A stretch of 64,000 nucleotides of DNA, from the NCBI GenBank assembly GCA_018266295.1, contig JAFEAQ010000011.1:124001-188000 (forward strand), read 5' to 3'. This document shows, in pieces, positions 1 to 64,000 of this stretch. The translations under genes were made by a program, and so were the position numbers. The notes under the pieces are model-generated. The model saw nothing but the letters and a program-made list of their open reading frames with translations, was not told the origin of the DNA and did no database searches. This DNA is from Bdellovibrionales bacterium (GTDB taxonomy: Bacteria > Bdellovibrionota > Bdellovibrionia > Bdellovibrionales > Bdellovibrionaceae). How positions within the stretch are numbered: the first letter of the stretch is position 1; each line of letters opens with the position of its first letter.

Positions 1-909
1 CGCATAAATCAGCAAAGAGCCTGAATCCACATAGGTGTTCAGCATGCTGTGAATTGAATAAACCAGGCCTTTTTTCTCACGAACACTTTGGTAAAGTTTC
101 GAAGTCATACCGCCACCTAAAAGAGTGTTTACGATATAAGATTCAAAACGTTGATTGTCTTTAAAACTCGTCGTTGGCAATCCCATCAACATATGGGTTT
201 GCTCAGATGATTTTTCAGAAACCACACGACCCGTCTTCCAACGAGGTTTTTCACGATTGGCTTTAAATTTCGCCTTTGGCTTTTTTGCGAGCTTCTTCTC
301 AACAGCCTCAAAGAAGACCTGATGATCCAAGTTCCCTGCTGCCGTCACAATGATATTGCGGCCGGTGTAACGGGACTTATAATAATCCGTCACCTTCTTT
401 TGCGACATGTTCGCCACTGACTTTACCGTTCCAAGAATCGGTGTCGACAGCGGATTTCCGGCATAAGCTTTTTCAAAAAGAAGATCGTAGATCAACTCTT
501 CCGGAGTATCGTCGGTCATAGCGATCTCTTGCAGGATCACCCCTTTTTCAAGCTTATAATCCTTTGCCGAGATTTGCATATTGCTGACCAAATCACAAAG
601 CACATCAAGAGCTTTCTCCCAATGGTCTTTGAGCACAAGCGCATGATAGCAAGTATACTCACGCGTGGTGTACGCATTGAGATCCCCACCGAGTGCTTCT
701 AATGATTTCGCGATTTGATAGGCTGAGCGAGTTTTCGTGCCTTTAAAGACAAGATGCTCAAGAAGATGCGAGATGCCGCCTTCGTCAGCAGCCTCATCCC
801 GAGTGCCCGTCAGAACCCAAATCCCGATGGACACCGCACGAGAATCCAAGTGCTGTTCACTCAGCACTCGGATTCCGTTGTCTAATTCACTTTTATGAAA
901 AGGGATCAT
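1..909 (-). CDS. M16 family zinc metallopeptidase (insulinase/processing-peptidase type), 3' end cut by window edge
   Basis: I translated this reading frame by hand: it is open for 303 codons from an ATG at 909 to the left edge of the window, so the C-terminus is missing. It shows the inverted zinc motif HLLEH (His48, Glu51, His52), with the expected distal zinc ligand Glu128 in LQEI exactly 76 residues after His52. A later REKKGLVYSI segment matches the conserved Arg/Tyr region of the C-terminal M16 half. This is the small bacterial PqqL/YmxG-like type, which cleaves small peptides. There is no signal peptide. The ATG overlaps the pnp stop by one base (TAATG), so it is probably translated with pnp; pnp followed by an M16 gene is also common in other phyla. 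Confidence 0.93.
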   Translation of the reverse strand, partial: MIPFHKSELDNGIRVLSEQHLDSRAVSIGIWVLTGTRDEAADEGGISHLLEHLVFKGTKTRSAYQIAKSLEALGGDLNAYTTREYTCYHALVLKDHWEKALDVLCDLVSNMQISAKDYKLEKGVILQEIAMTDDTPEELIYDLLFEKAYAGNPLSTPILGTVKSVANMSQKKVTDYYKSRYTGRNIIVTAAGNLDHQVFFEAVEKKLAKKPKAKFKANREKPRWKTGRVVSEKSSEQTHMLMGLPTTSFKDNQRFESYIVNTLLGGGMTSKLYQSVREKKGLVYSIHSMLNTYVDSGSLLIYA

Positions 910-3002
910 TAATTCAACAAAGCCTTACGAGAAAGCTTGATACGACCTGCGCGATCGACCTCAAGAACTTTCACGTCCACCATGTCGCCCTCTTTGAGCA
1001 CGTCTGTCACGCTACGAATTCTTTCGTTCGCGATTTCAGAGATGTGCAAAAGACCTTGCGTGTTCGGAAGGATTTCAACGAAAGCTCCGAATTCAGCAAT
1101 CTTAACAACACGGCCTTTATAAGCCTTACCGACTTCTGCCTCTGCAATAATCTCATTGATCATCTTGATAGCAGCTTTTGTTGCTTCTGGATCCGCAGAC
1201 GCGATGTTGATTGTACCGTCGTCTTGGATTTCGATCTTAACACCGGTTGCTTCAGTGATTCCACGAATCACTTTACCACCCGTACCGATCACTTCGCGGA
1301 TCTTGTCTGGCTTAATTTTGATGGTCTCGATACGTGGAGCAAACTCAGAGATCTGACCACGAGCCAATTTCATCACTTTTTCCATTTCGCCCAAGATGTG
1401 AACGCGACCGTCTTTAGCTTGCGCCAAAGCTTGTTCCATCACTGCGAAAGAAACTGAATCGATTTTGATATCCATTTGAAGAGCCGTGATACCTGTTGCA
1501 GTACCCGCCACTTTGAAGTCCATATCGCCCAAGTGATCTTCATCACCCAAGATGTCTGTCAATACAGCAACGCGATCGCCTTCTTTGATCAAGCCCATGG
1601 CGATACCCGCAACGTTGCCTTTGATATGAACGCCGGCATCTAACAACGCCATAGTCCCCGCACAAACAGAACCCATAGAGCTAGAGCCGTTTGACTCCAA
1701 AACTTCAGAAACGACGCGGATTGTGTATGGGAACTTCTCGTGATCCGGAAGAACGGCTTTCAACGCGCGCTCAGCCAAGTTACCGTGACCGATTTCGCGA
1801 CGGCCTTGACCACCAAAGCGGCCTGTTTCTCCCACAGAGTATGGTGGGAAGTTGTAATGAAGCATAAAACGACGCTTTTCAGTGCCGAGCAATGCATCGA
1901 TCATTTGTTCATCATCTGCTGTCCCCAAAGTGACAGTCGCCAAACACTGAGTCTCACCACGAGTGAAAAGACCCGAACCGTGAGCACGTGGCAACAATCC
2001 CACTTCGTTTGCGATCGGACGAACTGTTTTCACATCACGGCCGTCGATACGAACTGCTTTGTCCAAAATCATGCTACGAGCTGATTTGTATTTCAAATCT
2101 TCGACGATGGAAGCCAACTCTTTCGTGCGAGTTGCAAGCAAGTCTTTATCAGTGATTGTTGCAAGCAAAGCTTCTTTCGCTTCCGCGTGAGCTTTATCGC
2201 CAGCAGCGTAACGATCTTGTTTTTCTTTGATCGTCAAAGCTTTCGCGATTGGATCTTTCAACATCTCTTCCGCTTTCATACGGAATTCAGGATCGATTTG
2301 CGGAGCCGTGAATTCACGTTTAGCAGGAGAACCCACTTTTTCACGCAACTCATCTTGCGCGTTCAAAAGAGGCATCATGGATTGGTGACCGAATTTCAAT
2401 GCAGCCAAAGCGTCTGCTTCAGAGATGAATTTCGTTTCACCTTCTACCATCAACAGACCATTGCGAGTTCCCGCAACGATGATGTTCATGTCCGATTTTT
2501 CCATTTGTTGTGGCGTTGGGTTGGCGATGAATTCACCGTCAACACGGCCCACTTGGATCGCCGCTGTTGGGCCACCGAATGGAATGTTGGATACGTGCAA
2601 AGCTGCAGAAGCACCTAAGCTCGCCAAAATTTCGATCGGGAATGCGCCGTCAGCAGAAAGTACAGTGCCAACGACTTGAGTTTCGAATCTGTAACCTTCT
2701 GGGAAGAGAGGACGGATTGGACGGTCGATCAAACGTGCTGTCAAAACAGCATCATTCGTTGGCTTCCCTTCACGTTTGAAGTAGCCACCAGGAATTTTTC
2801 CTGTCGCATAGAACTTCTCGATGTATTCCACAGTCAACGGGAAGAAGTCGAGAGTTGATTGTTTCTTGCTGGAAACAGCTGTGACGAGGACCATGTTGTT
2901 ACCGCATGTAACAAGAGCAGCTCCATCAGCTTGTTTCGCCAAACGGCCTGTTTCGATGGTAATCTGTTTTCCGCCCACCGAAGTAGTAACAGTCGTTTTC
3001 AT
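909..3002 (-). CDS. pnp: polyribonucleotide nucleotidyltransferase (PNPase)
   Basis: A 697-residue protein of normal PNPase length. It degrades RNA 3' to 5' by phosphorolysis and works in the cytoplasm, often with RNase E in a degradosome. Two RNase PH-like domains fill roughly residues 1-545. The second contains the GRFGGQGRREIGHG and SNGSSSMGSVCAG segments typical of the catalytic core. A KH domain with the GTGGKVIRG loop (about 555-615) and an S1 domain with FGAFVEILP (about 622-690) follow. The start is supported by an AGGAG site just upstream. It lies downstream of rpsO behind an intrinsic terminator, so expression probably depends on read-through or RNA processing. Confidence 0.98.
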   Translation of the reverse strand: MKTTVTTSVGGKQITIETGRLAKQADGAALVTCGNNMVLVTAVSSKKQSTLDFFPLTVEYIEKFYATGKIPGGYFKREGKPTNDAVLTARLIDRPIRPLFPEGYRFETQVVGTVLSADGAFPIEILASLGASAALHVSNIPFGGPTAAIQVGRVDGEFIANPTPQQMEKSDMNIIVAGTRNGLLMVEGETKFISEADALAALKFGHQSMMPLLNAQDELREKVGSPAKREFTAPQIDPEFRMKAEEMLKDPIAKALTIKEKQDRYAAGDKAHAEAKEALLATITDKDLLATRTKELASIVEDLKYKSARSMILDKAVRIDGRDVKTVRPIANEVGLLPRAHGSGLFTRGETQCLATVTLGTADDEQMIDALLGTEKRRFMLHYNFPPYSVGETGRFGGQGRREIGHGNLAERALKAVLPDHEKFPYTIRVVSEVLESNGSSSMGSVCAGTMALLDAGVHIKGNVAGIAMGLIKEGDRVAVLTDILGDEDHLGDMDFKVAGTATGITALQMDIKIDSVSFAVMEQALAQAKDGRVHILGEMEKVMKLARGQISEFAPRIETIKIKPDKIREVIGTGGKVIRGITEATGVKIEIQDDGTINIASADPEATKAAIKMINEIIAEAEVGKAYKGRVVKIAEFGAFVEILPNTQGLLHISEIANERIRSVTDVLKEGDMVDVKVLEVDRAGRIKLSRKALLN

Positions 3003-3020
3003 TGATTCTCCTTTTTATTC

Positions 3021-3045
3021 TCCCGCTTTTTTCTTTTTGGCGGGA
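3021..3045 (-). promoter_or_regulatory. hairpin in the pnp leader
   Basis: On the minus strand TCCCGC and GCGGGA form a 6-bp stem around a 13-base A-rich loop, about 18 bases before the pnp start codon. PNPase in enterobacteria autoregulates through a leader stem that is cut by RNase III. Whether this shorter stem plays the same role is inference. Confidence 0.4.
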
Positions 3046-3127
3046 AGGGCCTTATGGCCATTGTTCTTTTTTCTAAGCGTATTTTGGCTGGTATTCCGAG
3101 GGAATTCAAGCGACAAGCGCCATCGCC

Positions 3128-3162
3128 AAAAAAGAAAAAGGCCCGGGTTTCCCGAGCCTTTT
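3128..3162 (-). terminator. intrinsic terminator after rpsO
   Basis: On the minus strand GGCTCGGG-AAA-CCCGGGCC forms an 8-bp stem with one G-T pair, followed by TTTTTCTTTTTT. It sits just after the rpsO stop codon. A weaker T-run on the other side could make it bidirectional. Confidence 0.85.
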
Positions 3163-3172
3163 TTCGATCCGA

Positions 3173-3442
3173 TTACTTACGGATATCGAGTTGTTTCAAC
3201 ACCGTTTCGTACTTTTTAACATCAGTACGACGGAGGTAATCCAACAATTTTCTTCTTTGATTTACCGCAGTCACCAAACCGCGACGGCCGTGGTGATCTT
3301 TTTTGTGGATTTCAAAGTGTGAAGTCAATTCGTTGATTTTTGCAGTCAAAAGAGCGATTTGGATTTCAGAAGAACCTGTGTCCAAGTCACCACGTTTGAA
3401 TTTCTTAACGATTTGCGCTTTTGTTTCTTTTGCGACTGCCAT
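3173..3442 (-). CDS. rpsO: 30S ribosomal protein S15
   Basis: An 89-residue product starting [10 protein letters not shown], the normal S15 length. It binds 16S rRNA early in small-subunit assembly. The signature run [19 protein letters not shown], then [11 protein letters not shown] and [10 protein letters not shown], is clear. A start eight codons further upstream is possible in frame, but the internal ATG is chosen because AAAGGAG lies at the right distance before it and the upstream residues fall outside the family. It lies between truB and pnp, the widely conserved order. Confidence 0.97.
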
Positions 3443-3461
3443 TAAAGTCTCCTTTGTTAAT

Positions 3462-3483
3462 AACAAGGCCTTAGGGCCTTGTT
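3462..3483 (-). promoter_or_regulatory. rpsO leader hairpin, candidate S15 autoregulatory structure
   Basis: A perfect 9-bp inverted repeat (AACAAGGCC / GGCCTTGTT) with a 4-base loop ends six bases before the rpsO ribosome-binding site. No T-run follows, so it is not a good truB terminator. S15 represses its own translation through structured leaders in several bacteria; the assignment here is inference from position. Confidence 0.5.
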
Positions 3484-3563
3484 CACCAGCGTAAGAGCGT
3501 CATGGCTGTCGCTCGGCCAGTGTGTTTTTGAAGGCTAGGTTCTCCCATGAACTGAGAATGGGG

Positions 3564-4475
3564 TCAATACTTAATCACCCTTTTTATCACAAATCCCCGG
3601 TCTTTTTCGATACCTACAAGGGCCAAGAGCTTTCCTGAGGTCAGCGATAAAACCTGAATAATATCGTCCTTTTGAGGGTCAAACATCGTAATCAAGAAGG
3701 AGCGAAGCTCGTGGCTGATCTGACCATTGCTTAGGAGGGTCTGATCATAGCCCTTAATTCGCACCCGCTTGGCCGCAGGCAAAGCCCGCTCCATCGGCAC
3801 CATGGCTGCCACTTCCCGGCCGGCTTTCAATTCAGCCTCAAGATCCTCCAAAGTGATGGATTGTTCTAAAGCATAAGGATCCGACCAAAACCGGGTCAGA
3901 GCACTCATTGTCGCTCCACAACCCAATTTCTGCCCCAAAAGATCAATCCAAGAGCGAACATAAGTCCCCTTTGAACAATGAAAGCGGAACTCCGCCTCGG
4001 TCCCATCAAAACCCAGAAACTCCAGGTTCCAGAACTTCATATCTTTGTGAGGAACTTCCACCGCCTGCTCGTTACGAGCATAGTCATAAAGCTTCTGCCC
4101 CTGAATCTTGATAGCTGAGTAAATCGGCACTTTCAAACTCATCTCACCGACAAGACTCAAGCCGATATCGCGGACTTGCTCCAGGGAAACATTCACCGGA
4201 GCTGTTTTCAGAGTCTGCCCCGTGATGTCTAAAGTATCGGTTTCGACACCGAGGCGCGCTTTAAGCTGATAGGCCTTATCGCCTTCGAGAATATACTGAC
4301 TGAGTTTTGTGGCCTCACCAACGAGGGCCACCATCAGGCCTTCCGCCAGAGGATCCAAAGTTCCTGCATGCCCCACGGATTTCGTACCCAAGATCCGGCG
4401 CAGACGTGAAACCACGTCATGACTTGTCACCCCTGAGGGTTTTCTGACCAGTACTAAACCGTGAAATGTGCTCAC
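3564..4475 (-). CDS. truB: tRNA pseudouridine(55) synthase
   Basis: A 303-residue TruB that makes pseudouridine-55 in the T-loop of tRNAs. The N-terminus reads as a typical TruB (GLVLVRKPSGVTSHD). The catalytic aspartate is Asp41 in GHAGTLDPLAEGL. The family's KVPIYSAIKIQGQKLYDYAR and GTYVRSW segments follow. The start codon is GTG, directly abutting the rbfA stop (TAAGTG), with AGAAGG just upstream inside rbfA. Tight linkage implies cotranscription with infB and rbfA. Confidence 0.97.
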   Translation of the reverse strand: MSTFHGLVLVRKPSGVTSHDVVSRLRRILGTKSVGHAGTLDPLAEGLMVALVGEATKLSQYILEGDKAYQLKARLGVETDTLDITGQTLKTAPVNVSLEQVRDIGLSLVGEMSLKVPIYSAIKIQGQKLYDYARNEQAVEVPHKDMKFWNLEFLGFDGTEAEFRFHCSKGTYVRSWIDLLGQKLGCGATMSALTRFWSDPYALEQSITLEDLEAELKAGREVAAMVPMERALPAAKRVRIKGYDQTLLSNGQISHELRSFLITMFDPQKDDIIQVLSLTSGKLLALVGIEKDRGFVIKRVIKY

Positions 4476-4913
4476 TTAGCCTTCTTCGCTAGAATCGTCT
4501 TCGTCTGAAGAATCTGCGGCCTCAGGTCGTGCAACGCCCTGTTTAGATTTGGATTTGCGCTCGTTATCGAGATCTTGAAGGATTTTTTCAACCTTCAGAA
4601 TCTCCTCGGTCTCATGATCAGGATAGAACGTGAGCTTCGGACAATAGCGCATCTTGAGTTCTTTACCGAGATAATTTTGAATTTCAAAAGCACGGTCTTG
4701 GAGCAAGTCCACTGCTTCGTCAAGAAGCTTCGGATCGCCAAGGATGCTGATATAAACTTTTGCTGTACGCAAATCGCCCGGCATTCTCACGCGGGCGACT
4801 GTCACGATTCCCGGGAGTGGTAATTTAAACCCGGAAATCAAAAACTGGGCGACGCTCTGCTGAACCTCGCGCTCGACTCGAGCTACTCTGCGTCCGTCAC
4901 CCGTGTTCTTCAT
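4476..4913 (-). CDS. rbfA: 30S ribosome-binding factor A
   Basis: A 145-residue RbfA that helps mature the 5' end of 16S rRNA on the small subunit. The KH-like core shows RRVARVEREVQQSVAQFL near the start and GDLRTAKVYISILG in the middle, with RYCPKLTFYPD toward the end. The last 30 or so residues are an acidic tail (SSDEDDSSEEG) beyond the usual fold. The ATG overlaps the infB stop by one base (TAATG). Confidence 0.95.
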   Translation of the reverse strand: MKNTGDGRRVARVEREVQQSVAQFLISGFKLPLPGIVTVARVRMPGDLRTAKVYISILGDPKLLDEAVDLLQDRAFEIQNYLGKELKMRYCPKLTFYPDHETEEILKVEKILQDLDNERKSKSKQGVARPEAADSSDEDDSSEEG

Positions 4914-7822
4914 TATACGTTGGCCTCGTAAGTTAACTCGCGAGCAACTTCTTCTTTAACGAAGGCTTCGATATTGTCACCGACTTTAACGTCGTTGAAG
5001 TTCTCGATGCCGATACCGCACTCAAAGCCTGTCGCAACTTCTTTGGCGTCGTCTTTGAAGCGTTTAAGTGAAGAAATTTTTCCTTCGTAAACGATCTTAC
5101 CGTCACGGATAAGGCGAGCCATATTTGATCTTTGGATTTTGCCGTCAACGACGAAGCAACCCGCGATCGTGCCCACTTTAGGAACAGTAAATGTATTACG
5201 AACTTCTGCGCGACCCATAACTTTCTCAACGATATCTGGAGTAAGGAGACCAGACATTGCTTTCTTAAGATCGTCCACCAATTCGTAAACGATTGAGTAA
5301 GTACGAATATCAACGCCCATACGTTTCGCCGCTGCTTGAGCGCCGCCGTCAGGACGGACGTTGAAGCCGATGATGATCCCTTTAGCCGTATTCGCCAAAA
5401 GAACATCGGACTCACTCACACCACCCACTGCAGAGTGGATGACGCGAGTCTTAACTTCAGCCGTTGAAAGCTTGCTGATCATGCCGCTGATCGCCTCAAG
5501 AGATCCGTGAACATCGGCTTTCAATACGATTGCCAACTCTTTCACATCACCCTTCGTCACTTTAGCGAAGATATCTTCAAGAGACATTTTCGAAGCAGGA
5601 GTGACTTCGGCTTTCTTAGCTTGTTCCTTACGGAGAGTCGAAACTTCTGTTGCTGTGTCTTCGTCCGCTACGATATCGAAACGGTCACCGGCAGCGGGCG
5701 TTCCTTCAAGACCGAGAACCTCAACCGGCTCACCAGGTCCTGCTTCTTGAACGCGCTCACCACGGTCGTTCGTCAAAGAACGTACGCGGCCTTTTTGGAA
5801 GCCGGCAACGATGTATTGGCCGACTTTCACAGTTCCGTCTTTCACGAGGATGGTTGCAACGTTTCCTTTGCCTTTTTCCATCTTCGCTTCGATGACAAGA
5901 CCCGTACCAGAACGCTCAGGGTTTGCTTTCAAGTCTTGCAACTCAGCAACCAAGTGGATGTTTTCAAGCAATTCTTTGATACCTGTCTTTTTCAAAGCAG
6001 AAACTTCAACAAAGATCGTGCTACCGCCCCACTCTTCAGGAACGATTTCAAGCTCAGTCAATTGTTGCTTAATACGCTCAGGGTTTGCACCTGGCTTATC
6101 GATCTTGTTCACCGCAACGATGATAGGAACGCCGGCAGCTTTGGCGTGATTAATCGCCTCTGCTGTTTGTGGCATCATACCGTCGTCCGCCGCGACTACG
6201 ATCACCGCGATATCCGTTGCATTGGCACCGCGAGCACGCATCGCCGTGAAGGCTTCGTGGCCCGGAGTATCCAAGAACGTGATTTTCGCGCCGTCTTCGA
6301 GAGTCACATTGTAAGCACCGATGTGCTGAGTGATCCCGCCGGCCTCGCCTGCCGCTACGTTCGCTTTACGAATTGCATCGAGCAAGCTTGTCTTACCATG
6401 GTCAACGTGACCCATGATTGTTACTACCGGAGGACGAGTGACGGTCGTAGCATCCAAATTACCGAATGCCATTTCCTTCGCAACTTCGTCCGCCGTTTTA
6501 AATACGTTTTGTGCTTCCCAACCGAACTCCGGAACGATCAACGCGATCGTATCGAAATCCAAAGCGGTGTTCATGTTCGCCATCACACCGTTGGTCATGA
6601 GAACTTTGATTAACTGCGGAGCTTTTACGCCCATTTCCATCGCCATGTCGCTCAACTTCATGGTGTTGTTCACCTTGAGGATGCGCTTCAAAGCTTTTGG
6701 CGTCGTGATCTGAGTCTTCATCCCCGCGCGATCCAGCATTCCCTTTTTCTTTTTAGGCTGGAATACCATCTCACGTTTACGGAACTCAACGGCGTTGAAA
6801 TTCGCCATTTGTTCTTCTTGTTCGCGCTCTTTCGCTGAAGGACCCGCTGCCGCAGGACCCACGCTTGGAGCTGCCGGGGTAAATCGTGTTTTCTTTTTGT
6901 CATCAAAACGACCGTGACGGTTGTCTTGATCCTCTGTTGGGATCTCCGGAGCTGCTTGAGCAATAAAGCCCGCACGGATGTTACGGTTTTGCCCAGGACG
7001 AGGAGCCCCGCCGAAACCACCGCCGCCACCAGGTCCGCGGTTGAAACCACCTTGACGGTCACCGCCAGGTCCACCCTGACGATCTCCCTGGGATCTCTGC
7101 GGAGCTTGTTGAGCTACGCGCGAAAGATCCATACGGCCGATGATGTTTTTACGACCAATACTCGGAGCAGCTGTTGCGGCACTCGCCACACCACTGCTAC
7201 CCACAGTTACTTCTTTTTTACGCGCCACACCCGCTGCCGGAGCTGCCGCTGGAGCTGCTGCGACCGGAGCTGGAGTTTCTTCCGCCGGAGCTGCCGCTAC
7301 CACTGGCTCAGGAGCTGGTTCAGATTTTTTTACGACAACAGGTGCAGGTGCTGCTGGAACTTCAGGAGCCGGAGCTTCTGGTGCTGCTTCAACTGCCGTC
7401 TCTTCAGCTTCTTCCGCCGGAGCCGCTGCTTTTTTGCGAACGACTTTCGTAGCTGCCTTCGGAGCTTCTTCCGCCGCTGCCGCTTCTTCTTTTGCTTTGA
7501 GTTCTGCTTCTTCAGCTTCCTTCGTGGCCTTACGACGGACAACTGTCGATTTCGCAGGAGCTGCAGCCGCTGGTGCAGCTTCCGCTGCAGGCGCTACCGC
7601 TTTCTTCGCAGGAGCTTTGCGAGTCGTCGCTTTTTTAGGTTTTGCCTCTTCCGTGGATTTTCCACCACCGGCGAGTTTGACTTTAATTTGCTCAAGAACT
7701 TCTGGTTCAAGTTCCGACATATGGCTCTTCACAGGAAGCTGCCACTCGCGGATCTTGTCCATCAAGGCCAAGGGCGTAAGCCCGATTTCTTTGGCAAATT
7801 CAAAAACTTTTGGATTACTCAC
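4913..7822 (-). CDS. infB: translation initiation factor IF-2
   Basis: A 969-residue IF-2, the GTPase that places initiator tRNA on the ribosome. Residues 1-50 form the IF2_N helical domain. Residues about 55-215 are an Ala/Pro/Lys/Glu-rich linker, followed by a Gly/Arg-rich stretch around 240-290 and a second IF2_N-like domain near 390-450. The G domain starts near 460 with GHVDHGKTS, and [15 protein letters not shown] and AVNKIDKP follow. Domains II-IV complete the C-terminal half. The long low-complexity linker gives rise to several large antisense open frames that I do not regard as genes. The gene lies directly after nusA; the ylxR and L7Ae-type genes often found between them are absent. 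Confidence 0.98.
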
Positions 7823-7898
7823 GTATTCTCCTGTTAATTCTTCTCAAAACTAATCCAGCTCTGCCCGTCCCGGGCGACGCCTCTTCGGCATCCGCCGA

Positions 7899-9287
7899 CT
7901 ATTCTTCGTCAGCTTGAAGCTTAGACAACTCTTCTTTCAGACGAGCGTCCGCTTGCTCTTTTGCAGATCCAGAAGCCTTGGTTTCTTTCGCGGCTGTTGG
8001 AGCTGTCGGGATTGGCGTTCCTTCTTTTTCGTACTTCGCAATCAAAGCTTTCGCTTCGTTGATCAATTTTTCTGCACGTTCTGGATCGTCGTAACCAGGA
8101 ATAGTCATGATTTCTTCGACAGATGCATTCGCTACAGATTGGAATGAACCGAAACCAGATTGGAAGATGTTTTGTGCCATTGTTTGATTCATGCCTGGCA
8201 ACAACATCAAATTGAAAATGGATTCTGCTGTACGGTTCGATGCTGCAGATTCAGAGATGATATCCAATTTCCAAGTGGTTAATTTTGCAGCCAAACGGAC
8301 GTTTTGTCCACGCTTACCGATTGCCAAACTCAATTGACTATCTGGGACAACAACTTCCATCTCTTTGTTTGCTTCATCAACAAACACGCGTGAGATTTCA
8401 GCTGGCGCCAAAGCATTACACGCAAAACGTGTCACGTCTTCGTCCCAAGGAACGATGTCGATTTTCTCGCCACGAAGCTCTTGAACGATGTTTTGTACAC
8501 GAGAACCCTTCATACCAACGCATGCGCCGACAGGGTCTACAGAGTTGTCTTTAGAACGAACCGCGATCTTCGCACGTTGCCCTGGCTCACGAGCTGCACT
8601 CATGATCTCAACCACACCGTCATAGATTTCCGGAACTTCCATTTCAAAAAGTTTCATCAAATAGCGCTCATCCGCACGAGACATGATGATTTGCGGACCA
8701 CGTGTTGTTTGACGAACTTCAGACAAGTAACCTTGAATGCGGTCGCCTGGCTTGTAAGATTCGCCTGGGATTTGCTCACGTGGCGGGATGTAAGCTTCTG
8801 TACGGCCCAAATCGACAACGATGGCGCCTTTTTCCACGCGACGAGCGATCCCAGAAGCGATCTCACCTTTACGTTCTTCAAATTCGTTGAAGATGATAGA
8901 GCGTTCCGCATCACGCACTTTTTGCATGATGATTTGTTTTGCAGTTTGAGCCGCAATACGGCCGAGCTCGCCAGCATCCATTTTGATACCGATAGAGTCG
9001 CCTTCTTGCGCTTGGGGATCGAGTTTCAAAGCTTCATCCATTGGGATTTCAACTTCTTCGTCGATATATTTTTCACGAGGAACAACTTCTTTAAATTGGA
9101 ACAATTCCACTTCGCCAGTGTCTTCGTTGTAAGTGGCTTCGATCTCGCGGTACGTGCCGTATTTCTTACGGGCAGCAACAAGCATACCTTGTGTGATCGC
9201 TTCGACCACGACTTGCTTGTCGATACCTTTGTCTTTACCGACTTGTTCAATCACGCGACTGAGATCTGTAAACATGTTGTCAGCCAT
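7899..9287 (-). CDS. nusA: transcription termination/antitermination protein NusA
   Basis: A 462-residue NusA that binds RNA polymerase and nascent RNA and affects pausing, termination and antitermination. The N-terminal domain (1-130) is followed by an S1 domain (about 135-200) and two KH domains (about 230-345, with DPVGACVGMKGSRVQ and LAIGKRGQNVRLAAKL). One helix-hairpin-helix repeat (about 360-425, LLPGMNQTMAQNIFQSGFG) follows, then a charged tail. The full enterobacterial protein has two acidic repeats; here only one is obvious. GAGGTGA precedes the ATG. It sits 19 bases after rimP. Confidence 0.97.
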   Translation of the reverse strand: MADNMFTDLSRVIEQVGKDKGIDKQVVVEAITQGMLVAARKKYGTYREIEATYNEDTGEVELFQFKEVVPREKYIDEEVEIPMDEALKLDPQAQEGDSIGIKMDAGELGRIAAQTAKQIIMQKVRDAERSIIFNEFEERKGEIASGIARRVEKGAIVVDLGRTEAYIPPREQIPGESYKPGDRIQGYLSEVRQTTRGPQIIMSRADERYLMKLFEMEVPEIYDGVVEIMSAAREPGQRAKIAVRSKDNSVDPVGACVGMKGSRVQNIVQELRGEKIDIVPWDEDVTRFACNALAPAEISRVFVDEANKEMEVVVPDSQLSLAIGKRGQNVRLAAKLTTWKLDIISESAASNRTAESIFNLMLLPGMNQTMAQNIFQSGFGSFQSVANASVEEIMTIPGYDDPERAEKLINEAKALIAKYEKEGTPIPTAPTAAKETKASGSAKEQADARLKEELSKLQADEE

Positions 9288-9306
9288 TTAACTCACCTCT
9301 TCTAGG

Positions 9307-9861
9307 TTATTTTTTTTGTCCCTTAGTTAACACAAAAAGCACTTTGGATTTTTCCACAGCGGAGAATGGAATATTTATTTCCTCGTCTTTGACTTGGAAT
9401 TTCAGAGTCTCGCCGTCAAATGCCTTTAATACTTCTTCAATCTGTTTTGCGTTTTTCATACCCTTTTGCGTGACGCCAAAACTCTCGAGAGCTTTGTCCA
9501 CTTTCACCCAGATTTTTTTGCCAACGGCTTTTTCAAAATGCCATGGCTTACTCAGGATACGGTCCGCGCCCGGACTAGAAACTTCGAGGTTGTAAGCCTC
9601 ACCAGGAATAAGGTCTTCTTGAGCGTCCAAAATATCATTCAGAGCTCGAGAGACATTGGCGCAATCGTCGATGCTGACGCCTTGGCCTTCTTCCGATGCA
9701 GCTGCTGCTGCAGGAGTTTCTTTATCGATGTACAAACGGAGTGTACGACCTTTACCGATACCAACGAATTCGATGTGATACAAAATGCAACCTTCACGCG
9801 AGGTCACTTCCTGCGCTACTTCTTCTACTTTTGCCATCCATGATGGATTTGAATCGGTCAT
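9307..9861 (-). CDS. rimP: ribosome maturation factor RimP
   Basis: A 184-residue RimP needed for 30S subunit maturation. The family's GRTLRLYIDKE, VSIDDCANVSRALNDILD and YNLEVSSPGADRILSKPWHF segments are all present, followed by the C-terminal SH3-like domain. There is a short Ala/Glu-rich insertion around residues 50-60. It heads the nusA-infB operon in the usual position. AGGA lies about 12 bases before the ATG, a somewhat long spacing. Confidence 0.96.
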   Translation of the reverse strand: MTDSNPSWMAKVEEVAQEVTSREGCILYHIEFVGIGKGRTLRLYIDKETPAAAAASEEGQGVSIDDCANVSRALNDILDAQEDLIPGEAYNLEVSSPGADRILSKPWHFEKAVGKKIWVKVDKALESFGVTQKGMKNAKQIEEVLKAFDGETLKFQVKDEEINIPFSAVEKSKVLFVLTKGQKK

Positions 9862-9980
9862 TAAGTTTTGATTTCCTAAGTTGCTGTCTAAATTATTCTG
9901 ACCAGAGTTGGTGAAACTAAGTCAGATTTAAATCAGTCCAGTTCCGGCCCTCTGGGCCTGCACTTCCACAGGCACTGCCT

Positions 9981-10013
9981 GAAAAACGCAAAACGGGCCC
10001 TTCAAGGCCCGTT
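9981..10013 (-). terminator. intrinsic terminator after the RimI-like gene
   Basis: On the minus strand ACGGGCC and GGCCCGT pair around a short loop and are followed by TTTTGCGTTTTT. It separates the acetyltransferase gene from rimP, so the rimP-pnp cluster probably has its own promoter between here and 9862. I could not pick that promoter out with confidence. Confidence 0.8.
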
Positions 10014-10054
10014 CGAGTGTGAAACTAGCAAAAAAGTCTAAGCGATGCAAGGGT

Positions 10055-10498
10055 TTATCTCAAAGTATACAACCAGGCAGTGCCATTGTTTGGATAGTAA
10101 TTTGGCCGTACTCCCGTCTTCTTGAAGCCCAGGGATTCATAAAGCTGCCAAGCCCGCGTATTTTCTTCGTGAACCTCCAGCCACAGCTCTCTTTCTGGGG
10201 GCCTGATAACCACCACATGACCCATGAGGCTGCGCGTCAAACCCTGTTTCCAGAACTCTGGGTGGCTGGCCACCACCGAAATTTCCCAGACCACCGGGGT
10301 CACCCGGTATAAAACGAAGCTCACCAGCCGGGCCCCTTGAAACATCCCCCAGCCGTCGGTGGAGCGGAATTCGGCTCGCAAAGTCTCCGTCGGCCACTGA
10401 AAGCCTACGAGATGCGGCTGGGCCCGGTAAAGATCGGCCACCAGTTGCAGCACGCTGTCCTCATCCCCGGCCACGAGCTCCCGCATTTTAAAACTCAC
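10055..10498 (-). CDS. GNAT family N-acetyltransferase, RimI-like
   Basis: A 147-residue GNAT protein. The segment SVVASHPEFWKQGLTRSLM corresponds to the acetyl-CoA pyrophosphate loop, though the loop is not a perfect Q/RxxGxG/A. The C-terminal ENTRAWQLYESLGF followed by GVRPNYY is the RimI-type signature. RimI acetylates ribosomal protein S18, but many relatives have other substrates, so no symbol is given. The start is a GTG that overlaps the stop of the upstream secreted-protein gene (GTGA); an ATG four codons later is an alternative. Confidence 0.8.
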   Translation of the reverse strand: MSFKMRELVAGDEDSVLQLVADLYRAQPHLVGFQWPTETLRAEFRSTDGWGMFQGARLVSFVLYRVTPVVWEISVVASHPEFWKQGLTRSLMGHVVVIRPPERELWLEVHEENTRAWQLYESLGFKKTGVRPNYYPNNGTAWLYTLR

Positions 10499-11166
10499 TT
10501 CGGCCCGACCTTGTTGTTGATATTTTCCGCGAGAATATTGCGGACTTTGTATTTACGTTTTGTCAGCTCAAACCAAGTGCGCGTTCTTTCCTCGAGCTGC
10601 TGCTGAGCCAAAACATTTTTGATGGTGTCTTTGAAGGTTGCAAACGGCACATCGCCAAACTTCAGACGGTTCTTTTCATAGTAAGCAAGCGCCTCAGAGT
10701 CACTGACAATGCCGACCATCGTGCTCGTCTTAAATTGGATGAAAGATTTCGCCGTCAGCTTTTGCAAAACAAATCTCTTAAGCTCTGCCGGAGTGACTTC
10801 GAGACTCTGCCAGTAGCTTTTGCCTTCGACTGTTTTTTCAACTTTGCGAAGCGCCTGTTGCAATTGATCGTCGGTCACTTTTGCAACGAAGAAAGTTTCA
10901 GCCTCTTTGTAAACGACGACTTCAAGTAAAACTGCCGTCACTTCGTTCATCATCGCCGGATCGCCCAAGCGCACTTCCCACGCTCCGCCTGTCACTTTGT
11001 CTTTGGAAGGAAATAAAATGCGATCAAGAACGGCGGAGATCTGGACCTCACGACTTGTGACAACGCGATCCCCCACCTGCCCCACGGATTGCGAGACAAT
11101 AGTCGGGGCCGCCAGTGCCGGCGACAGAGAAAGTAATGAGGCGAAAAGAAAGGCCGTGATTTGCAT
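10495..11166 (-). CDS. secreted SurA/PpiC N-terminal-like protein without a parvulin domain
   Basis: A 223-residue protein with a cleavable signal peptide (hydrophobic core to about residue 17, ALAA at the cut). The mature N-terminus reads VGQVGDRVVTSREVQIS, the usual opening of SurA/PpiC-type periplasmic chaperones. The rest is helical, including a segment near residues 160-180 that pairs with the chaperone core in such proteins. The parvulin prolyl-isomerase domain is missing. It may be a periplasmic chaperone for outer-membrane proteins; this is inference. It overlaps the RimI-like gene by four bases, an odd pairing of secreted and cytoplasmic products. Confidence 0.65.
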   Translation of the reverse strand: MQITAFLFASLLSLSPALAAPTIVSQSVGQVGDRVVTSREVQISAVLDRILFPSKDKVTGGAWEVRLGDPAMMNEVTAVLLEVVVYKEAETFFVAKVTDDQLQQALRKVEKTVEGKSYWQSLEVTPAELKRFVLQKLTAKSFIQFKTSTMVGIVSDSEALAYYEKNRLKFGDVPFATFKDTIKNVLAQQQLEERTRTWFELTKRKYKVRNILAENINNKVGPK

Positions 11167-11189
11167 GAATCTAGGATGACACTAGATTC

Positions 11190-11226
11190 AAAAAAAAGAA
11201 AGCCCTTATGATTTCTCATAAGGGCC
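11190..11226 (-). terminator. intrinsic terminator after the outer-membrane protein gene
   Basis: On the minus strand GCCCTTATGA-GAAA-TCATAAGGGC is a perfect 10-bp stem with a GNRA loop, followed by TTTCTTTTTTTT. It ends transcription from the gene at 11253-12470. Confidence 0.93.
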
Positions 11227-11252
11227 TTCAACCACTAGGAATATTGTTTTAA

Positions 11253-12470
11253 TTAGAAATTAACCTTAGCCGCAAGAGCCAATGTGTAATAGCTCAATTT
11301 TTCGAGCGGAGTGCCGTACTGATTTTGCGAAGCTGCGATGATGGACTGGTTGTCCACGCGGCTCGACAAATTAAACATATAACGGTACTCGAAACCAAGA
11401 GCAAATTTCTTGCTGAGTTCCAAGTCTACACCTGCTGTCACACCCAAATCGATGGCGTGTGAATCAGAAGATGTGCCGTAGGTGTTGTACGGAGAGTAAT
11501 TTGGCAAACTGTTCCAATCGTATTTACGATAGCTGTAAGCAATCAAACCACCCAATACTGGACGAACCATCCCGTCCAACATTTGGTACTTCGCAGAGAC
11601 TGCTGCTTGATACTGGTTTGTATCAACCAACGTCGGGAAGTAGCTCACGCAGTTACAGTCGAGTTTTTCAACTGTGTAGTTTGAGTACAAGAAAGAACCC
11701 TCAACGATGAGAGAGTCATACTTCGTACCAAACGCCGCACCGAATGAATAGTTACCGCGAACGTTTTTAACATCTGGATAGTCACCGATACCAACGATAC
11801 CGCTGAAGTAACGAACTTCCGTCGGAGCTGGCGCAACTTCTTCCAACTTCAAAGAGTTTTTAGAAGCCGCAAGTTCTTCACGAACAACATCACGGATGTT
11901 TTCTTTAGGCTCTACAGGAGTCACAACCGGAGCCGCTTGAACAACGACTGGAGTTTGCGCCTGTGCTTGACCTTGAGAAACCGTTACGTTGGAATTCTCA
12001 GCTTTAATCTGAGTGGAAGCACCTTGCATTTGTTCAAATTTATTTCCAAAGAGAACGTCGGCACGACGTCTTTCGTCTTCAAGACGAGACGCTTCGAGCT
12101 TTTCTACGATCTTCTGCTCTGTTTGAACCTCAGCATCTTGACGAGACTTTCTCATCATCTCTGCTTTTGATTCTACAAGCGGAGTCGATTCAATCACAGC
12201 TACTGGTTGTTTTTGCACCTGCGCTGATTGAGCTGTTGCAGTCGATGTTGGCGTCGCCTGATTTAAGATATAAATCGGCTGACTGCCTTGAGCTGCTGTT
12301 CCACCCACTGCTGCCGTTGTCGGAGCTGGATTAGCAACGACTGCTGCTTGCTTATTTGCATACATTTGGTCGAGTTCTTGATCGACCTCGGCATCGAAGT
12401 TCCCCGCCTGAGCTAAACTCAAATTCGGAACGATACTTAGAGCCGCAAGGATATAGAAATACTTCTTCAT
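11253..12470 (-). CDS. outer-membrane beta-barrel protein with a long periplasmic/coiled N-terminal region
   Basis: A 405-residue exported protein. The ATG at 12470 follows GAGGAGAACTCT and begins a clear signal peptide (MKKYFYILAALSIVPNLSLAQA), so the longer in-frame start is rejected. Residues about 35-215 are Ala/Gln/Glu-rich with a predicted coiled stretch of charged residues. From about residue 240 the sequence alternates as membrane strands (YFSGIVGIGDYPDV, FGAAFGTKYDSLIVEGSFLY, LGFEYRYMF) and ends in Phe (LALAAKVNF), the signal for outer-membrane insertion. It resembles OmpA/OmpW-size barrels of 8 strands. Function is unknown. Its strong terminator and good ribosome site suggest high expression. 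Confidence 0.75.
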   Translation of the reverse strand: MKKYFYILAALSIVPNLSLAQAGNFDAEVDQELDQMYANKQAAVVANPAPTTAAVGGTAAQGSQPIYILNQATPTSTATAQSAQVQKQPVAVIESTPLVESKAEMMRKSRQDAEVQTEQKIVEKLEASRLEDERRRADVLFGNKFEQMQGASTQIKAENSNVTVSQGQAQAQTPVVVQAAPVVTPVEPKENIRDVVREELAASKNSLKLEEVAPAPTEVRYFSGIVGIGDYPDVKNVRGNYSFGAAFGTKYDSLIVEGSFLYSNYTVEKLDCNCVSYFPTLVDTNQYQAAVSAKYQMLDGMVRPVLGGLIAYSYRKYDWNSLPNYSPYNTYGTSSDSHAIDLGVTAGVDLELSKKFALGFEYRYMFNLSSRVDNQSIIAASQNQYGTPLEKLSYYTLALAAKVNF

Positions 12471-12716
12471 AGAGTTCTCCTCGTGGTTTAGCTTTTTGAT
12501 TCCAAGCAAGACAAAGCAACCCCTGTGCCAAAAATGACGCTTTTCGTCTATGGCGTCTAAGTCTTTGATATCTAAGCTCCTTCCTGAGTGTGGAGTTAGG
12601 GGCATTTTGGCCCTGAAATCTCATTTTGTGACAAGATTAGTGACAGGGCCTGAAGTTATTTCAAATGGCCCGGCTCTTGCTCGTTCAGTAGGTATACCCT
12701 TCAAAGGAGTCTCAAA

Positions 12717-13379
12717 ATGAAACGAGCAACACTCTCCCTCATAATGATTATGAGCCTTATTGGCCAGACGGCCCTTGCTCAAGGCACTTCAACGACGAAG
12801 GCAAAGAAAGCGGCTCCAGCAACCTATAATTACGATCCAGATACCATCCCTGATATGCGTCCTTCTCCTTATATGATGGACGGCTTTAATATTGGCTTTG
12901 AGTACGCAGCGGCCAATAGCGCGACGGCGGACATTAAAAACAAGGTCACCGGTAATGTGGAAAAGGGCTTTAAAAAGGACATGTCCGAAGTCCCGAACCA
13001 ATTGGGCATCAAGGCCGGCTACAAACAGATCGCCCGCGGCGGTTTGGGCTTTGATTTGAACTTAAGTATTTTGAAAGCGGATAAACGCATCGAGAACACG
13101 TCAGACCTGACGACTTTGATGCCGTCAGCGAACTTGATTATTGCAGCTCCTCAGTATGTGTACGCAGCTTTGGGCTTGAACACTGCCCTGGTTGGCGGCG
13201 ATGACAACGGCAAGCACGACCCCCGCATTGGCTACCAAATCGGTGGTGGCTTGGTTGTAAAAAAGAACTTCAACCTCGAAGTCTTCTACACTTGGATGAA
13301 CGAGCGTGTGGAGTACACGACGGCTTTGACAGAAGAGCATAACACTTCGACCAACGCCCGCCTCATTTACGCCTTCTAA
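12717..13379 (+). CDS. outer-membrane beta-barrel protein
   Basis: A 220-residue exported protein, signal peptide to about residue 22 (IGQTALAQG). AAAGGAG precedes the ATG. The mature part alternates polar and hydrophobic residues as short strands (FNIGFEYAAA, LGFDLNLSIL, IGYQIGGGLVV, NLEVFYTWM) and ends ARLIYAF with the terminal Phe of barrel proteins. No enzymatic motif is seen. It is divergent from the larger barrel gene at 11253-12470, sharing a 246-base intergenic region that must hold both promoters. Confidence 0.7.
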   Translation: MKRATLSLIMIMSLIGQTALAQGTSTTKAKKAAPATYNYDPDTIPDMRPSPYMMDGFNIGFEYAAANSATADIKNKVTGNVEKGFKKDMSEVPNQLGIKAGYKQIARGGLGFDLNLSILKADKRIENTSDLTTLMPSANLIIAAPQYVYAALGLNTALVGGDDNGKHDPRIGYQIGGGLVVKKNFNLEVFYTWMNERVEYTTALTEEHNTSTNARLIYAF

Positions 13380-13496
13380 TTGGCGATCCTTTTAAGCAAT
13401 CTCAAATAACTCGCCGCTTCATAGGTTCAAGAACTGGAAAAACAGCTTGAACGAAGCGGCCTATTTCCATTACAACAAGTGTCTCTTTTCCAAGAT

Positions 13497-13583
13497 GCCT
13501 CTGTGGTGGAATTGGTAGACGCGCTGGACTCAAAATCCAGTGCCCGCAAGGGCGTGGGAGTTCGATTCTCCCCGGAGGCACCA
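13497..13583 (+). tRNA. tRNA-Leu (anticodon CAA)
   Basis: An 87-base class II tRNA with acceptor arms GCCTCTG/CGGAGGC, a D-arm starting GGTGGAATTGGTAGAC, the anticodon loop CTCAAAA (anticodon CAA, reading UUG), a long variable arm (TGCCCGCAAGGGCGT) and the T-loop TTCGATTC. Discriminator A and the CCA end are encoded. Confidence 0.97.
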
Positions 13584-13606
13584 AAACTTTGCATTCTGCA
13601 AAGTTT
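13584..13606 (+). repeat. perfect inverted repeat directly after tRNA-Leu
   Basis: AAACTTTGCA-TTC-TGCAAAGTTT has 10-bp arms and begins at the base after the tRNA CCA. Only three Ts follow, so it is not a good terminator on its own. It may be a 3'-trailer processing structure. Confidence 0.6.
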
Positions 13607-13634
13607 AGATAATTGAAAATGGAAAATGGAGAAT

Positions 13635-13665
13635 AAAAAACCGACGCTTTGAGGTCGGTTTTTTT
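13635..13665 (+). terminator. intrinsic terminator downstream of tRNA-Leu
   Basis: AAAAAACCGAC-(8-base loop)-GTCGGTTTTTTT. The symmetric A and T runs make it likely to work in both directions, also for the cysteine-rich gene on the other strand at 13719-14087. Confidence 0.82.
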
Positions 13666-13718
13666 ATGTCCAAAATTCTTCCTCACTTCATTTTTTAGAA
13701 CATGATGAGCAACTGCAT

Positions 13719-14087
13719 TTAGTGGCAATAGCGTGCTTCATGCAGAACGATGCCGCGGCAGTAATCGTTATCACAATAGCCAGCATCACCGCTGACAATG
13801 GCGCGGCAATTATTGGTTTCACAAAGCGCTGAGTTCTTAAGAACGATGGCTCGGCAATCAATCGTCTCACAATAAGCATAATTACCGCTGGCAATTCCAC
13901 GACAGTCATTGGAATCACACTCGCCCGCATTGCCACCGACGATGCCGCGACAATCTCCGGACTGGCAATAGGCTTTGTTTCCGGCTCCCCAAGCTCGGCA
14001 TAGATCCTGAGTCAAAGTCAAAGCCATGGCTTGACCGCTTGTGAAGAGGACAAAGCTTACTGCGAACAAAAAATTTAAACGACGCAT
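13719..14087 (-). CDS. secreted cysteine-rich tandem-repeat protein
   Basis: A 122-residue exported protein starting at the second of two nearby ATGs; this one has GGAG at six bases, the first has it at zero. A signal peptide (LLFAVSFVLFTSGQAMA-like) is followed by six tandem 16-residue units of the form xxDCRxIVxGNAxYC, e.g. DCRGIVGGNAGEC, DCRGIASGNYAYC, NCRAIVSGDAGYC. Each unit has two cysteines, 12 in the mature protein, and the gene ends after the sixth unit. Such a layout suggests a disulfide-stabilised solenoid outside the cytoplasm. Function unknown; no match to a named family is recognised. Confidence 0.8.
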   Translation of the reverse strand: MRRLNFLFAVSFVLFTSGQAMALTLTQDLCRAWGAGNKAYCQSGDCRGIVGGNAGECDSNDCRGIASGNYAYCETIDCRAIVLKNSALCETNNCRAIVSGDAGYCDNDYCRGIVLHEARYCH

Positions 14088-14273
14088 ATTCATCTCCGAT
14101 TCTGATTTGTAATTCTCGCAGAATCCTATCGAGAAGCTGAGAGAATCTCTATATGAATTCTTCTTATAGACAGAACCAACGATCCGAAAAAAACATAAAT
14201 TTCGGTGCAGTTTCATGAGACACAGACCTTTAAACCAAAGACATTCTTCGTTCGTTTGCTAGCCTGAATTTAC

Positions 14274-15242
14274 ATGAAAAATTACGGCAGCATTTTTAAA
14301 ATAATATTCCTCGGCGCTTCCTTTTTCACTCCGCAAACCTCACACTCGCAGCTAATTCCCTTTGCCTTTTGGAAAAGCTCCGCCCCACCGGCACCGACAT
14401 GCCCTGGAACTTTCGTACTGACCTCTGGGGCTTCTACTTGGATTGTGCCGGCGAATTGGAACAACACTAATAACTCCGTTCAAGTCATCGGGGGCGGAGG
14501 TGGAGGGAGCGGTGCCACCGGCACTTCCTATGGTGGCGGCGGTGGCGGTGGCGCCTATTCCGGGATCGTCAATATGACTCTCACGGCAGGGGCCAGTGTG
14601 AATTATCAGGTCGGCAACGGCGGCGGCACCGGAACCGCCGGAGACGACACCTGGTTTGTCAGTACGACCACTCTCCTTGCAAAAGGCGGCGGCAGCAGCT
14701 CTTCGACTGCCGGAGGAGTGGGTGGTGCGGCCGCTTCAGGATACCCCTTGACCGGTGGAACTCGTTACTCTGGCGGCACCGGTGGAACAGGCTACTCCGG
14801 TGCCGGTAGCGGCGGAGGTGGCGGCGCCGCCGGTCCGCTTGGCAACGGTGGAAACGGTGGAAATGCCATCAACGGCTATGGCGGAGGCGGCGGTGGTAAT
14901 GGGGGAGGTTCCGCTGGTGCAGCGGGTGTCAACTTCACAAGGGGCGGCAACGGTGGAAATAACAATGCCGGCACCGGAGGAGCTGCCGGAAGTGCAGGCT
15001 CTACAATATCCGGAACCAACGGTGGCGGCGGCGGTGGGAATGGCTCAGGAAATGCCGGGAACGGCGGCAATGGAACAGACCTCAACGGAACCATTGGTAG
15101 CGGAGGCGGAGGCGGCGGAGCCGCCTTTGGAAATAGCGGCAACGGAGCTCTCTATGGCGGCGGCGGCGCCGGAGGAAATACATTTTTCGGCCGCGTCCCA
15201 GGAGCCGGCGGCAACGGCGTCATCGTTATCATCTGTAACTAG
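14274..15242 (+). CDS. secreted glycine-rich protein
   Basis: A 322-residue protein with a likely signal peptide (hydrophobic FKIIFLGASFF, cut near TSHS). Residues about 42-60 (CPGTFVLTSGASTWIVPANW) match the opening of the glycine-rich domain found in tail-associated and surface proteins. From residue 70 on, long Gly/Ser/Asn runs such as GGGGGAYSG alternate with a few apolar strands and the protein ends in NGVIVIICN. The GGCGG-rich DNA produces several open antisense frames, which are rejected. No ribosome-binding site is visible. It shares its stop codon region (CTAG) with the convergent gene at 15239-15925. Confidence 0.75.
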   Translation: MKNYGSIFKIIFLGASFFTPQTSHSQLIPFAFWKSSAPPAPTCPGTFVLTSGASTWIVPANWNNTNNSVQVIGGGGGGSGATGTSYGGGGGGGAYSGIVNMTLTAGASVNYQVGNGGGTGTAGDDTWFVSTTTLLAKGGGSSSSTAGGVGGAAASGYPLTGGTRYSGGTGGTGYSGAGSGGGGGAAGPLGNGGNGGNAINGYGGGGGGNGGGSAGAAGVNFTRGGNGGNNNAGTGGAAGSAGSTISGTNGGGGGGNGSGNAGNGGNGTDLNGTIGSGGGGGGAAFGNSGNGALYGGGGAGGNTFFGRVPGAGGNGVIVIICN

Positions 15243-15925
15243 TCAGAGGAAACAAGCTGCGCCTTTTCTTGTACATATTCCGGATAGCTGAGTTGAGTCA
15301 CTCTTCCCGACAGCACAAGAGCATTAAAGTAGCGAACACGCTCCGAATATTGAATGCCGGGGCTTTGGGTCAGCGCCCAATGATAAAACACTTCGTGCAG
15401 AATCATGGCTGCCTGGTTCTGCACATCTAAAAGCCGAAGCAGATTCGTCGCCACATAATAACGCTTGTCATTCTTATTGCGCGGGACGTGCTGAATCGCT
15501 AACTGCTTCAAGCTACAGTTTTGCGGGATAAAACCAAGACCGGTATCTGCGATCGGAAATAGATCCGCATTCACAAGTCCCGTATCCGCCCAGAAATCGC
15601 GAATATAAGACTGAATCGTCGCCTCGAAGGCCGCGTCGATTTTTTTCAGGCGGCTTGCGATGTTAGAGGCCATCTTCTGAGCCGCAATCTTACAGTTTTC
15701 CGAATAGGTTCCATCGGCGTTAAGCTGGCAGGCGCCGGCACGAGGAAACTGCACCGGCAAGCTGTAGCGAACCTCGGATTCATAAACGTCATAGAAAGTC
15801 GCCTGCGCCAATTCGTTTTTCATCGTGCATAAAATAATATTTCCGCCATTGCCAAAGTCGGTCGTACTACCGAAGCTAAAGCTTTGAAATAACATCAATA
15901 GAAAAAACAAACAGGTCGTTTTCAT
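15239..15925 (-). CDS. secreted protein of unknown function with GNGGN and HExxxH-like motifs
   Basis: A 228-residue exported protein; signal peptide to about residue 19 (LMLFQSFSFGS). The mature N-terminus has the TDFGNGGNIILC stretch, a pattern I associate with secreted proteins in Bdellovibrio-type genomes. Near residue 177 it reads MILHEVFYHWAL: an HExxxH, one residue longer than the zincin HExxH, so protease activity is doubtful. It lies three bases after the TIGR02147 regulator gene and has AGGAG inside that gene's end, so the two form an operon. Function unknown. Confidence 0.75.
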   Translation of the reverse strand: MKTTCLFFLLMLFQSFSFGSTTDFGNGGNIILCTMKNELAQATFYDVYESEVRYSLPVQFPRAGACQLNADGTYSENCKIAAQKMASNIASRLKKIDAAFEATIQSYIRDFWADTGLVNADLFPIADTGLGFIPQNCSLKQLAIQHVPRNKNDKRYYVATNLLRLLDVQNQAAMILHEVFYHWALTQSPGIQYSERVRYFNALVLSGRVTQLSYPEYVQEKAQLVSSD

Positions 15926-15928
15926 TTA

Positions 15929-16720
15929 TCACTCCTTGGGTGATTCCACTGCGGTACAAGGGAAAATCTGAACACAGAGGCTATAGACCTCAGTCGCCTC
16001 CCCTTCGCCGAATAACTGCGCGGCTCTTTGTTTGAACTCGTTGGTTAGAACCTTGAGTTTGTAGAGGTTGTCCGGGTTCGCCGTCATCATAATCGAAGTG
16101 ACATTTCTTAATTCCAGCGGAACATTGTCAAGACTCCAGAGAGCCCGCTCAATCATTTGGCGGTTATAGCTGCGTAACGCCGCCGACGGAATGGTGCTTG
16201 TCGATGTGAGATGCTGATGAACGGTCTTGTAAAAACCATCTTTTTCTTCGATCAATCGTGCGCGCACTAATTTCTGCAGAGAATCTTGGACCGTCTCTTC
16301 GGAAAGCGCGAGGCGATTTGCAATCCATCCAGTGTTCGGCTGCACATCCGTTGTATTTAAAATATTCAGAACTGCAAAGTGCTGCCATTCCGGTAAAAGA
16401 GTAAATTCCTTATCATTCAATTGATAACCGGTCTTGATCCGACTCTTTTTTCTAAGGCTGACATGGCTCTCCGCGAGCAAATTCAGCTGATTTTTTTGGT
16501 TCTTATTGAGCTTAAGCTCTTCCGCGATTCTTTTTCTGAGAATACGGCCCGGCAGGGAGATTCCCCGCAACAACTCTGAGGCCCGGCCCGAAGAAATACC
16601 CACATCCCGCGCAAAGGCTCGAATCGAGTAACGGGGATTTTTGCCCCTTCTCTTTTCAAAGAACTGTGACAAATAAGCACCGACATCGTGATATTTAAAC
16701 TTTTCTGAATTCTCGCTCAT
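15929..16720 (-). CDS. TIGR02147-family regulatory protein
   Basis: A 263-residue protein with the family's layout: an N-terminal helix-turn-helix region (KYHDVGAYLSQFFEKRRG, then YSIRAFARDVGISSGRASELLRG at about residues 30-55) and a C-terminal part with a winged-helix-like segment (TGWIANRLALSEETVQDSLQKLV) that ends in NVTSIMMTANPDNL. TIGR02147 proteins are numerous in Bdellovibrionota and Fibrobacterota and are thought to be transcriptional regulators. It is cotranscribed with a small secreted protein three bases downstream, a pairing that hints that it controls or senses that product (inference). No Shine-Dalgarno site is seen before the ATG. Confidence 0.85.
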   Translation of the reverse strand: MSENSEKFKYHDVGAYLSQFFEKRRGKNPRYSIRAFARDVGISSGRASELLRGISLPGRILRKRIAEELKLNKNQKNQLNLLAESHVSLRKKSRIKTGYQLNDKEFTLLPEWQHFAVLNILNTTDVQPNTGWIANRLALSEETVQDSLQKLVRARLIEEKDGFYKTVHQHLTSTSTIPSAALRSYNRQMIERALWSLDNVPLELRNVTSIMMTANPDNLYKLKVLTNEFKQRAAQLFGEGEATEVYSLCVQIFPCTAVESPKE

Positions 16721-17046
16721 GGGAAGGCTTACTACAGCATATCTCCCCTCTGAGATCGAAAGAAAACTGCCACCACCGAGTGTTTTCGACGCATATATGA
16801 AACGGGAACACTTTCTACAAACGCCGGTCCTGAAAACGCTCCGTGTTTCTGAGAGTTTCGGAGCATTTGTCCTTCAAGGATTTCTGTCACAGGTCTTCGC
16901 ATGTGTGCAAAGTTTTGTAGTCAGTTGCGTTGAGCAAACTTGAAAAACGCATCCGGGGATTTAGTTAATCGTCTTTTACGACGATATCGAAGAGGCGCTG
17001 TTTTTGCACACAGCTCTATGTAAGACACACATGTCTGGGGGAATCT
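16721..17046. other. 326-base intergenic region, divergent promoters expected
   Basis: It separates two divergent genes (TIGR02147 regulator and FrpC-like lipoprotein). A short imperfect palindrome TCGTC-TTTTAC-GACGA lies at about 16971-16986, and GGGGGA precedes the start at 17047. I see no convincing sigma-70 pair and no small gene. Confidence 0.5.
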
Positions 17047-18285
17047 ATGCAAATAAAACCGAAGTGGTTCACAATGAGCCTTTTAGGGACATTTTCTGGA
17101 CTCATAATGATTGTCAGTTTTCAAAACTGTTCGCGTGCGAAGTTCACCATTGATCCTGCGGCTAAAAGCGAAGCCTTAACTGCTTCGGATATTCTTGGAG
17201 AAACCCATGGCGATGATGGCCAAATCTCTGGCAATCTTCCTGGAAACGATACGAGCACTCCCGGCGGCACCCGCCCTGGTAATGACTCGAGCACTCCCGG
17301 GAGTACTCTGCCTGGCAATGATACTGGCATGCCGAAGATGCCTTCTATGGGCATGGGCAACCCGAAATCGATCACCTTCTCGCGCATGTGCACTTTTGGA
17401 GATGGCAGCCATTCCTCAAAAATGCTGTGGGATAATACTTCAGAAGTAAAGCTTCTCATTACCGCCTCTGATAACAAGACGGTTCTTTGCGAAGTTGATA
17501 ATATCCGTCAGCAAATTATCAACGGCAAATCGGTCGACATCTCAAGCTGTACCGGGCTATCGATGGGGAACCCTCTCTTTGTCGTACCAATGGATGTGAG
17601 CAGCAATTATCCGGCTAATAATATCGCCTTTGACCTGAGTACCTATCAAGGGAGCCTCTCAGGGATGATGCCCATCAATATTAACTATGCAAAGAACACG
17701 GACCCGGTTAATTCAAAGAAGTGCGAAGCTGATGACCCGCTTCTTGTGCAGTTAAACACGCGAACGCCAAAACCGATTCTGCTGACAGCCCCTGAGGACG
17801 GTGTGATGTTTGACCTCCTAGGGCAGATGATTCAGCCGGCCCACACAAAAGTTCTGACTTCCTGGTTTGCCGTCTCAGATGCTGACACTTATTTTGTCGT
17901 GCTGCCAGATTCGCAGGGACAAGTTCTTGGCATTGACCAAATGTTTGGGAATAGCACGAAGGGTCCAGACCGAAAATTTGCAACCCACGGATTTGCGGCA
18001 CTGGCAAAATACGACGAGAATCGCGATGGCCTCATCACACCGGAAGACAGTGTTTATGAGCAGCTTCGCCTATGGAAAGACGTAAATCGCGATGGTATTG
18101 CCCAAGCCGACGAACTTTTCACGTTCGAAGAAAAAGGTGTCTTGGTGCTGGATTTGCACTTCGATCCTCGCTATCAGGAAAAGGACCGCTATGGAAACGT
18201 GGTTAAATATAAGTCTGTGGTAAAGATGAAAGACAATAGTTACGGCTTAGTTTACGATTTGTGGCTTAAGTTTATTGTGAAATAG
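17047..18285 (+). CDS. lipoprotein with PGND-repeat linker and FrpC/RTX-like calcium-binding C-terminus
   Basis: A 412-residue lipoprotein. The signal segment ends VSFQNC with Cys28, a lipid-attachment pattern I associate with Bdellovibrio-type genomes although it is not a textbook lipobox. Residues about 60-95 carry repeats of PGND(T/S)STPG, a flexible linker. The middle (100-245) has paired cysteines. From about residue 250 the sequence follows the pattern seen in the C-terminal part of FrpC-like RTX proteins: GVMFDLLG, HGFAALAKYDENRDGLITPED, LRLWKDVNRDGIAQADELFTFEEKGV. Two DxNxDG loops are good EF-hand-type calcium sites. Nonapeptide RTX repeats are absent. It may be a calcium-dependent surface adhesin or enzyme; role unknown. 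Confidence 0.75.
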   Translation: MQIKPKWFTMSLLGTFSGLIMIVSFQNCSRAKFTIDPAAKSEALTASDILGETHGDDGQISGNLPGNDTSTPGGTRPGNDSSTPGSTLPGNDTGMPKMPSMGMGNPKSITFSRMCTFGDGSHSSKMLWDNTSEVKLLITASDNKTVLCEVDNIRQQIINGKSVDISSCTGLSMGNPLFVVPMDVSSNYPANNIAFDLSTYQGSLSGMMPININYAKNTDPVNSKKCEADDPLLVQLNTRTPKPILLTAPEDGVMFDLLGQMIQPAHTKVLTSWFAVSDADTYFVVLPDSQGQVLGIDQMFGNSTKGPDRKFATHGFAALAKYDENRDGLITPEDSVYEQLRLWKDVNRDGIAQADELFTFEEKGVLVLDLHFDPRYQEKDRYGNVVKYKSVVKMKDNSYGLVYDLWLKFIVK

Positions 18286-18293
18286 TTTCTCTG

Positions 18294-18340
18294 AAAGGGG
18301 CTCGCGATTCCTATGCTCCCCAGGAATCAGGCCCCTTTCT
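18294..18340 (+). terminator. intrinsic terminator after the FrpC-like lipoprotein gene
   Basis: AAAGGGGC and GCCCCTTT frame an inner GATTCCT / AGGAATC stem, followed by a pyrimidine tail (CTTCTC). A strong two-part hairpin with a weak T-run. It may also act on the opposite strand for the hybrid kinase gene ending at 18358. Confidence 0.75.
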
Positions 18341-18357
18341 TCTCATACCGACAAGAT

Positions 18358-19980
18358 TCAAACCTCTTTGCTCTCCTGTTTTTTAGAGTGGGTCGAATAG
18401 AAGACGACCTTATCGACGAGCTCATGAAGATTAATCGGCTTCATGAGGTACTCATCAAATCCGGCCTTGGCGTACTTTTCTCGCTCGGTACTCATCGCAT
18501 TGGCGGTCAGCGCAATAATCGGTTTCGAGTAGTGCTTCCCCCGCAACTGAGTTGTTGCTTCCAAGCCGTCCATCAGTGGCATTTGAATATCCATCAAGAC
18601 GACATCGTAGCTACCACCAAGAGCTTTCTCGATCCCCTCCTGCCCGTTACCGGCAATTTCCACTTTGGCGCCAGAATCGTTGAGAATGTTTTTAATAAGC
18701 AACTGATTGTCAGCGGAGTCTTCCACCAACAAGATACTCTTTTCAGCAAGTGAGTTTTCGCGATACATCGGTTTGACACTCGCATCGACCTGAGTCTGAT
18801 AAAGTGAATGGCTTTCATCACGGACCTCATCTGTCAGTCGGGTTGCAATCGTGATACGGAAAGTACTTCCTTTACCTGGCTCACTGGCAGTGATGCAAAT
18901 ATCTCCACCCATGAGTTGCGAGAGACGCTTTGAGAGCACAAGACCAAGACCGGTACCGCCAAAACGACGGGTCATCGTCACGTCGGCCTGAATGAAATTC
19001 TGGAACAAACGCTCTGTCTGCTCACGTGTCATTCCAATCCCTGTGTCTTGCACGTTAAAAGCAATCATCTCCGGGTGTTGATTGGTTTCAGGCACAATCT
19101 CCGTCGTTACTGTGACGGTGCCTTTTTCAGTAAACTTCAGCGCATTACCGATGATGTTTGTCAAAACCTGGCGAAGACGGGTCGGATCAGATACGATTTT
19201 CTCGGGAATATGGCCGCTCGTCTTCAGCTCCAAAGTGTTTTTTCGGTTATTAGCTTTTTCACGAAGGGTTTCAAAAACTTCTCTCGTGATTTGCATGGGA
19301 TCAAATTCAAGCGCCTCCGGCTCCATATGTCCCGCTTCGACTTTTGAAAGATCTAAAATATCATCGATCAACTTCAAAAGCACATTGCCGTTACGTTCAA
19401 TAATGCCGAGATACTCGTTAGCCTCTTCATCAAGGTTTGGATTTTCCATCTTCAATAGATCCGCAAAACCAATGATCGCCCCAAGCGGCGTGCGAATTTC
19501 ATGGCTCATATTTGCAAGAAAGGCGGATTTAAGCTGATTGGCTTTTTCGGCGGCTTCTTTTGCCACTTTGAGTTCTTGCACCTGTTGTTTGAGCAGCTTG
19601 CGCTGTTCTTCGAGTTCGATAAAAATTTGAACCTTGCTTTTAAGCACCACTGGATCCACCGGCTTATACAGGAAATCCACAGCACCACTTTCATAGCCTT
19701 TAAATGTGAAGCTCGGACTTTCTTTTGCTGCAGTAATAAAAATAATCGGAACGTGTTTGGTTCTTTCCGTGCCTCGAATCAACTCTGCAAGTTCAAAACC
19801 GTTCATCTCAGGCATTTGCACATCAATCAAGGCAAGGGCGAACTCATGGTCCACCATCAGATTCAATGCATCCATACCGGATTCACATTTAAAAATTTGA
19901 ATCTTCATATCCTCAAGCAAAGAGCTTAGGGCAAATAAATTTTCACGACGATCATCAACAATTAAAAGTTTCGTACTCAA
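18358..19980 (-). CDS. hybrid sensor histidine kinase/response regulator (REC-HisKA-HATPase-REC)
   Basis: A 540-residue soluble kinase. The first receiver domain (1-125) has phospho-acceptor Asp53 in [13 protein letters not shown] coiled segment (about 120-150) leads to HisKA with His160 in [14 protein letters not shown]. HATPase follows with the N-box [22 protein letters not shown] and [12 protein letters not shown]. The C-terminal receiver has Asp464 in [13 protein letters not shown]. No membrane segment or sensor domain is present, so input probably arrives through the N-terminal receiver. It is the last gene of the kinase-CheR-CheB-kinase operon, 22 bases after the CheB-type gene. Confidence 0.95.
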
Positions 19981-20002
19981 GATAAAACTCCCAATAAAAA
20001 AC

Positions 20003-20584
20003 TTAGCCTAAACTAGTCATTAAATCTTCAATCTCTTGCAGGGAAAACACAAAAGAAGTTTCCGTCGCCTGCAATGCCGCCTCAGGCATTGATTTAAACT
20101 CCGCGCTCCGAGGATTCTGCACAACGATCATTCCTCCCACTTGCTGAATACTCTTAAGCCCGTCAGCCCCATCGTTGTTAGCTCCTGTGAGCACAAAACC
20201 TGCACATTTTTCTTTATAAACTTCTGCGGCGCTCTCCATAAAAACATCGATAGAGGGACGCGCGAAGTGCACCGGTGAATCAACACTCAACGCAAAAGTT
20301 CGCGATTTCTCGACAAGCAAATGATAACCCGCTGGCGCAAAATAAATGACTCCGCCGGCAACAGGCTCTTTATCTTCAGCCTCTTTCACTGGGAGAGAAC
20401 AGACCTCTTTAAAGAAATCCGCAATCGAAGTATGTGCCGTCGGGGCAATATGCTGAATCACCACAATAGCTGGCCCAAAGGGCGCCTTCAACCGCGCTAA
20501 AACCCTTTTAAGCGCGTCGATTCCACCGGCAGAGCTACCGATCACGATCATTTCATACTTTCGGTTCTTCCATGTATCCATCAT
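20003..20584 (-). CDS. CheB-type protein-glutamate methylesterase domain protein (no receiver)
   Basis: A 193-residue stand-alone CheB catalytic domain. The triad is visible: Ser18 in IGSSAGG, His45 in VIQHIAP and Asp138 in [11 protein letters not shown]. The usual N-terminal receiver domain is missing. CheB hydrolyses methylglutamate on chemoreceptors, but here no chemoreceptor is nearby; relatives in such operons may act on other signalling proteins. It overlaps the CheR-type gene by four bases. Confidence 0.93.
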
Positions 20585-21399
20585 TTGCGTTGATAAATCC
20601 TGTCGTATTTCGAAAATTCACTAAAGCGATGATCCCAGCGTGAAAACCTAAGAGTTTCTTTCGAGCCGACTACTAAAAATCCACCAAAGCAGAGACTTTC
20701 GTGAAAAAGCCCGAGAGCACGATCCTGCAGGTCTTTATTAAAATAAATCATCACGTTTCTGCAGGAGACCACCTGCATCTCACCAAACACACTGTCCGTC
20801 GCCAAGCTATGATCGGCAAAAACCACATTTCTACGTAATGCTTTATCAATCATAGCTGAGTCGTAGCCAACTGAGAAATAATCCGACAATGTCGTTTTGC
20901 CGCCGCTCTTTTGATAGTTCGTACTATAGAGCTTCATTCGATCCGTCGGAAAAAAACCCTGTTCAGCCTTTTTAAGGCTCACGGGATTAATGTCCGTAGC
21001 ATAGAAGGTGGTCTTTTCTAAAAGACCTTCTTCATGCAGCAAAATAGCATACGAGTAGAGCTCTTCCCCGGTACTGCAGCCAGCGATCCAAAAGCGCAGG
21101 GAAGGATACGTTCTTAAAACCGGTACCGCCCTCTCACGAAAAGTTTGAAACACCTGAGGATCGCGAAACATTTCACTCGTGGGGACCGTTAAATACTGCA
21201 AAAGGCCCAAAAAGAAATCGACGTCTTCATTGGCGCGTTCTTTAATTTCAACCATTGTCGGCATTCCGAACTTCACCATGGCCGTGCTCAGCCTACGGCG
21301 CAAAGAACTCCTTGCATAGGAGCGAAAATCATAATTGTAACGTTCAAAGATCATCATGATAAAATCATCGATGTCTGTGTCATTGATTTCCGTTTGCAA
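20581..21399 (-). CDS. CheR-type protein-glutamate methyltransferase
   Basis: A 272-residue CheR. The N-terminal helical domain (1-85) is followed by the SAM-binding core: RFWIAGCSTGEELYSYAI (motif I), TFYATDINPVSLKKA, and VSCRNVMIYFNKDLQ near residue 220, all typical of CheR. It transfers methyl groups to glutamates of signalling proteins. It lies one base after the large hybrid kinase and overlaps the CheB-type gene, so it is translated as part of that operon. Confidence 0.95.
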   Translation of the reverse strand: MQTEINDTDIDDFIMMIFERYNYDFRSYARSSLRRRLSTAMVKFGMPTMVEIKERANEDVDFFLGLLQYLTVPTSEMFRDPQVFQTFRERAVPVLRTYPSLRFWIAGCSTGEELYSYAILLHEEGLLEKTTFYATDINPVSLKKAEQGFFPTDRMKLYSTNYQKSGGKTTLSDYFSVGYDSAMIDKALRRNVVFADHSLATDSVFGEMQVVSCRNVMIYFNKDLQDRALGLFHESLCFGGFLVVGSKETLRFSRWDHRFSEFSKYDRIYQRK

Positions 21400-21400
21400 T

Positions 21401-24400
21401 TTAGACAGCTCCTTTTCCGTCGGTGTTAGACATCCAAATGCGCATCAGAGAAATAAGCTTATCCATATCCACTGGCTTCGCTAGATAGTCGTTGGCTCCT
21501 GCATTCAAACAAAGGTCGCGATCATCCTTCATGGCCTTTGCGGTCAGAGCGATGATGGGTAGTTTTTTAAAGCGTTCCTGCTTGCGGATTTCTTTCATGG
21601 CATCATAGCCATTCATCACTGGCATCATAATATCCATGAGGACCATATCGACTCGCGGCTTTTCATTCAGCTTGTCCAGAGCTTCTTTACCATCCCGTGC
21701 GATAATGATATGCGCACCTTTTTGTTCAAGGGCCGCGGTCAATGCAAAGACATTGCGAATATCATCATCGACAATCATTATGTTGCGCTTATCGAAAGTC
21801 TTCTCGCGGCTTCTGAGTGCATCGAGCATTTTTTGACGATCCGGCTGAAGCTTGGACTCTACATTATGCAAGAACAAGGTCACTTCATTCAGCAAGCGGT
21901 CCGGAGAACCGGCACCTTTAATAATTAACGACTGAGAATGGCGGCGAAGACGTTCTTCTTCATCACGGCTGAGGTCTCGCCCTGTATAGACGATGACCGG
22001 CGGGTGAGATGAGTTTTCATCAATCGAGAGTTTATCTAGAAACTCAAAACCAGACATATCCGGCAAAGTAAGGTCCATAATCAGCGAATCGAAAGATTCA
22101 TTTTTCAGGCGATCTAGACCTTCTCTCGCAAGTCCCACCGTCACAACTTCGATTTGCTTATCTTCCACCAGGCGAGCAATTGCCTCACGCTGAACCTGAT
22201 CGTCTTCAACGATCAGAACGCGTTTAATTCCCTGCTGAAGCTTATCTTCAATTTTCTTAAATGCGGACTTAAGCTCTTCACGCTTCACCGGTTTCAGCAT
22301 GTATCCCAGGGCGCCCATATGCAAAGCTTGCTGAGAAAAATCGTATCCTGAAATGACGTGGACTGGAATATGGCGCGTCGCTGGATTTCGCTTCAGGCTG
22401 TCGAGAACATACAGTCCGCTATGATCCGGCAAATGCATATCCAAAAGCACTGCCTGCAAAGAATAGGCGGAGGCGAGGTCAATCGCGTCGTCGGCAGTCC
22501 CCGTGACGATCGCTTTAAACTCACTTTCATGGGCAAGTTCGTATAAAATTTTTGCGAACTTCTCGTCGTCTTCAACGATAAGAACAACGCGGTCCTTATC
22601 CTTGATTTCCTTGCGGTCGTCGGCAAACATATTTGGCTCGAGAACCTTCTTTTTCTCGGCGTTGTTTTTCTGCGGTACAATGCTCGGCCCCTGCTTCGAA
22701 CGTGCGACGGTCTCGAGCGGCGGAATGGATGGCGATATTTCCGCCGTTGCTTGAATTGCGTGAACGTAGCTCACTGGCAAATTCAAACCAAACTGACTGC
22801 CTTTGCCAGCTTCACTGGTCACAGAGATTTCACCGCCCAAGAGATGCGCCAAATCACGTGAGATCGCAAGACCTAATCCCGTGCCACTGTACTTGCGGCT
22901 GTCCGTCCCGTCGGCTTGCCGGAAGGCTTCGAAAATCACCTCTTGCTGTTCCTTGGCAATGCCGATGCCAGTATCAGCGACAGTAAATAAAACCCGATCC
23001 ACACCGATACGGCGAACGCTCAGAGCCACCTGCCCTTGATGAGTAAACTTGATTGCATTCGATAAAAGGTTCTTCAGAATCTGTTCAAGACGCAAACGGT
23101 CCGTGAAAATGTTTTCTGGAGAATCCTCGGACTGATTCATAACCAGATCCAGTTTTCTCTCCATCGCCAGAGGATTAAAGGTATTACGAAGAGAATTCAC
23201 AATATCGCTGATTTTAAACTTCTCAGGGTGAATATCGAGTTTACCCGATTCTACTTTCGAGAGATCTAAAATATCGTTAATCAGATTCAAGAGATCATTT
23301 CCAGAACTCACAATCTGTTGAGCAAATTCAATTTGCTTTGGTGTCAGGTTTTTTTCTTTGTTATCAGCCAAAAGCTTAGCAAGGATCATGGAGCTATTCA
23401 GCGGGGTGCGAAGCTCGTGGGACATATTCGCCAGGAACTCGGATTTGTACTGACTCACCCGGGAAAGCTCGCCGGCCTTCTCTTCGAGTCCTTCGCGAAC
23501 TTGCAGAAGCTCTTCGTTTTGGTGACTGAGAACTTCACGTTGTTTTTCAAGCTCTTCAGTTTGCTCTTCGAGCTGGGTGTTGGTTTGCTCAAGCTCCGCA
23601 TGCTGAGCTTCAAGACGGGTTTGCGTTTCTCTTAGCAGTTTCGTTTGCTCTTCAAGCTCCTCGTTGCTGACGCGCAGTTCTTCTTGCTGTGCCTGAAGTT
23701 CTTCAGCTTGATTTTGTAAATCTGAATACAAGCGCGCCAACTTCTCGCGATAGATCGCTGAAGTTATAGCTGTGCTGACATTGGCGGAGACATCCGCCAA
23801 CAGCTCTTCACCGCGCCGTGGGAGTGGCGCATAGAAACCAAGCTCCATAACCACGTTCACATCACCATCAGATTTAAAAGGAACCACCACCACATGGTGC
23901 GGACGTTTGTCTCCGAGACCGGTTTTAATTTTAACATAGTCCGCGGGAACTTCCTGAAGCTTCAGTAGCTTGTTGGAAGAGGCCGCTTGACCCAGCAAGC
24001 TTTCGCCCATTTTAAAGCGGATCTGCTTTGCTTTCCCAATATCCGCAATAGCGTAGTTTGCCTGATTTTCAAAAACGCCATCCTCATTGGCGACATACAA
24101 GAGCCCCACCTGGGCGCCTAAATACTCACAAAGATATTTCAAAACCGCCGCACCGAGATCCGCGACATTCATATCCCCCAGCATCCGCTGACTGACTTCC
24201 GAACGGCCAATATCAAGCCATTGCTGCTCTTCAAGCCGGAAGTTCTGATCCATCTGAACCTTGAGCGATCCCTCGTAGGTGTCAGACAAATTCATCAACT
24301 GGCGCCGACCGAAGAACGCGATGATCACACCAAAAATCAAACTCAACGCGACGATAATACCTAAAGTCACTTTTGTCGTTGTATTGCTGTTGTCGTTTCT

Positions 24401-24931
24401 TTTCTGACGAAGGAGATCTTCGGTATTAATGAACTCCGTGATTGTGGAACGGATTCCATCCATGATCTCTTTGCCAGCGCCCTCAGAAACAGAGTTGGTT
24501 GCTTGCGCCTTGCCTCCCCCGGCTGCCCGGCGAGTCTGCAAAATACCTTCGGCAAAGTTTTGCCAGCGCAAACGAGCGTCTTCGATGGACGCTATTTTGG
24601 CAGCTTGGCCGGGATTATCCTTCACGAAGTCCTTGAGGGAAGAAAGCTCTTCCGGCAATTTTTGCTGAGCCCGCTTGTAAGGCTCGAGAAAGCTGTCTTG
24701 GCCGGAGATCACAAAACCACGCACTCCGGTTTCAGAGTCGATCAACAACTTTTCTACGTGGTACGCCTTGCCAATAGCCTGAGTCGAATGATCGGCCAAT
24801 TGATTCGTTTCCAATAGAACAAAAATAACCCAAACAAAGAGAACCCCGCTGAGAACGGAAAGAAAGAGCGGCAAAGACACGTTTCTTGCCAGCATTTTAC
24901 GAAAAACTTGTTGGTCCACAGTCTTCTGCAT
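21401..24931 (-). CDS. CHASE3-GAF hybrid histidine kinase with three receiver domains
   Basis: A 1176-residue membrane kinase. A first membrane segment (about 19-40) is followed by a CHASE3 domain (about 40-185, with the SETGVRGFVISG signature), a second membrane segment (about 190-208), a GAF domain (about 245-400) and a long coiled coil (about 400-490) of repeated EELQ/EEQ units. HisKA has His505 in NMSHELRTPLN, and HATPase has DTGIGI and GTGLGLAISRDL. Three receivers follow: VVLIVEDDEKF, RVLIVEDDQVQ and IMIVDDDIRN; the second reads IMDLTLPDMSG and the third LMDIMMPVMNG. It heads a four-gene operon with CheR, CheB and a second kinase. The input signal is unknown. Confidence 0.95.
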   Translation of the reverse strand: MQKTVDQQVFRKMLARNVSLPLFLSVLSGVLFVWVIFVLLETNQLADHSTQAIGKAYHVEKLLIDSETGVRGFVISGQDSFLEPYKRAQQKLPEELSSLKDFVKDNPGQAAKIASIEDARLRWQNFAEGILQTRRAAGGGKAQATNSVSEGAGKEIMDGIRSTITEFINTEDLLRQKRNDNSNTTTKVTLGIIVALSLIFGVIIAFFGRRQLMNLSDTYEGSLKVQMDQNFRLEEQQWLDIGRSEVSQRMLGDMNVADLGAAVLKYLCEYLGAQVGLLYVANEDGVFENQANYAIADIGKAKQIRFKMGESLLGQAASSNKLLKLQEVPADYVKIKTGLGDKRPHHVVVVPFKSDGDVNVVMELGFYAPLPRRGEELLADVSANVSTAITSAIYREKLARLYSDLQNQAEELQAQQEELRVSNEELEEQTKLLRETQTRLEAQHAELEQTNTQLEEQTEELEKQREVLSHQNEELLQVREGLEEKAGELSRVSQYKSEFLANMSHELRTPLNSSMILAKLLADNKEKNLTPKQIEFAQQIVSSGNDLLNLINDILDLSKVESGKLDIHPEKFKISDIVNSLRNTFNPLAMERKLDLVMNQSEDSPENIFTDRLRLEQILKNLLSNAIKFTHQGQVALSVRRIGVDRVLFTVADTGIGIAKEQQEVIFEAFRQADGTDSRKYSGTGLGLAISRDLAHLLGGEISVTSEAGKGSQFGLNLPVSYVHAIQATAEISPSIPPLETVARSKQGPSIVPQKNNAEKKKVLEPNMFADDRKEIKDKDRVVLIVEDDEKFAKILYELAHESEFKAIVTGTADDAIDLASAYSLQAVLLDMHLPDHSGLYVLDSLKRNPATRHIPVHVISGYDFSQQALHMGALGYMLKPVKREELKSAFKKIEDKLQQGIKRVLIVEDDQVQREAIARLVEDKQIEVVTVGLAREGLDRLKNESFDSLIMDLTLPDMSGFEFLDKLSIDENSSHPPVIVYTGRDLSRDEEERLRRHSQSLIIKGAGSPDRLLNEVTLFLHNVESKLQPDRQKMLDALRSREKTFDKRNIMIVDDDIRNVFALTAALEQKGAHIIIARDGKEALDKLNEKPRVDMVLMDIMMPVMNGYDAMKEIRKQERFKKLPIIALTAKAMKDDRDLCLNAGANDYLAKPVDMDKLISLMRIWMSNTDGKGAV

Positions 24932-25136
24932 TCAGCCTCTACCTTTTCGAAATTTCTTAGTTTTTTCTAAAACCAATCGCTGGCGCGGTCAAACCTTCGG
25001 CTTAAGATTCTCTTGAGGCGCATTCTGCTTTCAAGCACTTAGAACAGATTTGAATTTTTCTTCACATCAACTTCATAAGGAATTTAATGTGTTTCCAAGC
25101 ATGACCCCTCTTGTAAGAAGTTCTGCTGCGTTAGAA

Positions 25137-25166
25137 TTGTCGTTTTACTCTGCCAATTGGTATGAT
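25137..25166 (+). promoter_or_regulatory. candidate sigma-70 promoter for the histidine kinase at 25201
   Basis: TTGTCG, an 18-base spacer and TATGAT, 35 bases before the ATG. It fits the consensus at 4 and 5 of 6 positions. Confidence 0.5.
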
Positions 25167-25200
25167 AGTTCTGTCACATCCTTAGGATTTAGGAGACGCC

Positions 25201-26553
25201 ATGAACTTGTTTTCATTAAGAAACGGATTTTGGATGGCGCTGGCGCTGACAGTCTTAGTGGGAAGCGTTTTTGATTTCATCGCGCTTCGCCAGTCGGACA
25301 TAACCGAGAGCACCGGCCAAATGGTCGTTTTGAGCTATCAAGTTATTAATGAAGCCAGCCACATCGATCAAGATTTTGAAAGACTGCAAAGATCACTGAA
25401 ATCTCCCCCCGTTGAATCCGCTCCTTTGATAGAATCCCTAAAAAAGCGTCTTGCAAAACTCCAGACACTGACGGCCGAAAACCCGGCTCAACAGGCCGAG
25501 GTCGCCCGCTTAAACACTCTTCTGCCTCTCAACGAGGACAATGAAGTTCAAGCGCTGTCGCCAGAGCAGCAGTCTTTGATTTTACATAGCCTCAATAAAA
25601 TTGATGAGACAGAAGAAAACCTTCTGAAGGATCGCCTCGAAAGTGATCGAGTACAGAACAATAACGCCCGCATTCAGGTGCTGATTGCGTCGATCGTCGA
25701 TATTCTTTTGCTCGCAATCATAGGGATTGTCTGGGTGCTCTATGCGCGCCATCGCCGCCGCACCGAAAAAACTCTGACTGAAGCTATTCAGTCGATCAGT
25801 AAAGCGAACTTCGAGTTAGAACAAGCAAGTCTTTCTAAAACCCATCTTTTAAAGGCCACGGCTCATGACCTACGAAACCCGCTGGGTTCAATTCAAGGCT
25901 TAGCCGATCTCATCTCTGAAGAGACCTCGCACCCGACTGTCACCGAATTGACAGGTATTATCCGTCAGGTGTCGGCGCAAACTCTGGGGCTTGTGAACCA
26001 GTTGATGGATCCTAAGGCGCTCACAACGGGCAAGCCCTCTCAGCAGGTTGCGGATTTTGATATGGTGAAGTGCATTGAGGACGTCTGCCTTGCCCAACAG
26101 CCGCTGGCCCTGCGCAAGAATCAGCGTATTGTTTTTACCCCTGAAGCAAAGTCACTCATCATGGCAGGTGACAGCAGTAAAATTTGGGATCTTTTCGTCA
26201 ACCTTATCGGCAATGCCGTTAAATTTTCTCCGATCGGCAGCGAGATCACTCTCAGGGCTTTTAAAGAAAATCAGTTTGTCGTTGTTGAAGTTGAGGATCA
26301 GGGCCCTGGGATATCTCCAGAAGATCGCGCCAAAGCATTCCAGAAGTACCAACGCTTGACCGCTCAGCCGACCGCCGGTGAAGCCTCGAGTGGGCTCGGA
26401 CTCTTTTTGGTAAAAGAAATCGTCGATGCTCATGATGGTATCATCGAAATTCAGGACGCCCGCAATGGCAGCGGCGCCCGCTTTATCGTGAAACTGCCGG
26501 CGTCACTTCCGCGTCGTATCAGCCTTGACCCGGGCCCATCGATTGGTATTTAA
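25201..26553 (+). CDS. membrane sensor histidine kinase
   Basis: A 450-residue kinase with two membrane segments (about 10-28 and 160-182) flanking a roughly 130-residue helical extracytoplasmic domain that may be a CHASE3-like four-helix bundle. HisKA has His222 in ATAHDLRNPLG. HATPase follows with an N-box (SKIWDLFVNLIGNAVKFS), DQGPGI and SGLGLFLVKEIV. No receiver domain is attached and no partner regulator gene lies beside it; it may feed the adjacent operon on the other strand. TTAGGAG precedes the ATG. Its 3' end overlaps the convergent DUF2892 gene by 51 bases. Confidence 0.93.
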   Translation: MNLFSLRNGFWMALALTVLVGSVFDFIALRQSDITESTGQMVVLSYQVINEASHIDQDFERLQRSLKSPPVESAPLIESLKKRLAKLQTLTAENPAQQAEVARLNTLLPLNEDNEVQALSPEQQSLILHSLNKIDETEENLLKDRLESDRVQNNNARIQVLIASIVDILLLAIIGIVWVLYARHRRRTEKTLTEAIQSISKANFELEQASLSKTHLLKATAHDLRNPLGSIQGLADLISEETSHPTVTELTGIIRQVSAQTLGLVNQLMDPKALTTGKPSQQVADFDMVKCIEDVCLAQQPLALRKNQRIVFTPEAKSLIMAGDSSKIWDLFVNLIGNAVKFSPIGSEITLRAFKENQFVVVEVEDQGPGISPEDRAKAFQKYQRLTAQPTAGEASSGLGLFLVKEIVDAHDGIIEIQDARNGSGARFIVKLPASLPRRISLDPGPSIGI

Positions 26554-26748
26554 CCCCAGCAAATAGTAAATCGGACAGAAACCGATAATACCTGTCAGAA
26601 GTGGAATCACTCCGATCAAGTACCAGCCGTTAACTTGATTGTTTTGAAACGCGAGAATGCAAAGAACAGTACCGACGACGATTCGGATCCAGCGGTCGAT
26701 GGGATGCAAGTTGATATGCATGTGGGAACGAATAAAGCGCGGTTCCAT
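26503..26748 (-). CDS. DUF2892 (YgaP-like) small inner-membrane protein
   Basis: An 81-residue protein with the DUF2892 pattern: HPIDRWIRIVVGTVLCILAF, then GWYLIGVIPLLTGIIGFCPIYYLLG, i.e. two membrane hairpin segments and the conserved CP motif. DUF2892 also forms the membrane part of YgaP sulfurtransferase, but there is no rhodanese here. The C-terminus is encoded opposite the end of the histidine kinase gene. The family match argues that both overlapping genes are real. Confidence 0.85.
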   Translation of the reverse strand: MEPRFIRSHMHINLHPIDRWIRIVVGTVLCILAFQNNQVNGWYLIGVIPLLTGIIGFCPIYYLLGLNTNRWARVKADTTRK

Positions 26749-26833
26749 AAATCCCCCCTGAATGAGACTTATTTTATATGGAAACCGCGCTCGGTCAGTG
26801 TCTTATTTTAAGGAAATACGCCGTAACTAAATA

Positions 26834-27418
26834 CTAGTGATCGTGGCTTGGAGCCGCGCACTGGCCTTGGTATTGGCACTTGATCAACATATCACGAAGC
26901 TGCATGAGCTCGCTCAGACTGTTTTCCATATCCATTTCAAAACCGGCTGCTTTTGCACCTTTTGGCGCGATCGCAACGTATTTTTGAACATTGGAAAATT
27001 GCGACTTATCATAGTCGGCTTGATAGTCATGAAGAGCGATATCTTTAGAAAGAGATTTCTGGAAGCGAAGACGTTGATCACGCGCTTTTGCAATAGCGCT
27101 CTTTAAATCTTTCCAGCATTTTACCTCACCAACGAGAACCGCTTTTTTAGTCGTTTTTTCGAAAATAACGACATCTAATTCACCGATGGTGCGAGTGGCA
27201 TCACCGTATTCAATGCCATTGATGATTTCATATTGAGAAGCAGGATAAGCTTTTTGCAATTCAAGGCGAGAAACCTGTTCGCAAACTGTCCCTACGACTT
27301 CGTAGTTAAGACCAGAATCGCGCAATTGCTCAAAGAGATCTTGGATAGGTGCCGCATTGGCAGTGAGAGAAAGAAGAACGAGAACAACAGATAGAACTTG
27401 GGCACGGACAATAGCCAT
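26834..27418 (-). CDS. secreted PD-(D/E)XK-nuclease-like protein
   Basis: A 194-residue exported protein; signal peptide to about residue 22 (LVLLSLTANA). The mature region shows a strand-turn-strand pattern of the restriction-endonuclease-like fold: Glu47 in VCEQVSRLEL, then IGELDVVIF (Glu80, Asp82), 15 residues, and VLVGEVKCW (Glu98-x-Lys100). Acidic residues plus ExK match the metal-binding and catalytic set of PD-(D/E)XK enzymes. A role in degrading DNA outside the cytoplasm, such as prey DNA in the periplasm of a bdelloplast, is inference. The C-terminus is Cys/His-rich (CQYQGQCAAPSHDH). AAGGAG precedes the ATG. Confidence 0.65.
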   Translation of the reverse strand: MAIVRAQVLSVVLVLLSLTANAAPIQDLFEQLRDSGLNYEVVGTVCEQVSRLELQKAYPASQYEIINGIEYGDATRTIGELDVVIFEKTTKKAVLVGEVKCWKDLKSAIAKARDQRLRFQKSLSKDIALHDYQADYDKSQFSNVQKYVAIAPKGAKAAGFEMDMENSLSELMQLRDMLIKCQYQGQCAAPSHDH

Positions 27419-27568
27419 GTCTTTAACTCCTTGTAGTCAAACATTTGCGGTGTTTGGTAGAAACGCCGGGCCTATTCCCGGTATATACAAAGTACTGATC
27501 GCGTCTTAGCAGGCCGAACTCGCGAAGCACAAGTTAAAAAAACCATTATTTGGGATTTTTTGAAAAAA

Positions 27569-27597
27569 TTGACATCCTTTTAACGAGGTTTTACCTT
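27569..27597 (+). promoter_or_regulatory. candidate sigma-70 promoter for apt
   Basis: A perfect TTGACA, a 17-base spacer and TACCTT, followed 18 bases later by the apt start. The -10 element is weak (3 of 6). Confidence 0.5.
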
Positions 27598-27615
27598 TTG
27601 CGGACAGAGGTTTGC

Positions 27616-28113
27616 ATGAATTTAAAAGCATTAATCCGTGATGTTCCCGATTTTCCGAGCAAAGGCGTTTTGTTTCGCGATATCTCCCCGCTTTTGAAAA
27701 ATCCGGAAGCACTTGATTTCGTCGCCCATAAAATGGTTGAAGGCGTGGACCTCTCAAAGATTGAGTATTTTGCAGGCATTGAATCCCGCGGTTTTATTTT
27801 AGCTATGCTGCTTGCGACGACTCATAAAAAAGGTTTCTTGCCGATCCGTAAAGCGGGCAAGCTCCCACCACCTGTTTTAAAAACCAGCTATGATCTCGAG
27901 TACGGCAAGGCGACGATCGAACTCCCACCAGGCACGGGCCACGTGATGATCGTGGACGATGTGCTCGCAACCGGTGGCACTCTGCAAGCTGCCATCGATC
28001 TCAGCACGCAAGCAGGCTATAAGGTTGAAGAGGTGGCTGTCTTAATTAATCTGACGTTCTTGAACCAGATGAAGTTCAACAGCGCCGCCGTTAGATCGGT
28101 GCTTCAATATTAG
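27616..28113 (+). CDS. apt: adenine phosphoribosyltransferase
   Basis: A 165-residue Apt that converts adenine and PRPP to AMP in the purine salvage pathway. The PRPP-binding motif is MIVDDVLATGGT, and FPSKGVLFRDISPLLKNP and FAGIESRGFILA are typical of Apt. An in-frame start 22 codons upstream is rejected because AGAGG precedes this ATG and the family begins here. It is slightly shorter than the E. coli enzyme. Purine salvage fits an organism that takes up prey-derived bases. Confidence 0.96.
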   Translation: MNLKALIRDVPDFPSKGVLFRDISPLLKNPEALDFVAHKMVEGVDLSKIEYFAGIESRGFILAMLLATTHKKGFLPIRKAGKLPPPVLKTSYDLEYGKATIELPPGTGHVMIVDDVLATGGTLQAAIDLSTQAGYKVEEVAVLINLTFLNQMKFNSAAVRSVLQY

Positions 28114-28129
28114 TTAGTATCTTAAAGAC

Positions 28130-28163
28130 AAAAAAAAGGGACTCTGATGAGTCCCTTTTTTTG
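28130..28163. terminator. bidirectional terminator between apt and the lysine-rich lipoprotein
   Basis: AAAAAAAGGGACTC-TGAT-GAGTCCCTTTTTTT: an all-paired stem with T-runs on both strands. It serves both convergent genes. Confidence 0.93.
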
Positions 28164-28183
28164 TTCCTTTGATAAGATGACTA

Positions 28184-28948
28184 TTAGCGATAGTTACATT
28201 GGCAGCCAGCTTGAGCCACTTTGCCTGTTTTACCAGACTTTTTGAGCTTAGCGACTTTCTTGATCTCCGCTTTGCACATAGCGATTTCACGCTTGTTAGA
28301 CTTCTTTGTGTTCTTCGCTACTTTTTTGCAATCCACTTTTGATTTCTTGTGAGATGCAATTGCTTTCTTAGATTTTTTAGCGCTGTGCTTAGCAATTTCT
28401 TTTTTAGACTTCTTGCTATGCTTAGCGATTTTCTTTTTGTCATGTTTGCTGCTTTTTGCAACTTTTTTAGACTTCTTCACTGGCATTGGCTTTTCTTCTT
28501 CTTGATAAGAAGGAGTGCTCGTATGCTGGTCCCAAGAAGCGACTTGTTTTTGTGGCAATTCAGTTGGAGGAGTCGTTACTTGCTCCACTTCTGGTGCCAC
28601 TGGCTGTGAGCTAGCATAGAAACTATCAGTTCCAGAAGATGTTGATTCTGGAGCCGCTGCATCCAGTTCTGAAGTTGAACGTTGTTCATTCATTGCATCA
28701 GCTTGAGCTGTTTGGTGCTCAGCTTGTTGAGCCTCCATCGCTGGCTGGCTTGAATCACCGCCCATATCTGGAGAGCTATAAGCTTGGTCTGTTGAAGAAC
28801 CAGCCGGTGCTGTCTGTGCATCCAATGATGGTGATGCATTATCAATAGAAGCTTGATCTTGTTGTTGTTGGCCTTCGCCTCCACCAGTGAGTGTGGCGCA
28901 AGAAACTAGGAAAGCACAGATCGACGCAAGGATAATTGTCATTCTCAT
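28184..28948 (-). CDS. lipoprotein with disordered middle and lysine-rich C-terminal tail
   Basis: A 254-residue lipoprotein: signal segment ending LVSC (lipobox Cys17). Residues 18-150 are Gln/Ser/Ala/Thr-rich and look disordered. Residues about 155-245 are strongly basic, built from repeated KKSKK, KHSKK and KKIAKHS units like histone H1-type tails, with four cysteines near the end. Such a tail would bind nucleic acid or acidic polymers at the cell envelope. Good GAGGGG ribosome site. No family is recognised. Confidence 0.72.
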   Translation of the reverse strand: MRMTIILASICAFLVSCATLTGGGEGQQQQDQASIDNASPSLDAQTAPAGSSTDQAYSSPDMGGDSSQPAMEAQQAEHQTAQADAMNEQRSTSELDAAAPESTSSGTDSFYASSQPVAPEVEQVTTPPTELPQKQVASWDQHTSTPSYQEEEKPMPVKKSKKVAKSSKHDKKKIAKHSKKSKKEIAKHSAKKSKKAIASHKKSKVDCKKVAKNTKKSNKREIAMCKAEIKKVAKLKKSGKTGKVAQAGCQCNYR

Positions 28949-29191
28949 AGAAACCCCTCTTATCTATAAGGAACAATCTTACGTGCCGCGGGTGTGTTGA
29001 TTGATTGTTATTGTTTGAACTGAACTCAGTATAGCAATCTTTTTCATTAAATCTTCTGGAAAATGCCAAATTCTCATCTTAATTCGCATACTTACAACTC
29101 ATAAGTTTGACAGTCGTCGGATTGTTCAACACGCTTGCAAAAGCTTTGTACAGGCTCGGTCCCTTTTGACAAACCAATCCGAGACGAACTA

Positions 29192-31174
29192 ATGTCGTTG
29201 CCTATGAAAACAGCAACTTCCTGTCTCAGTTTCGTCAGCGTCTTCTTTTCGTACGCCATCGCCTTTGCGAGCCCGCACCAGTCCTTGGAAATCACTCTGA
29301 CTCCAGCGCTGAAAACTCTCTCTGTGACAGACACCGTGCAAGTCGTAGCTGGGAAGAGTTATCGCTTTTTGTTGAATAAGAATCTCTCTATCTCGGCGAC
29401 CTCTGCTGGAGATCGCTTGCAGAGGACCCGTGCTGCCGGGGCTCAAGAACTTGCCAATGAGTATGAGCTCACAGCTGGTGCTGATGATAGCTATGCCACT
29501 CTGACCTACTCAGGGGTGATTTTTGATCCTGTGGTGAATAACGATTCCACGGGCCTGATCTCGGCTGACGGAGTGGCGCTCTTTGGTTCTACCTACTGGG
29601 TGCCGGAATTTGATGAGAAGACCACTTACGATATTCAGAACATCACAATGCCCCCGGGCTGGATGCTGGCGTCGCCAAAGTCTCAAAATAAGATTCCTCA
29701 GCAAGAGATCTATTTGGTGGCCGCAGCCTTCACCGAGTACTCGCTCGATACAGGCGCTGCGGTCCCACTAAAGGTTTATCTGCGCTCGCCGGAGCCTCAG
29801 CTGGCCCAGACTTTTTTGAGCCTCCTGCCGGGTTACCTTGATCACTACCAGCAGACATTGGGGGCTTACCCTTATGAGTCTTTTGCCGTGATCGAGAACT
29901 TCTGGGAAACCGGTTTTGGCATGCCGGCCTTTACCCTGTTAGGTCCAGGTGTGATCCGCCTGCCTTACATTTTGAACTCGTCCCTGCCCCATGAACTTTT
30001 GCACAACTGGTGGGGGAACAGCGTTTTTGTTGATTACGACCGCGGCAACTGGTGCGAGGGTTTAACCACCTATATGGCCGATCATTGGCAGCAGGAACTT
30101 TTGAAATCCGACCGCGAATACCGCCGCCAAAGCCTGATGAACTTTCAGGATTACACCCATAGTGGCGGAGCGGACTTCCCGCTCAGAGACTTTAAGCAGC
30201 GCTTTAACTTTAGCTCTCAAGCCATCGGTTACGGTAAAGGGATGATGCTCTTTCATATGCTGAGAGTTCACCTTGGTGATGCCGTCTTTAATCAGGCGGT
30301 GCAGGATCTTTACCGCACTCAGATCGGCAAAAGCATCAGCTATGAGGAGATTGAAACCGTCTTTGAGAACACCAGCGGCAAAGACCTCAAGGTTTTCTTT
30401 AAGCAGTGGCTTGATCAAACTGGAGCTCCGAGACTGGGACTAAAGCGTCCACAGCTCGCCTCTATCGCCGGACGGAAATTTCAAGTGAACTTTGAACTGA
30501 CTCAAGCAAGTCCTCAGAATTACGAACTCACCGTGCCAGTGCGCTTTACGATGACCGATGGCGAAGTCCGCACCGAGAAGGTCACCATGACCTCGGGGCT
30601 TGAAGCCCTGCAGTTCCAGTTTGAAAAACGTCCGAAGACTCTTGAGGTGGACCCGGAGGTCGACGTCTTCCGAGATTTGGATATCAACGAACGCCCACTT
30701 GGGTTTTCAAATGTCTTTGGTGCCGGCAAACTTTGGCTGACCGGTGATACGGCCCTCGTTTCGGCTTATCAACAAAGCTGGCAGCAATCCATCGAAGCCG
30801 TCATTACACCCAGTGATGACAAAATCCTCCTAGACCTTCCGTCAGAAGGCGCCGTGGTGATGCTTGGTGAAAATCCAAAGTATGAGCAACTGATGCTTCA
30901 GGCTTTGGCGGGTCAGGATTTCAAAATATCGCCCGACGAGCTCTCGGTGCTGGGGGCCAGCTATCCACGCAAGGATTTTAAAACGGCCCTCGTGGCCCGT
31001 TCGCAAAGCCATCCAGGCTTAGTCTTAGCTTGGGTTCGTGGCGCTCAGGCAGAAACCTTAGCCCCAAGACTTCTGCATTACGGGAAGTACAGCGCTTTGG
31101 CGTTTTCAGATAAAGCCGTGCCGCTCAAAGCGACTTGGCCTTTGTTGAAAACACCGCTCCGTGTGGATTTCTAG
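29192..31174 (+). CDS. secreted M1-family-like zinc metallopeptidase
   Basis: About 660 residues with a signal peptide (SCLSFVSVFFSYAIAFAS). The zinc site reads LPHELLHNWWGN (His267, Glu268, His271), followed by Glu289 in NWCEGLTTYM, i.e. HExxH with 17 rather than 18 residues before the glutamate. GFGMPAF stands where aminopeptidases have GxMEN. The N-terminal third is a beta domain, and a C-terminal domain after residue 430 resembles the M1 Ig-like region. M1 enzymes remove N-terminal amino acids from peptides; the glutamate of GxMEN that binds the N-terminus is not obvious, so the specificity may differ. The start is uncertain: ATG at 29192 or 29204, with no clear ribosome site; a further upstream in-frame ATG precedes a non-signal stretch. 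Confidence 0.85.
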   Translation: MSLPMKTATSCLSFVSVFFSYAIAFASPHQSLEITLTPALKTLSVTDTVQVVAGKSYRFLLNKNLSISATSAGDRLQRTRAAGAQELANEYELTAGADDSYATLTYSGVIFDPVVNNDSTGLISADGVALFGSTYWVPEFDEKTTYDIQNITMPPGWMLASPKSQNKIPQQEIYLVAAAFTEYSLDTGAAVPLKVYLRSPEPQLAQTFLSLLPGYLDHYQQTLGAYPYESFAVIENFWETGFGMPAFTLLGPGVIRLPYILNSSLPHELLHNWWGNSVFVDYDRGNWCEGLTTYMADHWQQELLKSDREYRRQSLMNFQDYTHSGGADFPLRDFKQRFNFSSQAIGYGKGMMLFHMLRVHLGDAVFNQAVQDLYRTQIGKSISYEEIETVFENTSGKDLKVFFKQWLDQTGAPRLGLKRPQLASIAGRKFQVNFELTQASPQNYELTVPVRFTMTDGEVRTEKVTMTSGLEALQFQFEKRPKTLEVDPEVDVFRDLDINERPLGFSNVFGAGKLWLTGDTALVSAYQQSWQQSIEAVITPSDDKILLDLPSEGAVVMLGENPKYEQLMLQALAGQDFKISPDELSVLGASYPRKDFKTALVARSQSHPGLVLAWVRGAQAETLAPRLLHYGKYSALAFSDKAVPLKATWPLLKTPLRVDF

Positions 31175-31183
31175 GGTTTTTAT

Positions 31184-32071
31184 TTAATCTCTTTCAGGCA
31201 CGAACTGGAAAGTGTAAGTCATGCGGTCTTTGCTTCCTTGAAGCTTTGCTTGACGTGGAAAACGCCAATTTGAAAGACGCTCCACCATACACTTTTCGAC
31301 CTGCTTGTTATTCAGCTGAGAAGTTTGAACCTCAGCACCCGAAACGCGGCCTTGCGGATCCATGCTCCAGCCCATCACCACTTTTCCTTTCATGTCGGAT
31401 TTGTGGCGAAGACCATCATGATAGCAAGATTTCAATTCATCGTAGTTACTCGAGATCGTCTGCAGGATCATGGCCTTACGGTCTTTAGCTGAAACGCCCG
31501 AGGGAATCACCTCATTGCTTTCAGGAACCGATGAAATAGAACGCTCAATCTCTGAGCCAGAGTCCATACCTTCAGGCATTGGGATTTCATCCACAGAGGC
31601 CGGTGCGCGATTGCTAGAGCCTCGCTGATGTTTCGGCTGAACCTTCACACGAGCTTGTGCTTTTGGCGCAGCCTGCTTGCCTTTTGAGGCAGAAGCCGGA
31701 GGTGCGTAGCTGAGGTTTTCAACGTCGAAGTTGTCAGGTTTTTCCTGGCCTGCACGCCAAGCGTCTGCTTGATCCACAGCTTCATCGTCAGAAGATTTCT
31801 TTGAACGATAAGAAGTAAAAGCACTTTCGTAAGCACCCTTTGGCGCTTCTTCTTCAACCGCAGGCGCTGAAGGGGCCTGATAAGAAGTTGAAGAATCATA
31901 AGAACGCGACGAACTCGAGCCGCCAAGATCTTTTTGGAAAGAATCAACAAAGCCTCCCGACGAAGGCCCTTGATGCTGCTCTTCTGGCAAAGCCATGTCA
32001 AAGGTGTCGGCTCCCCAAGAAGTTGTCGTCAATAATAAAGAGAAAATAAAAAGAGTTGTTGTCGTTCGCAT
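31184..32071 (-). CDS. secreted AgmX/PglI C-terminal domain protein
   Basis: A 295-residue protein starting at an ATG preceded by GGGGGA, with a signal peptide (LFIFSLLLTTTSWGA). The long low-complexity middle is Ser/Pro/Lys-rich. Residues about 200-295 match the AgmX/PglI C-terminal domain, a TonB-like fold: NYDELKSCYHDGLRH, GKVVMGWSMDPQGRV, CMVERLSNWRFP and YTFQFVP. Related proteins support gliding motility and envelope complexes in myxobacteria. A second protein of this type is at 59926-60705. It converges with the peptidase gene ending at 31174. Confidence 0.8.
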   Translation of the reverse strand: MRTTTTLFIFSLLLTTTSWGADTFDMALPEEQHQGPSSGGFVDSFQKDLGGSSSSRSYDSSTSYQAPSAPAVEEEAPKGAYESAFTSYRSKKSSDDEAVDQADAWRAGQEKPDNFDVENLSYAPPASASKGKQAAPKAQARVKVQPKHQRGSSNRAPASVDEIPMPEGMDSGSEIERSISSVPESNEVIPSGVSAKDRKAMILQTISSNYDELKSCYHDGLRHKSDMKGKVVMGWSMDPQGRVSGAEVQTSQLNNKQVEKCMVERLSNWRFPRQAKLQGSKDRMTYTFQFVPERD

Positions 32072-32197
32072 ATTTCCCCCGTTAAAAATGCAGAACATCG
32101 ACGTGCGAATACGTGAACGCGCGCGAGCTTTAAAGTTACCATGTTGTCCGAGACCGCCCAACACAAAAACTTTGAGCGCCTCATTCTGAGACGGATT

Positions 32198-33616
32198 CTA
32201 GTAATCAATCAAAGTGGATTTCTGATCGCGATAGCGTTCGCGGATTTTTTCCCAGTTTGATTTTCCACCTTCTGAAGTCACTTCTTTTTTTATCCCCGCT
32301 TGGGCTGCGATGGCCGCTGCCTTCGTCGGGTCCTTCACTCCGCCCGGAAGATACTGCCGGAGAGACCCCTCGCCGCCATAGCCGCCCCAAGAACCGCCGC
32401 CACCGCCACCACTTTCACCAGAGTAAACGTTGGTATTGTAACCCGAGTTTTTTTGTTGAGCGAGGCTCTTGCCCTCGGTCCCGCTTCCTGCAGCACTTGA
32501 ACCCCCGAGACCGCTGCCGGAACCTCCACCCGAAACTCCGCCACTAGAGCCTGAGCTACTCGAAGTATCTGCAGCACCGAGCTCCGTTGAGTCTGCGACG
32601 GAACCAAGATCGGCACTCGAGTTTCCAGGAGCTGTGTATGTCCCTGTCGAGGCTGAGCGGAGAGAATCCGCAGCCATCGCCGACGCGGTTGTGTCTAAGC
32701 CCTCACTGCATCCCGCGGCCCGGGGAGTGGCTTTACAAATACAGACCGTGTTGGTGGCATTGGCCTCCAACGTACAATCGACATCGGTGGAGGCCGTCGT
32801 CGTGCTGGTGGTCTCAGAAGAACAGCTATTTGACTGACTCATGGTTTTAATCACACCGATACTACCCACCAACGCAGACGCAAGCTGAGTTGCATAGCTG
32901 CCACAGGTCGCATTTTTCTGCGCGACGGACGAGTCCTGCTTCGGATTTGTTTCTTTCGTTACAGCGGCGGTGAATGTTTTTAGTGGAGTCTCAATCGCAT
33001 TCACGCAGGCCGTGGCTGATGCCGCGCTGCTGGCGTACTTTGTTTTGCAGGCCGCCTCCGCTGTTTTTGCTAAAGTCGAAAAGTCGGTTTGGGCTTTTTT
33101 AATTTTCGTAGCGGCTCCGCTGCAGGAGTAGTTGCACACACCTTTGGCAGCGGCGCACGTCGCTTGGTAAGCCAGAAGAGCTTCGTTCGCAATGTTCATT
33201 GCTTTTGCCAGAGTACTGCACGAATCGCTGATGCTGGCGCTGAGCCCCGAGATAAGGGTTTGAATGATCGGCAGAGCTTTGGCGATACCAGGATTGGTTT
33301 TTTCAAGACAGTAGGTCGTCGCTGTCACCTCTTTAGAACGGCAGCTTTCTTGATCGTCCAAATAAGTGGCTAACGAACTCGCCAGCGTTGTCGCTTTAGT
33401 GCCCGAGGCAGGATCTGCGGTTTGAATAGCTTGCGCCAGTGCTTTTGAGTTATTGACGATGCTTTGACCTTCGGCGGTCAAGGCCACCGAACTTGTGGAT
33501 TGCCCAGAAACACCGTCAGCTTGTTTATCAGGAGCCGCCGGAGGATTATCATCTGCTGCCAAGGCAGTGCTTGTGGGTCCGAAGAAAACAAAACAGAGCG
33601 CAAGAAGTGGTTTCAT
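32198..33616 (-). CDS. secreted cysteine- and glycine-rich protein of unknown function
   Basis: A 472-residue exported protein, signal peptide to about residue 20 (GPTSTALAAD). The region 90-310 is helical, rich in Ala/Thr and contains many cysteines in pairs (e.g. YSCSGAATK, CICKATPRAAGC). Residues 330-420 are Ser/Gly-rich (SGGGSGSGLGG) and look disordered, followed by a basic tail ending STLIDY. No domain is recognised. The GC-rich repeats give antisense open frames that are rejected. Confidence 0.7.
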   Translation of the reverse strand: MKPLLALCFVFFGPTSTALAADDNPPAAPDKQADGVSGQSTSSVALTAEGQSIVNNSKALAQAIQTADPASGTKATTLASSLATYLDDQESCRSKEVTATTYCLEKTNPGIAKALPIIQTLISGLSASISDSCSTLAKAMNIANEALLAYQATCAAAKGVCNYSCSGAATKIKKAQTDFSTLAKTAEAACKTKYASSAASATACVNAIETPLKTFTAAVTKETNPKQDSSVAQKNATCGSYATQLASALVGSIGVIKTMSQSNSCSSETTSTTTASTDVDCTLEANATNTVCICKATPRAAGCSEGLDTTASAMAADSLRSASTGTYTAPGNSSADLGSVADSTELGAADTSSSSGSSGGVSGGGSGSGLGGSSAAGSGTEGKSLAQQKNSGYNTNVYSGESGGGGGGSWGGYGGEGSLRQYLPGGVKDPTKAAAIAAQAGIKKEVTSEGGKSNWEKIRERYRDQKSTLIDY

Positions 33617-33708
33617 GCACTCAGAATAAAAACAAACCCTGGAAAATGAATGGAGTCCCCTCCTTACGCTCGATAATGAGAATAAGGAAGGGTCTTCACA
33701 ATTGTCGA

Positions 33709-34251
33709 CTAACTATGCATCTGGCGTGTGGCTTCGTAGAGGAACCAAGAACGTTTCTCAGTTTCATCAATCCACACTTCAATCAGACTTGTGCTGGCAA
33801 TATCACGATGCTCTGAGCAAACCTCGTGGGCCTCGCGCAAAGAAGCTGTGAGACTGCGATTGTCTTGGCAAAGTTCAGCCAACATATCTTGAGGAGTTAC
33901 GAAGTCAGAATCATTGTCCGGAATGCGCTGCAAACGCGCAATATGGCCGATGGATCGCAAAGTCGTTCCGCCGAGCTTGCGAACGCGCTCCGCCAATGGA
34001 TCGGTCATCGCAAAGATCTGATCTCCCTGCTCATCAAGCAAAAGATGGAGATCACGGAAATGAGTTCCGCTCATATGCCAGTGGAAATTTTTAGTTTTAA
34101 GATAAAGCGCATAGACATCTGCCAAAGCGAGATTCAAAGCTGCTGAAATATCTTTTGTTGCTTGTTCGCCCAAGTCCGTTGGTGTGCGCAAAGGCGCGAC
34201 ACGAGAGCTGCGGGCATTGTATTGTTCTTGTTGTCTTTCACGTCTTTCCAT
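33709..34251 (-). CDS. dps: Dps-family DNA-protection ferritin
   Basis: A 180-residue Dps, a 12-subunit protein that oxidises iron with peroxide and shields DNA in starvation and stress. The ferroxidase signature is complete: KTKNFHWHMSGTHFRDLHLLLDEQ (His, His, Asp, Glu ligands). The N-terminal arm (MERRERQQEQYNARSSR) is Arg-rich and likely DNA-contacting. GGAGG lies before the ATG. Dps in the same family can be called bacterioferritin-like, but the interface ligands here are of the Dps type. Confidence 0.95.
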   Translation of the reverse strand: MERRERQQEQYNARSSRVAPLRTPTDLGEQATKDISAALNLALADVYALYLKTKNFHWHMSGTHFRDLHLLLDEQGDQIFAMTDPLAERVRKLGGTTLRSIGHIARLQRIPDNDSDFVTPQDMLAELCQDNRSLTASLREAHEVCSEHRDIASTSLIEVWIDETEKRSWFLYEATRQMHS

Positions 34252-34451
34252 AAAAAACCTCCACGCAGAGTATATGCGAACCGGCGCTCTACATCCCGTC
34301 TCTTTTTCCTCACGGAAATTTCACGTTGTTATCACTTGTAGTTAAAGAGTGTTCCACGAATGTCGATCCTTTAAACAGAAGAACAAATTGCGGCTGACGA
34401 ACGTTTCGACAAATTGAAAAATTCTGCTAAAAAAAAAGATTTGCGAACCAT

Positions 34452-34481
34452 TTGACACAGATTCCCATTGAAAAAAATCAT
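34452..34481 (+). promoter_or_regulatory. candidate sigma-70 promoter for the regulator operon
   Basis: TTGACA, an 18-base spacer and AATCAT (4 of 6), about 69 bases before the first helix-turn-helix gene at 34550. The remaining 298-base gap to dps is AT-rich and carries no gene I can support. Confidence 0.45.
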
Positions 34482-34549
34482 AAACTGCCTTAAGTCTATA
34501 TTTAAATTTCAAGTGATTTATAGCTTGAACTTTAAAGGTGGAATGTAAA

Positions 34550-34804
34550 ATGGACTTAGCAAAATTCTTAAAAGAAAAAAGAAAAGCCGCCGGCATCTCT
34601 CAAGGAGCCGTAGCTAAGAAGCTGGGCTATACAAGCCCTCAATTTATCAGCAACTGGGAACGTGGTCTTTCCCGGCCTCCGGTCGCAACGCTTAAGAAAA
34701 TCGCGCAAATCTATGACATCTCTGCAGCTGATATGTTCGAAGTGATCCTGAAGACAACTATTGGCGAAGTCACGGCTGAACTCACAGAAAAGTTTTATAA
34801 GTAG
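34550..34804 (+). CDS. XRE/Cro-type helix-turn-helix regulator
   Basis: An 84-residue protein that is almost entirely an HTH_XRE domain: LKEKRKAAGISQGAVAKKLGY and then PQFISNWERGLSRPP with the recognition helix, followed by LKKIAQIYDISAADMF. GGTGG precedes the ATG; a longer GTG start is possible. It leads a three-gene run with another XRE gene and a large regulator-like protein, probably one operon. Confidence 0.92.
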   Translation: MDLAKFLKEKRKAAGISQGAVAKKLGYTSPQFISNWERGLSRPPVATLKKIAQIYDISAADMFEVILKTTIGEVTAELTEKFYK

Positions 34805-34834
34805 TAGTGAACTAGCTTACGGAGGAGTTAGAGA

Positions 34835-35140
34835 ATGAAATTTGAAACCTTCTTTCCCAATCAAAATCGTCATGTGAGATTCTTGTTAGGTCTCTATATT
34901 AGCCGCAAACGCCGCGAATCCGGCGCGAGCTTGACAGAACTTGCCAACAAAGCAGATCTCACTCCCCAAAGTATAAAGCGGATCGAGGCCGGACGTATGA
35001 ATGTGACTCCCCGGATCTTTGGCAACCTTCAAGTGGCCCTCGGTTTTGAAGCTGAGGACCTCAACGAAATTCGCAGAATCGCTGGTGTTGCTTATATTAA
35101 CGATCTTTCCAAGGTCTTAGTGCCGAACTTTCCAGTATGA
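34835..35140 (+). CDS. XRE-type helix-turn-helix regulator
   Basis: A 101-residue regulator. The HTH reads LLGLYISRKRRESGASLTELANKADLTPQSIKRIEAGR (recognition helix in the second half), and residues 75-101 form a helical tail that may dimerise. GGAGGAG precedes the ATG. Its stop overlaps the next start by four bases (ATGA), so the two are translationally coupled. Confidence 0.92.
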   Translation: MKFETFFPNQNRHVRFLLGLYISRKRRESGASLTELANKADLTPQSIKRIEAGRMNVTPRIFGNLQVALGFEAEDLNEIRRIAGVAYINDLSKVLVPNFPV

Positions 35141-36045
35141 AAAAATCCATCAAAAAAACAACGAATCAGAATGAATCCCTCAGACTTCGCGAATTAATTC
35201 GTGAGCTCGGCCTCCCCCTCCGTCGCTTGCAAGATGTTATTGCAATGAAGCCTGAAGATTGCCTGACGTGGTGGTCCGACGAATCTTCTTCGATCAAATT
35301 CGGTTCGGAGCCTTTCACCCGTCTTATGCAGATGGTGGGTATTGATGAAAATAAGCTTTTCATGGGGAACTACGATCAAGCTCTCGCTCGCCGCCGCCTG
35401 CTGGGTGACTTCAAATCGTTGCCAGATCGTTACCAGGAAAATCAAAATAGTTACTTGCGTACTTCGGCGCACATCATTCGTTACATCGTTCTGACCCGCG
35501 GCCAGGCCTTTGCGGACCAAGTACTGTATTCGATGAGCGTGTCGCCTCTGATTTATGACGACGTCAGTGTCAAAATCAATCTCACTTATTTTGCAGACCT
35601 GCTTGAAACGTTGGCGCAAAAAGGCTTCACCCAAGAAGAACTGGATACGTTAGCAAGTGTGATCTTCTTGAGCCTGCAAGGCACGGCTCTCGGCGAAACT
35701 TTCAGCGTGTCTGAGAATCACTTTGATGTGTATAAGACACTTGCGAAGAACTTCGACTATTTTGATACAAACTTTGATTACAAAAGCCAATTCGTCGGCA
35801 AGAAATATATCTTAAAGACAACCCTGCCACTCGATGAACACTCTTTTCTAAAGGGCGACAAAGAAAAAGTTATCCGCCTAATGCGATACCGCCGTATTCT
35901 TTCGGCATGGTTCCCTTATCTGGCGGGCATGACTCCGCTCTTTCCAAAAGCGGAGCTTGTGCGTTTCTCTGGGAATATCGTAGAAATGAAATACGAATTT
36001 GATCTGTCTATTAAACCGAACCCCACTAAGCTGCTCGTCGTTTGA
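35137..36045 (+). CDS. regulator-like protein of unknown function
   Basis: A 302-residue protein. Residues 15-75 look like a degenerate HTH (LRELIRELGLPLRRLQDVIAM). The rest is an unrecognised helical domain (about 95-190, FADLLETLAQKGFTQEELDTLASVIF) and a beta-rich end (about 245-300, FPYLAGMTPLFPKAELVRFSGNIVEMKYEFDL). No enzyme motif is seen. It is coupled to the XRE gene by a four-base overlap and converges with the next gene, whose end it overlaps by 20 bases. Confidence 0.6.
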   Translation: MKKSIKKTTNQNESLRLRELIRELGLPLRRLQDVIAMKPEDCLTWWSDESSSIKFGSEPFTRLMQMVGIDENKLFMGNYDQALARRRLLGDFKSLPDRYQENQNSYLRTSAHIIRYIVLTRGQAFADQVLYSMSVSPLIYDDVSVKINLTYFADLLETLAQKGFTQEELDTLASVIFLSLQGTALGETFSVSENHFDVYKTLAKNFDYFDTNFDYKSQFVGKKYILKTTLPLDEHSFLKGDKEKVIRLMRYRRILSAWFPYLAGMTPLFPKAELVRFSGNIVEMKYEFDLSIKPNPTKLLVV

Positions 36046-36778
36046 CATCCAAGTTATAAATCTGTTCACAGAATGCGGAGAAGGGAATCATCTCTTCTCC
36101 TTCCTTTGCAGGAAAGACTTCGAAAGTTTCGCTGACGAGCTCTTTGTACTCCTGGTAAATCGAACTGAAGAAATCCATATTGAAGTTTTCCACAAGCAAC
36201 ATCATGTGTGGCGATTTTACCGCAGGATGTTCGAATAAAAGTCCCTTAGCGACTTTTCCAAGTGGCTCCACCCAGCGGGACGCGCCATAAGTTTCGTTTG
36301 TACAACCGACAATATTATCGTACCCGGCCCGCATCACATTTGTACAAACCATAAAGTAACCCAGCGCCGAAAGATTCAAACCGGAATTTTTCTTCGAATA
36401 ATCAGGATCCACAAACCAAGCGTTGCAATCGACAAGCTCTTTGTGGCGGTCATGAAATGAGTTAAAGGTATTCTGAATACTCTGATCGAGCTTCGGAATA
36501 ATACTCATCAACGGAGTATCGATGCGATGTTGAGTAGCTCTCGATAAGTAAGTCGTGCGGATTGCAAACACCAACTTAGGATCCAAGAAATTGGATGTAT
36601 CATATATGAGGAAATGGGTTCCAATCATGTCATGCTTATCTGTCACAACATAATTTGGTTCTGATCTCAGAAAGTTTTTCTGCTTTATGAATACAACGTC
36701 AGAAAGGATCTTCTTAGCTGCGGGACTCTCGAGTTGTGCTTTTGCGTTGTCTAAGATAACAAGACGAAACTTGCTCAC
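36026..36778 (-). CDS. GNAT-like protein, possible LuxI/FeeM-type acyltransferase
   Basis: A 250-residue protein starting from GTG at 36778, preceded by GAGG at five bases. The middle shows a GNAT-like arrangement: HDMIGTHFLIYDTSNF, then DCNAWFVDPDYSKKNSGLNLSAL, and a helix-strand-helix with NIVGCTNETYGASRWVEPLG, which recalls the acyl-synthase stretch IVGICRENRVTYMKRLGL in the gene at 52938. The LuxI/FeeM assignment is weak because the Glu-Ser-Arg motif is missing. No signal peptide. It ends opposite the upstream regulator-like gene. Confidence 0.4.
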   Translation of the reverse strand: MSKFRLVILDNAKAQLESPAAKKILSDVVFIKQKNFLRSEPNYVVTDKHDMIGTHFLIYDTSNFLDPKLVFAIRTTYLSRATQHRIDTPLMSIIPKLDQSIQNTFNSFHDRHKELVDCNAWFVDPDYSKKNSGLNLSALGYFMVCTNVMRAGYDNIVGCTNETYGASRWVEPLGKVAKGLLFEHPAVKSPHMMLLVENFNMDFFSSIYQEYKELVSETFEVFPAKEGEEMIPFSAFCEQIYNLDVKRRAA

Positions 36779-37039
36779 GGACACCTCTTTTGCGAATTAC
36801 GTTCTATTACATTAAGTTTCGTCTCACAGGATTAAACAATCAAGTCTAGTTCATAAATAGCTTTTGTTTATTAATGAGATAAGTCTGCCTCATCTCAGGA
36901 CTTTCTCAAAGCGAAGCGCGAGTTGACGACGCGCTATTTGTGCTCCGGCGCGATCGTCGCATCTAAATGATCATGTCTTTGTAGCAGCTTGGGCTGTGGC
37001 TCAAAAAACTTTGAAATGAAACAGCTCCTAACGATATAG

Positions 37040-37055
37040 TGGATAGAACTATCCA
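37040..37055. promoter_or_regulatory. perfect 16-bp palindrome before the esterase gene
   Basis: TGGATAG-AA-CTATCCA lies 9-24 bases before the start of the esterase gene, just upstream of its GGAG. A homodimeric repressor binding here would block initiation. No regulator is assigned. Confidence 0.5.
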
Positions 37056-37063
37056 ACGGAGAA

Positions 37064-37903
37064 ATGCACATCATGCTCAAAAGCAAGACCACAGAACAAG
37101 TAGTGAATGCTTGGAAGTACGAGCGCTTTGGCTTTAAGTCCGATATTCTCGGGCAGGATCTCCATTGTGGTTTTCTCCGTAGAGAAGACAGCTCGTCACC
37201 GATTACAAAAACAATCTATATGCTCCACGGAGGCAACGCGGACGACACGCAGGCGGCACAGGCGGGCCTCCTTCCCCTCCTCACAGAGACACTTGCTCAG
37301 CGTTCTGTTCAAATTGTCTTTCCAAATATTGGAACAAGCTTTCTGCATCACCATCCCACGAATAAGAAAAAATCGTTCTCAGAATATTTTTTGAACGAGC
37401 TTGTTCCAGCAGCAGAAAAAGGGACATCGACCAATGAACGCCTCATCTGTGGCTGGTCGATGGGAGGCCAGGCGGCTTTGAACATGTTCGCGCGCCACTC
37501 GGAGCACTTTGCCGGCGTGGGTGCACACTTCCCAACCTTGATTCAATTCGATTATTTGAATCCAACCGATGGAGCAGCCTACGCCGCTCGCATGAAGGTG
37601 TCCGCGCCCATGATGGAAATCCTTATCGGCGAGTTCAAGAAGGAATTTACGGACCTCAAAGACTTCTATCGCCATTGCCCTCTGACTTTGGCGCGCGAGA
37701 AAGCATCCGCATGGAACGGTAAGAAAATCTATTTCGACGTCGGCAGTGAAGACGAGTTCGGACTCTCCGAAGGTGCTTTAGTTTTGCATGATATTCTAAA
37801 GGCGAAAAAGATCGAGCACTACTTCAAAAACATACCCCAAGGCAAACACGATGGGGCATTTATCTATACTCAAATTGCAAATCTATTAAATTACTTACTG
37901 TAG
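37064..37903 (+). CDS. alpha/beta-hydrolase, esterase type
   Basis: A 279-residue cytoplasmic hydrolase. An oxyanion HGG (MLHGGNADD) near residue 55 and the nucleophile elbow GWSMGGQAAL (Ser about 130) mark the family, which includes S-formylglutathione hydrolase-like and trehalose-mycolyl-type esterases. Asp in VGSEDEFGLSEG and His in GKHDGAFIY are the expected acid and base. No signal peptide. Substrate unknown. There is a second ATG at 37073; the ribosome site spacing does not decide between them. Confidence 0.85.
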   Translation: MHIMLKSKTTEQVVNAWKYERFGFKSDILGQDLHCGFLRREDSSSPITKTIYMLHGGNADDTQAAQAGLLPLLTETLAQRSVQIVFPNIGTSFLHHHPTNKKKSFSEYFLNELVPAAEKGTSTNERLICGWSMGGQAALNMFARHSEHFAGVGAHFPTLIQFDYLNPTDGAAYAARMKVSAPMMEILIGEFKKEFTDLKDFYRHCPLTLAREKASAWNGKKIYFDVGSEDEFGLSEGALVLHDILKAKKIEHYFKNIPQGKHDGAFIYTQIANLLNYLL

Positions 37904-37904
37904 G

Positions 37905-38870
37905 CTATGGCGTTGCCGCGAGGAGCTTACGAATCTTACGACGGCTTGAGAAGCCCGCCACAAATTCCCGCCAGCGCTCGCCACGAGTTTTTGCAAGCTT
38001 CACTAGATCAATATTCCAGCCTGTCACCAGTGTCCCCTGTTCTACGAATTGAATCACCACCGGAACGATGATTGCGGAAAGCAAATCAGAGGCGCAGCCC
38101 AGCTGCGAAGCTGAAATATTATTTTTGGTAAGAAGGTCTTCAACCAGCTTCAAAGAATGATTCGGCACAGCTGAAAGGGGAACGATCGACAGCAAAACCT
38201 TTAACGGATGCTGTGCGCTGCGGGCTCTTTCGTAAGTTCCGTTTAAAACCTCAAGCCCCATATTGCGGTAGTCATACGAGCGGCCCCATTGACGGAAGCC
38301 GATATCAAGTGCCGTCAATACCGGTTTACGCGCGGTATGAGCATGCTCATGCAACGTGAGCTTCATGGCAATACCCGAAGCCGACGTCACATCGATGGCG
38401 TCGATAATGAGGTCCGCCCATTCCACCGAGCTATCGATGTTTTCCAACGACACGCCTTCGCGATAAAATTTCACGTTGATATTTGGATTGATATTTTTAA
38501 GACATTCCGCGTGGAATTGCGCTTTGTTGTCGCCGATGTTTTCTTTGAAAGCATGCTGACGGTTTAAATTTGTCAGCTCATACTCACCATTATCTGCAAG
38601 AATGAAATTCTCGACCCCGATACGTGCAAGCGGCTCAATGCAAGCACCACCGGTTGAACCGCAACCCGCAACGAACACTTTCACCTGACGTAATTTCGTT
38701 TGCGTCTCAGGACTTATAAAGTGATGGTTTCTTGATGTCAGAGTTTTGTAATATTCTTCAGGATCCATTGGCCACAAACTTTGATCAGAAAAGATTTTTT
38801 TTACTGAACTCACGTCCGCCTCCATAGCACAACTATATACTACCGTATGTTTATAAAAGGCAACATCCAT
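37905..38870 (-). CDS. ThiF/MoeB/E1-like adenylyltransferase-family protein
   Basis: A 321-residue protein starting at an ATG preceded by GAGGAGGT at seven bases. The Rossmann loop VFVAGCGSTGGACIEPLARIGV, ILADNGEYELTNLNRQ and DLIIDAID (adenylate site) are those of E1/ThiF enzymes that activate the C-terminus of ubiquitin-like proteins. The catalytic cysteine and the zinc cysteines are not obvious, so it may be a non-canonical member. No ubiquitin-like partner, JAB protease or cysteine-desulfurase gene is nearby. It converges with the esterase gene with one base between stops. Confidence 0.78.
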   Translation of the reverse strand: MDVAFYKHTVVYSCAMEADVSSVKKIFSDQSLWPMDPEEYYKTLTSRNHHFISPETQTKLRQVKVFVAGCGSTGGACIEPLARIGVENFILADNGEYELTNLNRQHAFKENIGDNKAQFHAECLKNINPNINVKFYREGVSLENIDSSVEWADLIIDAIDVTSASGIAMKLTLHEHAHTARKPVLTALDIGFRQWGRSYDYRNMGLEVLNGTYERARSAQHPLKVLLSIVPLSAVPNHSLKLVEDLLTKNNISASQLGCASDLLSAIIVPVVIQFVEQGTLVTGWNIDLVKLAKTRGERWREFVAGFSSRRKIRKLLAATP

Positions 38871-39045
38871 AATTTTACCTCCTCGCCAAAGGCTGGACCT
38901 CCGCCTTAACGCAATACCGACCGTGAAGGGTCTCGATAGCGTCAGCATTAAATGTCATTCCTGCCATGACTGCCTCAATTTGAAACACTCTCCACCATTT
39001 TAAATTCGGGACAGCAGGCCTGTTGCTTGCAAGCCTTTAAGAATA

Positions 39046-41097
39046 ATGACATCAGCTAAAACCGCGTCCTTACTAATGCAATTAACCGCAGCCGTCCTGT
39101 TCCTGACTGGCCCGGCAAGCTACGCCGCTTCAGCGCCCCTGTGTAGTGATGTTTTCGTAAGTTCCCCGGCACTTCAGCTGAACAAGGACTACCTCCACTC
39201 TCGGCAGTGGGGCCTGAATCTGAAGGACGGCCTGAAGGGCTACGGAAGCTGGAAGACAGCCCTTTCAGCTTCGATGCCTAACGAAACTCGCTTGAAGGCC
39301 GTTCTGAGATTTCCATTAAAAAACTTGATCATTGCCCCCGGCCACAAGGTCTTGCGCGTTTCCGAACACAGGCCAGACCCAGCCTTGCCGGGATCCAAAA
39401 AAGTGCTTTTAAATGCGATCACGAATGAAACGAACGCCCTCTTGTTTTTAGATATTTGGGATGGCCATCACCGCATCCTATCCGCATTTCAAAATGGCAA
39501 GAAAGATCTCGCGGATCTTCAACGCGATGGTTTTGAGATTCAAGTTCTCATCAACGGGAAACCCGCCGACAGCGGCGACACCTGGAGGCATATTCTTCCA
39601 GCGGCGGCATCAAATCCCAGCTGGCTAGCAAAGATACTTTCCCAAGGCGCCAAGGACGTTGAGGTTTCAGGAGATCAATCGAACTACGCCATGGGCTCAA
39701 GAACAACTCTGGAGCAGCTTGCGAAAAACGAAGCCGAGGCCCGAAAACGAAAAATCGGAATTTATTTCGGCACTTTCGATCCGGTTCATGAAGGCCATGT
39801 ATCTGTCGCAAAAAGCGCGCTGACCGAGTTCGGTCTTGAAAAAGTCATTCTCGTCACAAATGCTCTTCCCGATCATAAGAAGCCGACGCCCCTGGGCTAT
39901 CGCCAGGCCATGGTTATTGAGCGCATAAAAAATGAAGCAGGAATCGAAACCGCCCTCTTTGACTCGCATTTCTATCTTTCAAAATTTGATAAAAGCGTTT
40001 TAATTGAAAAGATTCGCCAGGATCTTGGATCAAATAATATTTACCTCATTGATGGCGGTGACTCTTTTATTAAGCTCCTGAGTCTCAACCAGATTGAGCC
40101 GACCCCGGTCACGAACTATATCGTCAACGCCCGCGGCGAAGACATTCAAGTCCCGGAACATCTCAAAAAGAAAGTTCACGTTGCTACGACAAAAACAGAC
40201 AGTATGAGTTCTTCGGATGTGCGCGCTGAAATCGCCCAAGGTCAAACGCCGGACAGTACAAAAATGAAGCCCACACTGATAAAGATGATTCGCGAATGGG
40301 GACTTTACTCCTCTGGTGAGCAGCCTGCGACTTATAGCAGTGAGCAGCTTTATTCTTATTTAAAAGAAGCAAAGCCCTTAGCCGATTTGCAATTTAAAGG
40401 TGGCGAAGGTTCTGAAAAATACGGACTGACATATCACCATAACGATGTTTGGCAAATCCTGCTCAGTCGCGTGAAAGACATCGGTTACCAAGTGACTTTC
40501 TTCAAACCGGAAGGACCGATGGATCGCAGCTACGGAAACCGGATCGAGGCCGAAGAAGCGGCCTTCTTACTGAACCGCGCGCTGAACATGGATATCGTAC
40601 CGCCAACAAAGACCGTCGCTGGCTTTAGAGCCGGTGGTAAAGTCTTTGAAAAAGCCGCTCTTAGCTATGCCATTCCCAATGCCGAGCGTCTCCTGACACC
40701 CAAACATTTAGATAATTCTCTGGAACAGCAGCTCTTTTTTTCAGATGCGCGGATTTTAAATATTCTTATGCACAACACGGATGCCAACGATAGAAACTTC
40801 CTCATCGGCCGCCACTGGAAAACCGGAAAGTCTGCACCAGTGTTGATAGATTTCTCGCAATCCTTGAAAACCCACGCGACAATGTCTTTAAGTGCTTACC
40901 CCGTCGGCCACACCGGCGAAATCAAGGTTTTCCGCCGCAGCACCCTGGAAGCGCTTAAAAACCTGACGCCAGAAAAGATGAAATTGCTCTTAAGCCCTCT
41001 CTTAACCGATCAAGAGCTTCATGAAATGAATGAGCGCCGCGAAGGAGTTCTAAAATATATTGAGAACGCCGTCAAAACTCCCTCGACGCTTTACTAG
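39046..41097 (+). CDS. exported ParB-like/NadD-like nucleotidyltransferase/PI3-4-kinase-like three-domain protein
   Basis: A 683-residue protein that begins with a likely signal peptide (LMQLTAAVLFLTGPASYAAS, cut about 27-30). Domain 1 (about 80-175) ends in DGHHRILSAF, the ParB/sulfiredoxin-like nucleotide site. Domain 2 (about 235-425) is a NadD-like nucleotidyltransferase: IGIYFGTFDPVHEGH (TxxH and HxGH motifs) and SSSDVR (ISSTxIR equivalent). Domain 3 (about 440-670) resembles PI3/4-kinase-like kinases: TFFKPEG (Lys487), EAEEAA, LNMDIVPPT, then MHNTDANDRNFLI (Asp579, Asn584) and VLIDFSQSL (Asp602). All key residues are visible. ATP is lacking in the periplasm, so a target inside another cell is conceivable (inference). 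No ribosome site is seen before the ATG; a later ATG at 39076 also leaves the signal. Confidence 0.8.
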   Translation: MTSAKTASLLMQLTAAVLFLTGPASYAASAPLCSDVFVSSPALQLNKDYLHSRQWGLNLKDGLKGYGSWKTALSASMPNETRLKAVLRFPLKNLIIAPGHKVLRVSEHRPDPALPGSKKVLLNAITNETNALLFLDIWDGHHRILSAFQNGKKDLADLQRDGFEIQVLINGKPADSGDTWRHILPAAASNPSWLAKILSQGAKDVEVSGDQSNYAMGSRTTLEQLAKNEAEARKRKIGIYFGTFDPVHEGHVSVAKSALTEFGLEKVILVTNALPDHKKPTPLGYRQAMVIERIKNEAGIETALFDSHFYLSKFDKSVLIEKIRQDLGSNNIYLIDGGDSFIKLLSLNQIEPTPVTNYIVNARGEDIQVPEHLKKKVHVATTKTDSMSSSDVRAEIAQGQTPDSTKMKPTLIKMIREWGLYSSGEQPATYSSEQLYSYLKEAKPLADLQFKGGEGSEKYGLTYHHNDVWQILLSRVKDIGYQVTFFKPEGPMDRSYGNRIEAEEAAFLLNRALNMDIVPPTKTVAGFRAGGKVFEKAALSYAIPNAERLLTPKHLDNSLEQQLFFSDARILNILMHNTDANDRNFLIGRHWKTGKSAPVLIDFSQSLKTHATMSLSAYPVGHTGEIKVFRRSTLEALKNLTPEKMKLLLSPLLTDQELHEMNERREGVLKYIENAVKTPSTLY

Positions 41098-41125
41098 CTC
41101 CCTCTAAACACGCTAAAATACGAGA

Positions 41126-42865
41126 ATGTCCACGCCCCAGAAATACACTCTTCGCCCCTACCAAGCTGAAGCCGTGCAAGCGACTCTCCGCCATTTCCGC
41201 AATGAAAAATCTCCGGCAGTGATTGTCTTACCGACCGGAGCCGGGAAAAGCTTGGTCATTGCAGAGCTTGCGCGGATTGCAAAAGGCCGCGTGCTGGTCT
41301 TAGCGCACGTCAAAGAGCTGGTGGAACAAAATCACGCTAAATACATTTCTTTTGGTTTAGAAGCCGGCATTTTCTCTGCAGGTCTTAACCGCAAAGAGGT
41401 CAGCCAGAAAGTCATCTTCGGCAGCATTCAATCCATCGCACGAGCGCCGGAGGACTTCTTCGAGAATTTTTCTCTGCTGATTATTGATGAATGCCATCGT
41501 GTTTCTGCCGAAGGCGAGACTCAGTACTTTCAAGTGATTTCGAAACTGCAGAAGCTCAACCCCGAGTTATGCATTTTAGGGCTGACAGCGACTCCTTACC
41601 GTCTGGGACTGGGCTGGATTTATAATTACAATGTGCCTAAAAAAATCCAGCAGACGACGGAAGAACGGTTCTTTAAAAAATGCCTTTATGAGCTTTCGAT
41701 CCGTTACATGATCAAGAATCAATTCCTAACCCCACCGGTGAAGATTGATTCACCGGTGGCCTGTTATGACTTTTCGAGTTTAAAGCTCAATGGCACCCAC
41801 TATGTTCAAGCTCAGATCGAAGCTTTGCTGAAAGATCAAAAACGCATAACACCGTTGATTATTAAAAACATCATCGAGATGGCGAAAGACCGTGAAGGTG
41901 TCATGATTTTCACAAGCTCCGTCAATCATGCCATTGAAATCATGCAGAGTCTGCCGGCTTACGTTTCTGCGCTGGTGGTGGGCGATACCGACGATAAAGA
42001 GCGCGATGAGATTATCGAAGCTTTCAAGCAGAAGAAGCTTAAATACCTTGTCAATGTCTCGGTTCTGACAACCGGCTTTGATGCTCCTCATGTGGACGTG
42101 ATTGCGATCTTGCGCCCCACGGAGTCCGTCAGCCTTTATCAGCAAATTATCGGCCGCGGTCTTCGCTTAAGCCCTGGCAAATCGGATTGCTTGATTTTAG
42201 ATTACACCGGTCAGGGACATGACCTCTTTGCACCGGAAATCGATGATGACAAACCCTCCAGCGAGGCCGTGCGGGTTGAGGTGCCATGCCCGTCCTGCGG
42301 CGCTATTAATAATTTCTGGGGCCTCGTTGATAACGAAGGGCAAATCACCGAGCACTTTGGCCGAAAATGCCAAGGAGCCTTCGAAGATCCTCACTCGCGC
42401 GAAGTCGAGCCCTGTGGCTTTCGTTTCCGCTTCAAGCTCTGCGATCAATGCGGAGAAGAAAACGATATCGCCGCTCGCGCCTGCAACTCCTGCAAGCACA
42501 TCCTTGTCGATAACGATAAGAAGCTCAAAGAGGCCATGAGCCTCAAAGATGCCCATGTTATGCGAGTGGACTCAATGACCTTTAAAAAGGATCAGGACAA
42601 GCGCGGCACGCCACGCCTGGAAGTCCGTTATTACGATGCCGACGCCCAGTCGCTGCGCGAATATTTTTACTTAAATACCGCCGAAGAACGTCGGGCTTTT
42701 TATTTTAATTTTATTCGCATGCACAACCGGCTGCCCGAGAAACGTCTGCCGATTCAAAACATTGATGATGTACTCAAAATTCAGCAGCACTTTCGCCTGC
42801 CGATGTTCGTGATCGCGCGAAAACAGAAGCACTACTGGAACATCCGCGAAAAGATCTTCGAATAG
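41126..42865 (+). CDS. radD: RadD-type superfamily 2 DNA helicase
   Basis: A 579-residue SF2 helicase. Motif I is LPTGAGKS, motif II IIDECHR, motif III GLTATPYRLG and motif VI QIIGRGLRLSPGK. A zinc-binding region of about eight cysteines follows at residues 385-460 (PCPSCGAINN, CDQCGEENDIAARACNSC), which, with the overall length, matches RadD (YejH) of E. coli, a helicase that acts with RecA and SSB in recombination and repair. It lies 28 bases after the fusion gene on the same strand, so they may be cotranscribed. Confidence 0.9.
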   Translation: MSTPQKYTLRPYQAEAVQATLRHFRNEKSPAVIVLPTGAGKSLVIAELARIAKGRVLVLAHVKELVEQNHAKYISFGLEAGIFSAGLNRKEVSQKVIFGSIQSIARAPEDFFENFSLLIIDECHRVSAEGETQYFQVISKLQKLNPELCILGLTATPYRLGLGWIYNYNVPKKIQQTTEERFFKKCLYELSIRYMIKNQFLTPPVKIDSPVACYDFSSLKLNGTHYVQAQIEALLKDQKRITPLIIKNIIEMAKDREGVMIFTSSVNHAIEIMQSLPAYVSALVVGDTDDKERDEIIEAFKQKKLKYLVNVSVLTTGFDAPHVDVIAILRPTESVSLYQQIIGRGLRLSPGKSDCLILDYTGQGHDLFAPEIDDDKPSSEAVRVEVPCPSCGAINNFWGLVDNEGQITEHFGRKCQGAFEDPHSREVEPCGFRFRFKLCDQCGEENDIAARACNSCKHILVDNDKKLKEAMSLKDAHVMRVDSMTFKKDQDKRGTPRLEVRYYDADAQSLREYFYLNTAEERRAFYFNFIRMHNRLPEKRLPIQNIDDVLKIQQHFRLPMFVIARKQKHYWNIREKIFE

Positions 42866-42958
42866 TCTGGGAACAACCCGTCCTTAGACTGTAATTTATC
42901 ATTCGCAAATTTCAAAAATTGATTTGAGGCCGCAACGGGCGCCTACTGAAAGAAGCTT

Positions 42959-43414
42959 ATGAGAATCTTCTTTGGCGTTCTTATTTTTCTTTTCTCTTAC
43001 TCTGCTTTAGCGAGCGAGCCTCATCTCAGAAATTTTGTGACTGACTACTGTACAATGTTCCCGGAAGGCACTCCGCAAAAGCCCGATCTATGGAAACACT
43101 GCTGCTTTGAACATGATTTACGTTATTGGTTTGGTGGAGACTCGGCGGATTTGGATTTTGCCGATGAATCTTTGAGACAGTGCGTGAAAGATGTGGCCGG
43201 GAACTTCTGGGCGAATCTCATGTATAAGGGCGTGCGTGAGGGCCACAGCTCGCCGGTGAAGAATCAATATCACTGGAGCTGGGGCTGGGATCCTGAACGC
43301 ATGGACTCCCCTTTGAGCGAGGCCGAAAAGACCCTTATTCGTAAGGATCTTGGCAATCTCGGTTTAGATCCTGCCTACGTTCACGATTTTATCGGTAAAT
43401 ACCATCTCAATTAA
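42959..43414 (+). CDS. secreted phospholipase A2-like protein
   Basis: A 151-residue exported protein, signal peptide to about residue 19 (FLFSYSALAS). Residues 31-62 carry the PLA2 catalytic segment: KHCCFEHDLRYWFGGD with paired Cys48-Cys49 and the His52-Asp53 dyad. The calcium loop normally formed by glycines and Asp is replaced by a CTMFPEGTP stretch, so calcium use is not clear. PLA2 enzymes cut the sn-2 ester of phospholipids, making lysophospholipid and fatty acid. Predators may use it to attack prey membranes (inference). Confidence 0.78.
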   Translation: MRIFFGVLIFLFSYSALASEPHLRNFVTDYCTMFPEGTPQKPDLWKHCCFEHDLRYWFGGDSADLDFADESLRQCVKDVAGNFWANLMYKGVREGHSSPVKNQYHWSWGWDPERMDSPLSEAEKTLIRKDLGNLGLDPAYVHDFIGKYHLN

Positions 43415-43602
43415 CGTTTAAGCCTGCCCAGGTGCTTCGTCACGATTTGTTCAGTTTCAAACGCGACATCTTTAGGGGCTGTCACCGTGAGCTCTAAAAA
43501 CTCCACTTTGGTGACGACGGAGTCTCCGTACCACTTCACGATGTTGTGAAAGGCCATTTCGCGGTCCTCGCGGGTCTCGAACTCGTAGTTGCATACTTCC
43601 AT
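43411..43602 (-). CDS. small protein of unknown function
   Basis: A 63-residue protein starting MEVCNYEFETRED at an ATG with GAGGAGG six bases upstream; the in-frame longer version has no such site. Predicted fold is alpha/beta with charged residues, no cysteine cluster, no membrane segment. It overlaps the end of the PLA2-like gene by four bases on the other strand. No family is recognised. Confidence 0.65.
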   Translation of the reverse strand: MEVCNYEFETREDREMAFHNIVKWYGDSVVTKVEFLELTVTAPKDVAFETEQIVTKHLGRLKR

Positions 43603-43745
43603 AAACTCCTCCTCTAGACAGACCCATATCACCCCTCTTTGGGTTAATATAGTAAAAATAAAATTAACTTCTGTTTAGAGTTTTCATTCTACTATGGGAC
43701 TAAGAGTTTCTCACCATCTGAGGCTGAGTTGACGAAAACGTATTA

Positions 43746-44618
43746 CTAACGTTTAAGAAATTTTAAATAATCACCCAGGCGGCTTGTGACAACACCATCA
43801 AGACCGACGTTTTGCGCGGCCTGCAGCTCCGTCGGCGTTCCCAGCGTCCAGCCATAGAGCAGCTGATGCGGGTACTGATTACGTAATGCTTGGAGAGTTT
43901 CGCAATCTGCTTCGGCGAAGTTAAATGCAATCCCTTCATTGTCGAGGTAGCGCGACGGATTCTTCAAAGCCTCCGAAGCCTTGCCGATAATTTTGAGAAA
44001 AGTCATCTGACCGAGAGCTTTGTATTTAGGATCTGCTTTGGGATCAAGCCCCTTTGCCATTTTCCACAGCACGTTCTGCGCATCGATATCATTCACATAG
44101 ATCACGATTCGTTTTGGATCCGCAGTCAATAACTGATCGGCGAGCGCTTTCATATCGCCCGCCTTGATCACTGGTTTTACATCGAGTACGAGCCCCGCTT
44201 TCGCATTTTTAGCCATATCTAAAAGTTCTGCGAAGGAGTTGATTTTCTCATACCCCACGGAAGTTCCCTTGTAATGGCAGTTCTTGCGAAGAAAATCCCA
44301 TGTCGCCTCTTCGATTTTAACTTCTTTAGCTCCGCACGTGGTGACTCGGCCGGTTTGCTCATCGTGATGAATCATGAAAACGCCGTCTTTGGTTTTACGG
44401 ATGTCGGTTTCAACGTAATCCGCGTTACTGCGGAGGCCGCTTTGCAAAGCCTCGGAGCTGTTTTCGACAAAGCCCTGTTCGTCTCCGCGGTGGGCGACCA
44501 GAATCATCTTCTTGGCCGGGGCCGAGATTTTACACTGAGTGACTGGAGTTAACGGCTTTTGCGCAAAAGAGAATGAGAAAAGAAAGCTTGTTAAAATAAA
44601 GAGTGGGTATTTAAGCAC
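43746..44618 (-). CDS. secreted glycerophosphodiester phosphodiesterase
   Basis: A 290-residue exported GDPD. Signal peptide to about residue 19 (LTSFLFSFSFA). The catalytic HRG motif is VAHRGDEQGFVENS, followed by DYVETDIRKTKDGVFMIHHDE; Glu, Asp and His of the TIM-barrel metal site are present, as is GLVLDVKP. The enzyme splits glycerophosphodiesters from phospholipid breakdown to glycerol-3-phosphate and an alcohol. The start is GTG preceded by GGAGG. It lies 150 bases from a PLA2-like gene and would complete lipid breakdown. Confidence 0.93.
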   Translation of the reverse strand: MLKYPLFILTSFLFSFSFAQKPLTPVTQCKISAPAKKMILVAHRGDEQGFVENSSEALQSGLRSNADYVETDIRKTKDGVFMIHHDEQTGRVTTCGAKEVKIEEATWDFLRKNCHYKGTSVGYEKINSFAELLDMAKNAKAGLVLDVKPVIKAGDMKALADQLLTADPKRIVIYVNDIDAQNVLWKMAKGLDPKADPKYKALGQMTFLKIIGKASEALKNPSRYLDNEGIAFNFAEADCETLQALRNQYPHQLLYGWTLGTPTELQAAQNVGLDGVVTSRLGDYLKFLKR

Positions 44619-44661
44619 CTAAAACCTCCAATGTCTTAGATAAAGAATCCCGGGCGATAAC

Positions 44662-44737
44662 TGGTGACCTCACCCCGAGTTGAACGGGGATCTGTCGTTT
44701 AGGAAACGAAAGCTCTATCCACTTGAGCTATGAGGTC
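44662..44737 (-). tRNA. tRNA-Arg (anticodon CCT)
   Basis: Read on the minus strand: acceptor GACCTCA/TGAGGTC, D-arm GCTC...GAGC, anticodon loop TTCCTAA with anticodon CCT (reads AGG), a short variable loop and T-arm CCCCG/CGGGG. Discriminator A and CCA are encoded. The anticodon stem has one mismatch at its outer pair. Confidence 0.95.
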
Positions 44738-44849
44738 ACACTGTCCCATTTTTAAAATTGCCCAAGGTTCTTGTCAATACCGACTGCGACGGTTACCCTC
44801 AAATCACCTTCAGGAGTCCCTGTTTTAACGACATTCGATGGGAGAATGC

Positions 44850-45494
44850 ATGAGCCGTCTGCGTGTAGAGAGTTTTTCATTGTCTTTGGATGGGTATGGA
44901 GCGGGTTTACATCAAGACCTCAATAATCCGCTGGGCCTCAATGGTAAAATGGTCCATGAATGGTTTTTCCCAACACTCACGTTTAAAAAAATGATCGGTC
45001 AGCCAGGTGGTACGACCGGTGTTGATAACCAATTTGCCTCACGTGGCTTTGACGGCATTGGCGCAAACATCATGGGCCGCAATATGTTCGGTCCCGTGCG
45101 CGGACCATGGCAGGACGAAGAGTGGAAAGGCTGGTGGGGACCCAATCCTCCTTACCACTCACCAGTTTTTGTTCTCACCCACCATGCGCGCAGATCGATT
45201 GAAATGGAAGGCGGCACTGTCTTCCACTTTGTCACGGATGGAATTGAGTCGGCGCTGAAGCAAGCGCAAAAGGCAGCGGGCGGAAAAGATATTCGATTGA
45301 ACGGTGGCGTGTCGACGATCCGGCAATACCTCTCTAAGGGCCTCGTCGATTTCATGCACCTCGCAGTTTCTCCGAAGGTACTTGGCTCGGGAGAAAACCT
45401 TTTTGCCGGGCTTGACCTTGTGAAGCTGGGCTACTCGGTCAAAGAAAGTGTTCATGGAGAAAATGCGACTCACGTCATCTTTGAAAAGTCCTAA
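44850..45494 (+). CDS. RibD C-terminal/dihydrofolate reductase-family protein
   Basis: A 214-residue reductase-like protein. Start chosen at 44850 because GGGAG lies before it. The DHFR-like fold is indicated by LSLDGYGAG near the start, IGANIMGRNMFGP, VFVLTHHARR and the closing pattern IRLNGGVSTIRQYLSKGLVD...SPKVLGSGENLF, typical of RibD_C proteins. Such enzymes reduce pyrimidine or pterin intermediates with NADPH; the exact substrate is unknown. A strong terminator follows. Confidence 0.85.
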   Translation: MSRLRVESFSLSLDGYGAGLHQDLNNPLGLNGKMVHEWFFPTLTFKKMIGQPGGTTGVDNQFASRGFDGIGANIMGRNMFGPVRGPWQDEEWKGWWGPNPPYHSPVFVLTHHARRSIEMEGGTVFHFVTDGIESALKQAQKAAGGKDIRLNGGVSTIRQYLSKGLVDFMHLAVSPKVLGSGENLFAGLDLVKLGYSVKESVHGENATHVIFEKS

Positions 45495-45523
45495 TCTTCC
45501 GCTTGCGTAATAGAGTTTAAAAA

Positions 45524-45560
45524 CAAAAAAGCCACTGACTTTGAATCAGTGGCTTTTTTA
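45524..45560. terminator. bidirectional terminator
   Basis: AAAAAAGCCACTGA-CTTTGAA-TCAGTGGCTTTTTT: 8-bp stem with A/T runs on both sides. It serves both convergent genes, the reductase gene and the secreted protein gene at 45581-47149. Confidence 0.92.
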
Positions 45561-45580
45561 CTATGCTCTTTGTCTCTTAA

Positions 45581-47149
45581 TTACAAAAGAACTGCTGACA
45601 TTGGGATGCCGAGAACCCAGCCGCCCCAGCTTTGTGAAAGAACGCGCGCTGTGAATGGGATGTCAGCGCTTGTTTTCACATCAGGGAAAATCTTTTGGTA
45701 TTCTTGGATTGGCCAACCGACAGGACGGCCCGCAAGATAGTTGTGATATGGGCGATTCTTACCGTTGATCTGTGCTGTTTGAGTGTACGGAGACTCATCG
45801 AACTTGTTCGGCATCAAATCGACTAGGCTATTTGGTGGATTGCTGAAGAAGTTATACAAAGAGATCTGACGGCCTTCGCTGCTCACAACCGCACTGCGAA
45901 GAGGCTCTTTGCCTTTGCCCGTCACTGTGTAGCTCAAGTTCGCCGCAGCAATTGTCAAGAGACGATCCGCACCCATCACCGCGCGTGGATCCATTGCAAC
46001 ACCGTAAGCATTCGACTCGCTATTCATTGAACCGCTATCATTCGCACGGGCACGCAATTCTTTCCAAGCAATGATACCGTTTGCTACAGACTTTGTCAGG
46101 CTCGTATACGCCGCCATCATCCAAGCATTACCACCCGGACGCAAGTTGAAGAGACCTTCGCTTTGATTGATACCGCGGATGATACTGAAACGTTTTTTCG
46201 AAGTTGTGCGATCCGGATTGAATCCCATCACAGAAGCAAGACCCGCATTTTTCGCTAAAGCATCGACGGCTTTAAAGAAGCCATTCAAGTTGTATGCGTT
46301 CAAGCTTTCGAGGTTTGACAAAGTCGCATAGGCGTTTGCCAAAGCCACACGGCGCTCAGGTTCACCGATGCGAACATAGCGATCTTGCTGATTTGTGAAA
46401 TCAGCTGTTCCGTAAAATACTTTGTTATCAAAGTAGATTGGCTTTGCCGCAAAGTTCAACTTTTCAAGACGCTTCGCCATTGTCGCGATGACTTGGATGA
46501 GTTCTTTTTCAAGATAGTTATGAAGAGCGTTTTCATTCGGGATATCAGCACCCATGTCGTTCGCTGGAACGACCATGTATTGAATGCCGGCTTCCCATTG
46601 CTTGGTTGGTAAGTAAACCATCACACCCGCCGCCATCGCACGAAGAGCTGTCACGCTTTCCAAATGACTGAAGGGACTTGGCTCGATCAAAGGCATTGCA
46701 CGATTAAAAATCGCACGCATCGCGATGAACGGCGCCATCTGAGCCGCTGCGTACTGAGCATCTGGGCTCAAGTTATTGTAATAAGCATCGTCATTCAAAC
46801 GCTTCAATAAATCATGGAGCTGAGCAGGTGTCGTGATGCCGGCAAACTTCTCACCGGTTTCCTTACCGTCAGCGAATTTCGGACCGCCGATAATTTCGTT
46901 ACGAAGATTGCGGAAGCTGTCGCTCAATGCAGACTCTAAACCCACATCGACGTTGGCAGTACCGCGGGCGCCACGGGTTTGCGCTTCTTTCACGGCTTTG
47001 TCGAATTCTTCAGAGGTCATCGGCGCGCCTGAATCCGGCGGAGTACCCGCTTGAGTCACCGTCGGTTTTTTGTGAGGGGCTGGAGCTGCTTGAGCCGCGC
47101 TCATCAACGAGCTTGAAATCAAAGCGGCTATCATGAAGGCAATCTTCAT
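45581..47149 (-). CDS. secreted protein of unknown function, 522 residues
   Basis: Signal peptide to about residue 21 (ISSSLMSAAQAA). The mature part has no recognised domain: a Pro/Lys/Thr linker (22-45) and a long alpha-helical body with conserved-looking motifs such as FNRAMPLIEPSPFSHLE, LRPGGNAWMMAAY and QSWGGWVLGIPM at the C-terminus. There are no cysteines in the body, which argues against disulfide-rich toxins. It is divergent from the MMPL exporter gene with a shared upstream region of 66 bases. Ribosome site AGAGAGAA-like, weak. Confidence 0.75.
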   Translation of the reverse strand: MKIAFMIAALISSSLMSAAQAAPAPHKKPTVTQAGTPPDSGAPMTSEEFDKAVKEAQTRGARGTANVDVGLESALSDSFRNLRNEIIGGPKFADGKETGEKFAGITTPAQLHDLLKRLNDDAYYNNLSPDAQYAAAQMAPFIAMRAIFNRAMPLIEPSPFSHLESVTALRAMAAGVMVYLPTKQWEAGIQYMVVPANDMGADIPNENALHNYLEKELIQVIATMAKRLEKLNFAAKPIYFDNKVFYGTADFTNQQDRYVRIGEPERRVALANAYATLSNLESLNAYNLNGFFKAVDALAKNAGLASVMGFNPDRTTSKKRFSIIRGINQSEGLFNLRPGGNAWMMAAYTSLTKSVANGIIAWKELRARANDSGSMNSESNAYGVAMDPRAVMGADRLLTIAAANLSYTVTGKGKEPLRSAVVSSEGRQISLYNFFSNPPNSLVDLMPNKFDESPYTQTAQINGKNRPYHNYLAGRPVGWPIQEYQKIFPDVKTSADIPFTARVLSQSWGGWVLGIPMSAVLL

Positions 47150-47215
47150 ACTTTCTCTCTTTCCTTGAGTTATATTTCGTTTTCAACCCCACGCAATTTA
47201 AAGTAAACTTCATCC

Positions 47216-49459
47216 ATGCGTTTTTTTAAATTTGCACATCAGAACACTTCAGCTAAATCATCAGGACCTGCTGCGCGCTCGTTGAGAATTATTCAAATGG
47301 GCTTACTTAAATTACAGCGATCCTCGTATAGAATGTCAAGGGTCTGGCTGGTCATGATTTGCGTGCTCACCGCTCTGGGAGCGATCTCTGCCACCAACTT
47401 GAAAGTTCTTCTCTCCATCGATGATCTAGTTGATCCTGACTTCAAGACCTACAATGATCTCCGCCAATTGAACTCTGCGTTTGCCGATAAAAACGATCTC
47501 TTTCTTGTGGTATCAGCAAAGGACCGCGAATTAAATCGTTCCGACTTGTGCACCGTTCAGAAGTGGATCGTGAACGAGGTGGACGGCCGCGAACCTTATC
47601 GCAAAATGTTCAGCGCCTTCGGTGTCCAACGAACGCTCGAAACCGAAAAGAGCTGGAAGATCGAAAGCGTGCTCAATCCAGAATGCGAAAAACAAAATCC
47701 TGTATCGGATATCGCTTCTGAGTTGAAACAACTCCAGACCTCTCCCTGGGGCGCGTCGATCACCTCTAAAGACGCACAGGACATCGCCATTAGTTTTTAC
47801 CTGAACGATAGTCTAACGCCGTCCCGCTACGGACACTTCGACGTCGCCGCCGTCGGTCAGGTGATGCAAAGTTTTAAAAACGAAGTCACCGACCACATTC
47901 CTGATTTACAGGCTCATTTCGCCGGCGTCGCCCTTCATCAGTACTACCTGAAAGAAGGCCTCGATCAGACGACGATCATTAACGCCACCCTTCCCGCGAT
48001 CGTCCTTGTGCTATTTTGGCTCTTCTTTGGTGACATCCGTCCAGGAATTTTATTCAGTGCCACCATTATCATCGCCAGTGTCATCGTCTATGGCTTGATG
48101 GCGGCGCTCAATTGCCCATTGGACATATTGACGAACATCCTGACGTTGATGCTCGTTTTAAGCTCCCTCGAGGACTTTCTTTTTATTCTTCATCACAACT
48201 GGTCCCATGAACGCAGCTCTTGGCGGCGCCCGTTCCGCCGACTGCTCATGCCGGGTTTCTTTACCTCGTTTACGACGGCCCTTGGGTTTATCTCTTTGTA
48301 TGCAGCGGACCTTGCGATTATTCGCCGCTTTGGCGTCTTTGCCGCCATCGCTTCTATTTTAGAATGGGGTTTGGTTTTTGTTTTCTTACCGGCATTACTG
48401 AATCGCTTTCCGTACTTCCGCGCATGGTTAGAGCCACACCCTTCAGCACGGCCTGCTTTACGGAAATGGCTTGAGGCCGCAACCCGATACAGAGTTTCCA
48501 AACCTATCTGCATCGCTCTTCTTGCTATGTATGCTGTTTCAGCGGTCGGCATTTCGCGCCTGCATGTCAGTGATGCACCGGCAAATATTTTTCCAAAAAA
48601 TCATATCATCAGCCGCGATCTTGATTTCGTTCAAAAAAGTCGCGGCTGGGAGTCCCAAGTCAGTCTCGTCTTTGATGATTTTTCTATGGAAAATGAAAAC
48701 CGCGCAGCCCTCGCAAAGCTTCGCGAGGACCCTAATGTCGCAGCCATCGAAAGCCCCTACGACGTTGAGGACTACCTAACCAAACCCCTGAACGAAGAAC
48801 ATGCCTCTTTGGTGCGCCAGTTATGGCGAACCACTCCGGCAGCACGGCGGCTCGTCACCGAAGGTGAAACGGCGCGCGCTTTGGTTTACCTTAAAAAGAC
48901 CGACACGGCTTCCATTGCTGAACTACGAAACACGACGACAAAGCTCTGCGGCGAGCATTGTCATATTGCCGGCACACTGGTTTCTTATGCCGAGTTCGGC
49001 GACAGAGTCCTTTCCACTCTGTTGGAAAGCCTTGCCGTGAGTTTATTCTTGGTCTCTTGCGCGATTGTCTATTTGCTCAAGGCTCGAGGCCATGATCACA
49101 TCTTTGCTACCTTGGTATCCGCGATGTGGGGACCTTGGATGATGATCTCGGTCTTCTGGCTTTTCCAGTTCCCGGTGACGTATGTGACTTGCACGCTGGC
49201 TTCGATTGTCGTGGGCTTGTCAGGAGATAATACGATTCAGTATCTGTTCGCAAGCCCTGCTCGCTCAGGTCTCACGACGGGGGTGCTCAGGCAAGGGGCT
49301 GCTTCTGTTCAAGTCAGCACCATGATGATTGTTCTGTCGCTGATCTTTCTCACTTCTTACTTCGCCTCGGTGAAGAGCTTGACCCCGCTTTTCATGCTGG
49401 GTTTTCTCTTCACCCTCATCGGCGATTTATGGCTCTTTAAGTTTCTCACCGAGGATTAA
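47216..49459 (+). CDS. MMPL/RND-superfamily membrane exporter
   Basis: A 747-residue protein with the RND layout: one N-terminal membrane helix (about 45-62, VWLVMICVLTALGAI), an extracytoplasmic loop (65-250), five helices (about 255-400) including LVLSSLEDFLFILHHNW, a second helix and loop (about 430-600) and five more helices to the C-terminus with SIVVGLSGDNTIQYLF. It is in the MMPL/HpnN group that moves lipids or hydrophobic molecules. It probably uses the proton gradient. The start is uncertain: the first ATG gives a 27-residue charged extension before a second ATG at 47297. Confidence 0.85.
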   Translation: MRFFKFAHQNTSAKSSGPAARSLRIIQMGLLKLQRSSYRMSRVWLVMICVLTALGAISATNLKVLLSIDDLVDPDFKTYNDLRQLNSAFADKNDLFLVVSAKDRELNRSDLCTVQKWIVNEVDGREPYRKMFSAFGVQRTLETEKSWKIESVLNPECEKQNPVSDIASELKQLQTSPWGASITSKDAQDIAISFYLNDSLTPSRYGHFDVAAVGQVMQSFKNEVTDHIPDLQAHFAGVALHQYYLKEGLDQTTIINATLPAIVLVLFWLFFGDIRPGILFSATIIIASVIVYGLMAALNCPLDILTNILTLMLVLSSLEDFLFILHHNWSHERSSWRRPFRRLLMPGFFTSFTTALGFISLYAADLAIIRRFGVFAAIASILEWGLVFVFLPALLNRFPYFRAWLEPHPSARPALRKWLEAATRYRVSKPICIALLAMYAVSAVGISRLHVSDAPANIFPKNHIISRDLDFVQKSRGWESQVSLVFDDFSMENENRAALAKLREDPNVAAIESPYDVEDYLTKPLNEEHASLVRQLWRTTPAARRLVTEGETARALVYLKKTDTASIAELRNTTTKLCGEHCHIAGTLVSYAEFGDRVLSTLLESLAVSLFLVSCAIVYLLKARGHDHIFATLVSAMWGPWMMISVFWLFQFPVTYVTCTLASIVVGLSGDNTIQYLFASPARSGLTTGVLRQGAASVQVSTMMIVLSLIFLTSYFASVKSLTPLFMLGFLFTLIGDLWLFKFLTED

Positions 49460-49472
49460 GATCGCCTTTTGA

Positions 49473-50690
49473 TTAATGATTGAACTCGTCACGTACTTGC
49501 TGAAGAGCCGCATAGTCGACGCTTAGTAACTTACCTGCCTTATCACCGTTCACACGGCCAATGAGATACAAAGGCGAATCCGGCTGTTCTGAAACATCCA
49601 CGTGCTGAGTGTGCGCAACCTTATCACCTTTATAAGCAAGCTTAATCTCAACCGGCGCGTGCTTTGGATTATCCATCGAGTAAGCAGCAAACGCCTTATG
49701 GCACTTAGGACCGTCCGTTGCGCAGTCTTTACCCTCTTTGATGTGGAAGAATACCAAGTTCAAACCGGCATGATATGCAGGATGTTTTTGGTAAATATAG
49801 GTCTCACCTAAAGGACGTCCCGCACCTGCAAAGACAACGCGTTTATTAACTTTGACGTCGTCGTTGCTGATTGCGAGGTCATAGTAACCGATACGAGCCA
49901 CTTCGATATTTCCCATTTTGCCTTGCTCGTGGAAAAAGATCTTCTCGCCTCGCGCATCCCATGTTGGATGCTTGTCAGGATAGTTGCCAAGATAGAAGGT
50001 CTTCTTAGTTGCAAAGTTATAAAGATAAATCCCTTGAGTCGTTGTCGTCGGAGCTTCTGTACCCGGCTGAACATAGAACGTCATCCATTTTTGATTCGGA
50101 GAAACCCGTGGATGCTGTAAGAAAGTCTTATCAGGCAGGCCGAATGCTGAAGCGTCGAGCTGACCGCGCTTTTTGCCATTGCTATAGAAACTGATCACAG
50201 AGCGATAGCCGATCGGATCCCAGTCTTTGGATTTCACGTAGTTTGCAACCGTCTTAGTCAACGCACCGACTTTGTAATCAAGTTCGCAAGCGACGATCTC
50301 ATCGCCATTTGCTAAGAACGCACCTTTAATGAAAATATCCAACGGTCCGCGGCTGATCTTTGTGCCAAGGTCCTCAGGATTTGTGAGATCTTTCACCAAT
50401 AAATCCACCGGAGCGCCCCCCAAATCACCAACGACAATAATCTTACGGCCATCTGGCGAAACCACCGGCGATTCAACATCTTTCGTTTTAAGATTGATCA
50501 ACGTCGTATGGCCGTCTTCGATTTTCATTTCAGAGTACTTCACGCCGGAAGCAGAGTCCTCTTGAGCTGCTGGCTCCCGCTCTTGAACGGTGGTGTCGTT
50601 CTTTGCAACTTGGTTGTGAACACAGGCTGTGATACTCAACGCGATGATGGATGCGCCTAGCAATGTGAAGGCGTTTTTCTTAATGGACAT
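49473..50690 (-). CDS. beta-propeller (PD40/TolB-like) lipoprotein
   Basis: A 405-residue lipoprotein; lipobox ITAC at Cys23. The mature part repeats the six- to seven-bladed propeller pattern: SPDGRKIIVVGD, VSPNQKWMTFY, TWDARGEKIFFHEQ and similar PD40 motifs. TolB-like proteins couple to Pal and outer-membrane machinery, but no TolB N-terminal domain is present. It lies 23 bases after the diiron protein gene at 50714 and in the same direction, with AAAAGGGG before its ATG, so it may be the last gene of that operon. Confidence 0.82.
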   Translation of the reverse strand: MSIKKNAFTLLGASIIALSITACVHNQVAKNDTTVQEREPAAQEDSASGVKYSEMKIEDGHTTLINLKTKDVESPVVSPDGRKIIVVGDLGGAPVDLLVKDLTNPEDLGTKISRGPLDIFIKGAFLANGDEIVACELDYKVGALTKTVANYVKSKDWDPIGYRSVISFYSNGKKRGQLDASAFGLPDKTFLQHPRVSPNQKWMTFYVQPGTEAPTTTTQGIYLYNFATKKTFYLGNYPDKHPTWDARGEKIFFHEQGKMGNIEVARIGYYDLAISNDDVKVNKRVVFAGAGRPLGETYIYQKHPAYHAGLNLVFFHIKEGKDCATDGPKCHKAFAAYSMDNPKHAPVEIKLAYKGDKVAHTQHVDVSEQPDSPLYLIGRVNGDKAGKLLSVDYAALQQVRDEFNH

Positions 50691-50713
50691 AGTAATTCCC
50701 CTTTTAATTTAAA

Positions 50714-51616
50714 CTATAACGACGAAATCCGAAACGCGCCCTCTTTGTCGAGACGATCCAGGATGCTTTGATAGTTCACTTTTTGAAACATTTCACGCAA
50801 GCGCTGCATGCGAACTTCGAGTGTGGATTGAAACCCAAGCTCTCCGAAAAGAGTCTGCGTTTCTGTACTCGAAAGCGGCTTCCCAGCAACACCAAAAGCC
50901 TCTGAAATCCAGTGGGCCCCTTCCATCGCACGAATAAACTTGCGAGAGAGCTCGAAAATTTGATCGCTGGTTTCTTGGGTCAGACGCTGCTCTTTCGACA
51001 GCACAAGCCCCGCGCCGTGGTGCTTTGCCTCGTCACGAAGAATGGTTTGAAAGTCATTCTTAAGATCTTCATCGATGCAATTTTCACGCAATGATGAATA
51101 GTGAGCAATCCCAAAACCTTCGAGCAATACTTGAATCACAAAGACGAGACAATCGCGCGTCCCCCACTGAATTGTTTCAGCTAAAATCGGCAGCATCGGG
51201 TGAAAGTGCGTTTTCAGTGTCGGCTGAAACCACATGGCATTCATAAAGAAGCGCAAATGGGTCGCCTCTTCCGAAGCCATCAAAGCATAGAATGTTTTTT
51301 CTTCAAGAGCCGGAGAGCTCAAGATCATCTTTGCCGCGTAATGATGGCCGGATTTTTCAATAAAATACGAAAGGGACAGATTCAGCTCCGTCAGCCTTAA
51401 AAGAATGTCTTCTTGAGCCGTTGGTTTTAGCGCCCGAAAAGCTGAAGACTTCTGCAAACCAAAACGTTCAGCGGCCCAGCAAAGATGTGGCTTTGCTGTT
51501 CTATTCGGTGTTGCGCCGCGTGCGCTGAGCATCGGATCCAGAATCTGAATCAGCGGATGCCCTGCCTGCAAGTGCGGCGCCTCTAGTACTTTATCAAGGT
51601 CGAACCACTCGTTCAT
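50714..51616 (-). CDS. ferritin-like diiron protein, possibly an oxygenase
   Basis: A 300-residue protein starting at ATG 51616, preceded by GGAGAGA. The helical bundle carries two ExxH motifs of diiron enzymes: ASEEATHLRFF in helix region one and RDEAKHHGAG in helix region two, with additional Glu in ELNLSLSYFIEKSG and EGFGIAHY. This is the pattern of ferritin-like oxygenases such as the AurF type (amine oxygenases); which one is not known. No signal peptide. It overlaps the upstream LbetaH gene by 23 bases, so it is translated as part of the operon. Confidence 0.7.
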   Translation of the reverse strand: MNEWFDLDKVLEAPHLQAGHPLIQILDPMLSARGATPNRTAKPHLCWAAERFGLQKSSAFRALKPTAQEDILLRLTELNLSLSYFIEKSGHHYAAKMILSSPALEEKTFYALMASEEATHLRFFMNAMWFQPTLKTHFHPMLPILAETIQWGTRDCLVFVIQVLLEGFGIAHYSSLRENCIDEDLKNDFQTILRDEAKHHGAGLVLSKEQRLTQETSDQIFELSRKFIRAMEGAHWISEAFGVAGKPLSSTETQTLFGELGFQSTLEVRMQRLREMFQKVNYQSILDRLDKEGAFRISSL

Positions 51617-52259
51617 ATTTAAAAGTCTCTCCGTCTTCAACCCGCATATTCGGATAAAGTTCCGCCCCAGGCTCTAGGTGAACGCGAGAGCCAATAACAA
51701 CCCCGGGACTAATATGTGCGTGATAAGAAATCATCGTGTCAGAGCCAATTTGAATTCGCTTCACAAAAAGAAAATAGCGGTCTTTGCTTTTCTTAATAAC
51801 ATGCGCGCTCATGTAAGAACGATTGCCGATAAATGAGCGGTCGCCAATTTCCAAGTGACCGCGATCGACAATCTGACACTCCGGCGTCCAATTGACGGCA
51901 CGGCCAATTTTAGATCCCCAAAGACGCAACCAAGCACTGTAAGCTCCTGGAAGAATTCTCAGAGCCCGTTCAAAAAATGGAAAGTGTGAATACACGGATT
52001 GCAATTGATAGTACAAAAACCAAAGATTGCCATGCTTGGCACGCTTGCCGATGTGATAAGTCCCCTCAGAGTTCTGACCAAAGACAACTCTCAGCAGAAC
52101 CCAAATCAAAGGCGACAGCAGATAGGAAAAGAAAAAACACAGCGCTAACGCTTCAGAATCCAAAGTGCGCACAAACCAAATGGCTGTCCCGGCAATCAGG
52201 GCGGACTGCATCACCGGATAAAAAGCAAAAATAGGTTCTAAGAACTTAGGCGGCGTCAT
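51594..52259 (-). CDS. left-handed beta-helix (hexapeptide) acyltransferase-like membrane protein
   Basis: A 221-residue protein. The first 60 residues hold two membrane helices (FYPVMQSALIAGTAIWFV and ALCFFFSYLLSPLIWVLLRVV). The second half repeats hexapeptide units such as GDRSFIGNRSYMSAHVI, IGSDTMISYHAHISPGVVIGSRVHLEPGA, the left-handed beta helix of acetyl-, succinyl- and acyl-transferases. The His for catalysis may be in ISYHAHI. Its substrate is unknown. It overlaps the gene before it by four bases (ATGA). Confidence 0.8.
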   Translation of the reverse strand: MTPPKFLEPIFAFYPVMQSALIAGTAIWFVRTLDSEALALCFFFSYLLSPLIWVLLRVVFGQNSEGTYHIGKRAKHGNLWFLYYQLQSVYSHFPFFERALRILPGAYSAWLRLWGSKIGRAVNWTPECQIVDRGHLEIGDRSFIGNRSYMSAHVIKKSKDRYFLFVKRIQIGSDTMISYHAHISPGVVIGSRVHLEPGAELYPNMRVEDGETFKYERVVRP

Positions 52260-52957
52260 TTAATGAATGGCACCCTGGCAGTCTCGCCGGCTTTCACTTT
52301 CATGAAATCTTCGAAAACCTGATCCATCATACGAGCCGTCAAAATGAGGGAGTTCACCATGCACTCTTCAATGGCCGACCAGTCTTCTTTGGTTTTTGCG
52401 AAGCGCTCAATCGTCTCTTCAACTTGTTTGGCGTGCACTTCGTCGATGCTTGAGTGTTCTCGGAAGAACGTCATTGCTTTATTCGGAACACCGAGGCCAC
52501 CGGAAATCATTTCAAGCAGAGGCTGAATATAACCATACGATTGCTCTGCCCAGAAACTATAACCCAGGCGTGCCAGCGGATGGCCGTTACGCGAAACATG
52601 ATAGAGGTACGCGATCAGAGTTTCGGTCGCGGTCAGTGGCTTTGGTAGGTGGTCTTCATCGGGAACGTCATATCCAAGATTTTTCAAATCATGAAGTGCC
52701 ATGAGCTCGTGGCCCATTTCATCTTCCGCATGCTTTAAGCAAAACTTAGCGTAGCGCACATCCATTCTCTCAGGACGCGTGGCCACGAGAGCTTGATTGC
52801 GGGCATTGTGATATGTGTAGTGATAAGTTTCCAGCAGGTACAAACCATACAGGCGCTTATCGGCAAATCCCGGCTCCATCACTTGCGCAAGATAAGGGCT
52901 TGAACCCAGCTTCATAAATTCTTGCGTCAATCGTTCTTTAAGCTGTTTCAGACTCAC
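52256..52957 (-). CDS. haem-oxygenase-like diiron (HDO/TenA-like) protein
   Basis: A 233-residue protein from a GTG start preceded by GGAGG at six bases. The helical fold shows the ligand pattern of HDO enzymes: LLETYHYTYHNA, KHAEDEMGHELMALHD and HSSIDEVHAKQVEE, spaced as in iron-containing redox enzymes of the TENA/PqqC/UndA type. These oxidise fatty acids or amino acids with molecular oxygen. It is placed between an acyl-synthase-like gene and a hexapeptide-protein gene, which suggests a shared pathway. The substrate is not known. Confidence 0.78.
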   Translation of the reverse strand: MSLKQLKERLTQEFMKLGSSPYLAQVMEPGFADKRLYGLYLLETYHYTYHNARNQALVATRPERMDVRYAKFCLKHAEDEMGHELMALHDLKNLGYDVPDEDHLPKPLTATETLIAYLYHVSRNGHPLARLGYSFWAEQSYGYIQPLLEMISGGLGVPNKAMTFFREHSSIDEVHAKQVEETIERFAKTKEDWSAIEECMVNSLILTARMMDQVFEDFMKVKAGETARVPFIK

Positions 52958-53597
52958 GGAGAACCTCCAGGGTTTTATCATTTAAAAGTTCGGCAAGACG
53001 GTGAACGTAGAAATCGAGGAGATCTTCCTTCGAGGCATATAACAACTGATAGTTTCCTTGCCGCGCCTCAAGCCAGATGGGTGAAGCATCACTCTGAAGA
53101 CCAAGGCGTTTCATATAAGTAACACGATTTTCGCGGCAGATGCCGACGATGCCATCTGCAAGCTGATTTGCAAACAAGTATTGCGCGGCTTTCACCACGA
53201 GTAAGCTTGCGTACAAGGCCATGCGCCCCATTTTGCGGTTTGTGCAAAGGCGGCTGAACTCGTAGCAGTGAGCGTGAGCGTCGGCATGAATGCGGAATTG
53301 ATCCGACAAAGCGGAAAGCTCAAACGGGGGCGGCGTCGCCCGAACGCAAGCAATGATCTCGCCTTCGTACTCGAGAGCAAAATGCAAAGAGCGTTCATCC
53401 AGTTGCAGACTGTGCTCAATTTCTATTTGCGCCGTCTCCGTCAAATAAGGAGCGTCTCGCTTATGCCACTCACGGCGAAACTCAATCATGCGTGAATAGT
53501 CTTCTGACTTTGTCGTCATCGGCCCAAGCACTCGAAGTTTGGGAAATGTTTTCAGCCACTTGTCGACGGCTTCATAGGGAAAATTTTGTGCATTCAT
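52938..53597 (-). CDS. LuxI/FeeM-type N-acyl synthase-like GNAT protein
   Basis: A 219-residue protein of the autoinducer-synthase/N-acyl-amino-acid-synthase fold. EGEIIACVRATPPP, the diagnostic CYEFSRLC (Glu-x-Ser-Arg) and the C-terminal GIVGICRENRVTYMKRLGLQ match the pattern in LuxI and FeeM. LuxI enzymes use acyl-ACP and SAM to make homoserine lactones; FeeM-type enzymes make N-acyl amino acids from acyl-ACP. The N-terminal Arg/Trp set of LuxI is only partly seen. No LuxR-type receptor is in the window. The product is therefore not known. Confidence 0.72.
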   Translation of the reverse strand: MNAQNFPYEAVDKWLKTFPKLRVLGPMTTKSEDYSRMIEFRREWHKRDAPYLTETAQIEIEHSLQLDERSLHFALEYEGEIIACVRATPPPFELSALSDQFRIHADAHAHCYEFSRLCTNRKMGRMALYASLLVVKAAQYLFANQLADGIVGICRENRVTYMKRLGLQSDASPIWLEARQGNYQLLYASKEDLLDFYVHRLAELLNDKTLEVLRESETA

Positions 53598-53606
53598 CTA
53601 CTAGAA

Positions 53607-53634
53607 ATTATAGAATCTAAATGTTTCTTGTATA
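53607..53634 (-). promoter_or_regulatory. candidate promoter of the acyl-synthase operon
   Basis: On the minus strand TATACA, 16 bases and TATAAT. The expected start of transcription near 53600 would leave almost no leader before the ATG at 53597. No ribosome-binding site precedes that ATG, which fits a leaderless mRNA. Confidence 0.5.
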
Positions 53635-53640
53635 GGGTGA

Positions 53641-53679
53641 CTAGACCTTGCACGCTTAAGTCTTAAGCAAATCTAGACC
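53641..53679. promoter_or_regulatory. palindrome and direct repeats upstream of the acyl-synthase operon
   Basis: A perfect 15-bp palindrome GCTTAAG-T-CTTAAGC (53654-53668) is flanked by direct copies of CTAGACC at 53641-53647 and 53673-53679. The palindrome centre lies about 61 bases upstream of the predicted transcription start, a usual class I activator position. It looks like an operator for a dimeric regulator. Confidence 0.55.
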
Positions 53680-53796
53680 ACGGCGAATGAGGCGAAAGAA
53701 GTTTACTTTCGCTCCCAAACACGAAGTGCCATTTACCGAATGGCTTGTTCAAAGGCGGTGACGAATTGCACCGAGGTTCCGATACCTTAGACTCTT

Positions 53797-54717
53797 CTAA
53801 CGAGCCCAGCGTTTCTGCAGCAGAATCATGGCGCTCTTTGATAGGATCGCTGTCTCGGGATTACCAAATAAAGTCTGATCCGAGTAACTCACGATCCCCG
53901 TCCAATTTTCAGGGAAGAGATAAGACGCTAAAACTGTTCCGGTGGCGTACCGTTGTGGACTGCCATTGGACTCAGTAGCCCCCGTGACACGGACGGCGTC
54001 CTCTTGATTCCAAGCAAGCGCGCCACCGAAACGCCATGAAGCCGAGTTCCACCCGGCTCCTAAAGAAAGACTGCCGCCATAGCCGGGAGTGAATGTCATG
54101 TCATTCGTAGTTTTCGACAATGAACGATGCACTTCGAACGTAGAGTTCAAATCCCAAGCGCGATAGCTCTTTGTTAAAACAGTTCCTGCACCAAACGCCC
54201 AGTAACCACGGCCGCGCGCACTGAGACCCGCATCTTCCGTCAGAGATTCTTCGAGCGACTTTCCGGTCGGCACCGTGAGCGTCAGAAAGCCCACACCCTT
54301 CGGCCGATAAGGATTGTAATCCCAATCTGGCAAGTATTCGTACGCTCCTTGAACCGCAATGTCGCCAAGGCCCGACGATGTTCCACCTTGCACCCCATCC
54401 CGCGTGCGCGTTTGCACTGGCAGAGAGAAGCCGGCTTGAAAACGGTCGTCGATAATATGGGCGCCGTCGATTTTTAAGATTTGCGAAACATCGGAGGTCT
54501 CGCGCTTTCGCCAAACGCCGTTGGCCGTGACGTCGGCCGCTACCTGAGACTGTGAGAATGAAGTGGAAAGCTGACCGGCGTCGTCGCCGGTAATGATGGC
54601 GGGAATTGAAAACGCCCCGCCACAACACGCCGATGCCAAAACCTTGGCAGGCATTAGCGCTAACAAAAAACTAGTAACGGTATGGCAAAGCAGTTTGTTC
54701 AAGGACTGTGGCTCCAT
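53797..54717 (-). CDS. secreted outer-membrane beta-barrel-like protein with CCGG motif
   Basis: A 306-residue protein with a signal region (VTSFLLALMPAKVLASA) ending before ACCGGAFSIPAIITGDD. The remainder reads as amphipathic strands (FQAGFSLPV, GDIAVQGAYEYL, GVGFLTLTVPTGKS, WAFGAGTVLTKSY, LSLGAGWNSASWRFGGAL), similar to phenol-degradation-type outer-membrane channels. It overlaps the YtkA-like lipoprotein gene upstream by 47 bases, so the two are coupled. The barrel does not end in Phe. A function in metal or solute passage is only a guess. Confidence 0.65.
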   Translation of the reverse strand: MEPQSLNKLLCHTVTSFLLALMPAKVLASACCGGAFSIPAIITGDDAGQLSTSFSQSQVAADVTANGVWRKRETSDVSQILKIDGAHIIDDRFQAGFSLPVQTRTRDGVQGGTSSGLGDIAVQGAYEYLPDWDYNPYRPKGVGFLTLTVPTGKSLEESLTEDAGLSARGRGYWAFGAGTVLTKSYRAWDLNSTFEVHRSLSKTTNDMTFTPGYGGSLSLGAGWNSASWRFGGALAWNQEDAVRVTGATESNGSPQRYATGTVLASYLFPENWTGIVSYSDQTLFGNPETAILSKSAMILLQKRWAR

Positions 54718-55123
54718 TTTTGAGCTTAATTTGAATTTCCCAATCCCCAGGCATCACAAAGTAAACATCTGAAACAAGGTATTGCCCAGGATTCGTCTTT
54801 TCTACTTTCACGGGCGCTGAACCATGGCCCATGCTTGGCATCCACAATACAACCTCAAGATCGTTTTGCAAGTCAATGAACTGACTACGATCGGCAGGAT
54901 TATAAAACTCCAAATAGAAAGAGCCCTTTGCCTCTTTGCTTGGCTTTTTATCCCAGATCAAATCAATGCAAACATTGGATTGCGCGAGATAGGCCCTGCA
55001 AGTGCCGTTTTCTTCGACAGCGGGATTGCGCTGAGGATCTTCATAGTTTGGTTTTGCACAAGACGCGAGCAGGATCATCGAACTTGCAACTAGCAAATAA
55101 ATTAGACTTCGAAGTGCTTTCAT
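54671..55123 (-). CDS. YtkA-like lipoprotein
   Basis: A 150-residue lipoprotein; lipobox LLASC. The ATG at 55123 is used because the in-frame upstream start is TTG. The core domain reads LEVVLWMPSMGHGSAPVKVEK and then YLVSDVYFVMPGDWEIQIKL, the YtkA/FixH-like Ig fold with a MGHG metal-site candidate. A paralogue of this domain lies in the divergent gene at 55197-55598. Two cysteines at about 40 and 50 might form a disulfide. Function unknown. Confidence 0.78.
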   Translation of the reverse strand: MKALRSLIYLLVASSMILLASCAKPNYEDPQRNPAVEENGTCRAYLAQSNVCIDLIWDKKPSKEAKGSFYLEFYNPADRSQFIDLQNDLEVVLWMPSMGHGSAPVKVEKTNPGQYLVSDVYFVMPGDWEIQIKLKNGATVLEQTALPYRY

Positions 55124-55196
55124 GGGATGAATTCTTAACAAAATAGGTTAGTTTTTACTAATAAAATCAACCCCAACGAAAAAATTGGAGCTACCC

Positions 55197-55598
55197 ATGT
55201 TGAAGTCTTTACTTGTTTCCGCAGCCCTGATGCTCAGCCTTCCAGCTCTTGCTGACGACCACGGCCACACTCACACTCCGAACGTGTGCTCTGCTAAAAA
55301 CCCTGATGTTTGCGCTCACTTAGGCCTCTACGGCGCCTTGAAATCCTCTGTCGCCAACCAGTTCATCGTGGATATCATGACACCAAATGCAGCTCCTTTT
55401 CAAAACCTGAAAGTGGTTCTTTGGATGCCTGATATGGGCCATGGCTCTTCGCCTGTGACAATGCAGGACATCGGCAACAATCATTACCTTGTGACAGATG
55501 CTTGGTTCATCATGCCAGGTCAATGGACTGTGAAATTGAACTTTGATTTTGGTGGCGAGAACTTGGATATCGAGATTCCGTTGGAGATCGCGGAGTAG
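55197..55598 (+). CDS. YtkA-like periplasmic protein
   Basis: A 133-residue exported protein starting at ATG 55197 with TTGGAG before it; signal peptide to about residue 19 (LMLSLPALA). The N-terminus of the mature form is DDHGHTHTP, a histidine cluster. The domain LKVVLWMPDMGHGSSPV and YLVTDAWFIMPGQWTVKLNF is closely similar to the divergent lipoprotein at 54671-55123. Together with HGHTH this suggests a metal-binding role (copper is a candidate; inference). Confidence 0.8.
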   Translation: MLKSLLVSAALMLSLPALADDHGHTHTPNVCSAKNPDVCAHLGLYGALKSSVANQFIVDIMTPNAAPFQNLKVVLWMPDMGHGSSPVTMQDIGNNHYLVTDAWFIMPGQWTVKLNFDFGGENLDIEIPLEIAE

Positions 55599-55635
55599 GT
55601 GCTGGCTGTCGCTAGCGTTCCTGCATCCTGACAAC

Positions 55636-55675
55636 GATGGAAAGGTTCTGTCACAGAGCCTTTCCATCTTCTTTA
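55636..55675 (+). terminator. intrinsic terminator after the YtkA-like gene
   Basis: GATGGAAAGG-TTCTG-TCA-CAGAG-CCTTTCCATC followed by TTCTTT: a long stem with one mismatch. Confidence 0.85.
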
Positions 55676-55713
55676 GATCTTTTCTTCTTCGGTTCTTCGC
55701 TGAGTGTGTACAT

Positions 55714-55733
55714 CAACAAGTCTAAACTTGTTG
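55714..55733. promoter_or_regulatory. 20-bp palindrome abutting the RND pump start codon
   Basis: CAACAAG-TCTAAA-CTTGTTG ends one base before the ATG at 55735. No ribosome-binding site is visible apart from this structure. It could be an operator for a TetR-type repressor or a translation-blocking hairpin. Confidence 0.5.
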
Positions 55734-55734
55734 A

Positions 55735-58700
55735 ATGCGTCTGTCGGATCTTTCTATTAAAAATTCTGTGTTCGCTTGGATGCTGTTTCTTGCATTCATC
55801 GTGTTTGGTTTGATCTCGTTTGAGCGAATGGGGATCAGCCAATTGCCAGATGTCGACTTTCCAGTTGTAAACGTTGCCCTGACTCTTCAAGGAGCAGCTC
55901 CTGAGATTATGGAGACCACTGTTGTCGATCCGGTGGAGGACTCTCTTTCAAGCGTTGAAGGCGTGACGCGAATCACTTCGGTTAGCAAAACCGGGATCGC
56001 CAATATCACGATTGAGTTTGAACTGGATCGCAACATCGATGCTGCCCTTCAGGAAGTCCAAACCAAAGTGGCGCAAGCGCAAAGACTTTTACCTGACAAT
56101 GTCGATCCCCCCGTCATTACAAAAACCAATCCCGATGACCAACCCATTATCTGGCTCGCACTGACCTACGAAAAAAATGACCCCTATTTCATGATGAGTT
56201 ACGCGAAGGACTATCTGAAGGATCGTTTTACTTTGGTGCCCGGTGTGGGCGACATCGTCCTCGGAGGATACACGGATCCCGCGCTGCGCGTTTGGGTGAA
56301 ACCCAGTGCGCTGACTCGTTATCATATTTCAGTGAACGACGTTCTGTCGACGATTACCAATCAGCATGCCGAGGTTCCCGGCGGGTTCGTGCAGACTCCG
56401 CAAAAAGCTTTCAATGTGCGCACCTTGGGCGAAGCCAAAACTGTGCCGGAGTTTAATCAGCTTGTGATCTCGAGCCGCACTGGGCTTATCACGCAGGATC
56501 CAACCAATATTATTCGTATCGGCCAAGTCGCACGGGTGGAGGAAAATCTCGCCGAGGTCTATCGCATTTCGCGCTTCGATGGCGTGCAGGCGCTGGGGCT
56601 TGGAATTAAAAAGCAATTGGGCTCAAATGCTGTTGCCGTCGCAAGTGCTGTGAAAGAGCAGATGAAGGCCATTCAAGGTCAACTCCCGCCGGGAATGAAA
56701 ATCCACGTGAACTTCGATTCCAGCCGCTTTATTGAACAAGCTGTGCATGAGCTTGTGAAGCATTTGTTACTGGCGGTGCTGCTCACCTCTTTTGTGTGCT
56801 GGGTTTTCCTTGGCAGTTGGACCGCAACGATGAATGTTCTGTTAGCGATTCCGACTTCGATCATGGGGGCCTTTGTCGGTTTGTACTTTGCAGGGTTCAC
56901 ACTCAACACTTTCACGCTGTTGGGACTGACTTTGGCGATCGGTATCGTCGTCGATGATGCCATCATGGTGCTAGAGAATATTTTCCGCTACAACGAAAAA
57001 GGCATGGGGCGGATTGAGTCCGCAATCATCGGTGCGCGCGAAATCACCTTTGCGGCCATCGCCGCGACCGCCGCCATTATTGCAATCTTCCTACCCGTGG
57101 CATTCATGAAGGGCGTGATTGGTAAATTTTTTCTCCAGTATGGTATTACCATTTCACTTGCAGTCGTACTCTCACTGCTTGAATCCCTGACAATTACACC
57201 GATGCGTTGTTCAACGTTCGTCCATCAGGGCGAAAGGTCGACGGCTCTTGGCCGCGGCTTTGAAAAAATGATGGAGCATGGAAAAGTTTGGTACGGAAAG
57301 AGCCTGAACTTTGCCTTGAATCATCGCTGGTCAATCATGATGGCGTCACTCGTTTTTGTTGTCGCTTCTTTTTACTCGATTCGTTTTTTAAACAAAGAAA
57401 TGACTCCCGCTCAGGATCAGAGCTTGTTTATTATGCGCTTGATGACTCCTACGGGCTCGTCGCTGGAGTTTACCAATACCCGCGCGGCCCAAGTTGAACG
57501 ATGGCTCCAAGGCCGCAAAGAAATCGCTCACGTCTATGTTGCCGTTGGCGGAACCGGCTCTTCCGGCGGCAGTGATACCAACACCGGCTTTATGTTTGTA
57601 ACGATGAAAGACAAAGGAGAACGCGGCATGGACCCCGCCAGCGGCAAAGAGCTCTCGCAGCAAGACTTTATGGGAATCGCACGCAAAGAACTCGCAAAAA
57701 TTCCCGACTTAAAAGTTTTTATGCTCGATCTGTCGTCCCGTGGATTTTCCACAGGCCGCGGGTATCCGATTGAATTTGTGCTTCAAGGCCCCGACTGGGA
57801 CAAACTTGCTGAGCTCAATGAGTGGATGAAAAAGTCCATGGCGGACTCAAAGCTCATGGTGGATATCGACTCTGATTATCTCGAAGGGATGCCTGAAATT
57901 CAGATCGTCCCTAACCGCGTGATGGCAGCTCTGCATGGAGTTAACATCGAAGCCATCGGAAATACTGTCAATGCCCTGATCGGTGGCGTGAAAAACGGTC
58001 AATACACCAAAAACGGTCATCGCTATGATATCTATGTTCAGCTCGAAAAAGAAAAAAATCCGCGTGACGAAATCAACCGCCTGCTCATTGGAAACGATCG
58101 CAATAATCTAATTCCAATTTCTCGCGTGACCAGCATTCAGCAAAAACCTAGCCTGCAACAGATCTCGCGGGCGAATCGGCAGCGGGCTATTACCATCTAT
58201 GCTAACTTGGCCCCAGGTGCTTCTCAACAAGCGGCCTTAGATTTCATTCGGCAGAAGTCCCGCGAACTGCCGCCGACTTATTTCATCGAGCAAACCGGGG
58301 CCGCAAAGACCTTTCAAGAATCTTTTCAGAGCTTGATTCTTGCCTTCGGCCTTGGCCTTTTCGTGGCCTATATGGTTTTGGCAAGTCAGTTCAACTCATT
58401 CTTGGATCCGGTTACTATTTTAATGGCACTGCCATTTAGTTTTAGCGGAGCGTTCTTTGCGCTCTTATTAACCGGCCAATCTATTAACATGTATTCGATG
58501 ATCGGCTTGTTACTTCTTATGGGGATTGTGAAAAAGAACTCGATCTTGTTGATTGATTTTACCAACGCTGTTCGAGACCGCGATAAGAAAAACGCTCGTG
58601 ATGCTCTCTTGGAGGCCTGCCCGATTCGTTTGCGACCTATCATCATGACGTCTTTTGCCACAATCGCCGCTGCCGTCCCGTCAGCAGTCAGCACCGGAGC

Positions 58701-58887
58701 CGGCTCCGAAACTTTCCGACCTATGGCCGTCACATTGATCGGCGGGGTGTTTGTTTCGACATTGTTAACTCTTTATATTGTGCCAATTACGTACTCTCTC
58801 TTTGATCGTTTCCGTAAAACCGGCCATCGCAAGGAAGAAGTGAAAGAAGCGTTTGATCATGTGGGTCAAACAGCCCTTGAAAGATAA
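55735..58887 (+). CDS. RND efflux pump inner-membrane subunit (HAE1/AcrB-like)
   Basis: A 1050-residue pump with the AcrB layout: TM1 (about 12-30, VFAWMLFLAFIVFGL), pore domain with VDFPVVNVALTLQGAAPEIMETTV, TM2-6 (about 335-480), a second loop domain and TM8-12 (about 865-1030) with LLLLMGIVKKNSILLIDF. RND pumps drive drugs, dyes or bile salts out using protons. The partner adaptor and outer-membrane channel genes are absent here, so it probably shares them with another locus. The shorter second domain and FSTGRGYPIEFVLQG are normal for HAE1. Confidence 0.95.
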   Translation: MRLSDLSIKNSVFAWMLFLAFIVFGLISFERMGISQLPDVDFPVVNVALTLQGAAPEIMETTVVDPVEDSLSSVEGVTRITSVSKTGIANITIEFELDRNIDAALQEVQTKVAQAQRLLPDNVDPPVITKTNPDDQPIIWLALTYEKNDPYFMMSYAKDYLKDRFTLVPGVGDIVLGGYTDPALRVWVKPSALTRYHISVNDVLSTITNQHAEVPGGFVQTPQKAFNVRTLGEAKTVPEFNQLVISSRTGLITQDPTNIIRIGQVARVEENLAEVYRISRFDGVQALGLGIKKQLGSNAVAVASAVKEQMKAIQGQLPPGMKIHVNFDSSRFIEQAVHELVKHLLLAVLLTSFVCWVFLGSWTATMNVLLAIPTSIMGAFVGLYFAGFTLNTFTLLGLTLAIGIVVDDAIMVLENIFRYNEKGMGRIESAIIGAREITFAAIAATAAIIAIFLPVAFMKGVIGKFFLQYGITISLAVVLSLLESLTITPMRCSTFVHQGERSTALGRGFEKMMEHGKVWYGKSLNFALNHRWSIMMASLVFVVASFYSIRFLNKEMTPAQDQSLFIMRLMTPTGSSLEFTNTRAAQVERWLQGRKEIAHVYVAVGGTGSSGGSDTNTGFMFVTMKDKGERGMDPASGKELSQQDFMGIARKELAKIPDLKVFMLDLSSRGFSTGRGYPIEFVLQGPDWDKLAELNEWMKKSMADSKLMVDIDSDYLEGMPEIQIVPNRVMAALHGVNIEAIGNTVNALIGGVKNGQYTKNGHRYDIYVQLEKEKNPRDEINRLLIGNDRNNLIPISRVTSIQQKPSLQQISRANRQRAITIYANLAPGASQQAALDFIRQKSRELPPTYFIEQTGAAKTFQESFQSLILAFGLGLFVAYMVLASQFNSFLDPVTILMALPFSFSGAFFALLLTGQSINMYSMIGLLLLMGIVKKNSILLIDFTNAVRDRDKKNARDALLEACPIRLRPIIMTSFATIAAAVPSAVSTGAGSETFRPMAVTLIGGVFVSTLLTLYIVPITYSLFDRFRKTGHRKEEVKEAFDHVGQTALER

Positions 58888-58911
58888 AATAACTAGAGTT
58901 AAAAATGAGAT

Positions 58912-59742
58912 ATGAAAACACACGTAGTTATTATTTTACTAGCGGCTCTTTTTACTTTGTCTTGTGCCAGCACAACAGAAGAAGGCGCAACGGGTGTCAC
59001 CCGCAAGCAGTATTTAGCCGGTGTCTCTTCAGAGCAAATTCTTGCTGAATCCGAGAAGGGTTATGAACAGACCAAAGCAGAGGCTCAGAAAAAGGGCACT
59101 CTTGATAAAAATCCTTCGCAAGTGGCTCGCGTCACGGCGATTGCAAAAAAGCTCATTCCGTTCACGCCGATTTTTCGCAAAGACGCTCTAAGCTGGAAAT
59201 GGGAAGTCCACGTGATTACAAGCCCTGAGCTCAATGCGTACTGCATGCCTGGCGGAAAAATGATTTTCTACTCCGGTATCATTGAAAAACTGCAGCTCAC
59301 AGATGGCGAAATCGCAGCGATCATGGGACATGAAATGTCTCACGCCTTGCGTGAACACGGCCGCGAGCGCATGGCGGAGGCTATTGCCGGCCAAGTCGGC
59401 AGCCAGGCTGTGGTGATGGGGCTTGTTTTGGGTGGAGTGATTGACCAAAAATACGCAGGCGTGGCTTCTGTCGGAGCTGCCGCCATCACTCAGGTGGTTA
59501 TCTCACTTCCGCATAGCCGGACTCAGGAGTCTGAAGCTGATACAATGGGTGTCGAATTGATGGCTCGCGCCGGATATGATCCACGAGAAGCCTTGAACCT
59601 CTGGAAAAAGATGGGGGCTCAAGGTGGGTCAAAGCCACCTGAGATTTTGAGTACGCATCCTGCGGACAGCACCCGTCTCGAGCATATCGCCTCCCTGCTG
59701 CCTAAAGTTATGCCACTCTATGAAGCAGCTAAGGGAAAATAG
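58912..59742 (+). CDS. M48-family zinc metallopeptidase lipoprotein
   Basis: A 276-residue lipoprotein (lipobox LSCAS, Cys18). The zinc motif is [17 protein letters not shown] (HExxH), followed by the third ligand in [21 protein letters not shown] (Glu of ExxxD). [15 protein letters not shown] precedes it. This is the BepA/LoiP-like group of M48, which act on misfolded outer-membrane proteins. It follows the RND pump by 25 bases on the same strand. Confidence 0.95.
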
Positions 59743-59768
59743 CTAAAAATTCGACAATGGCCCTCGCG

Positions 59769-59797
59769 GCCCCACTGTCAAACTAGTGGGCTTTTTC
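59769..59797 (+). terminator. intrinsic terminator after the M48 gene
   Basis: GCCCCACT and AGTGGGC pair around a 7- or 8-base loop (one base unpaired) and are followed by TTTTT. It lies within a longer GCCCTCG...CGAGGGC outer stem. Confidence 0.82.
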
Positions 59798-59925
59798 GAG
59801 GGCATGCAAAAATCATCGACAAGTTTTTTTTCACTTCCCCTCTGGAATCTTGAATTTCCCCCATGGTAAACTGAGTTTATCAAGTGGGACGTCGTAGCTG
59901 AAATTAACGTGTAATGGGGGATACT

Positions 59926-60705
59926 ATGAAACGGATTTTTGCAGTTCTACTTGCTAGCTTATTTGTAACAAGCATCGCAAAGGCACAAAGCCTCGGAGCT
60001 CTGAAAGAGCTCTACAAAAAAGACTCTCCGCTTGCTTACCAAGAAATGCCTGAAAAACAAGTCGTCGAGCCCGGCACAACGGATTTGACTCCAGCTGAAG
60101 AACAGCTCGCTGAAATGAAAGCCAAAGAGCTCGAAGAAAAGAAGGCCCAGGAAGAGCGTATTTATTTAGACACCGACTATCAGTTCTTCCAGGCTCTGAA
60201 TATCACTCTTGACGAAGATGAGCTCGACCAAGCCTACAAAGCGAAGCTCGCTGCTGAGAACTTGGAAAAGCTTAAAAACACGGATGCGACGGTTAAGTCC
60301 GAGCTGAAAACCGCACCTGGTCTGCTGACTCGCAAAGAGGGCGCCGTGATGGATGAAAAACGTGTTTTGATCTTAAAGAAAATTGCCGTCAACGGTCAGT
60401 ATGTGCGGGCCTGCATCCTGCAGCATAAAAAGCCTGAGGTTGAGTTCAAAGGCACTTCAATGACATTGGCGTGGGAGGTTGACCCTACCGGCAAGGTGGT
60501 CAATTCTCAGATGAAAGCAACGGACGTCGAAAACAAAGAAATCCAAGCCTGCGTTTTAAAAGCATTGGCTGACTGGAACTTCGGAGACGCGATGAAGGCC
60601 CAAACGAAGAACTCGCACATCGAGTACACATACCGCTTCGTCAACGCCACCAAAGAAGCAGCCAACAAACCAGCAACCGCAACGACAGCAAGCACCGCGA
60701 ACTAA
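59926..60705 (+). CDS. secreted AgmX/PglI C-terminal domain-like protein
   Basis: A 259-residue protein from ATG 59926 (GGGGGA precedes it). Signal peptide to about residue 18 (LLASLFVTSIAKA). A charged helical stretch (about 45-80, repeated EEKK) precedes the C-terminal domain (about 150-245): KIAVNGQYVRACILQHK, SMTLAWEVDPTGKV, IQACVLKALADWNFG and IEYTYRFV. This is the same TonB/AgmX-like fold as at 31184-32071, though the sequences are distant. Confidence 0.72.
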   Translation: MKRIFAVLLASLFVTSIAKAQSLGALKELYKKDSPLAYQEMPEKQVVEPGTTDLTPAEEQLAEMKAKELEEKKAQEERIYLDTDYQFFQALNITLDEDELDQAYKAKLAAENLEKLKNTDATVKSELKTAPGLLTRKEGAVMDEKRVLILKKIAVNGQYVRACILQHKKPEVEFKGTSMTLAWEVDPTGKVVNSQMKATDVENKEIQACVLKALADWNFGDAMKAQTKNSHIEYTYRFVNATKEAANKPATATTASTAN

Positions 60706-61086
60706 CCCACAAAACCTCGAGCCCGCGAGTGAGGCCCCGGGGCCCTCATTTAAGGGCTCCCACCTTCACGTCAGTACTGACTCAGGAACGCACCTCACTT
60801 GGCTAGCTCCGCCGGCCTTCCTCCGTCCATGAGACCCCAAGGGCAGCGCAGCTCATCGAGGCCTACAGCCTCGCCTTACGACTCTCATTGAACCTTTTCC
60901 GGATCAGATCGAATAAATAGCAATCAACGTCTTTGAAGTACGACACTTCGGTAAGCGTGCAAGTCTTAGCATGAGGTAACGGCCCCCTCTGAATAAGGTC
61001 AACCTATAAGTTTACCTTATTCAGAGGGAGGCACTGAAAACATATAAACTTACTTATTCCGTCACTTCCGTAGGGGCTTTGGTTTA
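60706..61086. other. gene-poor stretch with inverted repeats
   Basis: About 380 bases between the AgmX-like gene and the transposase remnant. The first 280 bases contain GC-rich words (GGCCCCGGGGCCC) but no open frame I support. The rest holds the large inverted repeat listed separately and a degenerate copy of its right half at about 61040-61058. Confidence 0.55.
60985..61028. repeat. 15-bp perfect inverted repeat with 14-base loop, REP-like
   Basis: CCCTCTGAATAAGGT pairs perfectly with ACCTTATTCAGAGGG; three further bases on each side of the loop can pair after one mismatch. A degenerate copy of the right half follows 12 bases later. It lies beside a Y1/RAYT transposase remnant and no T-run follows, so I regard it as a mobile-repeat structure rather than a terminator. 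Confidence 0.65.
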
Positions 61087-61320
61087 TTATTCGTGTGTTT
61101 TGATTTCTTCTCGGAAATCTCTTCCCCAGGATAAAATCCTTGTAAAGGGGCGAAGGTCAAAAAGGCCTTTTAAAGATTTATCTTTGAGCTTTGAAAGAAG
61201 GCTTACAAGCAAAGAAGTAACAGTTCTGATAAATGCTAAATAAGCTTTTCGAGTTGGAAGTTTAATGAGCATATGAATATGTGACCAATAGCGCATGCCT
61301 ATGCTCGGATCGGTTTGGCC
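61087..61320 (-). pseudogene. truncated Y1/RAYT-type (REP-associated tyrosine) transposase
   Basis: An open fragment that begins MRYWSHIHMLIKLPTRKAYL, the HUH strand (HIHMLIK) of Y1 transposases, and continues with FIRTVTSLLV and FDLRPFTRILSWGRDF, typical of RAYT proteins. The N-terminal part and the catalytic tyrosine region before it are missing or cut short. The product would be only about 70 residues, compared with about 150-240 in intact members. It sits next to an inverted repeat, as expected for such elements. It is probably dead. Confidence 0.65.
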
Positions 61321-61328
61321 TCAGGAAT

Positions 61329-61362
61329 AAAAAAAACGGCGGGAGTTTCCTCTCGCCGTTTT
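61329..61362 (-). terminator. intrinsic terminator after pilR-like gene
   Basis: On the minus strand ACGGCGAGAG-GAAA-CTCCCGCCGT has a stem with a single bulge, followed by TTTTTTTT. Confidence 0.85.
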
Positions 61363-61385
61363 CATTTTTTAATATAATCAGAATC

Positions 61386-62795
61386 CTAGTCTTCGTCTGA
61401 CAACTCGTCGTCGCCAACGATGCCGAGGTTGTATTTCTCGATGCGGTAGCGCATTGAGCGGAAAGAGATATGGAGCAGCTTCGCTGCACGCTTCTTTACG
61501 CCGCCGGCCGCGTGGATCGCCTTTACCAGCAATTCCTTCTCGATTTGGCCCATGACTTTATCGAGATCTACACCGTCGTCGCCGATTTCGATTTCATTTG
61601 ATGACGCCATCTTACGACCCGAGCTCGTGTTCACCATCGGTGGCAAGCTTTCAGGTAGGATCATCGCCCCACCTTCCAAAGCCACTGTGCGCTCAATCAA
61701 ATTCTCGAGCTCACGCACGTTCCCTGGATAATCGTATTTTTTCAAAATATCCATCGCTTCTGTCGAGATACCGCCGATGTTCTTATTCAAACGCTCGTTG
61801 TATTTCTTTAAGAAGTGACCTGCCAAAAGCGGGATATCGTCGCGGCGCTCACGCAAGCTTGGAGTTTTGATATTGATAACATTTAAGCGATAGAACAAAT
61901 CTTGACGGAAAGTGCCCTTCTGAACCATTTCCTCGAGATTTCTATTGGTTGCAGCGATGATACGAACTTCTACTTTCATATCTTCCGTGGCACCCACACG
62001 ACGGATCACACGCTCTTGAATCGCGCGGAGGAGCTTTACCTGAATCGTGAGCGGCAATTCACCGACCTCATCCAGGAACAAAGTTCCAGAATCCGCCACC
62101 TCAAAGAGACCCGCTTTATCAGTCACCGCCCCGGTGAAGGAACCTTTTTTATGACCGAACATCTCAGATTCCATCAAGTTCTCAGGAATCGCACCGCAGT
62201 TGATTGTCACAAACGGCTTGTCTTTCAGTGGACCGTTGTAGTGAATCGCTTTCGCCACAACCTCTTTACCCGTACCAGATTCCCCAGTCACAAGAACGTT
62301 GGTTGGCGTTTGCGACACGCGCTTTACCATATCGAAAATGGAATGCATGGCCTGAGAGTTACCGACCATGTTCTGAAAGCTGTATTCTTTAACGAGTTCC
62401 TTTTTAAGAGATCTATTCTCAACTTCGAGATTGCGTGAGCGAAGAGCATTTTGAATGTTCAAACGAACTTCGTCGATCTTGAAAGGCTTCGTAATATAGT
62501 CATACGCGCCCATCTTCATCGCTTCAACCGCAGTCTCTGTCGTACCGAAAGCAGTGATCATCATGAACACGATTTCTGGAGCCGTTTCTTTCACGTGCTT
62601 CAAAAGCTCGATCCCTGTGACATGCGGCATTTGCAAGTCCGAGATAATCATATCAAAGCTTTTCTTCGCGAGAAGATCTTTCGCTTTCTGGCCATCCTCA
62701 GCAAGAGTTACTTCATAACCCTCTTTTTTGAGCATGATCTCAAGAAACTCGCGGATTGATTCTTCATCGTCTACTACCAAGATACGGGATTTCAT
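61386..62795 (-). CDS. pilR: sigma-54-dependent response regulator, PilR-type
   Basis: A 469-residue NtrC-family activator starting at ATG 62795 with AGGAG before it. The receiver (1-120) has the phospho-site Asp in MIISDLQMPHVTG. The AAA+ domain (about 145-380) shows GESGTGKE (Walker A), GSFTGAVTDKAG (GAFTGA-type loop that contacts sigma-54, Ser in place of Ala) and FLDEVGELP (Walker B). The C-terminal Fis-type HTH (about 420-465) ends AAKLLHISFRSMRYRIEKYNLG. The PilR name rests on the adjacent PilS-like kinase and on overall similarity, so it is likely but not certain. It would activate pilin genes. Confidence 0.85.
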   Translation of the reverse strand: MKSRILVVDDEESIREFLEIMLKKEGYEVTLAEDGQKAKDLLAKKSFDMIISDLQMPHVTGIELLKHVKETAPEIVFMMITAFGTTETAVEAMKMGAYDYITKPFKIDEVRLNIQNALRSRNLEVENRSLKKELVKEYSFQNMVGNSQAMHSIFDMVKRVSQTPTNVLVTGESGTGKEVVAKAIHYNGPLKDKPFVTINCGAIPENLMESEMFGHKKGSFTGAVTDKAGLFEVADSGTLFLDEVGELPLTIQVKLLRAIQERVIRRVGATEDMKVEVRIIAATNRNLEEMVQKGTFRQDLFYRLNVINIKTPSLRERRDDIPLLAGHFLKKYNERLNKNIGGISTEAMDILKKYDYPGNVRELENLIERTVALEGGAMILPESLPPMVNTSSGRKMASSNEIEIGDDGVDLDKVMGQIEKELLVKAIHAAGGVKKRAAKLLHISFRSMRYRIEKYNLGIVGDDELSDED

Positions 62796-62858
62796 GAATA
62801 CTCCTAATAAAACTATTCTCACGTGTGATCGCAAGAATTTCAAAATCTTTTATTCGAT

Positions 62859-64000
62859 CTAAACACTTACTGCAGGAAAAAGCAGAGTGAAAGTCGTCCC
62901 CACTCCCTGCTCGCTCTCGACGAAGATCTGTGCTCCGTGCCCCTCAAGAATCTTGTGAGTCACAGCCAGACCAAGGCCCGTGCCTTTGCTCTTCGTCGTA
63001 TGGAAAGGCTCAAACATGCGGCGACGAGTGGACTCACTCATACCGCAGCCGGAGTCTTTCAAAACCACTTTCCAGAATTTACCTTCGTACTTCACAGTGA
63101 CTTCAAAACGCGCCACCGGCACGCTGTCCATCGCTTGGTACGCATTGATGATGATATTTAAGAAAGCCTGTTTAAGTTTATCCCGGCGGCCAAGGATCAC
63201 GGCCTTCTCAGGAATCTCAATCTTCGTTACGACATCCTGGCGAATCGCCTTGTTTGTCTGCATATTATCCATGACTTCTTTCGTGAGGCTGACGAGATCC
63301 ACCGGGTCTGTCGGCGGCTCTTCTGGGCGAGAGTAATCAAGGAATTCCGTAATAAGATTATTTAAACGGTCAATCTCACGAAGGATGATCTTCATGAGCT
63401 TTTTATCGTCATCGTTTGACGTCGTCTGCGACAAGAGTTCGACACTGCCGCTGATCCCCGCCAGCGGATTACGGATCTCATGCGCGATGCCCGCGGCCAA
63501 GCCACCAATCGCCGCCATTTTTTCATTCTGGCGAACCGAGTATTCGAGTTGCTTTACCCGCGTCAAATCCTCGATCTGAGCGATATAAAGATCGCCTTCA
63601 ATCACCGGACTGAACACCGATGATACACTCACCTGAAGGATCTTGGTTTCTTCAGAGTTTTTCCAATAGATATCTTTCTTGTCAGTCACAGACGTCGGAA
63701 ACTCCGGCAGAAATTCAAAGATATTCGTATCTTTCAAAGTACGGCCCGCGAATATCTTTTGCGCAGACAAATTGTCCTGCAAAACCACACCCTGACGGTT
63801 AAATGTCAGCAAGCCCGACGGCATATGACCGACGATAGCTTTATTGAGTTCTTGGATCTCGCGCAAAGTAAGACCCGTCTTCGTGAGCTCAACCCCCATG
63901 AACTGCAACTGCTCACTCAAATAGCCCGAAAGACCCGCCACCGAGAAGAAGGCGATGTTATTAAGTGCTAGCAAGAACACGTAGTTCATGGCTTTCATTT
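62859..64000 (-). CDS. pilS: PilS-type sensor histidine kinase, 5' end probably beyond the window
   Basis: The visible part is 379 residues from an ATG at 63998, but the upstream end is at the window edge and the protein likely begins earlier. Visible: the last membrane helix (about 4-28, VFLLALNNIAFFSVAGL), a PAS domain (about 50-145, HMPSGLLTFNRQGVVLQ), HisKA with His in GIAHEIRNPLAGI (about 173) and HATPase with DSGCGM and GTGLGLAVTHKI. The layout of membrane helices, PAS and kinase matches PilS, which works with PilR to control type IV pilus genes. Confidence 0.85.
   Translation of the reverse strand, partial: MKAMNYVFLLALNNIAFFSVAGLSGYLSEQLQFMGVELTKTGLTLREIQELNKAIVGHMPSGLLTFNRQGVVLQDNLSAQKIFAGRTLKDTNIFEFLPEFPTSVTDKKDIYWKNSEETKILQVSVSSVFSPVIEGDLYIAQIEDLTRVKQLEYSVRQNEKMAAIGGLAAGIAHEIRNPLAGISGSVELLSQTTSNDDDKKLMKIILREIDRLNNLITEFLDYSRPEEPPTDPVDLVSLTKEVMDNMQTNKAIRQDVVTKIEIPEKAVILGRRDKLKQAFLNIIINAYQAMDSVPVARFEVTVKYEGKFWKVVLKDSGCGMSESTRRRMFEPFHTTKSKGTGLGLAVTHKILEGHGAQIFVESEQGVGTTFTLLFPAVSV

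Follow-up and report, generated by a model that had tools for sequence, protein, structure and literature searches.

The gene under study appears to encode a PD-(D/E)XK superfamily nuclease that is exported by Sec and stabilised by disulfides. Its most likely job is to degrade DNA outside the cytoplasm of the predator, chiefly DNA of the prey; we put the probability of this reading at about two in three. The gene lies in the window, which is the whole analysed stretch of 64,000 nucleotides from a Bdellovibrionales genome (contig JAFEAQ010000011.1, positions 124,001 to 188,000). The protein is very probably a DNA-cleaving enzyme with the fold of restriction enzymes, exported and held by disulfides; we infer that it is catalytically active and that DNA rather than RNA is its substrate. 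The relevant features are listed below in window coordinates, with conservation counted among 79 homologues.

26834..27418, minus strand: nuclease candidate gene, stop codon included, coding for a 194-amino-acid preprotein (exact open reading frame with an ATG start)
27427..27432, minus strand: AAGGAG, ribosome-binding-like site by sequence, just upstream of the candidate nuclease gene
27353..27418, minus strand: signal-peptide-like segment, residues 1-22, ending A-N-A (heuristic; A22 conserved)
27278..27283, minus strand: C46-E47, first catalytic acid, carried by helix 42-57, with the adjoining invariant cysteine (79 of 79; model)
27173..27184, minus strand: G79-E80-L81-D82, predicted metal-binding Asp motif on strand 77-87 (G79, E80 and D82 in 79 of 79; model)
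27116..27127, minus strand: E98-V99-K100-C101, ExK motif where strand 92-99 ends, plus the second invariant cysteine (79 of 79; model)
27062..27088, minus strand: K111...Q115-x-x-R118-F119 on helix 105-123 (K111 and Q115 in 79 of 79; R118 and F119 in 77 of 79)
26894..27010, minus strand: residues 137-175, C-terminal segment that is N-terminal in a permuted sister family (hhalign)
26858..26878, minus strand: C181 to C187, second pair of cysteines, located at and after the end of helix 168-183 (78 of 79; both absent in homologue L134)

Active site and fold

The homologues of the window type (family A) were assembled as 68 distinct sequences and extended by 11 further members to 79, the window protein included. 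Their start codons were picked near the window gene's own start, with preference for ATG. Residues G43, C46, E47, Y71, G79, E80, D82, E98, V99, K100, C101, K111, Q115, R118, C181, and C187 were invariant in the 68 distinct sequences, and E47, G79-E80-x-D82, E98-V-K100-C101, K111, and Q115 were identical in all 79. The array K111...Q115-x-x-R118-F119 corresponds to a RecB-like QxxxY/F motif. The residues named in the original prediction, Glu47, Glu80-x-Asp82, and Glu98-x-Lys100, are therefore present (as E80-L-D82 and E98-V-K100) and not a product of chance, but they had been assigned to the mature protein, while the positions are those of the precursor. Loss of the ExK pair in orthologues was looked for as a refutation of the nuclease assignment; the pair is kept in every one of the 79.

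An AlphaFold model built from 68 sequences (pLDDT 93.0; pTM 0.85) displays elements in the order alpha-beta-beta-beta-alpha-beta. These are helix 42-57 with E47, strand 63-72, strand 77-87 with D82, strand 92-99 with E98, helix 105-123, and strand 146-151, and K100 is located just past strand 92-99. The proposed strand context of the catalytic residues thus agrees with the model. The mature chain is modelled as a single domain, without leader or repeat domains.

The top rows of a Foldseek search against the PDB were BstEII, BpuSI, 3ijm, EcoT38I, and NucC, with Bax1 and Card1 lower down; the individual matches were weak (best E 4.3e-3, TM about 0.3). VIA-align reported 84 chains with Z of 5 or more, all of them below 8. 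These were headed by the XisH-like protein 2okf (Z 7.8, rmsd 3.3, 102 residues aligned), BsaXI (Z 7.7, rmsd 3.5, 125 aligned), a Hachiman complex (Z 7.2, rmsd 3.8, 157 aligned), and the repair endonuclease 2vld (Z 7.0), with Card1/Can2 also among the top rows. Judging from entry names, we take most of the 50 listed VIA rows, each a weak match, to have the restriction-endonuclease fold.

Family-level searches pointed in the same direction. PADLOC PD_DExK was matched by 40 of the 68 single members (best 8.8e-9), and at E 0.1 or better single members matched the Pfam families DUF6602 (28 of 68), HamA (12 of 68), and NERD (11 of 68), all three of which belong to the PD-(D/E)XK superfamily. For the window protein itself, every Pfam match was below the curated cut-off, and its sequence search against the PDB gave nothing significant (best E 1.4). 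The sole NCBIfam match suggested a beta-lactamase; at E 0.024 it is chance-like and was rejected. Although no single structural match is strong, the structure lists and the weak family matches agree and support a restriction-endonuclease-like core in the modelled protein, as had been predicted.

Inactive members of the PD-(D/E)XK superfamily exist, and the protein might likewise keep the fold for nucleic-acid binding or regulation and no longer cut. Here this is scarcely credible: had activity been lost, the catalytic positions should have decayed, and these are unchanged in 79 of 79 members of family A and in 29 of 29 members of the permuted sister family (family B).

Export and cysteines

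The signal peptide claimed for the protein was recovered by a heuristic based on hydrophobicity and a small-x-small pattern (a criterion other than SignalP), which recognised a signal-peptide-like N terminus in 67 of the 68 family A members. Residues A20-N21-A22 precede the putative cleavage site, A22 is present in 70 of 79 sequences, and the predicted mature chain starts at about residue 23. A lipoprotein nature of family A was considered and rejected, with one lipobox-like match in 68 sequences.

The mature chains contain four cysteines in 72 of the 79 sequences, six in five, five in one, and two in one; the number is thus even in 78 of 79. In the five members with six cysteines, the two additional ones lie near each other in the loop that follows helix 105-123, while the member with two, L134, has lost both C181 and C187 and kept C46 and C101. 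This gain (five cases) and loss (one case) of cysteines in pairs argues for disulfides formed outside the cytoplasm. Since C181 and C187 were lost jointly, the other bond is probably C46-C101, and the simplest pairing suggested by the sequences would be C46-C101 plus C181-C187.

C46 adjoins the catalytic residue E47, and C101 adjoins K100. Going by these positions, a C46-C101 bond would probably tie the helix bearing E47 to the strand bearing E98 and K100. The bond could also act as a compartment lock, so that the active site cannot assemble in the reducing predator cytoplasm and the enzyme gains activity only once it has been exported and oxidised. We regard this as rather doubtful. If true, the lock would mean self-protection of a digestive nuclease without an inhibitor protein, and the permuted sister family would have arrived at the same solution through a different pair of cysteines.

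Distribution and evolution of family A

The window genome contains a second copy of the gene, with 39% identity. One to four copies are present in 33 of the 66 genomes of the same taxonomic family, two to four in most Bdellovibrio genomes (genus g4), and paralogues are located at unlinked sites. In the other 33 of the 66 genomes, homologues were not found. A phylum-wide profile search revealed relatives in 75 of 368 genomes, which were divided by means of a second profile into 48 with family A and 29 with family B, including two with both. The 48 include genome G080, in which the family A match (C9:60942-61193; L115) consists of two separate pieces with a stop and is, on sequence, probably a decayed gene.

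In the phylogenetic tree, the window gene groups with those of G035 and G064 and with one copy each from G026, G009, G024, and G021 (support 97/81). The evidence suggests that G003, with three copies, is B. bacteriovorus HD100, that G009, with four, is strain Tiberius, and that G043, with one, is the epibiotic predator P. exovorus JSS. Two genomes in which no copy was found, G004 and G044, may be Bdellovibrio strain W and Ca. B. qaytius, respectively; the strain W genome is called possibly incomplete in a passage of PMC11656739. The three copies of the putative HD100 genome belong to other clades than the window gene. As homologues were not found in half of the family's genomes, the possible strain W and Ca. 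B. qaytius included, predation does not require the gene.

The dN/dS ratios of 0.015-0.080 obtained for 9 of 14 ortholog pairs, namely those with estimable dS, indicate purifying selection. No relative was found in phage records, plasmid records, or viral contigs. An exact-peptide scan of contigs with a single sequence, which more distant relatives could escape, gave 57 stretches and four relatives, all from Bdellovibrionota.

A circularly permuted sister family

Family B comprises 29 sequences from 29 Bdellovibrionota genomes (e.g., L105:2651-3274 and 28 other loci; alignment A2), and it also extends to other taxonomic families within the phylum. It keeps E127, G161-E162-x-D164, E180-x-K182, Q194, and R197. 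Its invariant cysteines, C35 and C173, form a pair different from those of family A; two cysteines are present in 18 of the sequences, four in ten, and three in one. Signal-like N termini were assigned to all 29, a number biased upward by script-chosen starts that favour hydrophobic stretches.

Comparison of the two profiles by hhalign gave non-colinear matches: residues 23-126 of family A correspond to 99-205 of family B (E 7.9e-22), and residues 117-174 of family A to 19-77 of family B (E 4.5e-6). Two such matches with the order of the parts swapped indicate a circular permutation. When the C-terminal segment of family A and the N-terminal segment of family B were cut out and compared, with borders picked after the hhalign result had been seen, the score was 42.7 (E 7.4e-9). 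In 300 column shuffles this value was never attained (best 17.9), and crossed controls scored about 11.

The AlphaFold model of family B has a pLDDT of 93.2. Foldseek revealed no significant match to this model, and the rows were mostly unrelated proteins, such as NTF2-like and SnoaL-like ones. VIA applied to these Foldseek chains reached Z 4.2 at best, and 13 of the 16 listed rows are, judging by their names, restriction-fold entries. We read the poor PDB matches of the modelled protein as an effect of the permutation, although they can also be taken as weak support for its fold. Together, families A and B offer a natural experiment on how much rearrangement the restriction-enzyme fold tolerates with the active site kept.

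In the vicinity of family B genes, a BolA-like gene occurs in 14 loci and an ABC-F (EttA-like) gene in 16 (both named by eye).

Genomic neighbourhood

The window gene is flanked by a gene for a YgaP-like membrane protein and by a divergent phosphoribosyltransferase gene. In the locus comparison, these neighbours were found beside no family member in other genomes, and only weak matches between histidine kinases link the neighbours of the window gene to loci elsewhere. Other members have constant neighbours of their own; 18 loci, for instance, share a gene that was judged MutL-like by eye. In the putative HD100 genome (L137:5146-7636), one family A copy is located directly before a MutL-like gene. 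The differences in neighbours among members speak against a single partner such as an immunity protein. A scan for promoters and terminators gave nothing usable.

These data bear on the possibility that the protein is a nuclease of the polymorphic-toxin type (Tox-REase-like), directed against competitors or prey. Its motif order G43xxxE47, LD82, E98xK100, Q115 resembles the GxxxE, IxD, ExK, Q given for Tox-REase-7 in a section of PMC3482391, and VIA also listed 4zqu, the structure of a CdiA-CT toxin, at Z 5.5 (rmsd 3.3, 101 aligned). However, the modelled mature chain lacks leader and repeat domains, no conserved neighbour qualifies as an immunity gene (although one unique to the window genome is possible), and no Tox-REase family appears among the Pfam matches (E 0.1 or better) listed for the 68 members. 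We therefore consider a toxin highly improbable.

Two other observations concern the surroundings. The YgaP-like gene (26503-26748, minus strand) overlaps the 3' end of a histidine kinase gene (25201-26553, plus strand) by 51 bases (26503-26553). Near the nuclease gene, positions 28184-28948 (minus strand) encode a lipoprotein-like protein with LVSC near the N terminus and a long lysine-rich tail, which might bind DNA or the cell wall.

Proposed function

According to the proposed mechanism, the unfolded chain would pass the inner membrane by means of the signal peptide, be cut after about A22, and fold in the oxidising periplasm, where the disulfides C46-C101 and C181-C187 would form. Nucleic acid would then be cut with one or two Mg2+ or Mn2+ ions bound by E47, D82, E98, and K100, with Q115 assisting. 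Passage beyond the periplasm, release into the prey, and a digestive role would complete this scheme.

Experimental work on predators leaves room for such an enzyme. As described in parts of PMC3593177, strain HD100 has 20 annotated nucleases, five of them with signal sequences and all of the EndA or SNase type, and a bd1244 bd1934 double mutant showed no obvious change in prey DNA loss. An excerpt of PMC7925074 reports that predation was unaffected when bd0934 and bd3507 were deleted and that DNase activity actually increased; the existence of another, not yet identified extracellular nuclease was allowed for. In the passages searched of a 2025 predation proteome, Bd3507 is the only secreted nuclease named. 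Family A, which is not among the known exported predator nucleases, is thus a candidate for the enzymes that digest prey DNA, and it fits the gap left by the dispensable ones. It narrows the search to a few genes (three of them in the putative HD100 genome) of a kind absent from the published nuclease table, so that the question of prey DNA degradation becomes directly testable by multiple deletion.

A periplasmic housekeeping nuclease, which trims or scavenges periplasmic DNA (competence, biofilm DNA, phage DNA) instead of digesting prey, is a less probable though serious alternative. The evidence for export of family A reaches the periplasm at most, and family B is present in other families of the phylum, whatever their life style. 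Also, in the portion of PMC3593177 that deals with them, two exported nucleases of HD100 that are induced by contact with prey affected biofilms and not visible prey DNA loss. On the other hand, the expansion of the family in most Bdellovibrio genomes, to between two and four copies, fits digestion better than housekeeping. The single copy in the probable epibiotic P. exovorus JSS and the absence of one in the possible Ca. B. qaytius point the same way, in tiny numbers and with genome size as a confounder. Digestion of prey DNA remains our preferred reading.

Comparison with known systems

The original prediction regarded such nucleases as normally cytoplasmic. This is not always so: exported restriction-fold toxin domains are tabulated in PMC3482391, which in the relevant section names several export routes, Sec/T2SS included. 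Since these toxins are already known, an exported restriction-fold nuclease is not new as such. Our literature searches revealed no earlier description of a free-standing, Sec-exported, disulfide-equipped predator family with a permuted twin.

With the PD-(D/E)XK superfamily (NucC, Card1/Can2, HamA, NERD, DUF6602, and type II restriction enzymes), family A shares the predicted core fold and the set of E, D, ExK, and Q. It differs from the named families by two conserved pairs of cysteines and by an N terminus that resembles a signal peptide. The Tox-REase domains, as presented in parts of PMC3482391, are likewise exported restriction-fold nucleases, with a similar motif order in Tox-REase-7. 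Unlike these, family A is a free-standing single domain, has no immunity-like neighbour at the window gene, and its paralogues are unlinked.

Predicted Sec export and a proposed role in extracytoplasmic DNA work are shared with Bd0934, Bd1244, and Bd3507 (EndA type) and with Bd1431 and Bd1934 (SNase type). Searches of the window genome with these two families gave one EndA-type match and two SNase-type matches, located at other places than the window gene, and for the window protein no match to Pfam Endonuclease_1 or SNase was listed at E up to 5. Family A is thus a protein family other than that of the exported EndA and SNase nucleases of Bdellovibrio.

Follow-up and report, generated by a model that had tools for sequence, protein, structure and literature searches.

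We found that the window, a 64,000-nucleotide stretch from a member of the Bdellovibrionaceae, encodes a protein (P0001) in which a predicted export signal precedes three domains, one with a ParB/sulfiredoxin (Srx) fold, an adenylyltransferase of the NadD type, and a kinase of the FAM20/PI4K type. Sequence and structure comparison shows a signal sequence, a likely ParB/Srx fold, a NadD fold whose ATP site is intact, and a complete set of kinase residues. Our tentative reading is that P0001 is an exported multi-step nucleotide-using enzyme, a kinase followed by an adenylyltransferase, which would yield an AMP-capped product, probably outside the cytoplasm of the producer. The gene is one ATG-initiated open reading frame of 683 amino acids at window 39046-41097 (+), with no internal stops and a single copy in its genome, and it lies in a 1.26-Mb contig; no comparable frame was found on the opposite strand. 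The superfamilies of all its modules are already known. A literature search of partial coverage recovered no description of the architecture, and the sequence-only reading, which had stated that no such protein was described, holds to that extent. The gene and its export signal map as follows:

39046..41097, + strand: P0001, ParB/Srx-NadD-kinase fusion, predicted exported
39046..39126, + strand: predicted Sec signal peptide, residues 1-27 (SYA/AS; hydrophobic core 2.07, Lys5 before the core, A-x-A-like site)

The N-terminus of P0001 (MTSAKTASLLMQLTAAVLFLTGPASYA/ASA) resembles a Sec signal by a home-made score. Most of the separate homologues also begin with a Sec-type signal in this simple home-made test, which scored 29 of the 37 related-family proteins as positive, compared with 104 of 265 neighboring open reading frames. 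Judged by the score and by conservation in homologues, P0001 looks like a Sec-exported protein, as the sequence-only reading had proposed. The division into three modules made in that reading was likewise borne out, firmly for the NadD and kinase domains and on weak but uniform structural matches for the ParB/Srx domain, and the residues it had named (DGHHR at 139-143, TFDPVHEGH at 243-251, SSSDVR at 388-393, Lys487, Asp579, Asn584, and Asp602) are correctly placed.

The NadD-type domain was recognized by Pfam, NCBIfam, Foldseek, and VIA, and retains both ATP-site motifs:

39742..40320, + strand: NadD-type nucleotidyltransferase domain, residues 233-425
39766..39798, + strand: ATP-site motif FGTFDPVHEGH (241-251), nearly invariant in the family
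40207..40224, + strand: ATP-site motif SSSDVR (388-393), with S388, S389, and R393 invariant

Its fold is firmly predicted. The domain matched Pfam CTP_transf_like (8.7e-13) and NCBIfam NadD (2.4e-18), the best 50 Foldseek matches of its AF2 model were nearly all NadD/NaMN adenylyltransferases, and VIA returned a Z of 21.8 with an rmsd of 2.0 over 189 residues. P0001 shares with NadD the fold and the GTFDPVHEGH and SSSDVR motifs for ATP, but differs in being fused and predicted to be exported, in falling far under the equivalog cut-off (66.4 bits against 150 in NCBIfam), and in its position in the tree, where one long branch (support 87/100) split 19 exported from 11 housekeeping NadD domains. 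Alignment revealed that the SYT(I/V)DT loop and the ring-stacking Trp (after IGAD) are absent from P0001 and from all ParB-NadD relatives, while the housekeeping NadD of the same genome has both SYTIDT and the Trp. This normal gene sits elsewhere, in an obg-nadD-rsfS-rlmH-like cluster, which rules out the P0001 domain as the housekeeping copy. Given the loss of these nicotinate-pocket motifs, the acceptor may be something other than NaMN or NMN.

The pocket bears directly on an alternative that we consider unlikely, namely that P0001 is an NAD-repair effector whose NadD domain makes NaAD or NAD outside the producer, for example in NAD-depleted prey, the other domains serving as regulators. The NadD fold is unmistakable, and phage pathways of NAD reconstitution have been described (PMC12774641). 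Furthermore, a 1095-amino-acid relative (L070/P0002; L070:5585-8872, - strand) joins NAPRTase, NadD, and an isochorismatase/nicotinamidase-like domain in what looks like a one-polypeptide NAD-salvage chain; its signal sequence is apparent by eye and was not detected by the home-made test. Judging by this protein, some relatives export NAD chemistry. However, it retains a Trp at the position matching the ring-stacking Trp of NadD, whereas P0001 and the ParB-NadD family have neither this residue nor the SYT loop. In addition, no NAD-salvage gene adjoins P0001, and its score lies well under the NadD equivalog cut-off. The altered nicotinate pocket is evidence against plain NAD synthesis by P0001, and the sequence-only reading implied too high a likelihood for such synthesis in prey.

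The kinase domain occupies the C-terminal part of the chain. It was placed by matching a homologue profile to FAM20 structures and by hhalign to a PI3/4K-like set, and its candidate catalytic residues are invariant in 12 kinases:

40408..41076, + strand: FAM20/PI4K-type kinase domain, residues 455-677
40504..40506, + strand: Lys487, beta-3 lysine (FFKPE), invariant
40552..40554, + strand: Glu503, likely salt-bridge partner of Lys487, invariant
40780..40797, + strand: Asp579 to Asn584, catalytic loop (within NTDANDRN), D and N invariant
40849..40851, + strand: Asp602, metal-binding Asp (LIDFS), invariant

Direct family scans of P0001 (Pfam, NCBIfam) did not recognize the domain. PF00454 (PI3_PI4_kinase) was not among the Pfam matches of P0001, the family model found nothing in the genome that carries it, and the domain scored 12-15 bits against a FAM20C (PF06702) gathering score of 26.8. 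Since the full-length structural model leaves the kinase region unmodelled (pLDDT 30-45), the assignment rests on profiles. The homologue profile found only FAM20A/B/C among meaningful matches in the PDB (E 0.002-0.014), and when compared with the PI3/4K-like set of the phylum (profiles A2 and A7, respectively) it aligned over its length with an hhalign probability of 99.4% (E 3.9e-21). The A7 set in turn matched FAM20A/C at 1e-14 and type II PI 4-kinase (PI4K2) at 2e-12, and nine of its ten members matched PF00454. At the level of profiles, the C-terminal domain can be firmly regarded as a FAM20/PI4K-type kinase with a full predicted catalytic set. It resembles FAM20 kinases and type II PI 4-kinases (PF06702, PF00454) in profile and in the K-E-D-N-D set, and FAM20 also in secretion, but it is bacterial, scores under both family cut-offs, and is fused to ParB-NadD. 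Across the phylum, PF00454 was above its cut-off in 27 of 241 genomes; PI3/4K-like kinases of 630-770 amino acids (L142, L144, L145, L146, and L150) occur in genomes of the genus to which Bdellovibrio sp. BIN15 belongs, and one 1639-amino-acid frame (L106, in G117:C59) matches PI3/4K-like kinases twice within a single chain.

In L063, L065, and L068, the gene of the standalone kinase adjoins that of an exported metallophosphatase in which every calcineurin-type motif is present, and the same holds for a related fusion in a distant genome (L056). The phosphatase profile matched TRAP/purple acid phosphatase at 9e-7, and most copies carry a signal sequence:

L063:8383-9252: TRAP-like phosphatase beside the kinase gene
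L065:6263-7156: TRAP-like phosphatase beside the kinase gene
L068:10117-11037: TRAP-like phosphatase beside the kinase gene
L056:7406-8335: TRAP-like phosphatase beside the fusion

A TRAP-like phosphatase was found in 10 of 14 genomes with the kinase and in 22 of 359 overall (hypergeometric 7e-11, or 3e-6 by genus, both made optimistic by relatedness). Kinase and phosphatase possibly form a writer-eraser pair, a pairing that parallels animal FAM20C with TRAP and offers a testable two-gene system. A second kind of partner, a protein of the Exo_endo_phos family, lies next to ParB-NadD in three genomes, with a signal in the two complete copies:

L045:11039-11821: Exo_endo_phos-family protein
L049:8721-9503: Exo_endo_phos-family protein
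L055:3-665: Exo_endo_phos-family protein

Neither a TRAP-like phosphatase nor an Exo_endo_phos-family partner was detectable in the genome of the window.

FAM20 kinases act on secreted substrates, FAM20B on a sugar and FAM20C on secreted proteins, and HldE makes an ADP-sugar. Substrates of this kind, together with the reversible modification suggested by the exported phosphatase, would accord with the proposal that P0001 modifies the envelope of the producer itself, or its exported proteins or glycans, rather than prey. We do not think this likely, given that the periplasm is believed to be free of ATP, that the families occur sporadically, and that their genes are not embedded in an envelope biosynthesis operon. 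The absence of periplasmic ATP is an argument that the protein acts in another cell, but does not amount to evidence for it.

The remaining domain, at the N-terminal side, was assigned from an AF2 model (pLDDT 78), VIA matches, and the family alignment, the last of which also defines its motif:

39280..39705, + strand: ParB/sulfiredoxin-fold domain, about residues 79-220
39451..39474, + strand: D136-I-W138-D-G-H141-H142-R143 motif of the ParB domain

No sequence-family library, Pfam included, gave a match to this domain, Foldseek with its model produced none that was significant, and ParBc_2 (PF08857) went unmatched in Pfam and reached an hhalign probability of 5.5%. VIA, in contrast, listed 17 structures at Z>=2.4, all from the ParB/Srx superfamily (Z 2.4-4.3), led by 2hwj (ParBc_2, Z 4.3), SerK (3.9), and Srx (3.6) and including SbnI serine kinase, ParB, KorB, Noc, and PadC. 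Each Z alone would say little, and it is the uniformity of the matches that suggests, weakly but consistently, a ParB/Srx-superfamily fold. P0001 shares fold and HHR motif with this superfamily (ParBc_2, SerK/SbnI, sulfiredoxin, Tox-ParB), but differs from it in the absence of a significant sequence match and of the ParB HTH or dimer domain; it also lacks the QVxGLxxYI segment typical of its own ParB family. In 13 sequences of that family, D136, W138, and H141-H142-R143 are invariant, as is A97-P-G-H100. The DGHHR motif that the sequence-only reading had emphasized is present, but its Asp139 is not invariant, being mostly N, and most of the family has the form [ND][AG]HHR. A catalytic role for this Asp is unsupported, since it varies within the family.

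Tox-ParB domains strongly conserve DGHHR (Zhang et al. 2012, PMC3482391), the motif found at residues 139-143 of P0001. This shared motif brings up the possibility, very unlikely in our view, that P0001 is a toxin of the polymorphic or polyvalent type, with the ParB domain as a nuclease-like toxin and the other domains as extra warheads. Polyvalent and polymorphic toxins likewise carry several effector enzymes in one exported or injected chain, and multi-domain polyvalent proteins contain both ParB and kinase domains (PMC5512222, PMC3482391). Unlike them, P0001 has no phage or plasmid context and no toxin delivery module, and its kinase belongs to another family. It has a simple Sec signal only, no HINT, RHS, or pre-toxin parts were found, and a Pfam scan of the neighbors (ThiF, helicase, phospholipase-like, and GDPD) revealed nothing resembling an immunity gene.

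Relatives were searched in 369 Bdellovibrionota genomes. The halves of P0001 proved to be mostly separate proteins, ParB-NadD in about 12 genomes and the kinase in about 12 others, and no genome was seen to carry strong copies of both separate halves. Scanning genome contigs with a single protein gave no match, but scanning with the alignment recovered 13 ParB-type loci, 12 of them ParB-NadD in Bdellovibrionota-type MAGs and one myxobacterial with a degenerate NadD. Viral contigs held no P0001-type match, and plasmids and phages nothing beyond generic NadD similarity. Only in P0001 and L056 is a kinase attached to ParB-NadD; the L056 protein (846 amino acids, from a distant genome) repeats the ParB-NadD-kinase order, its kinase belonging to a different subfamily (hhalign 91.7%), a recurrence that makes an assembly error unlikely. 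It appears highly improbable that the domains have no function in common and were merely brought together by a recent gene accident or by misassembly: the exact fusion is a single case among the genomes searched and its halves otherwise occur in different genomes, but the 683-codon frame is open within a large contig, GC is similar across the NadD-kinase junction (0.458 and 0.474), the catalytic residues are intact, and L056 has the same domain order. L056 has lost the HHR motif of the ParB domain, and L069 the NadD motif. The Myxococcaceae locus (L089:6605-7753) combines a ParB part with a degenerate NadD part in which HxGH is lost, the same loss as in L069. Consequently, not all modules appear to be needed everywhere.

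In other NadD proteins of this group, the fusion partner is IucA/IucC (P0003), SelO (P0004, P0005), a SLOG-like domain (P0008), or NAPRTase together with isochorismatase (P0002). IucA_IucC belongs to the PKinase clan of Pfam and SelO has the same kinase-like fold (PMC9758233). Exported NadD domains with kinase-fold partners therefore number five proteins (P0001, L056, P0003, P0004, and P0005), joined to four kinase-fold branches. Exported fusions of SelO-like (AMPylase fold) and NadD domains were observed at L072:688-3066 and L074:7687-10032.

We return to the reading in which P0001 is an exported kinase-adenylyltransferase. A phosphotransferase module, comprising the C-terminal kinase and perhaps also the SerK/sulfiredoxin-like ParB domain, would phosphorylate a target, and the NadD-like module would then join AMP from ATP to the phosphate of this target, giving an AMP-capped product. 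RibF, NadR, and HldE each combine a kinase and a HIGH-type adenylyltransferase in one chain, and by analogy with them the two activities of P0001 may act in sequence on one target. The likeness is one of operation and not of membership, since these enzymes have unrelated kinase folds, are cytosolic, and act on known substrates. Because ATP is required, the site of action would be an ATP-containing compartment outside the producer cytoplasm, perhaps most likely prey being consumed, and in relatives the exported TRAP-like phosphatase might reverse the phosphorylation. The proposal that P0001 is a prey effector, made in the sequence-only reading, is plausible, but the patchy distribution shows that the gene is not a core predation gene and fits an accessory function; in the genus containing a named Bdellovibrio MAG, the two-domain form was found in one draft genome and in none of the other members searched. 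In a bolder version, the one-chain kinase and adenylyltransferase would attach phospho-AMP, a modification not described before, to some protein, glycan, or metabolite belonging to a different cell, and exported NadD-like domains joined to diverse kinase-fold partners would make up a new class of extracytoplasmic modification enzymes; this we regard as quite doubtful.

The fusion of modules that are mostly separate in relatives suggests multi-step chemical modification outside the cytoplasm of the producer, possibly inside prey. More generally, exported nucleotide-dependent enzymes (NadD-like, FAM20/PI4K-like, SelO-like, and ParB/Srx-like) recombine as domains in Bdellovibrionota. Should prey be where they act, they would serve bacterial predators as effectors that modify proteins or metabolites. 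Elsewhere in the window, positions 42959-43414 (+) encode a small exported protein that resembles phospholipase A2 (CCFEHDLRYW) and has no Pfam match.
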